From a virus, in the IMG/VR virus record IMGVR_UViG_3300025732_000175, positions 1-31,539 of that record: a stretch of DNA of 31,539 bases. The stretch is one strand, 5' to 3'. The position numbers were made by a program, and so were the translations under genes. The stretch's first letter is position 1. Every line of letters begins with the position of its first letter. The notes under the pieces were generated by a model. It was not told where the DNA came from and ran no database searches. It saw only the letters and a list, made by a program, of their open reading frames with translations. This document shows positions 1 through 31,539 of this stretch, one piece after another.

Positions 1-65
1 GGCAGGACGGCAAGGACATCTTTATCAAGGCGAAGCGCGTCGCCAAGCGTCGGCGTGCAGCATGA
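1..65 (+). CDS. 3' end of an unidentified gene, cut by the window edge
   Basis: An open frame runs in from the left edge (codons start at position 3) and stops at the TGA at 63-65. The last 20 residues are very basic, ending in KRVAKRRRAA. The stop overlaps the start of the next gene as ATGA, the pattern used throughout this region, so the frame is probably real. The tail alone does not allow a function to be named. Confidence 0.5.
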   Translation, partial: QDGKDIFIKAKRVAKRRRAA

Positions 66-379
66 CCCGCATAGACCCCGCCGCTCTGCGCGAGGCGCTG
101 GAATATTACTGGGACAACCCGCAGCACGGCCCGCGCATGTCCCTCATCTTCGCAGCCGCTCGTGCGTACCTCGACGGAGAGGCATGGCAACCAATAGAGA
201 CGGCGCCGAAGGATGAGACAGAGGTGCTGCTTTCTTGGAAGCATGGCCTTGGTTTGGCGATCGGCTTCTGGTCGCCAGCGGTGACCGCGTGGCTTTTGTC
301 CGGTGGCGAGAAGGTCGTGGGCGCCGACGCTTACTTCACCCACTGGCGCCCGCTTCCCGTCCCGCCGGAGTCCACCTGA
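62..379 (+). CDS. DUF551 domain phage protein
   Basis: 105 residues. The middle contains the DUF551 signature: WQPIETAPKDETEVLLSW near residues 42-59, then a GFWSP segment and the closing THWRPLP near residues 93-99. DUF551 proteins are small, common in phages and prophages, and have no established biochemical role. The start overlaps the upstream stop by four bases (ATGA), which supports it. The N-terminal 40 residues are helical in composition and not part of the domain. The domain call is firm; the function is unknown. Confidence 0.85.
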   Translation: MTRIDPAALREALEYYWDNPQHGPRMSLIFAAARAYLDGEAWQPIETAPKDETEVLLSWKHGLGLAIGFWSPAVTAWLLSGGEKVVGADAYFTHWRPLPVPPEST

Positions 380-380
380 C

Positions 381-506
381 ATGTGGTGGTCCGCCCTCCT
401 GGAACTCGCCGCGTTCGTCGGCTTCCTGATTGCCGCCCTCTCTGTCTGGGGCATCGGCGCGGCTCTCCTTCTCATTGCCGAGATGATCGTGGAAGGGAAC
501 CCATGA
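381..506 (+). CDS. small membrane protein
   Basis: 41 residues starting MWWSALLEL, one base after the DUF551 stop (378-379). Residues 5-35 are almost continuously hydrophobic, enough for one long or two short membrane helices, and the protein ends EGNP. The stop overlaps the ATG of the next gene (ATGA at 503-506). No family is recognised. A small inner-membrane protein in a phage early region could act on the host envelope, but nothing in the sequence shows that. Real coding status is likely because of tight packing and the coherent hydrophobic profile. Confidence 0.55.
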   Translation: MWWSALLELAAFVGFLIAALSVWGIGAALLLIAEMIVEGNP

Positions 507-688
507 GCGATTGGGATGATGCCTGCGATCCGGTTCAGCCGGTCAGGGAGCGGGAGCGCCGGATTGCGGAAAAGCGTCGGGCGTCTGTTTCGAGATCGAC
601 GGCTAAGACCAGCATGAGGTTCACTCTCAATGCGGGCGCTCCGTCGTCTCACCACGTCAGCAAAGACTTTGACGAGATGGGGTCCTAG
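503..688 (+). CDS. hypothetical small charged protein
   Basis: 61 residues, starting MSDWDDACDP with ATGA overlap to the membrane protein upstream. An acidic N-terminus is followed by an Arg/Glu-rich stretch (residues 13-30) and a Ser/Thr-rich C-terminus. It is followed with no gap by the ATG of the DnaA-like gene (stop 686-688, start 689). No recognised domain. Supported by its place in an overlapping gene chain rather than by similarity. Confidence 0.5.
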   Translation: MSDWDDACDPVQPVRERERRIAEKRRASVSRSTAKTSMRFTLNAGAPSSHHVSKDFDEMGS

Positions 689-1321
689 ATGGAGCGCCTT
701 GGCATCGTTGACGAGCTGCAGGCCAGCACGGCGGCACTGGTCGAGTCCGCCCGGCGGCGGGGTATGAGCGAGTCGGCCATCGCCCGCCTGCCTCGCATCG
801 CCCATGAGAAGCCCAAGCCGCTTCCGCCGGTCGTGCTGGCCGGTCGATCCGAAGCCAACCCCGGCGCACGGGCGCGCATGCTGGCCTATCGCGAGCGCAT
901 CGGGAAGGTTCGCAAGAAGGCCCGCATAAAGCCCGCGCTGGGCACGGCCGTTATCGGCCGTCCTGAAATCCTTCCCGCCGATCGCGCGCTGTATCGCCTG
1001 ATTGTGGATCTGGCCGCCGAGGCAGGCCGTGTGCCGGCCGCCGATATTCTGGACTTCATCCGCCCGCGCCGCGTGGTGCCCGTTCGCCATGTCTGCTGGC
1101 GCCTTTTGCGTGAGTTCTCGGGCCTGAGTGGGCCTGCAATGGCCCGCCTGACGGGCCGCCGCTGCCACACCTCGATCATGCAGGGGATTGGCAAGTGCCT
1201 CCGGGTGAACATGGCGGTCCCCGAATGGGCTGCCGTGTACTGGGAAGTCCGCACGCGCCTGTCTGCTGCCGGTCATCGCATTGTCGATGACCTGGGTGGG
1301 AAAGGGGAGAGCAGGTCATGA
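689..1321 (+). CDS. DnaA domain-IV-like DNA-binding protein (no ATPase)
   Basis: 210 residues. About residues 118-172 resemble the C-terminal DNA-binding domain of DnaA (Bac_DnaA_C): an RPRRVVPVRHVCWRLLRE helix, then SGLSGPAMARLTGRR and CHTSIMQGI, matching the DnaA pattern of arginine-rich helix, turn, and the D/C-H-T-(T/S)-V/I-(L/M) signature helix that reads DnaA boxes. The N-terminal 110 residues are Arg/Ala-rich and hold no Walker motifs, so the AAA+ domain is absent. Phages are known to carry such stand-alone domains. It could recruit or block host replication initiation, or act as a transcription regulator. Starts directly after the upstream stop and ends in an ATGA overlap. Confidence 0.7.
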   Translation: MERLGIVDELQASTAALVESARRRGMSESAIARLPRIAHEKPKPLPPVVLAGRSEANPGARARMLAYRERIGKVRKKARIKPALGTAVIGRPEILPADRALYRLIVDLAAEAGRVPAADILDFIRPRRVVPVRHVCWRLLREFSGLSGPAMARLTGRRCHTSIMQGIGKCLRVNMAVPEWAAVYWEVRTRLSAAGHRIVDDLGGKGESRS

Positions 1322-1740
1322 CGGGGCGCTTGCTTTCGACCCGCATCCCCCAGCGGCAGGGTTGCCGCATCTCGGATTTCAATTTCCCCGCCAGCAACGG
1401 CCTCGCGGGCAACCCTCACACCCGCGAGGCCACTCCCATTCATCCGGGCCTTGTCTGTTTGCCGGGCTCGCAATCCATCTTTGACACCCCCGACGTGGCC
1501 GATCAGCCCGGCCGCTCCTCCCTGCGTCGGGCACCTCGCGGCAGCGTCTTGGGGCGCTGCCGCACTTTCTTCCCGCTGCGCCGCCAGCCTGGCAGCAACC
1601 CGGCGCAGCACGTCTCCAAGCCGTTCGGTTGTGTAGCTCCTTCGGTATTCGGCTCTGCTCATGGGTTTAACCATGGAGCATCCGATGGCCGTGAAGTCGT
1701 CAATCTCTGCCGGGAGTTCGGCAATGTCTGCTGCGCTTGA
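1318..1740 (+). CDS. uncertain ORF, strand ambiguous
   Basis: An open frame of 140 residues starts with an ATGA overlap to the DnaA-like gene and overlaps the start of the next regulator gene by 17 bases, which fits the local pattern, and its third codon positions are GC-rich. Against it, the plus strand is unusually pyrimidine-rich here and the product is rich in Pro, Arg, Ser and Cys with no recognisable domain. A minus-strand frame across 1273-1767 (downstream of about 1670 it reads MSRAEYRRSYTTERLGD) is also open and purine-rich. I cannot settle the strand, so both readings should be kept in view. Confidence 0.35.
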   Translation: MTGRLLSTRIPQRQGCRISDFNFPASNGLAGNPHTREATPIHPGLVCLPGSQSIFDTPDVADQPGRSSLRRAPRGSVLGRCRTFFPLRRQPGSNPAQHVSKPFGCVAPSVFGSAHGFNHGASDGREVVNLCREFGNVCCA

Positions 1741-2086
1741 GCGCGTCCGCCCCATGCTGGTCGCCATCGGCGGCCCGCGTCAGTGGTCCGATACAAAGGA
1801 CCATTGGAGGAACCGCCTCGCAAGGCGGCTCGATATGAACGCTCGCCGCGTAAGAGCAATTCTTTCCAACAATGAAAAAGTGAGCCTCTCGGCCGATGAA
1901 TATCTCCGTATTGAAGAACGGTTCCGCGCGCTTGATGAACGCCTTGCGGAAGACCTGCGGTCCCTCTCCGCAGCGCCTGGCCCTGCGCCTTCTGGCGCAG
2001 TGCGAGCGGGAGGAGCGTCGGATTCGGGAACAGATCGACGCGGTGCAGGCGAAGCGCAAGCGCGCATACGCCCTGATGGGCGGTAA
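1724..2086 (+). CDS. helical DNA-binding regulator-like protein
   Basis: 120 residues from the ATG at 1724, chosen because GGGAG lies 7 bases upstream; in-frame ATGs at 1661, 1673 and 1685 have weaker sites. The block LERVRPMLVAIGG, then QWSDTKDHWRNRLARRLDMNARRVRAIL and SLSADEYLRIEERF, is a compact helical pattern that I associate with small regulators in rhizobial phages and prophages. The helix-turn-helix assignment is inference. From about residue 75 onward the sequence turns into an Ala/Gly/Pro/Arg-rich tail with random-looking codons, while another frame (1935-2096) becomes strongly coding. The true protein may end near there through a frameshift or may simply carry a shadow tail. Confidence 0.6.
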   Translation: MSAALERVRPMLVAIGGPRQWSDTKDHWRNRLARRLDMNARRVRAILSNNEKVSLSADEYLRIEERFRALDERLAEDLRSLSAAPGPAPSGAVRAGGASDSGTDRRGAGEAQARIRPDGR

Positions 2087-2096
2087 GGGGCGGTAA
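1935..2096 (+). CDS. small helical protein overlapping the regulator's 3' end
   Basis: 53 residues, MNALRKTCG then a long charged helix (RLALRLLAQCEREERRIREQ and on to AVQAKRKRAYALMGGKGR). By hand count most of its third codon positions are G or C, far more than in the overlapping regulator frame, so this frame is the better coding candidate for about 150 bases. Its TAA overlaps the next ATG (TAATG, 2094-2098). It could be a separate coupled gene or the real C-terminus of the regulator reached by a +1 change of frame. Confidence 0.45.
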   Translation: MNALRKTCGPSPQRLALRLLAQCEREERRIREQIDAVQAKRKRAYALMGGKGR

Positions 2097-2254
2097 TGGC
2101 ACTCAGACTCAAGCCTGAGACGCGGGAAGCGTGGAAGCGGCGCATAGAAGCCGGGATGGATACGACATGGCGCCCGGTCCCCAGATCCGAGCCCGTTCCC
2201 GAGCCCGAACCCCCGGAACATACCGACATGTTCATCAAGGGATACGTGGATTGA
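2096..2254 (+). CDS. hypothetical 52-residue protein
   Basis: Starts MALRLKPETREAWKRR, coupled to the preceding frame by TAATG. The N-terminal half is basic and helical, the middle is a Pro/Glu repeat (VPRSEPVPEPEPPEH) and the end is DMFIKGYVD. The stop overlaps a further ATG (TGATG at 2252-2256) that opens a 10-codon ORF ending at 2286. Not recognised. The good frame statistics and coupling on both sides are the support. Confidence 0.5.
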   Translation: MALRLKPETREAWKRRIEAGMDTTWRPVPRSEPVPEPEPPEHTDMFIKGYVD

Positions 2255-2258
2255 TGAA

Positions 2259-2296
2259 CTGGCTCGCTTCGCTCCGCACCAACTGACCGCCTGCAT
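2259..2296 (+). repeat. boundary repeat, copy 1
   Basis: CTGGCTCGCTTCGCTCCGCACC followed after 10 bases by CCTGCAT. Related copies lie at 4848-4883 and 5304-5341, each just before the SD or start of a different gene. The element holds a 10-codon ORF (2254-2286) coupled to the gene upstream. A looser inverted version is at about 7723-7746. The core is GC-rich and simple, so part of the likeness may be composition. Confidence 0.4.
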
Positions 2297-2313
2297 CTAA
2301 AGGAGTGCTTCGC

Positions 2314-2811
2314 ATGGCCGACAAGCCGATCAAATACCCCGCCATGTCAGACGCTCGATACAAAATGCTTCACGAGCCGGGCCACATTTACGTTGCCCAT
2401 TCGCGCTATTGCGATTGGGTCAAAGTCGGCTTTTCGACCAAGGTCAGCGATCGGTTGGAGTCAATCAATCGCCAGTATGCCGATTTTGCGCCGTTTTCCT
2501 TGATGGGGACGGTGCGCTCAACCTGGAGCGCGGAGCAGCAACTCCATCGGTTCGCGGCTCCGTTCAGGGCAGGGCATACCGGCAGAAGTAAGGAATTGTA
2601 CCCCTCAACTCCTGAACTGCTGAAGTTGCTACGGGCGATCCTGACCTATCGCGAATGGGTACGTCTGCCTTTCGACGATTACCGCAAGGCCCGTGATTAC
2701 TACCGCTGGGTGGCGACCAGACCAACAGTAGCCGTTGAGGCGGAAATCGCATTTGGCCGCTACTTCGATGAGCGCCGCCGCACGTGGTCGATGGTTGGGA
2801 GTGCCGCATGA
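2314..2811 (+). CDS. GIY-YIG family protein, T5orf172/MUG113-like
   Basis: 165 residues from ATG 2314, preceded by AAAGGAG with 8-base spacing; a GTG at 2305 lies inside that SD and is less likely. Domain signs: GHIYVA (residues 23-28, GIY position), WVKVGFS (35-41, YIG-like position), Arg47, and SAEQQLHRF (72-80) carrying the expected acidic residue of this branch. T5orf172/MUG113 proteins are a GIY-YIG nuclease branch common in phages; some act as nucleases and others have no proven activity. The C-terminal 85 residues are Arg/Tyr-rich and may bind DNA. The stop overlaps the next start (ATGA). Confidence 0.75.
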   Translation: MADKPIKYPAMSDARYKMLHEPGHIYVAHSRYCDWVKVGFSTKVSDRLESINRQYADFAPFSLMGTVRSTWSAEQQLHRFAAPFRAGHTGRSKELYPSTPELLKLLRAILTYREWVRLPFDDYRKARDYYRWVATRPTVAVEAEIAFGRYFDERRRTWSMVGSAA

Positions 2812-3182
2812 ACATCGACAAGAAGGCCCTTATCGGCATCATCACCGAAATCGAGGCCAGCCGCGAGCGTGCCAAAGGCGAGACACGCCACCAGTCCGAG
2901 ATCCTGAAGAAGGCCAAGGAACAAAACTTCGACACCAAGGCCATTAGGAAGGTCCTACAGCGCCGCGCGATGTCTGAGGCGGACCGGGATAGCCTAGACC
3001 TCGCAATCGACACCTACGAGCGCGCTATGGGCTCTCTGGCTACAGCCAAGGAAGAGGTTGAATCCGGTCGCATGTCTGCCCGTGAGGCGGCCGAGCGTTT
3101 CAACGTTCCGCGCGGCGCTCTCTCTGTCGTCACAGGTGGCCGGAAAAATGAGATTCCCGAGCCAGACGGGGCCGCTGCATGA
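2808..3182 (+). CDS. GapR-like (DUF2312) protein with C-terminal helix-turn-helix
   Basis: 124 residues from the ATGA overlap at 2808. Residues 5-80 follow the DUF2312/GapR pattern: a long first helix (ITEIEASRERAKGE), then ILKKAKEQNFDTKAIRKVLQRRAMSEADR, matching the family's KG-x-G-F-D-x-K-A-[IL]-[RK]-x-[IV] block. GapR is an alphaproteobacterial nucleoid protein that binds overtwisted DNA in front of forks and polymerases. Family members usually end near residue 85-90; here residues 88-115 add SGRMSAREAAERFNVPRGALSVVTGG, a Psq-like helix-turn-helix. A role in phage replication or transcription through chromatin control is inference. Confidence 0.75.
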   Translation: MNIDKKALIGIITEIEASRERAKGETRHQSEILKKAKEQNFDTKAIRKVLQRRAMSEADRDSLDLAIDTYERAMGSLATAKEEVESGRMSAREAAERFNVPRGALSVVTGGRKNEIPEPDGAAA

Positions 3183-3493
3183 CCCAGCCCGACCTCTTCG
3201 ACCCTCGCCAGCCCTACAACGGAATGCCCGGATTCAAAGTCTCCGGCCCCTCCCAAGAGGCGGCGGAGAAGGTGAGCGCCCGCGTCAATTACCTGCAAGG
3301 CAAGTGCCTGGAGGCGTTAAGGGCACACGGCCCGATGACCGCCGACGAGATCGCGGAGAAGGTGGGCGAGACGATCCTGTCCATCCGCCCGCGCTGCTCC
3401 GAACTCAAGCGCGCCGGCAAGATCCAGAAAACCGACGCCCGCCGCAAGAACATCAGCGGATGCTCGGCAACCGTGTGGCGCTTGCCATGCTGA
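3179..3493 (+). CDS. winged-helix DNA-binding protein
   Basis: 104 residues, ATGA-coupled to the GapR-like gene. Residues 43-100 form a winged helix: GKCLEALRAHGPMTADEIAEKVGETILSIRPRCSELKRAGKI, with the wing KTDARRKNISGCSATVWRL. This type (MarR-like fold, often annotated as helix-turn-helix domain protein) is common in alphaproteobacterial phages next to small replication and modification genes. The N-terminal 40 residues begin MTQPDLFDP and look flexible. Its 3' end overlaps the methyltransferase start by seven bases, so the two are co-translated. Confidence 0.7.
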   Translation: MTQPDLFDPRQPYNGMPGFKVSGPSQEAAEKVSARVNYLQGKCLEALRAHGPMTADEIAEKVGETILSIRPRCSELKRAGKIQKTDARRKNISGCSATVWRLPC

Positions 3494-4236
3494 AAGTCCT
3501 CGACCTCTTCAGCGGCATCGGCGGCTTCAGCCTGGGCCTTGAGCGCACGGGCGGCTTCAAGACGGTCGCCTTCTGCGAACGCGATCTTTTTTGCCAGCAG
3601 GTTTTGGCCAAGCATTGGCCCGGAGTGAATATCTATGACGACGTATGCAGGGTCACCAGACACGCTTTTGATCGCGATCGAATTGGGCCGCCAGATGTCA
3701 TCTGTGGAGGCTTCCCTTGCCAAGATATCAGCCTCGCAGGAGGGGGCGCGGGAATCCATGGTGAGCGCTCTGGCCTCTGGTTCGAGTACGCCCGAATCAT
3801 TGGCGAGTTTCGACCCAGATACGTCCTCGTGGAGAACGTCTCAGAGTTGCTTGATCGAGGGATGGGCGACGTTCTCGGAGCGTTGGCCGCGCTCGGGTAT
3901 GATGCGGAATGGCACTGCATACCGGCTTCCTACGCTGGTTTGCGCCACCTTCGGGACAGAGTTTGGCTTGTGGCCTACCCCAAACGCCACTGCATTCAAG
4001 GGTGGGCGCCAGTCACCGCGGCGTGGTGTAGCGAATCCAGAGCGGAACAACTGGCAAGACTGGTGCAGCCTCGTGCTTGGCCAACGATATCCGGTGCCCG
4101 AGACCGCGGAACAGGTCATGGGGTTCCCAACGGGACACACCGAAATAGGGCCTTGGGAAATGCCGTCGTCCCGCAAATCCCGGAAATGATCGGCAGGGCC
4201 ATCCTAGCTGCTGAAACAGATGGCGTGAGGGAGTGA
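3487..4236 (+). CDS. C5 cytosine DNA methyltransferase (Dcm type)
   Basis: 249 residues. Motif I DLFSGIGGF (6-14) binds AdoMet; motif IV GGFPCQDIS has the catalytic Cys78; motif VI is ENV (116-118); motif VIII is HLRDRVWLVA (154-163); motif X is RALGNAVVPQIPEMIGRAI (221-239). All catalytic elements are present. The protein is short for the family (M.HhaI has 327 residues) because only about 50 residues separate motifs VIII and IX, leaving a very small target-recognition region. It probably methylates phage DNA against host restriction; no cognate restriction enzyme is evident. GC at third positions drops from 32 of 38 codons to 34 of 60 exactly where another ORF begins inside it. Starts by ATGCTGA overlap with the upstream gene. 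Confidence 0.9.
   Translation: MLKVLDLFSGIGGFSLGLERTGGFKTVAFCERDLFCQQVLAKHWPGVNIYDDVCRVTRHAFDRDRIGPPDVICGGFPCQDISLAGGGAGIHGERSGLWFEYARIIGEFRPRYVLVENVSELLDRGMGDVLGALAALGYDAEWHCIPASYAGLRHLRDRVWLVAYPKRHCIQGWAPVTAAWCSESRAEQLARLVQPRAWPTISGARDRGTGHGVPNGTHRNRALGNAVVPQIPEMIGRAILAAETDGVRE
3635..4189 (+). CDS. overprinted ORF inside the methyltransferase, WPTP/MGFP-type phage protein
   Basis: 184 codons in the +1 frame relative to the methyltransferase, covering its residues 50-234. ATG 3635 has CGGAG nine bases upstream. The product carries SFDPDTSSWRT (58-68), ERWPRSGMMRNG (82-93), LWPTPNA (112-118), VMGFPTGHTEIGP (161-173) and a basic tail. From memory this set of motifs recurs in phage hypothetical proteins found beside cytosine methyltransferases, some much longer with repeated WPTP blocks. 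By hand count 40 of its first 60 codons end in G or C, against 34 of 60 for the enzyme frame here. I think both frames are expressed, but a conserved shadow frame remains possible. Confidence 0.5.
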   Translation: MTTYAGSPDTLLIAIELGRQMSSVEASLAKISASQEGARESMVSALASGSSTPESLASFDPDTSSWRTSQSCLIEGWATFSERWPRSGMMRNGTAYRLPTLVCATFGTEFGLWPTPNATAFKGGRQSPRRGVANPERNNWQDWCSLVLGQRYPVPETAEQVMGFPTGHTEIGPWEMPSSRKSRK

Positions 4237-4449
4237 TCAGCGTGGCAACTTTCGTCTCATTGATGCCAGCGCTCGACCACGTTCTTTCAGAAGCGCGCGG
4301 ATATTGGCCCACACACCGGGCGGGATCGCGTTCTGTCCGGCATCCCAGCGGCGCACCGTGCGGTCAGACACGCCTAAATCGCGGGCAATGTCAGACTGCC
4401 AGCGAGGCCCGTACAGAGCCTCGCCAGCCTCGCGGAGAAGGGCGCTCAC
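4237..4449 (-). CDS. XRE-type helix-turn-helix regulator
   Basis: 70 residues on the minus strand from a GTG at 4449-4447 that overlaps the upstream stop (GTGA). The sequence LREAGEALYGPRWQSDIARDLGVSDRTVRRWDAGQ is a clear helix-turn-helix, followed by IPPGVWANIRALLKERGRAL. Close relatives are frequent in rhizobial plasmids and prophages. Its stop codon abuts the methyltransferase stop with no gap (4236/4237), so the two transcripts converge tail to tail. With the gene upstream it forms the only leftward operon of the early region and is the best candidate for a repressor or immunity regulator; a C-terminal protease/oligomerisation domain is absent. Confidence 0.8.
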   Translation of the reverse strand: MSALLREAGEALYGPRWQSDIARDLGVSDRTVRRWDAGQNAIPPGVWANIRALLKERGRALASMRRKLPR

Positions 4450-4685
4450 GCCGACAGGGTCGCGTTGACGTGGCGCAGGACGGCCTTCGGATCGTCGAAG
4501 ACGGGCGACGGCACGGGATACATGGCAGCGATGTCCTTCCTGTTCGCAATGAACGTCCAGCCCTCGCGCCGGCCGATGCTTGCGATTGCCGGGAAATACT
4601 GAATAAAGCCGATGACGCGCCGGCCCTGATGGACCTTGCGCTGGCCAGTGTCCAATACGGTTTCCATAGTGATTCCAGTGGTCAT
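4446..4685 (-). CDS. hypothetical protein, first gene of the leftward operon
   Basis: 79 residues starting MTTGITMETVLDTGQRKV, with a strong SD (AGGAGG, plus-strand CCTCCT at 4696-4701) ten bases upstream. It ends DDPKAVLRHVNATLSA and overlaps the helix-turn-helix gene by GTGA. The body (GRRVIGFIQYFPAIASIGRREGWTFIANRKDI) looks like a small mixed alpha/beta fold. Not recognised. Being made from the same message as the regulator suggests it works with it, for example as a partner or antagonist, but this is inference only. Confidence 0.7.
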   Translation of the reverse strand: MTTGITMETVLDTGQRKVHQGRRVIGFIQYFPAIASIGRREGWTFIANRKDIAAMYPVPSPVFDDPKAVLRHVNATLSA

Positions 4686-4740
4686 GTCGGTCGGGCCTCC
4701 TGCCCAGATTTGGCGGGCCTAAGCGCCCGTTCATGTCCGG

Positions 4741-4769
4741 AATATAGGACGCAACGCGGCACAATGCAA
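4741..4769 (-). promoter_or_regulatory. sigma70-type promoter of the leftward operon
   Basis: On the minus strand, -35 TTGCAT (4769-4764), a 17-base spacer and -10 TATATT (4746-4741). Transcription would start near 4735 and give a leader of about 50 bases holding a CGGGC/GCCCG hairpin (4714-4718 with 4725-4729) before the SD. This is the best promoter match in the early region, and the inverted repeat could be an operator. Confidence 0.65.
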
Positions 4770-4774
4770 GCCCC

Positions 4775-4817
4775 TGATGGCGCGTCGGCTGGATCAGCAA
4801 AGGTCAGGACCCCATGA
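4775..4817 (+). repeat. boundary repeat A, copy 1
   Basis: Shares an exact 20-base block (4798-4817, CAAAGGTCAGGACCCCATGA) with 5694-5713, plus a shared GATGGCGCG about 15 bases further upstream. Both copies end on an ATG that opens a small ORF. The first copy is non-coding here; the second encodes the end of the DUF6378 gene, so copy 1 looks like a relic of a similar gene. Confidence 0.6.
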
Positions 4818-4885
4818 CCCGCCCCAAGTACGGCGCAAAGCAATGCACTGGCTCGCTGCGCTCGCACCCATCGCGTGCTGCATGA
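4814..4885 (+). CDS. possible 23-residue linker ORF
   Basis: MTRPKYGAKQC to HPSRAA, from the ATG at the end of repeat A to a TGA that overlaps the nuclease ATG (ATGA at 4882-4885). The last six residues, HPSRAA, recur in a matching frame in the sister repeat at 5324-5343. It probably matters as a translational bridge rather than as a protein. Confidence 0.25.
   Translation: MTRPKYGAKQCTGSLRSHPSRAA
4848..4883 (+). repeat. boundary repeat, copy 2
   Basis: CTGGCTCGCTGCGCTCGCACC resembles copy 1 (2259-2280) with one mismatch and one gap. Its last 18 bases (4866-4883, ACCCATCGCGTGCTGCAT) are identical to 5324-5341. It leads directly into the start of the VRR-NUC gene. Confidence 0.55.
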
Positions 4886-5262
4886 AGTACCCCGAGCCAG
4901 AAATGAGCGAGGCCCAGCTTCAGGTGGCCGTTGCGCGCTATCTGGATGCGGTTCTGCGACCGCCCGTCCTGTGGACCTCCATCGACGCAGGGGCAGGGAA
5001 GATGCGCCCTCGCACGGCCAACCAGCGCAAGCGCCGGGGCGTCAAGAAGGGCTGGCCGGACATCCTGATCATGGCGCCGGGCCCCTCGGTCATGGGCCTC
5101 GAACTCAAGACCAGCAAAGGGACGCTGCTGCCCGAGCAAATCGCCATGGAGCAAGCGTTCTTTAACTGCAAGGCGTGGTTCGTGACGTGCCGGTCGGTCA
5201 ACGACGTAGAGCGCGCGCTGGCCTTCCTGAAGATGCTCCCGAAGCCACAGGAGGCCGCATGA
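4882..5262 (+). CDS. VRR-NUC domain nuclease
   Basis: 126 residues from ATG 4882 (ATGA-coupled); an alternative start at 4903 (MSEAQLQVAV) is possible, because the repeat flanking 5357 aligns there. VRR-NUC is a PD-(D/E)xK nuclease fold related to Holliday-junction resolvases. Visible elements: SEAQLQVAVARYLD helix (9-22), TANQRKRRGVKKGWPDILIM with the first acidic residue Asp60, and GLELKT giving Glu74-x-Lys76, followed by LLPEQIAMEQAF with Gln86. All expected catalytic residues are present. In phages such proteins are found beside replication genes and may resolve branched DNA or help packaging. Confidence 0.8.
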   Translation: MKYPEPEMSEAQLQVAVARYLDAVLRPPVLWTSIDAGAGKMRPRTANQRKRRGVKKGWPDILIMAPGPSVMGLELKTSKGTLLPEQIAMEQAFFNCKAWFVTCRSVNDVERALAFLKMLPKPQEAA

Positions 5263-5360
5263 AACTCCCGCCCACCTCCATCGCCCCCGTCCATCAGGAT
5301 GATCTGGTTCCGCTTCGCTCCACACCCATCGCGTGCTGCATAGGAGGCTTCGAGAAATGA
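5259..5360 (+). CDS. possible 33-residue linker ORF
   Basis: MKLPPTSIAPVHQDDLV to CCIGGFEK, joined by ATGA to the nuclease stop and by ATGA to the DUF6378 start. It contains boundary repeat copy 3 and the 16-base block at 5284-5299 that recurs at 5717-5732 in the next small gene (encoding PVHQ in both). Function as a protein is doubtful; it fits a relay role between the larger genes. Confidence 0.35.
   Translation: MKLPPTSIAPVHQDDLVPLRSTPIACCIGGFEK
5304..5341 (+). repeat. boundary repeat, copy 3
   Basis: CGCTTCGCTCC matches copy 1, and the last 18 bases are identical to copy 2 (4866-4883). It is followed at once by AGGAGG (5342-5347), the SD of the DUF6378 gene. Confidence 0.55.
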
Positions 5361-5713
5361 GCGAGACAGAAGTGAAAATTGATTGGCGGGCAGTGGGGAT
5401 CGTCGCGACAGCGGCCGACCTAGTGGCGGGAAACCGCTCCACGCAGCACGGCGATAAGGTGGAGAATCATCAGTACATTGCCGCGCTGTGGACCGCATAT
5501 TTGGGCGTGACCATCACCGCCGACCAAGTCGCGCTGATGATGGTTCTGCTAAAGGTTGCGCGCACCAAGACCGGCGCGCTGAACCGCGACGACTTTGTGG
5601 ACATGGCCGGCTATGCGGGCGTTGCAGGCGAGATCATGGGGCGCTTCAACGGGCTGCACTCATCGCACGCAGATGGCGCGGCACAAGACCAAACAAAGGT
5701 CAGGACCCCATGA
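5357..5713 (+). CDS. DUF6378 domain protein
   Basis: 118 residues with a strong SD (AGGAGG, 5342-5347) nine bases before the ATG. The pattern LVAGNRSTQHGDKVENHQYIAALWTAYLG, then ITADQVALMMVLLKVARTKTG and DDFVDMAGYAGVAGEIM, is typical of DUF6378, an all-helical phage family whose HGD-x-x-ENH and helical layout recall MazG/NTP-pyrophosphohydrolase-like folds. A nucleotide-related role is therefore possible but unproven. The last residues (DQTKVRTP) come from repeat A and its stop overlaps the next ATG. Confidence 0.8.
   Translation: MSETEVKIDWRAVGIVATAADLVAGNRSTQHGDKVENHQYIAALWTAYLGVTITADQVALMMVLLKVARTKTGALNRDDFVDMAGYAGVAGEIMGRFNGLHSSHADGAAQDQTKVRTP
5671..5713 (+). repeat. boundary repeat A, copy 2
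   Basis: Contains the exact 20-base block 5694-5713 shared with 4798-4817. Here it encodes the C-terminus of the DUF6378 protein and the start of the next membrane miniprotein. Confidence 0.6.
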
Positions 5714-5826
5714 TAACCCCCGTCCATCAGGAGAAGCCTCCTCTATGGGGTGTGATCCTGCCTGTAGCCGCCGCAGTGGCGGGGGTGGTTGCGTTTGTCG
5801 GCGCGCTGATATGGGGGCTGATGTGA
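5710..5826 (+). CDS. single-span membrane miniprotein
   Basis: 38 residues, MITPVHQEKPPLWG followed by a clear membrane helix (residues 15-37, VILPVAAAVAGVVAFVGALI). ATGA-coupled to the DUF6378 gene. The PVHQ segment is encoded by the same 16-base block as in the linker ORF at 5259. No family recognised. Confidence 0.6.
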   Translation: MITPVHQEKPPLWGVILPVAAAVAGVVAFVGALIWGLM

Positions 5827-5846
5827 GTCATTCCCACCACCATTTG

Positions 5847-5875
5847 TTGTTGTTCCCGTTGCGTTTCGCTATACT
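5847..5875 (+). promoter_or_regulatory. sigma70-type promoter before the C4-like leader
   Basis: -35 TTGTTG (5847-5852), 17-base spacer, -10 TATACT (5870-5875). It lies in the 227-base stretch without a convincing gene between 5826 and 6054 and would start an RNA near 5882, just upstream of the structured region. The upstream T-rich run (TTTGTTGTTGTT) is unusual for this GC-rich sequence. Confidence 0.55.
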
Positions 5876-5929
5876 TAGCGCCGGAGGCAAGAGCCTTCTA
5901 GGAGAGTACTCCGCGCGCTATACCCGCGC

Positions 5930-5995
5930 TGCCGGAGGGGCGGTGTCAGCAATGCCCGCCGCTGGGTCTCCTAGCCTGGTTTTCAACCTCCGGCA
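5930..5995 (+). ncRNA. C4-like antisense RNA
   Basis: Closed by a perfect 9-bp stem, TGCCGGAGG (5930-5938) with CCTCCGGCA (5987-5995). Inside are a first hairpin (GGCGG/CCGCC) and a second, closed by GGTT/AACC, that exposes TCTCCTAG (5967-5974). This octamer is complementary to CTAGGAGA at 5898-5905 and again at 6041-6048, the latter being the SD of the gene at 6054. The a1/antisense/a2 layout is that of the C4 RNA of phages P1 and P7, which represses the antirepressor ant. A GTG-started frame (5823-6044) is open across it, but I judge this non-coding. Family assignment is from memory of the architecture. Confidence 0.6.
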
Positions 5996-6053
5996 CCGTT
6001 CTGTCGTGCGTCGTGAAAAGCGCTCGGCAGGCTTACATGACTAGGAGAACGGC

Positions 6054-6632
6054 ATGGCACAGAAGCCAACGAAACCCGTTCGCGCAAACTTGTGGATGCC
6101 CATGTACTGGGGCGACTACCTGCGCGACACCGGCCACCTCAACGCACAAGAGCATGGGGCGTACCTCATGCTGATCGCCCACTACTGGAGCAACGGGCGA
6201 CCGCTTCCCGATGACGACAACGCGCTCGGGAAGATAGCACGAGTGACGCCGCCAGTGTGGAAGAAGATACGCCCGACTCTCGTGGCGTTCTTCGAGATCG
6301 GCAACGCGACTTGGATGCACAAGCGCATCGAGCGCGAACTGATCGAGGCAGGCGACCGCAAGGATGAGGCGGTGAAAAAAGCCCGTGCCGCCGCTGCTGC
6401 CCGCTGGGGCAAGGATGCTTCCGGCATGCTTGGAGCATCCTCCGGGCATGCTTGTGGAATGCCTAACACAACACAACACATTCTTGAGTCTTCATCAGAG
6501 AATCATACTGGTGCCGCGCGCGGGCTAGGCGTGAGCGAGGCGCTACGCCCGCGCGCTAAGGAACCGAGCATGAGCGAACGCATGGCCGCTATCGCAGCCA
6601 GAAACCGCAAAGCCTTTGTGGGGAACGCATGA
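6054..6632 (+). CDS. DUF1376 (YdaU-type) phage replication protein
   Basis: 192 residues. The N-terminal 100 residues match DUF1376: LWMPMYWGDYLRDTGHLNAQEHGAYLMLIAHYWSNGRPLPDDDNALGKIARVTPPVWKKIRPTL and so on. This winged-helix-like domain is found in lambda-O-type replication initiators of many prophages. A Lys/Ala-rich linker (residues 103-120, KKARAAAAARWGK) leads to a low-complexity region encoded by repeats that may be an origin (6413-6463). The SD CTAGGAGA (6041-6048) is the proposed target of the C4-like RNA, so synthesis is probably under antisense control. The stop overlaps the next start. Confidence 0.85.
   Translation: MAQKPTKPVRANLWMPMYWGDYLRDTGHLNAQEHGAYLMLIAHYWSNGRPLPDDDNALGKIARVTPPVWKKIRPTLVAFFEIGNATWMHKRIERELIEAGDRKDEAVKKARAAAAARWGKDASGMLGASSGHACGMPNTTQHILESSSENHTGAARGLGVSEALRPRAKEPSMSERMAAIAARNRKAFVGNA
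6413..6463. repeat. iteron-like repeats, candidate origin
   Basis: Within the DUF1376 gene. Direct repeat GGCATGCTTG at 6423-6432 and 6445-6454, spaced 22 bases; inverted repeat GGATGCT (6413-6419) with AGCATCC (6434-6440); inverted GGCAT/ATGCC (6445-6449 with 6459-6463). They are followed by a CA-rich and locally AT-rich stretch (6464-6510). Origins inside initiator genes with this order are known from lambda O, so this is a candidate origin; no activity can be shown from sequence. Confidence 0.4.
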
Positions 6633-7450
6633 GCAAGAAAGGAATTGGAACGATGAAGGCTGCACGCTGGGGCGATTCTGATCGCTATTTCGGACCGTTC
6701 ACATGGTCCTACAGCAACTCTTATCCGCATTGGGCGATTGTCCTGAAGTCTCGCGGCGATGACGATGCCGAGAGCGGCCAATGCACGCTGCGGATCAGCC
6801 TGAAGAAGGCGACGCTGATCGTCGTGCTGCCGCACATCATCCGGCCTTACCGCGAGAGGGTGACGAGCAGCTATAACGGCGAGAAGTATTGGCGCATCGA
6901 CCCGCGTCAGTACGGCGTGAGCCTGAGCAACGGCCACTACACGGTTTACTACGGTCGCGTGACCCACGACAGCAGCACCGATCAGAATTGGGGCGGCTTC
7001 ATCCCCTGGACGCAGTGGCGGCACGTTCGCCGCTCGCTCTATGGCCTAAAGGGCGAGCTGTTCGAGACAGTGCCAGAGCGCGCGCCATACGAAACATGGA
7101 AGGCGCTGGAGGAAGCCTGTCCGGCCGCACGTTTTTCGTTCGAGGACCACGACGGGCAAGTCATCACGGCCACGACCCGCATCGAGGAGCGCGAATGGCA
7201 CGCTGGGACCGGGTGGTTCAAGTGGTTGGCTTGGTTTCGGCGGCCGATGATCCGGCGCACCCTCGATTTGTCCTTCTCCGACGAGGTCGGCACCGAGAAG
7301 GGCTCTTGGAAGGGCGGCATGATCGGTACGTCGATCGATATGCTGCCCGGCGAACTGCACGAGGCTGCCTTCCGGCGGTTCTGCGATCAGGAGCAGCGCG
7401 CCAAGGGCCGGCGCTATCGCATCAAGTTCCTGATGCCACTGTCCGCATGA
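6629..7450 (+). CDS. conserved phage protein of unknown function
   Basis: 273 residues, ATGA-coupled to the DUF1376 gene. Rich in Trp, Tyr and Arg with many short beta segments. The C-terminal block RRTLDLSFSDEVGTEKGSWKGGMIGTSIDMLPGELHEAAFRRFC is one I recognise from alphaproteobacterial phage hypotheticals, where it also follows replication genes. No catalytic motif is evident. It sits between the replication protein and the run of very small genes, so a DNA-metabolism role is possible but only by context. Confidence 0.7.
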   Translation: MSKKGIGTMKAARWGDSDRYFGPFTWSYSNSYPHWAIVLKSRGDDDAESGQCTLRISLKKATLIVVLPHIIRPYRERVTSSYNGEKYWRIDPRQYGVSLSNGHYTVYYGRVTHDSSTDQNWGGFIPWTQWRHVRRSLYGLKGELFETVPERAPYETWKALEEACPAARFSFEDHDGQVITATTRIEEREWHAGTGWFKWLAWFRRPMIRRTLDLSFSDEVGTEKGSWKGGMIGTSIDMLPGELHEAAFRRFCDQEQRAKGRRYRIKFLMPLSA

Positions 7451-7503
7451 CCCGCGCGCCTTCCCATCTCATCACACAATGGCGACCGGAGACGATGCAA
7501 TGA
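7447..7503 (+). CDS. possible 18-residue linker ORF
   Basis: MTRAPSHLITQWRPETMQ. It overlaps the preceding stop (ATGA, 7447-7450) and the following start (ATGA, 7500-7503), exactly bridging a 49-base gap. Best seen as a translational relay; no evidence for a functional peptide. Confidence 0.3.
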   Translation: MTRAPSHLITQWRPETMQ

Positions 7504-7667
7504 GCGACGACGGCCCAACAATGGTGATTGTCTGCGCTGGTCCACCGGCATGCCAGCTTGAGGGCGATGACGCATACGCTGCGCAGATCGCTGGCTGCGT
7601 CTGGTGCCGCCGCATCGCCGTACATGACGACGGCACCGAAACAGAGACGGGGCCGGGGCATGCGTAG
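7500..7667 (+). CDS. small cysteine-containing protein
   Basis: 55 residues, MSDDGPTMVIVCAGPPACQ to GTETETGPGHA. Four cysteines (positions 12, 18, 34 and 37, the last pair as CVWC) could bind a metal ion, though the spacing matches no family I can name. ATGA-coupled on its 5' side. Acidic N- and C-termini flank the core. Confidence 0.5.
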   Translation: MSDDGPTMVIVCAGPPACQLEGDDAYAAQIAGCVWCRRIAVHDDGTETETGPGHA

Positions 7668-7779
7668 CCGCAAGCTCTCCCCCACAGATGGCGCCGTCTC
7701 ACACCCGAAACCCGGTGCCATGCGGAGTGAGCGCAGCGAACGAGCCACCTCCCTCCTCCCGGCAAAGGAGGGGGAATGA
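7660..7779 (+). CDS. possible 39-residue linker ORF
   Basis: MRSRKLSPTDGA to LLPAKEGE, overlapping the previous gene by 8 bases and the next by ATGA. The middle (MRSERSERATS) is encoded by a reverse-oriented GCTCG/GAGCG-rich stretch resembling the boundary repeats. More likely a bridge than a functional protein. Confidence 0.35.
   Translation: MRSRKLSPTDGAVSHPKPGAMRSERSERATSLLPAKEGE
7752..7771 (+). promoter_or_regulatory. anti-SD hairpin before the gene at 7776
   Basis: CCTCCT (7752-7757) can pair with AGGAGG (7766-7771) across an 8-base loop. The right arm is the very strong SD of the next gene. In the fold the site would be hidden until a ribosome finishing the upstream linker ORF opens it. 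Confidence 0.45.
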
Positions 7780-7955
7780 GGCCCTCCGGCTGGTACTGGG
7801 TCAAACGCCTGTCCGATGAAGACTGGCAGCCCGCCAGATGGGCTCCCATGAGGGAGTATCCCGGCGAATGGCGCTGGGAGTTTTTCTACTACCGGGGCGA
7901 GATCCACCGCGGGCGCGTCCACAGGGTAGGAGGGCGCATCGATGCTCCAGCTTGA
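7776..7955 (+). CDS. small Trp/Arg-rich hypothetical protein
   Basis: 59 residues: MRPSGWYWVKRLSDEDWQPARW, then REYPGEWRWEFFYYRGEIHRGRVHRVGG. A short beta-rich protein with seven tryptophans, resembling the small 'EEWxPARW' proteins seen in phage early regions (recalled, not searched). SD AGGAGGGGG ends one base before the ATG, an unusually close spacing. The 3' end overlaps the next gene by 14 bases. Confidence 0.6.
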   Translation: MRPSGWYWVKRLSDEDWQPARWAPMREYPGEWRWEFFYYRGEIHRGRVHRVGGRIDAPA

Positions 7956-8166
7956 TCCGCCCATTCCGGTGGAAGTTACGTCGAAAGAACTTCCCCGTGG
8001 CGTCACGTCAAAAACCCGGCGCGGCTGGTGTTACGCATGGGAACGCTGCGGCATCGATGGGCACCGCATTTGGGTCGTGGTGCTGGACGATAGCCGGCAG
8101 GTCGTCGACGTGCCCCAGCCCGAGATTCTTGTCGATCCGAATTGGTCATATGGGAGGCGCGTGTGA
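7942..8166 (+). CDS. conserved small phage protein
   Basis: 74 residues, MLQLDPPIPVEVTSKELPRG to ILVDPNWSYGRRV. The order (LDPP-PV start, WCYAWERCGIDGHRIWVVVLDDSRQVVDVPQPEI middle, NWS-GR end) matches a small beta-barrel-like protein often present in alphaproteobacterial phages, function unknown. Overlaps both neighbours; its GTGA end gives the next start. Confidence 0.65.
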   Translation: MLQLDPPIPVEVTSKELPRGVTSKTRRGWCYAWERCGIDGHRIWVVVLDDSRQVVDVPQPEILVDPNWSYGRRV

Positions 8167-8375
8167 ACGGAAGACCCTGGAATGCAGACGACACCGCCAC
8201 CCTGCGCCGCATGGCCTCAGCGGGCTATTCTGACGCTGAAATCGGGCGGCATCTCGGGCGCGACAAATCCGCCGTAACCCGCAAGCGGAATGCCATGCAC
8301 ATCAGCCCCGGTGTTTCCCCCGCTATGATTGCCGTATTGGCGCGGATCAACCTGCGGCGTAGGATGGCGGCATGA
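8163..8375 (+). CDS. small GcrA/SANT-like helix-turn-helix protein
   Basis: 70 residues from GTG 8163 (GTGA overlap); ATG 8142 in the same frame would add seven residues. Sequence NGRPWNADDTATLRRMASAGYSDAEIGRHLGRDKSAVTRKRNAMHI shows the three-helix layout of GcrA and similar DNA-binding domains (W-x-x-x-x-x-x-L-R-x-M, then the recognition helix KSAVTRKRN). Probably a transcription regulator of phage or host genes. It overlaps the following ATG. Confidence 0.65.
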   Translation: MNGRPWNADDTATLRRMASAGYSDAEIGRHLGRDKSAVTRKRNAMHISPGVSPAMIAVLARINLRRRMAA

Positions 8376-8626
8376 TTATCCGGTGGGGATACCCTTACGC
8401 AGATACCCGCGTTGTGACCGTCGAAACGGTGATACTTGGTCAGCGCCGGGGCGTTTCCGCCATGGTCTATACAAGTTGGAAGAAGCGCCGTAATCGGCAC
8501 AAAAGGAAGCAGTTGGCGGCAATCATTTGGGGAATGCGTAAGCAGCTTCGGCATGAGGCTAAACTCGCAGCGTTGCCAAAGATGACCCAAGAAACTTGGG
8601 CTGAAATCGGGAGCGGCCCGCACTAA
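8372..8626 (+). CDS. hypothetical basic protein
   Basis: 84 residues, ATGA-coupled. A hydrophobic/beta start (MIIRWGYPYADTRVVTVETVI) is followed by a strongly basic helix (WKKRRNRHKRKQLAAIIWGMRKQLRHEAKL) and an acidic end. Codon third positions are less GC-rich than in neighbours. Nucleic-acid binding is plausible from charge. Not recognised. Between its stop and the terminase gene (8627-8705) I see only a TCCCT-AGCA-AGGGA mini-hairpin (8661-8674) and no convincing promoter. Confidence 0.5.
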   Translation: MIIRWGYPYADTRVVTVETVILGQRRGVSAMVYTSWKKRRNRHKRKQLAAIIWGMRKQLRHEAKLAALPKMTQETWAEIGSGPH

Positions 8627-8705
8627 CTGCAACTTTCCGCTTGCATTCCCAAACACACCATCCCTAGCAAGGGAGGCTGACCGCTCCACAACCGAGCATC
8701 AGCCC

Positions 8706-9092
8706 ATGGCCGTAAAAGGCCGACCGTCAAAGTTCACGCAACCACTGGCGGATCGCATTTGCGAACGCCTCGCCGCAGGGGAGACCCTGAGGGCGATTTG
8801 CCGTGACGATGACATGCCTTCGCCGCAGGCGGTCCTTCGCTGGATTCCCAAAAACGAGGGGTTTTCGGAACAATACGCGCGAGCCAGAGAGGCTGGCTAC
8901 GCTCTGATGGCCGACCAGTTGACGGAGATTGCGGACAACGACGGCGACCCGGCCCGAGACCGCCTCCGCGTCGACACCCGCAAGTGGTTGCTCTCCAAGG
9001 CTCTGCCGAAGATTTACGGCGACAAGGTCGAGCATACGGGCAAGGACGGCGGCCCGATCCAGTTTACCCGCATTGAGTTGGTCGACCTGTGA
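8706..9092 (+). CDS. terS: terminase small subunit
   Basis: 128 residues. The N-terminus GRPSKFTQPLADRICERLAAGETLRAICRDDDMPSPQAVLRWIPKN is the helix-turn-helix of the phage terminase small subunits of this type, followed by FSEQYARAREAGYALMADQLTEIAD and the conserved end segment VDTRKWLLSKALPKIYGDK. It recognises the packaging site and loads phage DNA onto the large subunit. The SD is weak, with GAG ten bases upstream, and no earlier in-frame start exists nearby. Overlaps terL by ATGA-like GTGA (9089-9092). Confidence 0.9.
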   Translation: MAVKGRPSKFTQPLADRICERLAAGETLRAICRDDDMPSPQAVLRWIPKNEGFSEQYARAREAGYALMADQLTEIADNDGDPARDRLRVDTRKWLLSKALPKIYGDKVEHTGKDGGPIQFTRIELVDL

Positions 9093-10411
9093 CCGCCATT
9101 CAGATCGCCATTCCGCCCAAACTCAAGCCCCTGTTCATCGGGCCGGCCGACGTGCGCGGGGCCTATGGCGGCCGAGGCTCTGCCAAGACCCGGACCTTTG
9201 CCAAGATGACCGCCGTCCGTGGCATGATGTTCGGCCTGTCGGGTACGTCTGGCGTCATCGTCTGCGGTCGCCAGTACATGAACTCGCTGGACGATTCCTC
9301 ATTGGAAGAGGTCAAGCGCGCAATCGAGGAAGAGCCGCCGCTGGCCGCCTATTACGACGTGGGCGAGAAGTACATCAAGAGCCGGGACGGGCGCATTTCC
9401 TACGCCTTCGTGGGCCTGGATCGCTCCATCGAGAGCGTGAAGTCGAAGGGCCGCATTCTCCTGTGCTGGGTGGACGAGGCCGAGCCTGTCACGGCTGAGG
9501 CGTGGTCGATCCTGATCCCGACCCTCCGCGAAGAGGGCGAGGACTGGAATGCCGAACTGTGGGTGACGTGGAACCCCAAGCGCAAGACGGCCGCCGTCGA
9601 GAGCCGGTTTCGTCACGCCAACGACAACCTGATCCGCGTCGTGGAGATGAACTGGCGGGACAATCCCAAGTTCCCCGCCAAGCTGGAGCGCGAGCGCCAG
9701 CGCGACCTGCAGGAGCGCCCTGACCAGTACAGCCACATCTGGGAAGGCGATTACGTCTCGGTCATCGAGGGCGCTTACTACGCCAAGAACCTGACCGAGG
9801 CGCGGGCTCAGGGACGCATCGGCAACGTGGCCGCAGATCCCCTGATGACCATCCGCCTGTTCTGCGACATTGGCGGCACAGGCGCGCGGGCAGACGCCTT
9901 CACCATCTGGGCGGCTCAGTTCGTGGGCCGGGAGATCCGCTGGCTGAACTACTACGAGGCCGTGGGCCAGCCATTGGCCGCCCATCTCGAATGGTGCCGC
10001 TCGCAGGCCTACACGCCCCAGCGCGCGCAATTCTGGCTGCCTCACGACGGCGACACGAACGACAAGGTCTATGACGTGTCCTACGCCTCTGCGCTCAGGG
10101 CGGCGGGCTACGAAGTGACGGTCGTTCCCAACCAGGGAAAGGGCGCGGCGGCTGCCCGCATCGAGGCGGCCCGGCGGCTCTTCTCGTTCAGCTGGTTCAA
10201 CGCGCCGACCACGCAGCCCGGTTTGGATGCCCTCGGCTGGTATCACGAGAAGAAAGACGAGAAGCGCCAGATTGGCCTCGGTCCCAATCACGACTGGTCG
10301 TCGCACGGCGCCGATTCCTTCGGGCTTGGCTGCGTCGTCTACGAAGAGCCCGCGGTCAAAGCCGAAGCCGCAAAGAAGCCCCGCCAGATGGGCGGATGGA
10401 TGGCCGCATGA
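9089..10411 (+). CDS. terL: terminase large subunit (packaging ATPase/nuclease)
   Basis: 440 residues from GTG 9089. ATPase half: Walker A GGRGSAKT (27-34), Walker B ILLCWVDE with Asp129/Glu130, and the coupling segment LWVTWNP near 157-163. Nuclease half (RNase-H-like): FCDIGGTGARADAFTIW carries the first acidic residue, LPHDGD the second and DWSSHGADSF the third. This is the Terminase_3/PBSX-like type. It cuts and drives DNA into the prohead through the portal encoded two genes downstream. Headful packaging is inferred from the P22-like head genes, not shown here. Confidence 0.95.
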   Translation: MTAIQIAIPPKLKPLFIGPADVRGAYGGRGSAKTRTFAKMTAVRGMMFGLSGTSGVIVCGRQYMNSLDDSSLEEVKRAIEEEPPLAAYYDVGEKYIKSRDGRISYAFVGLDRSIESVKSKGRILLCWVDEAEPVTAEAWSILIPTLREEGEDWNAELWVTWNPKRKTAAVESRFRHANDNLIRVVEMNWRDNPKFPAKLERERQRDLQERPDQYSHIWEGDYVSVIEGAYYAKNLTEARAQGRIGNVAADPLMTIRLFCDIGGTGARADAFTIWAAQFVGREIRWLNYYEAVGQPLAAHLEWCRSQAYTPQRAQFWLPHDGDTNDKVYDVSYASALRAAGYEVTVVPNQGKGAAAARIEAARRLFSFSWFNAPTTQPGLDALGWYHEKKDEKRQIGLGPNHDWSSHGADSFGLGCVVYEEPAVKAEAAKKPRQMGGWMAA

Positions 10412-10599
10412 GCAACCGCGACATCCTCGTCATGTGCCGCCAACAGGCCGCCGTCTGCAAGGAGCAGGGGCACAAGGAAACGCATCAGTTCCTCACGGCT
10501 CTGGCCGACGAGATCGAGGCTTTGCGGGCGCGTCTGCGCCTTCGTGTGATCGACGCCGCCGATTCGGTCGTGCGCGACAGGGTGAACGGAAATGGCTGA
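10408..10599 (+). CDS. small hypothetical between terminase and portal
   Basis: 63 residues from the ATGA overlap, MSNRDILVMCRQQAAVCKEQ. Helical, with LTALADEIEALRARLRLRVIDAADSVVRDR forming a probable coiled coil. It overlaps the portal start by eight bases. No family recognised; position suggests an assembly or regulatory accessory. Confidence 0.55.
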   Translation: MSNRDILVMCRQQAAVCKEQGHKETHQFLTALADEIEALRARLRLRVIDAADSVVRDRVNGNG

Positions 10600-12703
10600 C
10601 ACGACCCCGACACGCGGCCCGCTGGCGCCTGACGGCAACATTCCCACGGACAAGAGCGCCCTGCTGCAACTCGCGCTCGCCCATGCCGACGAGGCTTGGA
10701 AGCAGGAGTTCGAGAACGTTTCCAGCGGACGCGACTGCCAGCGGTTCTATGTTGGCGGGGAAGCCCAATGGGACAGCGAGGCGCTTGCCCAGCGCCGGAG
10801 GGCCAACCGCCCGGCCCTGACCATGAACCGCGGCCCCGGCTTCGTGCGGCAGCTTACCGGGGAGGTGATGCAGAACCCGCCCGGCATCAAGGTTCTGCCC
10901 TCCAAGGACGGCGCGACGATCGAGGCGGCGGAAATCTTCAACGGCCTGATCCGCAACATCGAGCAGCAGAGCATTGCCCGCGCGGCCTACACCAAGGCGG
11001 CGGAAAACGCGGCACAGGCGGGCATCGGCGGATGGCGCGTCGTCACCCAATACAGCAGCGACGACAGTTTCGACCAAGACATCCGCATCAAGCGGATCAA
11101 CGACCCGTTCCAAATCCTCATCGACCCGCTTGCGCAGGAGCCGGACAAGTCGGACATGCGCTATGGCTTCGTGTTCGAGGACCTGGCGCTGGAGGAGTAC
11201 AAAAAGCGGTACCCCAACGTGCCGGCGGAGAGCCTGCCGACCAACGTTGCCGACCAAGGGCTGACGTGGCGCACGGTCAACACGATCAAGATTGCGGAGT
11301 ACTGGTACCGCGAGCCGGTCAAGAAGATGCTGCAGTTGCACGAGGACGGCAGCGTCAGCTACTCCGACGACGAAACCCCGCCGCAATCGCCTGTGGTCCA
11401 GTCGCGTGAGGTGGTGGTCCAGCAGGTGAAGACCTGCCTCATGTCGGGTGCCGGCATCCTTCAGGGGCCGACCGACTGGGCGGGCAAGTACATCCCCATC
11501 TGCGTCGTGGTGGGCGAGGAAATCTGGTCCGATGGCCGGGCTGTCCGAAAGGGCATGATCCACGACATGCGCGACCCACAGCGGGTCTACAACTACACGC
11601 GCACCGCGGCGGTGGAAGCCGTTGCGATGCAGCCCAAGGCGCCGTTCATCCTCACGGCCAATCAGGCGGCGGGCTACGAAGACCAGTGGATGAACGCGGG
11701 CACGCAGAACCTTGCCGCGCTCATGTACAAGGGCGACCCGCAGGCCAACGGCCCGCCCAAGCGCTCCGAGCCGCCTCTGGCGTCGCAGGGCCTTGATGTA
11801 CAAAGCCAGCTTGCCATCAACGACCTTGAGGGCGTGACGGGCATCTACAAGGCCGGGTTGGGCGCCCCGAGCAACGAGACCAGCGGCCGGGCGATCATGG
11901 CCCGCCAGCAGGAAGGCGACACCGGGACCTATCACTACATTTTCAATCTCGGCATCGCGATCCAGTACTGCGGCAAGATCCTCGTGGACCTGATCCCGAA
12001 GATTTACGACAGCACGCGCGTCGTCCGCACGCTGGGCGAGGACGGCTCGGCAAAGATGGTCGCCATCAACAAGCCGGACTTGGGCGAAGACGGCATGGAA
12101 ATCGTCCTCAACGACCTGTCGGCGGGCGAGTACGATGTGACGGTCACGACCGGCCCGAGCTTCGCGACCAAGCGCGCCGAGGCCGCCGAGTTCATGACCG
12201 AACTTCTCCGGGGCTTCCCGACGCTCACCGAGATTGCCGGAGACATCATCATCAAGAACATGGACGTGCCGGGCGCCAACGAGATCGCCGCGCGCATCCG
12301 CGAGGCCAAGGGCTTGGACGAGGAGGGCAAGCCGATCGATCAGCCCCCGCCGCCGCCAAGCCCTGTGGACGCCTCTACGGCGCTCAAGAACGCCGCCTCT
12401 GCGGACAAGCTGGAGGCTGAGACCGAGCAACTGAGGCTGCAGAACGCCCAGATGTTCGTCAGCATGCAGGCGATGGCCTCGCAGTTGCCGCAGATCATGC
12501 AGCAGCTTCAGATGCTCACGCAGGCAGGGCAGGGCGAGCAGCCGCCGGCCGGTCCAATGCCTCCCGGTCCCGAGATGGGCGCGCCGCCGATGGGTGAAGC
12601 CCCGCCGCCCGACGCCATGCCGCCGATGGGCGAGATGCCCCCGGAAATGCCCTCTGACCTTCCTCCGACAGTCGAGATCGGCGGAGCCGTTGCGCCCGCC
12701 TAA
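10592..12703 (+). CDS. portal protein, P22 type
   Basis: 703 residues, close to P22 gp1 (725). Characteristic stretches include CQRFYVGGEAQWDSEALAQR, RANRPALTMNRGPGFVRQLTGEVMQN, IEQQSIARAAYTKAAENAAQAGIGGWRV and IYKAGLGAPSNETSGRAIMARQQEGDTGTYHY. The dodecameric ring forms the DNA channel at one capsid vertex and the docking site for the tail. Residues from about 640 onward are Pro/Met/Gly-rich (PPxGPMPPGPEMGAPPMGE) and form a disordered tail in place of the long P22 barrel; that end may differ in structure. Confidence 0.9.
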   Translation: MADTTPTRGPLAPDGNIPTDKSALLQLALAHADEAWKQEFENVSSGRDCQRFYVGGEAQWDSEALAQRRRANRPALTMNRGPGFVRQLTGEVMQNPPGIKVLPSKDGATIEAAEIFNGLIRNIEQQSIARAAYTKAAENAAQAGIGGWRVVTQYSSDDSFDQDIRIKRINDPFQILIDPLAQEPDKSDMRYGFVFEDLALEEYKKRYPNVPAESLPTNVADQGLTWRTVNTIKIAEYWYREPVKKMLQLHEDGSVSYSDDETPPQSPVVQSREVVVQQVKTCLMSGAGILQGPTDWAGKYIPICVVVGEEIWSDGRAVRKGMIHDMRDPQRVYNYTRTAAVEAVAMQPKAPFILTANQAAGYEDQWMNAGTQNLAALMYKGDPQANGPPKRSEPPLASQGLDVQSQLAINDLEGVTGIYKAGLGAPSNETSGRAIMARQQEGDTGTYHYIFNLGIAIQYCGKILVDLIPKIYDSTRVVRTLGEDGSAKMVAINKPDLGEDGMEIVLNDLSAGEYDVTVTTGPSFATKRAEAAEFMTELLRGFPTLTEIAGDIIIKNMDVPGANEIAARIREAKGLDEEGKPIDQPPPPPSPVDASTALKNAASADKLEAETEQLRLQNAQMFVSMQAMASQLPQIMQQLQMLTQAGQGEQPPAGPMPPGPEMGAPPMGEAPPPDAMPPMGEMPPEMPSDLPPTVEIGGAVAPA

Positions 12704-12717
12704 CTACGAGGTGATTC

Positions 12718-13578
12718 GTGAGCGATATTGACTTGGCGGCTATAGTCGCGGAAGATGCAAAGACTTCGGGCGCTCCTCCCCAGGATGCGCCTGCACCGGT
12801 CGAAACTACGGCGGAAGCGACCACCGCCCCGGTCGATGAGACCGCGGAAGAGCAGCCATCAGAGGCCGAGGGCGAGCAGCCCCAGCCGAAGAAACCGGGC
12901 GGCGGCTTCCAGAAGCGCATTTCAGAACTCACCCGCGAAAAGCACGAGGCGAAGCGCGAAGCAGAGCAGTTGCGCGAACTTCTGTCCAAGGCCCTTGGAG
13001 GCCAGCCGCAGAGGATCGAACAGCCGGCGACGCAGAGCGACGAGCCCCGTCAGGAACAGTTCACCAAGTACGAGGACTTTGTCGCAGCACGGGCCGAGTG
13101 GAGGGCCGACCAGCGGGTCAAAGCCGCGCTGGAGGGTTTCCAGAAGCAGGCCGGCGCCGTCGATGAAGAGAAGGCCCGCGTAGAGCGCGCCAAGACCTTC
13201 GACCGAGAGGCGAAGGCTCAAGGCAAGGCCATTCAGGGGTTCGAGGAGGCGCTTGATCTTGTGCGCTCCGACGACTTCCCGATGACGCCTGCGATTGCGG
13301 AGTACCTTCTCGACGCCGACCACAAGGCGGCGATGGTCAAGTACCTGGCGGACAACGAAGACGAGGCGTTTCGGATTTCCCGACTCGGGCCTGTCGCGGC
13401 GGTCAAGGAACTGGCGAAGGTGGAAGCGCGTCTCAGCGCCAAGCCGAAGCCGAAAACTTCATCGGCCCCGCCGCCGCCGGCAACAGTGTCCGGAGGCGCG
13501 GCAGCCCCGCAGACGATCGAGCGCATGGACTACAAGGGTGTACTGGACTTGGTACGCCAGTGGGACCAGCGGCGCTAG
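12718..13578 (+). CDS. scaffolding protein
   Basis: 286 residues from GTG 12718, chosen because GAGGTGA precedes it closely and no ATG is near. The N-terminal 60 residues are acidic and Pro/Ala-rich, residues 61-95 form a coiled coil (FQKRISELTREKHEAKREAEQLRELLSKAL), and a second helical region spans 110-235. The C-terminus is basic and ends VLDLVRQWDQRR. Placement between portal and coat and this composition fit the P22-type internal scaffold that guides coat assembly and is then lost. Confidence 0.75.
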   Translation: MSDIDLAAIVAEDAKTSGAPPQDAPAPVETTAEATTAPVDETAEEQPSEAEGEQPQPKKPGGGFQKRISELTREKHEAKREAEQLRELLSKALGGQPQRIEQPATQSDEPRQEQFTKYEDFVAARAEWRADQRVKAALEGFQKQAGAVDEEKARVERAKTFDREAKAQGKAIQGFEEALDLVRSDDFPMTPAIAEYLLDADHKAAMVKYLADNEDEAFRISRLGPVAAVKELAKVEARLSAKPKPKTSSAPPPPATVSGGAAAPQTIERMDYKGVLDLVRQWDQRR

Positions 13579-13607
13579 ACGGTGGCGAAGGCGAGAGTCC
13601 GAAGGGG

Positions 13608-13625
13608 CCTAACCCAAGGGTTAGG
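13608..13625 (+). promoter_or_regulatory. hairpin two bases before the coat gene start
   Basis: Perfect 8-base arms CCTAACCC (13608-13615) and GGGTTAGG (13618-13625), ending two bases before the ATG at 13628. The only SD-like bases at normal distance (AAGGG, 13616-13620) lie in the loop and right arm. It may tune coat synthesis or protect or process the message. Confidence 0.55.
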
Positions 13626-13627
13626 TC

Positions 13628-14839
13628 ATGGCAAATACGATCATCACGCCGAGCATCATCGCAAAGGTGGGCTTGGCTCAACTCGAAAACAATCTCGTGA
13701 TGGGCAAGAAGGTCTATCGCGATTACTCGCGTGAGTTCGTGAAGGTGGGCGACACGATCAGTGTCCGTCGTCCCGTCAAGTTCACGGCTCAGGATGGCGC
13801 CGTCGCCATCAACCAGGACGTGACCGAGGGCAAGTTCTCCCTCGCCATGGACAAGCGCAAGCACGTCTCGTGGTCTTTCTCGACGCAGGATCTCACCCTG
13901 TCGATCGAGGAGTACAACGAGCGGTACATCAAGCCGGCCTGTATCGCGCTCGCGAACCAGATCGACTACGACCTGACCGGACTTTACAACAAGGTCTGGA
14001 ACTGGGTCGGCACGCCGACCTCGCCGGTCGATTCGTTTGCCGACTTCGCCAAGGCGCCGCGGCGTCTGGATGAGGGCGCGGTCCCGCAGGACAACCGTCA
14101 CGCCGTGCTGTCGCCGGCTGATGCCTGGGGCCTCGTGAGCTCGCAGACCAGCCTGTACATGCAGGACGTGGCCCGCGGCGCCTATCGTGCGGGCGACATC
14201 GGCATGGTTGCCGGCGTCTCGACGGCCATGGACCAGAACATCCGCATGCACACCAACGGTGCGGCGGCTGGTGGTGGCCTGATCAACGGCGCGAACCAGA
14301 ACGTGACCTATGCGACCAGCAAGGACACGAACACCCAGACGCTGATCACGGATGACTGGACCTCGAACACCACGTTCAAGGCCGGCGACGTGTTCACCAT
14401 CGACAACGTGTACGCGGTCAATCCCGTGTCCAAGCAGTCCACGGGCGTCCTGCAGCAGTTCGTCATCCAGTCGGACATCACCGCCACGGGCACGGACTGC
14501 ACGCTGACGATCGCTCCGGCGATCATCATCAGCGGCCCGTACCAGACGGTCGATTCGGCTCCGGCGGACGGCGCTGCGATCACCATGATGGGCACCGGAT
14601 CGGCGCAGTACGCGCAGAATCTCGTGTTCCACAAGAACGCCTTCGCTCTCGTGATGGCCGACCTCGAAATGCCGGACGGCGCAACCTTCAAGGCTCGCGA
14701 GAGCCAGAACGGGTTCTCCATCCGCGTCATCAAGTACTACGACGGCGAAATGGACGAGGACAAGATCCGCCTCGATGTCCTGTACGGGACGAAGGCAATC
14801 TATCCCGACCTCGCCTGCCGCCTGTCGGGCACCACCTGA
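13628..14839 (+). CDS. major capsid protein, P22 coat type
   Basis: 403 residues (P22 gp5 has 430). The start ANTIITPSIIAKVGLAQLENNLVMGKKVYRDYS followed by VGDTISVRRP, and FSTQDLTLSIEEYNERYIKPACIALANQIDYDL, are hallmark P22-coat-like segments of an HK97-fold protein. The Thr/Val-rich middle (about 220-330) corresponds in position to the extra inserted domain of P22 coat. The gene ends ACRLSGTT. Very even GC-rich codon use is consistent with high expression. Its start is next to a stable hairpin, which is unusual for such a gene. Confidence 0.9.
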   Translation: MANTIITPSIIAKVGLAQLENNLVMGKKVYRDYSREFVKVGDTISVRRPVKFTAQDGAVAINQDVTEGKFSLAMDKRKHVSWSFSTQDLTLSIEEYNERYIKPACIALANQIDYDLTGLYNKVWNWVGTPTSPVDSFADFAKAPRRLDEGAVPQDNRHAVLSPADAWGLVSSQTSLYMQDVARGAYRAGDIGMVAGVSTAMDQNIRMHTNGAAAGGGLINGANQNVTYATSKDTNTQTLITDDWTSNTTFKAGDVFTIDNVYAVNPVSKQSTGVLQQFVIQSDITATGTDCTLTIAPAIIISGPYQTVDSAPADGAAITMMGTGSAQYAQNLVFHKNAFALVMADLEMPDGATFKARESQNGFSIRVIKYYDGEMDEDKIRLDVLYGTKAIYPDLACRLSGTT

Positions 14840-14865
14840 GCATAGCGCCATAGGAGAACAACATC

Positions 14866-15159
14866 ATGGCATCCAAGCAGCTCTCTGACGCCCGCACGGA
14901 CGGCGTCCTCCTCGGACAGAGCACGACCGATTTGGTCGGCTTCTACGGCACCACCCCGATTGTGCAGCGCTCCGGCGCGGCTCAGGCGGCGGTGGCGACC
15001 TCGACCATCACCACGGCGGCGACGACCACCACGCCGTGGGGTTTCGCCACCTCGACGCAGGCCGATGCGGTCACGGCGCAGGTTGTCCTGCTCCGCACGC
15101 TCACCAACGAACTGCGCGCGGCTGCGGTTGCTCTGGGCCTCATCAAGGGCGCGGCGTAA
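14866..15159 (+). CDS. head decoration/fibre-like small structural protein
   Basis: 97 residues with SD AGGAGA eight bases upstream. LLGQSTTDLVGFYGTTPIVQRSGAAQAAV opens the protein, a Thr run (residues 44-58) follows, and the end is VVLLRTLTNELRAAAVALGLIKGAA. Proteins with this TDxVGF(Y/F)GxTPxxQ and closing helix are regular companions of phage coat genes and are thought to be minor capsid components; a defined role is not established. Position immediately after the coat gene supports it. Confidence 0.6.
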   Translation: MASKQLSDARTDGVLLGQSTTDLVGFYGTTPIVQRSGAAQAAVATSTITTAATTTTPWGFATSTQADAVTAQVVLLRTLTNELRAAAVALGLIKGAA

Positions 15160-15162
15160 CCC

Positions 15163-15855
15163 ATGAAACTGATGATCGCGACCCCTACGGGCACGGGTGA
15201 CGTTTGCCACGAATACGTTAGTTCGTTGCTGGCAAGCGTCGGAGACCTCAACGCCCGCGGGGTCGCGGTCGAACTCACTTTCTGGCCGGGGTCATGTTAC
15301 GTGGCCCTGGCTAGAAACGAGCTTGTCGCACGCTTCCTTGCAAGCGACTGCGACCGGATGCTGTTCATCGACGCGGACATGGGCGGCTGGCCGGCGGATG
15401 CGCCGTGGCGGCTGATTCAGGCCAACCGCGACGTGGTCGGCGCCCTCTATCGCTTCAAGCGGTGGGAGGAAGGCTATCCGGGCTGGGTCGATACGACCCC
15501 CGAGGGCTTCCCCATCCTTGAGCATGGTCTCGTGAGCATGGGCATGTTGCCGACCGGCTTCATGATGCTGACGCGCGACGTGTTCGACATCATGAAACTC
15601 AAGTACCCGGAGCGCCAACTCGCCAACAAGGAAGGCGAACGCGAAATCTGGAACTTCTTCTCCTGCGATCAGGTCAACCGGACGTGGGTCGGTGAGGACG
15701 CGCGCTTCTGCCAGCTCTGGTTTGAATGCGGCGGACGCCTCTGGGCCGTGCCCGATGTCGACTTCGTCCACGTCGGCAAGATCGCCTTCGCCGGCAACTG
15801 GCATCGCTACATGCTGCGCCAGCCCGGCGGCAGCGAACACAAGGAGGCCGCATGA
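15163..15855 (+). CDS. GT-A-like glycosyltransferase family protein
   Basis: 230 residues. MKLMIATPTGTGDVCHEYVSSLL begins a nucleotide-sugar-type Rossmann fold, NELVARFLASDCDRMLFIDADMGG holds the DxD-like pair (Asp70, Asp72), and the far end VPDVDFVHVGKIAF carries the His expected near the metal in GT-A enzymes. Similar proteins occur in the capsid region of other phages. It could glycosylate a virion protein or a host surface sugar; substrate unknown. The gene starts three bases after the decoration gene stop and overlaps the next by ATGA, so it is made with late proteins. Confidence 0.65.
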   Translation: MKLMIATPTGTGDVCHEYVSSLLASVGDLNARGVAVELTFWPGSCYVALARNELVARFLASDCDRMLFIDADMGGWPADAPWRLIQANRDVVGALYRFKRWEEGYPGWVDTTPEGFPILEHGLVSMGMLPTGFMMLTRDVFDIMKLKYPERQLANKEGEREIWNFFSCDQVNRTWVGEDARFCQLWFECGGRLWAVPDVDFVHVGKIAFAGNWHRYMLRQPGGSEHKEAA

Positions 15856-16202
15856 ACGGGTCCGTCACCACGGCAATGACCGAGGCGGGCGTGAACGCCT
15901 ACGAGCGCATCCAGCGCACGAAGCAGCCCCCGCAGGTCGTCGTGGCCGCCGTATTCCAGGCCATGGACGCGGTCCGCAGGCGCGAGGCCATCAAGGCCCC
16001 CGGCGCGGCGCCCGCCTACGTCCATCAGAACTGGCCCTCGTTCCGCTACGGCCCGAACGGGGAGCGGCAGATATTCGCCCGCCTCGAGGATGTGCCGGAC
16101 GGCTGGACGGACTCGCCGGACTTCGTGACTGCGGCCAAGGAGATCGGCGCCCAGACCGTGGGCGACCTGCCGCGCGGCCGGAAGGCCAAGGCCGGTGGCT
16201 AA
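15852..16202 (+). CDS. hypothetical late protein
   Basis: 116 residues, ATGA-coupled. Helical N-terminus (VNAYERIQRTKQPPQVVVAAVFQAMDAVRRREA), then AYVHQNWPSFRYGPNGERQIFARLEDVPDGWTDSP and a basic end RGRKAKAGG. The YGPNGE-x-x-IFxxxEDVPxGW segment is familiar from small phage proteins near head genes that stabilise or connect; I cannot name one. Position suggests a neck or head-completion accessory. Confidence 0.55.
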   Translation: MNGSVTTAMTEAGVNAYERIQRTKQPPQVVVAAVFQAMDAVRRREAIKAPGAAPAYVHQNWPSFRYGPNGERQIFARLEDVPDGWTDSPDFVTAAKEIGAQTVGDLPRGRKAKAGG

Positions 16203-16527
16203 CGTCCAGAACTTCGACATCGCGGCCGGTGAGGTGCGGACCCTCACGATGTACGCCCGCGACTACGCCAACGCCGTGCAGAGCCTTTCGGGCGTCACGG
16301 TGCAATGGCGCGTCGGAAAGCCGCCGTGGGACCCCATGAGCGGCACGCCCACCTTCACCAAGACGGCCACGATTGTTTCCGCTTCGGTGGGGTCGTTCAC
16401 CGTCGCGCTGGAATACGACGACACGTACCAGCTTGAGGGGGATTTCCTGCATCAGGCGGTCACGTCATCCGGGCTCGTGGTGGTCACGGGCCGTCTGCAC
16501 ATTCGACCCAGCATCAGGAGCGGCTGA
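16195..16527 (+). CDS. hypothetical beta-rich late protein
   Basis: 110 residues from GTG 16195, overlapping the upstream stop by eight bases. Alternating beta strands (VRTLTMYARDYANAVQSLSGVTVQWRV; FTVALEYDDTYQLEGDFLHQAVTSSGLVVVTGRLHI) suggest an immunoglobulin-like or BppU-N-like sandwich. Located just before the gp4-like adaptor, it may be a head or neck decoration. Not recognised as a known family. Confidence 0.55.
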   Translation: MANVQNFDIAAGEVRTLTMYARDYANAVQSLSGVTVQWRVGKPPWDPMSGTPTFTKTATIVSASVGSFTVALEYDDTYQLEGDFLHQAVTSSGLVVVTGRLHIRPSIRSG

Positions 16528-16931
16528 TGGCCTCCCGTACCGCACGCGACGTGATTGCCTACGCCTTCTGGGATCTCGGCGTCGTGGCCGACCAGGAGGC
16601 GCTGAACGAGACGCAGGCCAATTCGGGATTTCGCAAGTTGAACGACCTGATGGCCGGATTCGAGAGCGAGGGCATCCGCTACGCCCACACCGATCTCGCC
16701 TCGCTGGATTCGGTCGTCAACGTGCCGGACGGGCAGTTGCGCAATCTGGGCCTGATGCTGCAGCGCGAGCTTGCCGACCAGTACGGCGTGCCGCTGAGCC
16801 CGCAGAACCTCGACGCCATCGAGAAGGCCAAGACGGCGCTGCAATCCTACTACTACGTGCCGATCACGTCGGCGCCGGACCTGTCCCTGCGGCCCCGCCA
16901 GTTCGGGCGGTATGGGTTCACGCAAGGCTAA
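16527..16931 (+). CDS. head-tail adaptor, P22 gp4-like
   Basis: 134 residues. TARDVIAYAFWDLGVVADQEALNETQANSGFRKLNDLMAGFESEGIRYAH and LGLMLQRELADQYGVPLSP match the P22 tail accessory factor gp4 family, which binds below the portal after packaging. P22 gp4 is 166 residues, and the shorter version is common in relatives. Its TAA overlaps the ATG of the gp10-like gene, fitting the fixed gp4-gp10 order in P22. Confidence 0.85.
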   Translation: MASRTARDVIAYAFWDLGVVADQEALNETQANSGFRKLNDLMAGFESEGIRYAHTDLASLDSVVNVPDGQLRNLGLMLQRELADQYGVPLSPQNLDAIEKAKTALQSYYYVPITSAPDLSLRPRQFGRYGFTQG

Positions 16932-18352
16932 TGCGCGGCCCGCTCGCCCTTGGCTTCTCGCAGCAGCGCTCCCTGCCGGTCAACCCGGCTCGGGTGGTGA
17001 ACCTGTATGCCGAGGCCGCTCCCGAAGGCTCGCGCACCAAGGTCGTTCTGTACGGCACGCCTGGCCAGAAGGAATGGCGGACCATCGGCAACGATACCGT
17101 GCGCGCCGGCATCGAGGCGCAGGGCGTCTGCTACGTGCTGTCGGGCACAACCCTGTGGAAGACCGAGGAAGACGGCACCACGACGGCCTGCAACGGCGAC
17201 GCGATCCCGCCCACGGGCGCGGCAACCCTCATCAACAACGGCACGCAGATCGGCCTTCTGGTCGTCCCTGACTTCTTCGTCATCACCGATACGGTGGTGG
17301 TCAAGAACGCCTCCTCGGGCGTGCCGGCGGTGGGTTTCTCGTCCGTCTCCTACATCGACGGGTATGGCATCCTGACCATCAACGACTCGTCGGGCCAGTT
17401 CTGCATCACCGGCCTTGGCGACTTCTCGACCATCGACCCGCTCGACTTTGCCAGCGCCGAGAGCAGCCCGGACGGCCTTGTCGGCGTGTTGGTCGACCAC
17501 CGGGAAATCTGGCTGTTCGGCACCAGCACCATCGAGCCGTGGAGCAATACGGGCGCGTCACCGTTCCCGCTGGAGCGCGTGCCGGGTGCCTTGCTCGAGC
17601 GCGGGTGCGCCGCGGCCCGCAGCCCGGCCAAGATGGACAACTCCGTCTTCTGGCTGGGTGACGACCGCATCGTGTACCGAGCGGACAGCTACCAGCCCAT
17701 CCGCATCAGCACCCATGCCATCGAGGAAGTAATGCGCGCGGGCACGGTGAGCGACGCCTACGGCATGACGTACTTCCAGGGCGGGCATCATTTCTATTGC
17801 CTGACCCTGCCGAGCCTCAACCGGACGTTCGTTTACGACCCTGCGGCCTCCGCGGTGGCCGGTGCGCCCATCTGGCATGAGCGCCAGTCCGGCACCTCGC
17901 TGACGCCCGCGGCGTGGAACGTCCAATGCATCTTCTCCGCCTTCGGCAAGACGCTGGTGGGCCTGCAGGGCGGCAAGGTCGCGGAACTGGACCTCGATAC
18001 CTACACGGACCTTGGCGAGCCCATCCGGAGCGTGGTCGTCGGCCTGCCGTTCTTTGCCGAAGGCCTGCGGGCCATGATGATCGACTACGAGATCGAAGGT
18101 GAGTTCGGCGTCGGCCTCAGCACGGGGCAGGGCAGCGACCCCCAGATCATGATGCGGTTCTCCGACGATGGCGGCTTTACGTGGAGCCCCGACCGCCGGG
18201 CCAGCATCGGCCGCATGGGCGTGCGCCTGATCCGCGCCATGTGGGACCGGCTGGGCGCGTTCCGCCAGCGCACGGTCGAGATCTCCATCAGTGACCCGGT
18301 CAAGCGCGCCTTCTACGGCATGCGCACCAACGTCAGGCCGCTCGCCCGATGA
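16931..18352 (+). CDS. DNA stabilisation/tail hub protein, P22 gp10-like
   Basis: 473 residues (P22 gp10: 472). Typical features: the N-terminal NPARVVNLYAEAAPEG, a beta-propeller-like run with repeated GTxxW/FxxDG units, IWLFGTSTIEPWSNTGASPFPLER, FWLGDDRIVYRADSYQPIRISTHAIE and the closing DGGFTWSPDRRASIGRMG. It closes the portal channel and carries the tailspikes and needle. Strong match in size, order and motif. Confidence 0.9.
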   Translation: MRGPLALGFSQQRSLPVNPARVVNLYAEAAPEGSRTKVVLYGTPGQKEWRTIGNDTVRAGIEAQGVCYVLSGTTLWKTEEDGTTTACNGDAIPPTGAATLINNGTQIGLLVVPDFFVITDTVVVKNASSGVPAVGFSSVSYIDGYGILTINDSSGQFCITGLGDFSTIDPLDFASAESSPDGLVGVLVDHREIWLFGTSTIEPWSNTGASPFPLERVPGALLERGCAAARSPAKMDNSVFWLGDDRIVYRADSYQPIRISTHAIEEVMRAGTVSDAYGMTYFQGGHHFYCLTLPSLNRTFVYDPAASAVAGAPIWHERQSGTSLTPAAWNVQCIFSAFGKTLVGLQGGKVAELDLDTYTDLGEPIRSVVVGLPFFAEGLRAMMIDYEIEGEFGVGLSTGQGSDPQIMMRFSDDGGFTWSPDRRASIGRMGVRLIRAMWDRLGAFRQRTVEISISDPVKRAFYGMRTNVRPLAR

Positions 18353-18618
18353 CCGCGCCGCTCAACTCCTCCGCGATCATTGTCGACAAGTTCGGCCGGG
18401 CGACACGCGCCCTGATCTCGTACCTGCAAAGCCTGGGGACGGGAACGATCGAGCGCACGACGTACACCGCCGCCGAGCTTGCGCTGATGGAGCCCGAGAA
18501 GGTTTCCACCGCCTTCTGCACCGACTCAAGCGTCACGACCTTCGGCAGCGTGCTGGCCGGGGGAGGGACCAACACCGTGCCCGTCTATTGGGATTTGACC
18601 GACTGGAGGGTTGGATGA
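18349..18618 (+). CDS. small tail-region protein
   Basis: 89 residues, ATGA-coupled to the gp10-like gene. NSSAIIVDKFGRATRALISYLQSLGTGTIER, then YTAAELALMEPEKVSTAFCTDSSVTTFGSVLAGGGTNTVPVYWDLTDWRVG. Small proteins of this type, with a coiled N-terminus and a Cys-containing beta end, are common next to tail hubs in podoviruses. A structural role is likely; details unknown. Confidence 0.6.
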   Translation: MTAPLNSSAIIVDKFGRATRALISYLQSLGTGTIERTTYTAAELALMEPEKVSTAFCTDSSVTTFGSVLAGGGTNTVPVYWDLTDWRVG

Positions 18619-19076
18619 TTCGACCGGCAGAGCCGCGCGACATCCCGCGCATCGTGGAATTGGGCCGCGCATTCTTCAAGGAGAGCGGCTGGGGCGAACG
18701 CTTGGCCGGTATCGAGCATGGCGAATTTTGCCCGGAAACCTTTGAAGAGACCGCCCGCACTCTGGGAGAGCATTTCGTCCTGTTGGTCTACGAGCGGGAT
18801 GAGCAGGTTGTGGGCATGATCGGCGTCCCCATCGCGCCGGCCTTATTCAATAAGAAACTGCTTATCGCGGGCGAAATCTTTTGGTATGTTGACGCCAGCT
18901 ATCGCAAAGGCGCTGGCGCTGAGTTGCTCAAGCAACTCGAATCCGCCCTTCGGGCGCGCAACGTAAAACTGCTCAGCATGGTGTCGGAACACGGCCTCCG
19001 ACATGAGGCTTTGGCCCAAGTCTATAAGCGGGCTGGCTTCACCATCGCAGAGCATACTTTTTACAAGGCGCTCTGA
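18615..19076 (+). CDS. GNAT-family N-acetyltransferase
   Basis: 153 residues. MIRPAEPRDIPRIVELGRAFF is the GNAT N-terminal strand and helix, VVGMIGVPIAP the core strand, YVDASYRKGAGAELLKQLE (91-109) the acetyl-CoA binding signature with R/K-x-G-x-G near 97-101, and YKRAGFTIAEHTFYKAL the closing strands. The fold is complete. GNAT genes recur at this place between the tail hub and ejection proteins in some podoviruses. Substrate is unknown; a virion or host protein could be acetylated. Codon third positions are slightly AT-richer than in neighbours. Confidence 0.85.
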   Translation: MIRPAEPRDIPRIVELGRAFFKESGWGERLAGIEHGEFCPETFEETARTLGEHFVLLVYERDEQVVGMIGVPIAPALFNKKLLIAGEIFWYVDASYRKGAGAELLKQLESALRARNVKLLSMVSEHGLRHEALAQVYKRAGFTIAEHTFYKAL

Positions 19077-19753
19077 TGGCAATTTTCTCGACCATCGCCG
19101 GCATGATTGGCCAGTCTGGCGCACAGACTGGCGGAAACATGGCTGGGGACGCGGCCAACGCCGCGGCAAGCCAGAACCTTCAGGAAGCCCAGAAGGCGCG
19201 CGCCGCGGCCTCGCCGTGGACCAGTTCCGGCACCTCCGCAGTTGGCAAAATCACCAACCTCCTCGGGTTGGGCACCCTCACGCAGCAGGGCAACAACCAG
19301 GGGATCTACTGGGTCGATCCGACCGACGCCAAAGGCCAGCAGCAGAAGGCCATGGCGGATTTCCAGACCGACCCCGGCTACCAGTTCCGCATAGACGAGG
19401 GCGTCAAGGCCATCGACCGATCGGCCGCCTCGCGCGGGCTCCTGCGGTCAGGCGCTCAGATCAAGGCTGTGAGCGACTACGGGCAGGGCACGGCCTCGCA
19501 GGAGTACAGGAACTATTTCGACCGCCTCCTGAAGCTGGCCGGCATGGGTGGCGAGTCCACCGCCGCCGCCAACAACACGTCGGCCGGGCTCACGAGCAGC
19601 GCGGGCAACTTCATCACCGCAGGTGGTGCGGCGCGTGGCTCTGGCTACGCACAGGGCGCCAATGCGCTGGCCTCGGGCATCGGCGCGGGCGTGAACAACA
19701 CACTGGCCGCCGGGTACATGGGCTGGAACAAGAAAAGCGGAATCTTCACTTGA
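19076..19753 (+). CDS. ejection (DNA transfer) protein 1
   Basis: 225 residues. An N-terminal glycine/alanine-rich amphipathic stretch (SGAQTGGNMAGDAANAAASQNLQEAQKARAAA) leads to PGYQFRIDEGVKAIDRSAASRGLLRSGAQIKAVSDYGQGTASQEYRNYFDRLLKLAGMG, a well-known phage DNA transfer/injection protein block. The end is Ala/Gly-rich and suits membrane insertion. It follows the tail hub genes as P22 gp7 does. Five bases separate its stop from the end of a convergent gene, with no terminator between them. Confidence 0.8.
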   Translation: MAIFSTIAGMIGQSGAQTGGNMAGDAANAAASQNLQEAQKARAAASPWTSSGTSAVGKITNLLGLGTLTQQGNNQGIYWVDPTDAKGQQQKAMADFQTDPGYQFRIDEGVKAIDRSAASRGLLRSGAQIKAVSDYGQGTASQEYRNYFDRLLKLAGMGGESTAAANNTSAGLTSSAGNFITAGGAARGSGYAQGANALASGIGAGVNNTLAAGYMGWNKKSGIFT

Positions 19754-19758
19754 GCGCC

Positions 19759-20190
19759 CTAGTAGCACTGGACGCTGGTTCCGAACCTGTTGCAGTTCAG
19801 GGGCGCCCGCGTCGTGCCGAGGGGCTGCGTAGCGGGGAACGCGGTTGGGCGGCCAAGAATGGTGGACGCGACAATGGCGTTGCCGGTGCTGATGTTCCCC
19901 CGGTTTTCATCGGCTTCGTTGACCTTCTGCCGGACCTGAGCCATGGCGAGCTTGGCCTCGGCATCCGTCATCTTGCCGGAAGTGACCTGCTCGGCCACGA
20001 AATCCCCACTGGCTATGTAGACCTCTTTCAGGTCGCCGGGGCCTTTGGCCTTGACCATCTCGCTGCGGACGCACGGCCAAGCCGCGACGAAGGGCTTCGT
20101 GTTGTACCCGCACTCGTTCATGAACTCGGAAAGGCTCGGGCCGCCGCAGGCAGCGACGCTCAAGGCCAACGCAATGGCTGCAATCCGCAT
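19759..20190 (-). CDS. lipoprotein on the opposite strand (moron)
   Basis: 143 residues. A signal peptide MRIAAIALALSVAAC ends in a lipobox (VAAC, lipidated Cys15), followed by GGPSLSEF. Further cysteines at 27, 40, 133 and 142 may form disulfides in the periplasm. Helical middle VKAKGPGDLKEVYIASGDFVAEQ and MTDAEAKLAMAQVRQKVNE. SD GGAGG lies five bases before the ATG; a weak promoter (TTGCAA, 17-18 bases, ATGCTA-like) is present further upstream. Leftward, single, and inserted between ejection genes, it has the hallmarks of a moron. Phage lipoproteins often block superinfection; that role is inference. Confidence 0.8.
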   Translation of the reverse strand: MRIAAIALALSVAACGGPSLSEFMNECGYNTKPFVAAWPCVRSEMVKAKGPGDLKEVYIASGDFVAEQVTSGKMTDAEAKLAMAQVRQKVNEADENRGNISTGNAIVASTILGRPTAFPATQPLGTTRAPLNCNRFGTSVQCY

Positions 20191-20252
20191 GGTTTCCTCC
20201 GCCCCGCTGTAGCATCCGCCGGTTGCGCCGACTTTGCAAGGGGGAGCCTGTA

Positions 20253-22208
20253 ATGGCAGGCATCACCTTCCCAAACGTCGCGGGCACGCTTGCACCGCTG
20301 ATGCAGCTTGATCTGGCGGCAGAGCGCAACGCCTTTGACCGCGAACGCGCCCGCAGGGCCGACGAGGCGGACACCCGAGAGCGCGAAGCCTCGCAGCACG
20401 TCCCGGCAGCCCTTGGTGGAGACCGCGAGGCACTGAGCCGCATCGCAGTGGCGTCTCCGGGGCTTCTTACCAAGCTGGTGCCTATGCTGGACCGCATGGA
20501 CGCGGCAGCGCGCACAAGGGCCAAGGAAGCAACAGAGTGGACAGCACGCGCAGCCATGGGCGTTTTAAGCCTGCCACCGGATCAGCGCCCGGCAGCGTAT
20601 CAAGCCGCTTTGGCAGAGGGCCAAAGTCTTGGCTTTAAGATCGACATGCCGCCGCAGTACGACCGCGCGGTAGAGGGCCGGCTTAACCAAATCCTTAACC
20701 AAACACGCACGTTTGAAAACTACTGGAAGGACAAAAACGAGGGTGTGACGTTTGCGCCTCCGGTTGGCGGAGGGCAGGGCGGCGGGGGCGTAAACTCGTT
20801 CAACATCGGCAACGTGCGCCCAGTCGGCGGCGGACCCAACAGCGGCTTTCAGCAGCCCGCCTCTCTGGAGGAGGGCATCCGCCTCACCGTCAACAACGTC
20901 AAAGCCTACCCCGGCAAGTTCAACAACGGACAGCCGATGACGCTCCTGCAAATCGGGGAGCGTTGGGCGCCGCGCGGTGATGGCGCAAACGATCCGGTTC
21001 AGTGGGCAAAGAACGTCGCCAGCATTGGCGGCCTTGATCCTACCAAGCCGCTCGACTTCAACGACCCGCAGACGGCGGCAGCCTTTGCCCGTGGCGTTCA
21101 TGGTGCAGAGCATGGGGCAAACAAGGTCTTGCCCATTCAGCAGTACGCACAGGCCATCACCGGCAATACCGCGTCGGATGCCGGCGGCAACGTACCGCCC
21201 GCAATGGCGCCGCTCCGTGGCCTGCAGCTTCCTCCGGGCGCCCGCGTGGCCCTGCAGAACGGCGTGCCCATCGTGAAGGACGGGACGGTCCTGTACCTCG
21301 ACGCCAATGGCGGATGGGGCGCGGTGCCGTTGCCGCAGCGTGCAGCGCCTAAGGAGCAGGGCACAGGCCCGTTCGCAGGAAACTCCGTTGAGGCACAAGC
21401 CCTCAACATGATGATCGCCAATGGGACGCTGACCCCGCAGCAGGCGGCAGAGTTGGCAGCCGGCAAGACTATCACCAATCCGGCCGATGGATCTGTCCTG
21501 TTTATGACGCCTTCCGGGCTGTTTGGACAGAAGCCGGGGCAGGGTCCCCAGCCGGTTGGCGGCGGTGCGCCTGGCGGTCAGGCGCCACAGGCCGGCGCTC
21601 CCCCGGCCGCAGCGCCGGGCAGCCCAGCAACTCAGTCCGGCATGATCCCGGTTACGCCGCCCAAGCCAACGCAGATGACGGAAGGGCAGGCCAACGCCGC
21701 GCTTTACGCCGATCGCATTCGCGCGGCTGAGAAGGTCATTGCCGAAACCGAGGCGGCTGGTCTCGACCTGATCGACAAGGGACTTAGCGCCGTTCCCGTT
21801 CTTGGAAACAAGATGGTGAGCGAAGGCTATCAGCGTTACGAGCAGGCTCGCCGGGATTTTATCAACGCCGTGCTGCGTCGTGAGTCGGGCGCGGTGATCT
21901 CGGACGCCGAGTTCGCGAACGCAGAAAAGCAGTATTTCCCGCAGCCCGGCGACAAGCCGGAGGTGCTGAAGCAGAAGGCGAACAACCGCCGGATTGCCTT
22001 GGAGGGCATCTCCCGCGCCGCTGGGCCGTCCTACAAGCCGGAGGCGGCAACCTCGGCCGCGCCCGTTCCCGCCACGCCCAAGCCCGCACAGGGCAGCGCA
22101 GATCGTGGCCGCGTCCTGTTCGAGGCCCGTGACGCCATCTCCAAGGGCGCCGACCCCGCCAAGGTCAAGGAGCGCCTCAAGAGCCTGGGCATCGAGGAGG
22201 AGCCCTGA
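20253..22208 (+). CDS. ejection protein 2 with P5/transglycosylase-like region
   Basis: 651 residues, SD GGGGAG six bases upstream. N-terminus about 1-170 is helical and charged. About 190-290 matches the P5-like murein-hydrolase region seen in phage internal proteins: FNIGNVRPVGGGPNSGF, SLEEGIRLTVNNVKAYPG, TLLQIGERWAPRGDGANDPVQWAKNVASIGG and DPQTAAAFARGVHGAEHG. A Gly/Pro/Gln-rich linker (420-480) precedes a helical C-terminus (MTEGQANAALYADRIRAAEK). It likely enters the cell with DNA and opens the cell wall. The catalytic state of this region cannot be confirmed from sequence alone. Confidence 0.75.
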   Translation: MAGITFPNVAGTLAPLMQLDLAAERNAFDRERARRADEADTREREASQHVPAALGGDREALSRIAVASPGLLTKLVPMLDRMDAAARTRAKEATEWTARAAMGVLSLPPDQRPAAYQAALAEGQSLGFKIDMPPQYDRAVEGRLNQILNQTRTFENYWKDKNEGVTFAPPVGGGQGGGGVNSFNIGNVRPVGGGPNSGFQQPASLEEGIRLTVNNVKAYPGKFNNGQPMTLLQIGERWAPRGDGANDPVQWAKNVASIGGLDPTKPLDFNDPQTAAAFARGVHGAEHGANKVLPIQQYAQAITGNTASDAGGNVPPAMAPLRGLQLPPGARVALQNGVPIVKDGTVLYLDANGGWGAVPLPQRAAPKEQGTGPFAGNSVEAQALNMMIANGTLTPQQAAELAAGKTITNPADGSVLFMTPSGLFGQKPGQGPQPVGGGAPGGQAPQAGAPPAAAPGSPATQSGMIPVTPPKPTQMTEGQANAALYADRIRAAEKVIAETEAAGLDLIDKGLSAVPVLGNKMVSEGYQRYEQARRDFINAVLRRESGAVISDAEFANAEKQYFPQPGDKPEVLKQKANNRRIALEGISRAAGPSYKPEAATSAAPVPATPKPAQGSADRGRVLFEARDAISKGADPAKVKERLKSLGIEEEP

Positions 22209-23980
22209 TGGGCGCCTTCGATGACCTGATCCCGACGCAGTCGAGCGCAGCGCCCTCGCAGGGCGGCGGCGGCCTGTTCGACGACCTGATCCCCGCCAAG
22301 CCGCAGGGCAAGCCGGTTGGCGCCGCCATGGCCCAGCCGCAGCGCCCCCCGGCATGGGCGACGCAGCAGCCGCCGGTTGCGGACGACCGCACGGCCATCG
22401 AGGACCCAAACTTCGTGCCGCCCAATGCGCGCCCCGACACCAGCGGGCGCTTCGTTGCGCCGCCGCCTCAGCCGGTTGCACCGCAGGGCCGCTCGTGGGG
22501 TTCTGTGGCGGGTGAGGCAATCAAGAATATCCCTGCCAGTGCGGGCAACTTCGTGCAGGCGCTCGTGCAGCCGATCCTGCATTTAGAGGACACGGCCAAA
22601 GGTGTTGTGGCGCTGGGCGACGCGCTGGGCTCCAAGATCAGCCGACCGGGCAACCTGCTCCGCGTGGGCGACCCCGAGCCGACGCCCGAGCAGTTGACGG
22701 CGCGCGCCCAGCGGGAAGCCCCGGCCGACGCCGTGGGGCAGTTCTTTGCTGATCGCTACGGCGGCATGGAGAACATCAAGAACACCATCGCCACCGACCC
22801 GGTAGGCGCGGCGGCCGACCTGTCCACCGTCCTGACGGCTGGCGGGGCTCTGCCGACGCGCGCCGCGCCAATCCTGAAGCGCGCGGCGGCGACGGTCGAT
22901 CCGCTCACGCAGGCGGGCAATGTCCTCAAACTGGGCGGTAAGGGCGCGGAGGTTGTGGCCTCGAATGCGCTGGGCGTCACCACGGGCGCCGGAACCGAGT
23001 CGATCCGCGCCGCGGGCAGGGCCGGCATGGAAGGCGGGGAAGCCGCAAAGGCCTTTACCGCCAACATGCGCGGCGACGTGCCGGTGGATCAGATCGTGGA
23101 CATCGCCAAGTCCGGGCTTGAGAAGATCCGGCGCGAGCGCTCGGAAGCCTACAAGGCGGGCAAGGTGGACTTGTCCAAGGACAAGACGATCATCCCGTTC
23201 GATGACATCGACACGGCCATCGCCAAGGCATCGGAGGTGGGGTCTTTCCAGGGTGTGAACATCAACCGGCCGGCGGGCAAGACGATGGACGACATTTCGT
23301 CTATCGTTACCGAATGGAAGGCGCTTGATCCTGCTGTCTATCACACCCCCGAGGGACTGGATGCTCTTAAGCGCAGTATTGGTGCTGTTCGCGATTCGGC
23401 TGAGTACGGCACACCCGCTCGCGTGGCGGCCGACCGTGTTTACAATGCGGTAAAGGCCGAGATCGAGGCGCAGGCTCCGGCCTACGCCAAGATGATGGAG
23501 GACTACGCACGGTCCTCCGAAAAACTCAAGGAAGTAACCAAGACCTTTTCCCTTGGGGAGAAGGCGACGGGCGAGACGGCCGCGCGCAAGCTACAGGCCG
23601 CGACGCGCGACAACGCCAACACGTCCTGGCGCAATCGCGGCGAGCTGCTGAACGAACTTTCCATCTATGAACCGAGCCTGCCCTACGCGATCTCGGGCCA
23701 GTCACTCAACGCGCTGCCCCCGCGCGGCATCGTGGGCCGTGGCGGCGCCATGGCGATGGGAGCCGGCGCGATTGCCAACCCCCTGAACCTGATGGCAATG
23801 CCGGCATTCTCACCGCGCATCGTGGGCGAGACGGTCTATCTGGGCGGCAAGGCAGCCGGGAAGATCGATGACGTTGCCGAGGCGCTGGGCATCGACGCCG
23901 CCACCCTCCGAGCCGCCGCGCAGGCCTCTTTCCAGACCGGCCGCGCCACATCTCAACCCAACATGCTGAGGGTGCAATGA
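22208..23980 (+). CDS. ejection protein 3 (large internal virion protein)
   Basis: 590 residues. The N-terminus repeats FDDLIP at residues 4-9 and 24-29 around a Gly run, then a long Pro/Gln-rich region (31-100) and an Ala-rich helical body (IKNIPASAGNFVQALVQPILHLEDTAKGVVALGDALGSK). A distal part includes YDARSSEKL-type helices (YAKMMEDYARSSEKLKEVTK) and a hydrophobic segment near 510-540. Third in the row of injection proteins, like P22 gp16/gp20 in order. Starts with a one-base overlap to the previous stop. No enzyme motif seen. Confidence 0.7.
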   Translation: MGAFDDLIPTQSSAAPSQGGGGLFDDLIPAKPQGKPVGAAMAQPQRPPAWATQQPPVADDRTAIEDPNFVPPNARPDTSGRFVAPPPQPVAPQGRSWGSVAGEAIKNIPASAGNFVQALVQPILHLEDTAKGVVALGDALGSKISRPGNLLRVGDPEPTPEQLTARAQREAPADAVGQFFADRYGGMENIKNTIATDPVGAAADLSTVLTAGGALPTRAAPILKRAAATVDPLTQAGNVLKLGGKGAEVVASNALGVTTGAGTESIRAAGRAGMEGGEAAKAFTANMRGDVPVDQIVDIAKSGLEKIRRERSEAYKAGKVDLSKDKTIIPFDDIDTAIAKASEVGSFQGVNINRPAGKTMDDISSIVTEWKALDPAVYHTPEGLDALKRSIGAVRDSAEYGTPARVAADRVYNAVKAEIEAQAPAYAKMMEDYARSSEKLKEVTKTFSLGEKATGETAARKLQAATRDNANTSWRNRGELLNELSIYEPSLPYAISGQSLNALPPRGIVGRGGAMAMGAGAIANPLNLMAMPAFSPRIVGETVYLGGKAAGKIDDVAEALGIDAATLRAAAQASFQTGRATSQPNMLRVQ

Positions 23981-25137
23981 GCGCTCTATTCACGCCCCCG
24001 CGCTACAGCCCCATGTCGGGCAACGGCGCGAGCTATCCCGGCGCCAAGCTGTATTTCTACACGACGGGCACCACCACGCCGAAGAACACCTATGCCGACA
24101 GCGGACTGGTGACGCCTAACGCGAACCCGGTGGTGGCAGACGGCAATGGCCTGTTCGGCTCGATCTATTTGGCGGCGGGTGACTACAAGGTCATCCTGAA
24201 GGACTCGTCGGACAACACCATCTGGACGGTGGACCCCATGTCCGGGCTGGGTGCGGCCGACTCCCTGACCACGCGCGGGGATCTCCTGACCCGCGACGCC
24301 ACGGGATACAAGCGGCTTGCCGTGGGCACGTCCGGTCAGGTGCTGGGCAGCAATGGCGTCGATGTCCTGTGGGTCACGCCCGTATCGCCCCGGTCGGCGG
24401 TGCAGGGCCTCACCTACGCCAACAACGCAACCGACGCCACGAACGACATCGACATTGCGGTTGGCTCCGCGATGGACGCGACCAATACCGTGATGATGGT
24501 GCTGGGCTCGGCGCTGACCAAGCGGCTGGATGCGGCATGGGCGGTCGGCAACAACCAGGGCGGACTGGATACCGGCTCGATCGCGGACACGGACTATTAC
24601 ATCTGGCTGATCAACCGGCCGGATACCGACGTGACGGATGTGCTGTTTTCCACGTCTGCTACGTCTCCGACCATGCCGACTAATTACACGTACAAGCGGC
24701 TGATTGGGTGGTTCAAGCGGGTATCGAGCGCGATTGTCGCGTTCACCACCTACGAAGGGCCGGGCGGGGCGCTGGAGTTCAAGTGGAAGGCGCCGACGCT
24801 TGATGTGGACCTTGCCAACACGCTGGACGATACGCGCCGGACTGACGCGCTCAAGGTGCCGCTTACATTCTCTGTTGAGTCTATTGCTCGCTACGAAATG
24901 TACGACAACGCAAACGCCGTCATAGGGCGTGTTTGCTGCCCGGACGAAACAGACGCAGCGACACGACAGGGCGATGCGCCGCTGAACAACCTGTACAGCT
25001 ACCCCAACATCTTCGCTGTGCAAGAGCTTCGTATTCGTACCAGCGCAGCTGGGTTGGTGGCATCGCGCGCCTTCGGCCCGACCACGGTTGATAGCTACAA
25101 GATCGCCACGGTCGGCTTTGTCTGGGCGCGGAGGTGA
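23977..25137 (+). CDS. tail fibre/virion adaptor protein
   Basis: 386 residues, ATGA-coupled. The N-terminal 85 residues (RYSPMSGNGASYPGAKLYFYTTGTTTPKNTYADSGLVTPNANPVVADGNGLFGSIYLAAGDYKVILKD) match the common phage tail-fibre anchor domain related to the P22 tailspike head-binding region. The following TTRGDLLTRDATGYKRLAVGTSGQVLGSNG is the repeated fibre motif, then a beta-rich globular end. It probably attaches to the tail hub and presents the C-terminal domain or further spike proteins. Confidence 0.8.
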   Translation: MSALFTPPRYSPMSGNGASYPGAKLYFYTTGTTTPKNTYADSGLVTPNANPVVADGNGLFGSIYLAAGDYKVILKDSSDNTIWTVDPMSGLGAADSLTTRGDLLTRDATGYKRLAVGTSGQVLGSNGVDVLWVTPVSPRSAVQGLTYANNATDATNDIDIAVGSAMDATNTVMMVLGSALTKRLDAAWAVGNNQGGLDTGSIADTDYYIWLINRPDTDVTDVLFSTSATSPTMPTNYTYKRLIGWFKRVSSAIVAFTTYEGPGGALEFKWKAPTLDVDLANTLDDTRRTDALKVPLTFSVESIARYEMYDNANAVIGRVCCPDETDAATRQGDAPLNNLYSYPNIFAVQELRIRTSAAGLVASRAFGPTTVDSYKIATVGFVWARR

Positions 25138-25139
25138 TG

Positions 25140-25349
25140 ATGCCCTACGTCGGACGCCGTCAGGATCAATCCATTTACGGCCTCTGGTCCGTCCGCCAGT
25201 GGGACGGGCAGGAGTTCCTGCCGGAGAATCACGCCGACGTGGTGGCCGCTCGCGCTGCCGCACAGCCGCCGGAACCAACTCCGGAACAGCGCCTCGCTTC
25301 GCTGGGCCTGTCCGTTGATGACCTCAAGGAATTGCTGGGCCTGACATGA
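25140..25349 (+). CDS. small tail-region protein
   Basis: 69 residues. Start chosen at 25140 because GGAGG ends five bases upstream; ATG 25137 and GTG 25134 lie in the SD. MPYVGRRQDQSIYGLWSVRQWDGQEFLPENHADVVA and a Pro-rich hinge (PPEPTPEQ) before a helical end LASLGLSVDDLKELLGLT. Similar small proteins accompany fibre genes. Could be a chaperone or connector; unknown. Confidence 0.6.
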   Translation: MPYVGRRQDQSIYGLWSVRQWDGQEFLPENHADVVAARAAAQPPEPTPEQRLASLGLSVDDLKELLGLT

Positions 25350-25693
25350 GCGAAGCAACCCCTATCAATGTGCAGTGCTTCCAGCCGTTTCAGGGCGGAC
25401 GGGGAGTCCGGATCAGCGTTGGAACGACGAGCGCGCGGGCGCAGATCCCCGGCACGCAGGCGGTTGCCAACCCCGACCGTCTTCGCATTCTCATCAGCAA
25501 CTCCAACGACTTCCCCGTGTCCATTCTCATGGGGCAAGACGACGTAGAGGCGACGCTTGATTGTCAGGAGATCCAGCAGGGCACGCAGCCTCTGTTGACG
25601 CCCCCAACTGTCGCTCCCGATGCCGTGTGGATTGCAGTCATCTGCGAAGGTGGATCGGGGCACATTCAAGTCACGGCTGGTTACGGAACATAG
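25346..25693 (+). CDS. hypothetical beta-rich virion protein
   Basis: 115 residues, ATGA-coupled. Beta strands dominate (GVRISVGTTSARAQIPGTQAVANPDRLRILISNSNDFPVSILMGQDDV; APDAVWIAVICEGGSGHIQVTAGYGT). Ala-Pro rich loops and the IQVTAGYG ending resemble small phage structural proteins in receptor-binding clusters. No family name can be given. Confidence 0.6.
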   Translation: MSEATPINVQCFQPFQGGRGVRISVGTTSARAQIPGTQAVANPDRLRILISNSNDFPVSILMGQDDVEATLDCQEIQQGTQPLLTPPTVAPDAVWIAVICEGGSGHIQVTAGYGT

Positions 25694-25702
25694 GAGACCA
25701 CA

Positions 25703-26074
25703 ATGGCCGCGCATGTAGAACTTCGGGCGTCAACGTCCAATCAGGACCCGGTGGTCGATGCCAACGGGTTGAAGGTCAAGTTGACAGACAGCGCCACCGG
25801 CAACGCGATTTCGCTCTCTGGCTCGTATGTCAACATGACCGGATCGGCAACGACGGTCATCAAGTCGAGCGCGGGTGTCCTGTTCAATGTCATCGTGAAC
25901 AACCCCGGCAGCACGATCACGCTGACGCTATACGACAACACGGCGGCCAGCGGGACCAAGATCGCGACCATCGCGCTCGCGGCCGGGCAAACGCTCCCTT
26001 ACGGGTTGGCCTTCGGGACAGGGCTGACGGCGGTGCTGTCGGGCTCGGCTGACGTGACGATCGTCTACGCCTGA
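25703..26074 (+). CDS. hypothetical beta-sandwich virion protein
   Basis: 123 residues with SD AGGAGA seven bases before the ATG. Thr/Ser/Gly-rich strands: KVKLTDSATGNAISLSGSYVNMTGSATTVIKSSAGVLFNVIVNNPGSTITLTLYDN and IATIALAAGQTLPYGLAFGTGLTAVLSGSADVTIVYA. The pattern is typical of a single Ig-like or jelly-roll domain of virion accessory proteins. Together with the gene before it, it may form a base or collar for the spike. Confidence 0.6.
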   Translation: MAAHVELRASTSNQDPVVDANGLKVKLTDSATGNAISLSGSYVNMTGSATTVIKSSAGVLFNVIVNNPGSTITLTLYDNTAASGTKIATIALAAGQTLPYGLAFGTGLTAVLSGSADVTIVYA

Positions 26075-26841
26075 TGAGCCCTCCGCGCCGCCTTCGCCGG
26101 GCTCGCGTGGCCCCCTGGAGCCCGCACATGCTCACGCGCTCCGTGCTGCGCGCGTGGTGGCATGCGGACGACCATGGCATCACGGCGCTGATGACGGACG
26201 ATGGCTCCGGCCTGATCTCCTCATGGAAGGATCGGATCAACCTCGTGAACGTCACCGCCACCACGACCGGACGGCCGACCTGGAGCGCAACGGGCTTGGA
26301 CGGAAGCAGGGCGGGGGTTGTGTTCGATGGCGTAGCTAACGCCATGACCAGCACAGCCATCACGGCTCTGCCGACCGGCTCGGTGGGCGGCGAGATATTC
26401 GCGGTGGCGAACGTCACGCCGTTTACGGGCAGTTCGCGCCATATCATTGGTTATGGCGCCGGCTCTGGTTTGGGGCGTCGGCTACGGCCGGGTAACTCAA
26501 CGGACGAGTTGAGCAAGTTCGCTGTCGATGACACCTCGGCAAACGCCTACAGCCGCACCGCAAACGATGGGTTCGGCAAGCGTGTTTTTCATGGGATCTG
26601 GTCGGGAACCACAATCGACGGAACCCTTGATGGTGTGCCTATCGTTCCCAACACCAATGCCGCAACGCTGAACACGGCAACAACCAGGCTTCGCGTGGCC
26701 TCGAATATTGGAACATCTCCGGGCAACTTCCTACCCGGCTCCATTCGGCAGATTTTGATCACCACCCTGCTGACGGACACCCAGCGCCGGCTTGTGCGCT
26801 CGTATCTGGCTGAAGATGCCGGGATCGGGCTGGTGTCCTGA
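26074..26841 (+). CDS. LamG/ConA-like binding protein
   Basis: 255 residues, joined to its neighbours by TGATG. After a basic lead (PPRRLRRARVAPWSP) comes LRAWWHADDHGITALMTDDGSGLISSWKDRINLVNVTATTTGRPTWSATGLDGSRAGVVFDG, a signature of phage LamG/concanavalin-like sandwich domains (W-x-x-A-D-D, S-W-x-D, G-V-x-F-D-G). The distal region carries GTTIDGTLDGVPI and IRQILITTLLTDTQRRLVRSYLAEDAGI. Such domains bind carbohydrates, so this is a likely receptor-recognition component. Confidence 0.75.
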   Translation: MSPPRRLRRARVAPWSPHMLTRSVLRAWWHADDHGITALMTDDGSGLISSWKDRINLVNVTATTTGRPTWSATGLDGSRAGVVFDGVANAMTSTAITALPTGSVGGEIFAVANVTPFTGSSRHIIGYGAGSGLGRRLRPGNSTDELSKFAVDDTSANAYSRTANDGFGKRVFHGIWSGTTIDGTLDGVPIVPNTNAATLNTATTRLRVASNIGTSPGNFLPGSIRQILITTLLTDTQRRLVRSYLAEDAGIGLVS

Positions 26842-29075
26842 TGATACGCGACCGCGCCCGCTGGTCCAGAGCCTCCACCATCGAGGATCTGTACGGGGTA
26901 GACCCGACCGGCACTGTTGACTGCACGACAGCCATGCGAGCGGCGGCGCAATCCGGTGCGGCGCTGCTGATGCGTACAGGAGCGATCTACCGCCTTAGCG
27001 ACGATTTGCCGATGGCGAGCGGCACGCGGTTTTTGGGCGACGGCACGCAAATATTCCGCCAATACACGACCAATCGCGGGTGCTTCCTCGTTGAGGGTGA
27101 CGACTGCGAAATAAGCGGCGTCTCGACCGAGTACATCCCGCCCCGCGCCTATACGATTGCCAACATCACGAACGCCAGCCCGGCCGTCATGACGTTTGCC
27201 TCGGACGTGCCTTTTGTCAGTGGCGACCGGGTGCGCGTGACCTACCAGTCAACCGGCATGACGCAGGTCAACCGGACTTCGCCGTATTTGACGCGGATCG
27301 ACTCGCGGACGTTCGAAATGTATTCGAACAGCACCCGGACAACGCCGGTCAACAGCAGCGCCTACGGTGTTTATGCGGCAGGGGGCATGGCTGCGCTTCA
27401 GCCGCCGGGGCGGAACAAGGGCCTGTCAGGCTTTCAGGAAGTCTGCGGCGTCTGGTTGCAGGGCAGCCGCGCGGTGGTGCGTGACTTCAAGGCCACCAAC
27501 TTCTTTACCGCGGCAACCATGCGCGGACCGCTGACGACGGTGGTCAAGAACATCACCGGCATCACTTTGGGAAACCCTACCACCATCACCTGTCCGGGAC
27601 ACAACCTTATCACCGGCATGTCAACGCTCATTGCCGGGGTCGTCGGTCCAACCGCAATCAACGTCAATGTCGCAGTAACCCGGATTGATGCCGACACATT
27701 CACCGCGCCCGTCGATACGACATCCCAGCCCGCTTACGTGAGCGGCGGCACCTGCACGAACTACGACAACCGGGCCTTGGCGAGCGGACTTGAGATCAGC
27801 CGCATTCGGGCGGTCGGCTGCGACTTTGTCGTCACGGCCGGGCAGTACGAGAATTTCCTGATCGACGGCGTGCGGATGGAGGACCCGACCGAGTACACCG
27901 TGCCGCCGCACGCGATCTATCTGCAAAATCCGTCGACTACAGGGCAATCCTACGAGGGATTCGCCCAACGGGGCATCATTCGCGATGTCGTCCTCAAGGA
28001 CTATCCGTTTCAGCGGACCTTGCGCCTGTCCAACGTCAAGGATGTGACGATGGAGGGGATTATTCTTGATGGGTGCAACGGCGGCATCAACCTGTCGCGA
28101 TGCTTCCGCGCCAAGGTCGTTGCGCCCAACATCACGGCATTGCAAAACCTCTCCGTAGGGATTGAGCTAACCGACACGGGCGAGGACAACCAGATTGTGG
28201 GGGGCCTGATCTCTGGGGCATCCGGCGCCACCTTCACGGGCATTCTTGCAAGCGACACAAACCCCCGCACTGAAGTGCTGGGAACAACGTTCATAACCGA
28301 CAACGCGACGTGGTCGTCCAGTAGTCGGCGTATGGTGATGGCCGAACTGCAATCCGGCATCAAGGCATCGGACGTTACAGTCTACCATCAGCAGGCAAAC
28401 ACCGCCTTTGCGTTTGCGGCCACGGGCTCGACCGGAGCGTCGATCGATTTTACCCTGCCAAAAATAAACGGCGGCGGCTTGATCGCAGGATCGGGCACGG
28501 CGGCAATTACCGGCCTGATCAGCACGGACCTGCTGCCGGCGGGTTACGATCTGACCCTTTCGACCTCGGTCAATGTCGGCACGGCGACCTTAGCGCTGCG
28601 CAAGGTGCCGGACGAAAAGACGCTGACCACGCTGCCGATCCCGATGCTTGTGGGCTCGACAACGCCCGGCACCAACACGTACGGCCTGGCTCGCGGCTAT
28701 GCCAAGTGCTACCGCATCGGTCAGTTGGTGTTCGTCTCCGGCGCCGTGCAGCTCACGGCTCTCGATACCGATGGGACGATGGCGGGGAACATCCGCATTA
28801 CCAATTTGCCCTATACCGTGGCGGCGGGAACGACGGGGGGAGGCACGGCTATCTGCCAAATCTGGCACGTCTACCCCAGCGCCAATTTTAGCGGCCTGCC
28901 GGCGGCAAACAGTGGTGTGATGGTTCGTCCAGTGGAAGGCACCACACAACTTGAAGTAGGATATATGGCGCCCGCCACTACGGGAGAGACCTGGACGCCG
29001 TTCACGAAAGCGAATCTTACCAACACGTCGTTGATCCCGTTTCAGGGCGTGTATTTCACCACCGATGCGTTGTGA
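26841..29075 (+). CDS. tailspike, parallel beta-helix (depolymerase candidate)
   Basis: 744 residues. IEDLYGVDPTGTVDCTTAMRAAAQSGAALLMRTGAIYRLSDDLPMASGTRFLGDG is the usual opening of phage tailspikes of the pectate-lyase type. Residues about 85-480 hold many short repeat-like strands and turns (VVLKDYPFQRTLRLSNVKDVTMEGIILDGCNGGINLSRC) that fit a right-handed beta-helix; about 500-744 is a Gly/Thr-rich C-terminal trimerisation region. P22 tailspike cleaves O-antigen; here substrate and activity are unknown. As last and largest gene of the cluster it likely decides host range. Confidence 0.8.
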   Translation: MIRDRARWSRASTIEDLYGVDPTGTVDCTTAMRAAAQSGAALLMRTGAIYRLSDDLPMASGTRFLGDGTQIFRQYTTNRGCFLVEGDDCEISGVSTEYIPPRAYTIANITNASPAVMTFASDVPFVSGDRVRVTYQSTGMTQVNRTSPYLTRIDSRTFEMYSNSTRTTPVNSSAYGVYAAGGMAALQPPGRNKGLSGFQEVCGVWLQGSRAVVRDFKATNFFTAATMRGPLTTVVKNITGITLGNPTTITCPGHNLITGMSTLIAGVVGPTAINVNVAVTRIDADTFTAPVDTTSQPAYVSGGTCTNYDNRALASGLEISRIRAVGCDFVVTAGQYENFLIDGVRMEDPTEYTVPPHAIYLQNPSTTGQSYEGFAQRGIIRDVVLKDYPFQRTLRLSNVKDVTMEGIILDGCNGGINLSRCFRAKVVAPNITALQNLSVGIELTDTGEDNQIVGGLISGASGATFTGILASDTNPRTEVLGTTFITDNATWSSSSRRMVMAELQSGIKASDVTVYHQQANTAFAFAATGSTGASIDFTLPKINGGGLIAGSGTAAITGLISTDLLPAGYDLTLSTSVNVGTATLALRKVPDEKTLTTLPIPMLVGSTTPGTNTYGLARGYAKCYRIGQLVFVSGAVQLTALDTDGTMAGNIRITNLPYTVAAGTTGGGTAICQIWHVYPSANFSGLPAANSGVMVRPVEGTTQLEVGYMAPATTGETWTPFTKANLTNTSLIPFQGVYFTTDAL

Positions 29076-29164
29076 CGAGAAAGCAAGCGGACCCCCGACC
29101 AAGTGACAGCAAGGCCGGAGGCCCTAACCCCAGCGCGGACACGAGACCCGCACGGAGGCTGACT

Positions 29165-29200
29165 ATGAGCGTAGGCGCAGAGAACGGCGGTCGTCCATGA
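29165..29200 (+). CDS. 11-residue leader ORF before the holin
   Basis: MSVGAENGGRP, with GGAGG about eight bases upstream, ends in an ATGA overlap with the holin start at 29197. The holin ATG itself has no good SD, so translation of this short ORF may be what delivers ribosomes to it. 29076-29164 contains no other feature that I can support beyond a weak GGCC/GGCC hairpin. Confidence 0.4.
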   Translation: MSVGAENGGRP

Positions 29201-29568
29201 GCGAACGGCGCGATATTTGGTTCATAATGGATGCACTTTTGGTGTTTGTTCCATTTTCGCTGGTCGGCGCCGTGTTCGGTGACTCGATCCGAAGGGACGT
29301 GCTGACAAGGCGGCAGAGGGGCGTTGCGGCGCTGTTCTGCCTTGTCCTAGGGCCGGTCTGCGGGCGTGTCGTGATCTCGGAATGGGGCTGGTCCGATTGG
29401 ACCGGGTTGGCCGTGTCGGCAATCGTCCCGACGCTGGCTTACGACATCATCGGCCTGTTCACCGCCGTTATCCGGCAAGCCAAGGAGGACCCGCGCGGCT
29501 GGCTGGTCCTGTTGAAGGACACCGTAATTGCGGCGCTGCAGGCACTCCTGCCGTGGAGAAAGCCGTGA
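29197..29568 (+). CDS. holin
   Basis: 123 residues with three hydrophobic segments: about 8-29 (WFIMDALLVFVPFSLVGAVFG), 43-62 (GVAALFCLVLGPVCGRVVIS) and 68-93 (WTGLAVSAIVPTLAYDIIGLFTAVI), then a charged helical end (QAKEDPRGWLVLLKD ... WRKP). Size, membrane pattern and location before an endolysin identify it as the pore-forming protein that times lysis. Family not named. Expression probably depends on the preceding 11-codon ORF. Confidence 0.75.
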   Translation: MSERRDIWFIMDALLVFVPFSLVGAVFGDSIRRDVLTRRQRGVAALFCLVLGPVCGRVVISEWGWSDWTGLAVSAIVPTLAYDIIGLFTAVIRQAKEDPRGWLVLLKDTVIAALQALLPWRKP

Positions 29569-29654
29569 TCGTCATCGAAATCCTGTTTTGGGCGGCAGTC
29601 GCAATCTACGTGGCTTGGCGCTTACGACACGTTTTCGGGAGGGCTTCGCAATGA
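29565..29654 (+). CDS. 29-residue membrane protein in the lysis cassette
   Basis: From GTG 29565 overlapping the holin stop (GTGA): MIVIEILFWAAVAIYVAWRLRHVFGRASQ. Residues 2-18 form one membrane helix, followed by a basic end (RLRHVFGR), so the C-terminus is likely cytoplasmic. Could be an antiholin or auxiliary holin. Good SD for the next gene lies within its last codons. Size makes the call moderate. Confidence 0.55.
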   Translation: MIVIEILFWAAVAIYVAWRLRHVFGRASQ

Positions 29655-30232
29655 TTGACCGCAAGGCGTTCTTCGATGGCATCCGGCCCGACCTGTTCGG
29701 GGGCAATCTCACGCAGGAGCAGGTGTCGGGCATCGACGCCATCTTGGACGAGTGGGAAGCCCGGAAACTGACGGATCTACGCTGGCTGGCCTACATGCTC
29801 GCCACGACCTACCACGAGACCAACAAGACCATGCAGCCGGTTAGGGAAGCCTATTGGCTGTCCGAGACGTGGCGTCGCAACAATCTCCGGTACTGGCCTT
29901 GGTACGGCCGCGGCTACGTCCAGCTTACATGGGAGGAGAATTACCGGAAGATGGGCCGCCTGCTGGGCGTGGACCTCCTAGGCAATCTCGATCTTGCCAT
30001 GGACCCGCACATCGCCGCCGCCATCATGTTTGAGGGCATGCTGAAAGCGGAAAGCACCTTCGGAGACTTCACCGGCAAGTGCCTGGAGATGTACTTCAAC
30101 GACACCACGGACGATCCGGTCGGCGCTCGCCGGATCATCAACGGCACGGACAAGGCCGACCTGATCGCCGGATACCATCGCGGGTTCCTGACGGACCTGC
30201 AGAACGCCTCTTCTTGCGGAAAGGCCTCCTGA
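29651..30232 (+). CDS. endolysin, GH19 chitinase/muramidase-like
   Basis: 193 residues with SD GGGAGGG seven bases upstream. WLAYMLATTYHETNKTMQPVREAYW contains the catalytic Glu56 in the YHE(T) motif, and WPWYGRGYVQLTWEENYRKMGRLLG is the substrate-groove block of GH19-like phage lysins. Both regions are intact. No signal peptide or SAR segment, so it relies on the holin to reach the wall. It cleaves glycan strands of peptidoglycan. The gene overlaps the i-spanin start (TGATG). Confidence 0.9.
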   Translation: MIDRKAFFDGIRPDLFGGNLTQEQVSGIDAILDEWEARKLTDLRWLAYMLATTYHETNKTMQPVREAYWLSETWRRNNLRYWPWYGRGYVQLTWEENYRKMGRLLGVDLLGNLDLAMDPHIAAAIMFEGMLKAESTFGDFTGKCLEMYFNDTTDDPVGARRIINGTDKADLIAGYHRGFLTDLQNASSCGKAS

Positions 30233-30594
30233 TGCCTTGGGGGCTCTTCTTGAGGGTCGGGCCGTGGCTGGCGCTGGCGGCCTCCGCTGTCGTCATCTGG
30301 GGCCTGTGGGGGCGTCTGGAGGCCGCAGAAACCAAGCTGGCCGCGGCTAATACCATCATCGAGCAGCGGGAGAAGGACGCCAAGGCCAACGCGATCGTCG
30401 TTGCCCAGCTCGCCCAGAAGCTCAACGACACCGAAACCAAGGTCATAACCGTGACTGAAAGGATCTACAGTGCCCCGGTCACTCGCGAGTGTGCTGCCAG
30501 TCCTAGCATGCGGGCTGCTTCTGACGGCGTGCGCGCCCTCATTTCTGGCGGTCAAGCCGGAGATCGCGCCCAGCCTGCTGCTCCCGTGCGTTGA
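30232..30594 (+). CDS. Rz: i-spanin (Rz-like)
   Basis: 120 residues. An N-terminal inner-membrane anchor (about 6-24, FLRVGPWLALAASAVVIWGLWG) is followed by a long periplasmic coiled coil (RLEAAETKLAAANTIIEQREKDAKANAIVVAQLAQKLNDTETKVI) and a Ser/Pro/Ala-rich end. This is the standard i-spanin layout, which joins the o-spanin to fuse inner and outer membranes at the end of lysis. Its last 125 bases are shared with the o-spanin gene in another frame. Confidence 0.85.
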   Translation: MPWGLFLRVGPWLALAASAVVIWGLWGRLEAAETKLAAANTIIEQREKDAKANAIVVAQLAQKLNDTETKVITVTERIYSAPVTRECAASPSMRAASDGVRALISGGQAGDRAQPAAPVR

Positions 30595-30715
30595 TCCGAT
30601 CCTGGCGGGGGAGAACCCCAGCGATAACGAGCTTGCGGCTGAGCGGATCAGGGTCGCCAAGGCCTATGTGGATTGTCGGGATAAGCACGCCGCGCTGGCA
30701 GGGCGGGTGAAGTAG
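30470..30715 (+). CDS. Rz1: o-spanin lipoprotein (Rz1-like), overlapping Rz
   Basis: 81 residues from GTG 30470, with AAAGGA six bases upstream. Signal peptide MPRSLASVLPVLACGLLLTAC with lipobox LLTAC (Cys21). The mature part has APSFLAVKPEIAPSLLLPCV and a helical end (NELAAERIRVAKAYVDCRDKHAAL). It starts inside Rz and runs past its end, the usual overlapped pair. It should sit in the outer membrane and pair with Rz across the periplasm. Confidence 0.85.
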   Translation: MPRSLASVLPVLACGLLLTACAPSFLAVKPEIAPSLLLPCVDPILAGENPSDNELAAERIRVAKAYVDCRDKHAALAGRVK

Positions 30716-30718
30716 CTG

Positions 30719-30753
30719 CGAGGCCGAGTTGAACGGCCGTGGCTCGGGCCTCG
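30719..30753 (+). terminator. terminator-like hairpin after the lysis genes
   Basis: CGAGGCC (30719-30725) pairs with GGCCTCG (30747-30753), and an alternative inner GGCCG/CGGCC (30722-30726 with 30734-30738) excludes it. Only two T residues follow, so an intrinsic terminator is doubtful. It lies four bases after the spanin stop. Confidence 0.3.
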
Positions 30754-30770
30754 TTACCTAGTCATGCCCT

Positions 30771-30830
30771 GACTATCGGGGAGTCGAACCCCTAGGCAAA
30801 ACGAACCACGCATCCCGCCGCAGCGTCTCA
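30771..30830 (-). other. tRNA T-arm-like stretch, possible att site or tRNA remnant
   Basis: On the minus strand GGGGTTCGACTCCCC (30775-30793 region) has the tRNA T-arm consensus (TTCGAxTC in a 4-bp GC stem), preceded by GGTTCGTTTTGCCTAG. A full tRNA cannot be folded: the 5' acceptor partner of GATAGTC is missing. A perfect TAGTCA/TGACTA hairpin flanks it (plus strand 30760-30775). It may be a tRNA 3' fragment such as an attachment core. Confidence 0.35.
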
Positions 30831-31448
30831 GTCTACCACACCCTGCGGGCGGCTGGGAGGGGAGAAGGCTGCGGGCCGGGCTCGATTTTTGCCGGCGCAA
30901 GAGCGGGAGCAGAACAAGCCCCGCCCGCGCTTTCTTTCTGCTGCCACAGCCTCGAAAGAATGACCGCACCCCAGACAGTCGTGTGTCTCTCGCACTCTCC
31001 AGTGCGGTTGAAAGGCGCGAGTAAGGCCGGAAGGCACCCTGGCTAGAATGCGGCCGTCCTTCCCTCGGGCGCGGCCTTTCTGCCATTTGTCGTCGCTGTT
31101 CTCTTTCGGTGTTCCCAAACGCAAGTGGTCGATATTGATGCAGCGTGGATTGTCGCAAGCGTGCATCACGACCGCCCAACTCGGTATTGGTCCGTTGCTG
31201 GTTTCCCACCGCAGCCGATGCGCCAGCACAATCCAAGACTCTTTGTCTCTTTTCCTGTGGATCTGACCGTAACCGCCGCGCGTCACAGAGGCGGACCATT
31301 CGTGGCAGCCCGTTGGACTGACGGTGAATTTCTTTAGGATTTCTTCATCCGAGATACGAGCCGCAGGGCGCGGGGCAAATTTGCGAGGCAACTGCTTCTC
31401 CAAGAAAGAAATTCTACCCCAAACGCGGAGGAAATGGGAGGGGTTCAC
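30828..31448 (-). CDS. HNH endonuclease with C-terminal zinc ribbon
   Basis: 206 residues from a GTG at 31448; a TTG at 31496 would extend it, and an AGGAGG lies 19 bases before the GTG, so the true start is uncertain. AHRLRWETSNGPIPSWAVVMHACDNPRCINIDHLRLGTPKEN carries the HNH homing-type core with His77, His96, Asn105 and His108, preceded by GCHEWSASVTRGGYGQI. The far end CLGCGHSF ... LFCSRSCAG is a four-Cys zinc ribbon. A leftward free-standing HNH gene at the edge of the lysis block suits a selfish or packaging-linked nuclease. Confidence 0.8.
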   Translation of the reverse strand: MNPSHFLRVWGRISFLEKQLPRKFAPRPAARISDEEILKKFTVSPTGCHEWSASVTRGGYGQIHRKRDKESWIVLAHRLRWETSNGPIPSWAVVMHACDNPRCINIDHLRLGTPKENSDDKWQKGRARGKDGRILARVPSGLTRAFQPHWRVRETHDCLGCGHSFEAVAAERKRGRGLFCSRSCAGKNRARPAAFSPPSRPQGVVD

Positions 31449-31495
31449 GGCTTCGCCGTGCCCTGTTCCCCTCCTGCGGCTAGACCTTACACTCA

Positions 31496-31534
31496 AACGA
31501 AAGGGCCGCCCCTCTCTGCCAGAGGGTGCGGCCC
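31496..31534 (-). terminator. intrinsic terminator for leftward transcription
   Basis: GGGCCGC/GCGGCCC (31503-31509 with 31528-31534) and CCCTCT/AGAGGG (31510-31515 with 31521-31526) form a 13-bp stem with one bulged base and a 5-base loop. Reading leftward it is followed by TTTCGTTT. It would stop a transcript entering from beyond the right edge, just before the HNH gene. Confidence 0.6.
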
Positions 31535-31539
31535 GGATC

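Follow-up and report, generated by a model that had tools for sequence, protein, structure and literature searches.

The window, that is the whole stretch of 31,539 nucleotides of viral DNA that was analysed, carries a C5-methyltransferase gene, referred to here as alpha, and a second open reading frame, beta, that is overprinted on it. Beta reads alpha codon positions 2, 3 and 1 (c2c3c1) and spans alpha residues 50-234. The features of the locus are collected in Table 1. A first-pass annotation had described here a fully open +1 ORF of 184 codons, a CGGAG nine bases before its ATG and a number of motifs in its product, and all of these are present. It had also pointed to a fall in codons ending in G or C. 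Counts confirm it, at 39/49 for enzyme codons 1-49 against 111/185 for codons 50-234, with 123/184 for the alternative frame, but alone it proves nothing. A 187-aa HTH-type protein is encoded at 4237-4800 on the minus strand, convergent with the methyltransferase gene and just downstream of it. No restriction enzyme was recognised among the scanned proteins neighbouring the window genes. Another contig, IMGVR_UViG_3300007234_000175 (L001, L021), encodes an alpha and a beta with 100% protein identity to those of the window.

Table 1. Features of the methyltransferase locus, in window coordinates
Feature	Position	Strand	Remarks
Alpha, C5-methyltransferase large subunit	3487..4236	+	249 aa; motifs I-VIII and X
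Beta, overprinted ORF in the +1 frame of alpha	3635..4189	+	184 aa; ATG start
Constrained body of beta	~3779..4156	+	alpha codons ~98-223; from stops, fourfold divergence and dN/dS
Recognition (TRD) region	3976..4107	+	kept in the beta frame, drifts in the alpha frame
Motif IX-like segment of beta, YPVPETAEQVMGFPTGHT (family LNPxWVEWLMGFPxGWT)	4088..4141	+	weak profile match; Rickettsiales-type enzymes
Motif X of alpha (GNAVVP)	4156..4173	+	G224, N225 and P229 invariant; C-terminal helix in the model
Motif IV of alpha, GGFPCQDIS, with catalytic Cys78	3706..3732	+	invariant columns
CGGAG, possible ribosome-binding site	3621..3625	+	9 nt upstream of ATG 3635
Alternative in-frame ATG of beta	3758..3760	+	near the onset of constraint

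Alpha is incomplete when compared with one-chain enzymes. It matches PF00145 with an E value of 3e-40, but only over profile positions 1-164 of 324, and it also matches phrog_363. The profile alignment of alpha to one-chain enzymes stops at motif VIII, motif IX is absent from the alpha consensus and alpha has no recognition domain. In 14 genomes the PF00145 matches commonly fall into two kinds, full ones (1-322) and ones that stop near position 165. The window alpha fails the criterion for a one-chain enzyme, a full PF00145 match, in that the recognition domain and motif IX are not in the same chain as motifs I-VIII. It fulfils the criteria for a large subunit of the M.EcoHK31I type, with motifs I-VIII and X present and motif IX missing. 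The AlphaFold model of alpha (pLDDT 83) overlays M.HhaI over 187 residues with a Z score of 24 and an rmsd of 1.9 A. The small domain is missing from the model, and residues 195-219, at the place expected for the recognition domain, are disordered with pLDDT <50.

The +1 frame of the window gene is open for 186 codons, whereas synonymous-codon shuffles average 114 (p 0.053). This result is only borderline because the sequence is GC-rich. The motifs of beta are +1 readings of enzyme motifs (WPTP is read from VAYP and SGMMRNG from LGYDAEW), therefore their recurrence alone is no proof and tests that hold the amino acids of the enzyme fixed are needed. Both points would suit a shadow ORF, a frame without a product in which conserved enzyme motifs and GC-rich codons simply leave no stops. 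The homologues speak against it. Using the alpha protein, 80 viral loci were retrieved blind to the +1 frame, and these gave 76 distinct genes. In shuffles that preserve the alpha protein and its codon usage the longest +1 run averaged 104.0 codons, against 215.6 in the real genes, and p<0.05 was reached in 67 of the 76. The same test found no excess openness in the +2 frame or the three antisense frames (1-2 of 76). Across alpha codons 98-213 there are no +1 stops in 69 of 70 homologues, where the shuffles predict 4.5 +/- 1.9. When 107 genes were scanned, the +1 stop density in codons 90-219 was at most 0.4 per 100 codons, compared with 3-9 at most positions outside this region and mostly 2-10 for the +2 frame inside it. 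Openness is also significant in groups of low GC, namely a Bacteroides type (GC3 0.38, 5/5), a marine group (GC3 0.41, 36/37) and a Rickettsiales type (6/6). As a control, C5 methyltransferases of the one-chain form were taken from viral contigs and showed no such effect, with a run of 79 codons where 85 are expected and only 1 of 55 significant.

The rates of change show which frame is constrained at each point along the gene. They were calculated by the Nei-Gojobori method for the alpha and +1 frames in the clade of the window; the alpha value for codons 50-97 was taken from all 120 clade pairs since the window-only value was saturated. In codons 1-49 dN/dS is 0.17 for alpha and 2.3 for the +1 frame, and in codons 50-97 it is 0.15 and 1.6. 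The two frames approach each other in codons 98-163 (0.36-0.50 and 0.6). In the recognition region, codons 164-207, they are reversed, with 1.9-2.5 for alpha and 0.06-0.07 for the +1 frame. Codons 208-223 give 0.6 in both frames, and from codon 224 on the values are 0.2 and 1.4. In close pairs the shares of differences at the first, second and third alpha codon positions follow the same course. They are.22/.16/.62 in codons 1-49, as in ordinary coding, and.31/.18/.51 in codons 50-163, where the rate at the third position is nearly halved from.504 to.273. In the recognition region they are.65/.19/.17, so that the free position is the first of alpha, which is the wobble position of beta. This pattern occurs in all pairs of the window with a relative, for example 15/3/3 against L005. 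Fourfold-site divergence drops from ~0.68 to 0.2-0.5 across most of the constrained body. In the one-chain control the shares are.18/.12/.70 and fourfold divergence is flat at ~0.70 in every region. The pairs behind these rates are not phylogenetically independent, though the contrast with the control and between regions is very large.

Codons 1-97 are thus normal enzyme coding and codons 98-163 are dual coding, and in the recognition region constraint is nearly confined to the +1 frame. It has been demonstrated here that the +1 frame encodes a protein under purifying selection at the protein level. A shadow ORF is already refuted as a general explanation by these comparative tests, and for the window there is next to no chance that it applies. 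The first-pass annotation had inferred that two proteins are maintained from one stretch, and this is borne out by the near-universal openness and by the low +1 dN/dS of the recognition region. It had named two outcomes that would overturn its proposal, frequent +1 stops beside an intact enzyme and a +1 dN/dS near 1. Neither was seen, the former occurring in a single gene of the 70 over codons 98-213 and the latter being absent from the recognition region. Its suggestion that the other frame may shape the recognition region was right but did not go far enough, as it is in that other frame that the region is maintained, and in the enzyme frame it drifts with dN/dS of about 2.

The start of beta is less certain than its body, which is placed at window ~3779-4156 because the frame-wise rates change along the gene. 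The ORF is open throughout the interval first reported for it, but it is constrained only from ~3779 onward. The first ~48 codons are unconstrained in the +1 frame, so the start at 3635 remains unproven. An SD-like tetramer is found at the equivalent site in only 25 of 72 relatives. The equivalent tyrosine codon is TAT, which yields the ATG, in 31 and TAC in 22, compared with 20 and 19 in codons 1-45. The preference for TAT is only weak and the SD-ATG combination is not clearly conserved. In three relatives the +1 ORF starts near codon 90 with GGAGG-N9-GTG, close to the window ATG at 3758, and the +1 frames of the Rickettsiales type are open only from about codon 100. Whether beta starts at ATG 3635, at ATG 3758 or elsewhere is still open.

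Beta matches phrog_1008 (E 3e-25, profile positions 34-174 of 329), for which the PHROGs label is 'DNA methyltransferase'. This label is silent on a recognition/motif IX subunit read inside another methyltransferase gene. PMC9409062 was considered as a source on phrog_1008 and rejected, as it matched only through phrog_10089. Beta has no Pfam or NCBIfam match, and a search of the PDB with the beta profile gave nothing up to E 10. For beta by itself AlphaFold gave only a poor model (pLDDT 59, pTM 0.25), which has no structural match in the PDB. The C-terminus resembles motif IX (Table 1). The best hhalign match of beta to the one-chain enzymes falls exactly on motif IX, although it is weak (18 columns, probability 1%, P 0.057).

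Stronger evidence that beta carries motif IX comes from relatives, and the assignment is inferred from sequence. In Rickettsiales-type enzymes (L122, L127, L129, L295-L297) the motif seen in beta recurs as LNPDWVEWLMGFP in the alpha frame, where it precedes motif X by 16 residues, which is the spacing of the one-chain enzymes. It is constrained in the alpha frame (shares.19/.17/.64), while the recognition region of these enzymes is still constrained in the +1 frame (.56/.20/.24). Together with L143 these loci represent a third way to divide one enzyme between two frames. In Streptomyces phage Lilbooboo (L166:2300-3420) alpha ends after motif VIII, and the +1 ORF comprises the recognition region and motifs IX and X. 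This ORF is annotated only from 2783 (gene 33) and appears to be extended upstream with the conserved beta sequence SFDPDTSTWRTSE. Judged by their motifs, at least three frame partitions exist, and motif IX shifts from one frame to the other without being lost, as expected if both ORFs are parts of one enzyme. Because alpha is without the recognition region and motif IX, and motif IX is in frame in the Rickettsiales-type relatives, it is most likely that beta belongs to a split methyltransferase, as its recognition/motif IX subunit, rather than being an unrelated protein.

The absence of a Pfam or NCBIfam match and of a confident fold would leave room for a real beta with an unrelated job, such as a regulator or an anti-restriction factor, that came to lie in a methyltransferase gene by chance. 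This is highly improbable given that alpha lacks exactly the parts that beta has, that motif IX changes frame among relatives without loss and that PHROGs places the family under DNA methyltransferase. Bacterial copies weigh against it as well. In nearly all of the 30 bacterial loci examined the alpha and beta profiles match different frames that overlap; a copy with disrupted frames is the exception, and beta was found only overlapping alpha. These 30 loci were also examined for a one-chain form that keeps both the recognition region and motif IX in the frame of the enzyme, and it was not found.

A single polypeptide made by programmed frameshifting has also to be weighed, with frame 0 used for motifs I-VIII, the +1 frame for the recognition region and motif IX, and a return for motif X. 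The constrained frame does switch near motif VIII and again near motif X, and some mycobacteriophage copies are split into out-of-frame pieces. We regard frameshifting as very unlikely, however. Two shifts would be required, and the +1 constraint begins at codon ~98, about 65 codons upstream of motif VIII, where a shift at VIII has no need of it. Alpha is open through the whole region in nearly all copies, and in Lilbooboo it simply stops.

The architecture is widespread in phages. Beta was found by sequence in 45 phage records from several unrelated hosts. Among 398 genomes sampled from the phylum of G002 it was found in 25, and overlapping pairs are present at these loci too; a plasmid collection gave one Bacteroides match. 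Annotation is inconsistent. Some records have alpha only, and in Streptomyces phages there are two pieces that are both called DNA methylase. In Vibrio phage 1.236.O (L169:2309-3007) beta alone is annotated, as a 'hypothetical protein', and the methyltransferase is missing from the record. In Mycobacterium phage Llama (genes 74/75, L167:2430-3260) both frames appear to be shifted by one indel after motif VI; the two out-of-frame pieces of its alpha may reflect decay, sequencing error or a programmed frameshift. Stops interrupt the beta match in two bacterial copies (L376, L380; G063, G408), which are probably decaying prophage genes. Three bacterial alpha/beta pairs (L405, L406, L407) adjoin a ParB-domain N6/N4 methylase, as a complete or partial match. 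No restriction enzyme was recognised beside five bacterial copies. Marine phage betas (L183:1501-2601 and neighbours, L176-L208) have up to four WPTP-type modules.

Taken together, the locus very probably encodes a split C5 methyltransferase with a catalytic alpha and a beta that holds the recognition region and motif IX; translation and activity are inferred. Such an enzyme is favoured also by precedent, in that two-polypeptide C5 methyltransferases whose small subunit bears motif IX are established (PMC3404938). Alpha would bind AdoMet and supply the catalytic Cys (motifs I-VIII) and the C-terminal motif X helix, and its own reading of the recognition region would be no more than a drifting linker. 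Beta would supply the target-recognition region, with its WPTP-type modules, and motif IX. It is inferred that the two are translated separately from one message and that beta joins alpha in an active heterodimer, as in M.EcoHK31I; neither the heterodimer nor methylation activity is more than an inference. The likely use of this orphan methyltransferase may be to protect phage DNA from host restriction.

It could further be suggested, tentatively and with rather more doubt than confidence, that beta is a modular, exchangeable specificity subunit. It would play a part like that of HsdS in type I systems, except that it is concealed in an alternative frame, and with one to four copies of the WPTP module it would provide one alpha with several targets. 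Recognition modules could be swapped or added without touching catalysis because alpha reads that DNA as a free linker. The marine betas with several modules are possibly multispecific recognition subunits. The remark in the first-pass annotation that some WPTP proteins are too long to be Dcm shadows is explained by the same subunit having more modules, as in the 303-aa beta of L183, which has four.

What is new is that this architecture is widespread in phages, that the second frame codes for the recognition region and that the enzyme is divided between frames in at least three ways. Evidence of this strength is rare for overprinted genes of DNA phages. In the present case the frame under constraint changes within a single gene, and the one-chain enzymes provide a clean control. 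Many phage 'Dcm' annotations would cover half an enzyme, and tests of the annotated protein alone, out of context or recoded, would therefore be misleading. The second frame is usually missing from annotations, and beta explains WPTP 'hypothetical proteins'. The relatives with motif IX or X in the other frame form a natural series from one gene to two overlapping genes.

No paper on an overprinted subunit in phages was found in the literature. The gene for the 176-aa small subunit of M.EcoHK31I lies within that for the 309-aa large subunit and uses another reading frame, and M.EaeI is a two-polypeptide C5 methyltransferase like M.EcoHK31I. The window has the same arrangement, a nested ORF with motifs I-VIII and X in alpha and IX in beta, the nesting in M.EcoHK31I being general background. 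M.EcoHK31I is a YGGCCR methyltransferase. The window pair differs from M.EcoHK31I in being phage-borne, with no restriction enzyme recognised among the neighbours scanned. A DNA search of E. coli complete genomes with the window gene, for a link to EcoHK31I, gave no match. A phage methylase gene can hide a different second frame, as the ShiLan-type HNH endonuclease likewise lies out of frame inside one, but it is a homing insertion of an unrelated nuclease and not an enzyme subunit (PMC11855218). Paracoccus phage Pyei1_p05, which is assumed to have relaxed specificity (PMC6536676), was considered as a possible tested member of the alpha/beta type and rejected, as it is annotated as a single protein of 674 aa.

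In artificially split M.SssI and M.HhaI the catalytic and recognition halves work as separate chains (PMC3404938, PMC3439449), but these are engineered fragments in one frame without overprinting. M.AquI is a two-polypeptide C5 methyltransferase split after motif VIII (PMC3404938). The Lilbooboo partition is alike, with motifs I-VIII in alpha and the recognition region, IX and X in the second ORF, although there the two ORFs overlap. The window differs from M.AquI in that alpha carries motif X and overlaps most of the beta ORF. In M.EcoHK31I motifs I-VIII and X are on the large subunit and IX is on the small one (PMC3404938). Both polypeptides are needed in vitro, as the 1995 paper of Lee, Kam and Shaw states in its title, which PMC3404938 and PMC4014571 cite. 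For M.EcoHK31I the predicted TRD was assigned to the large subunit (PMC3404938), which counts against the division inferred here, whereas the rates place the recognition region of the phage family in beta, and the present result bears on that assignment.
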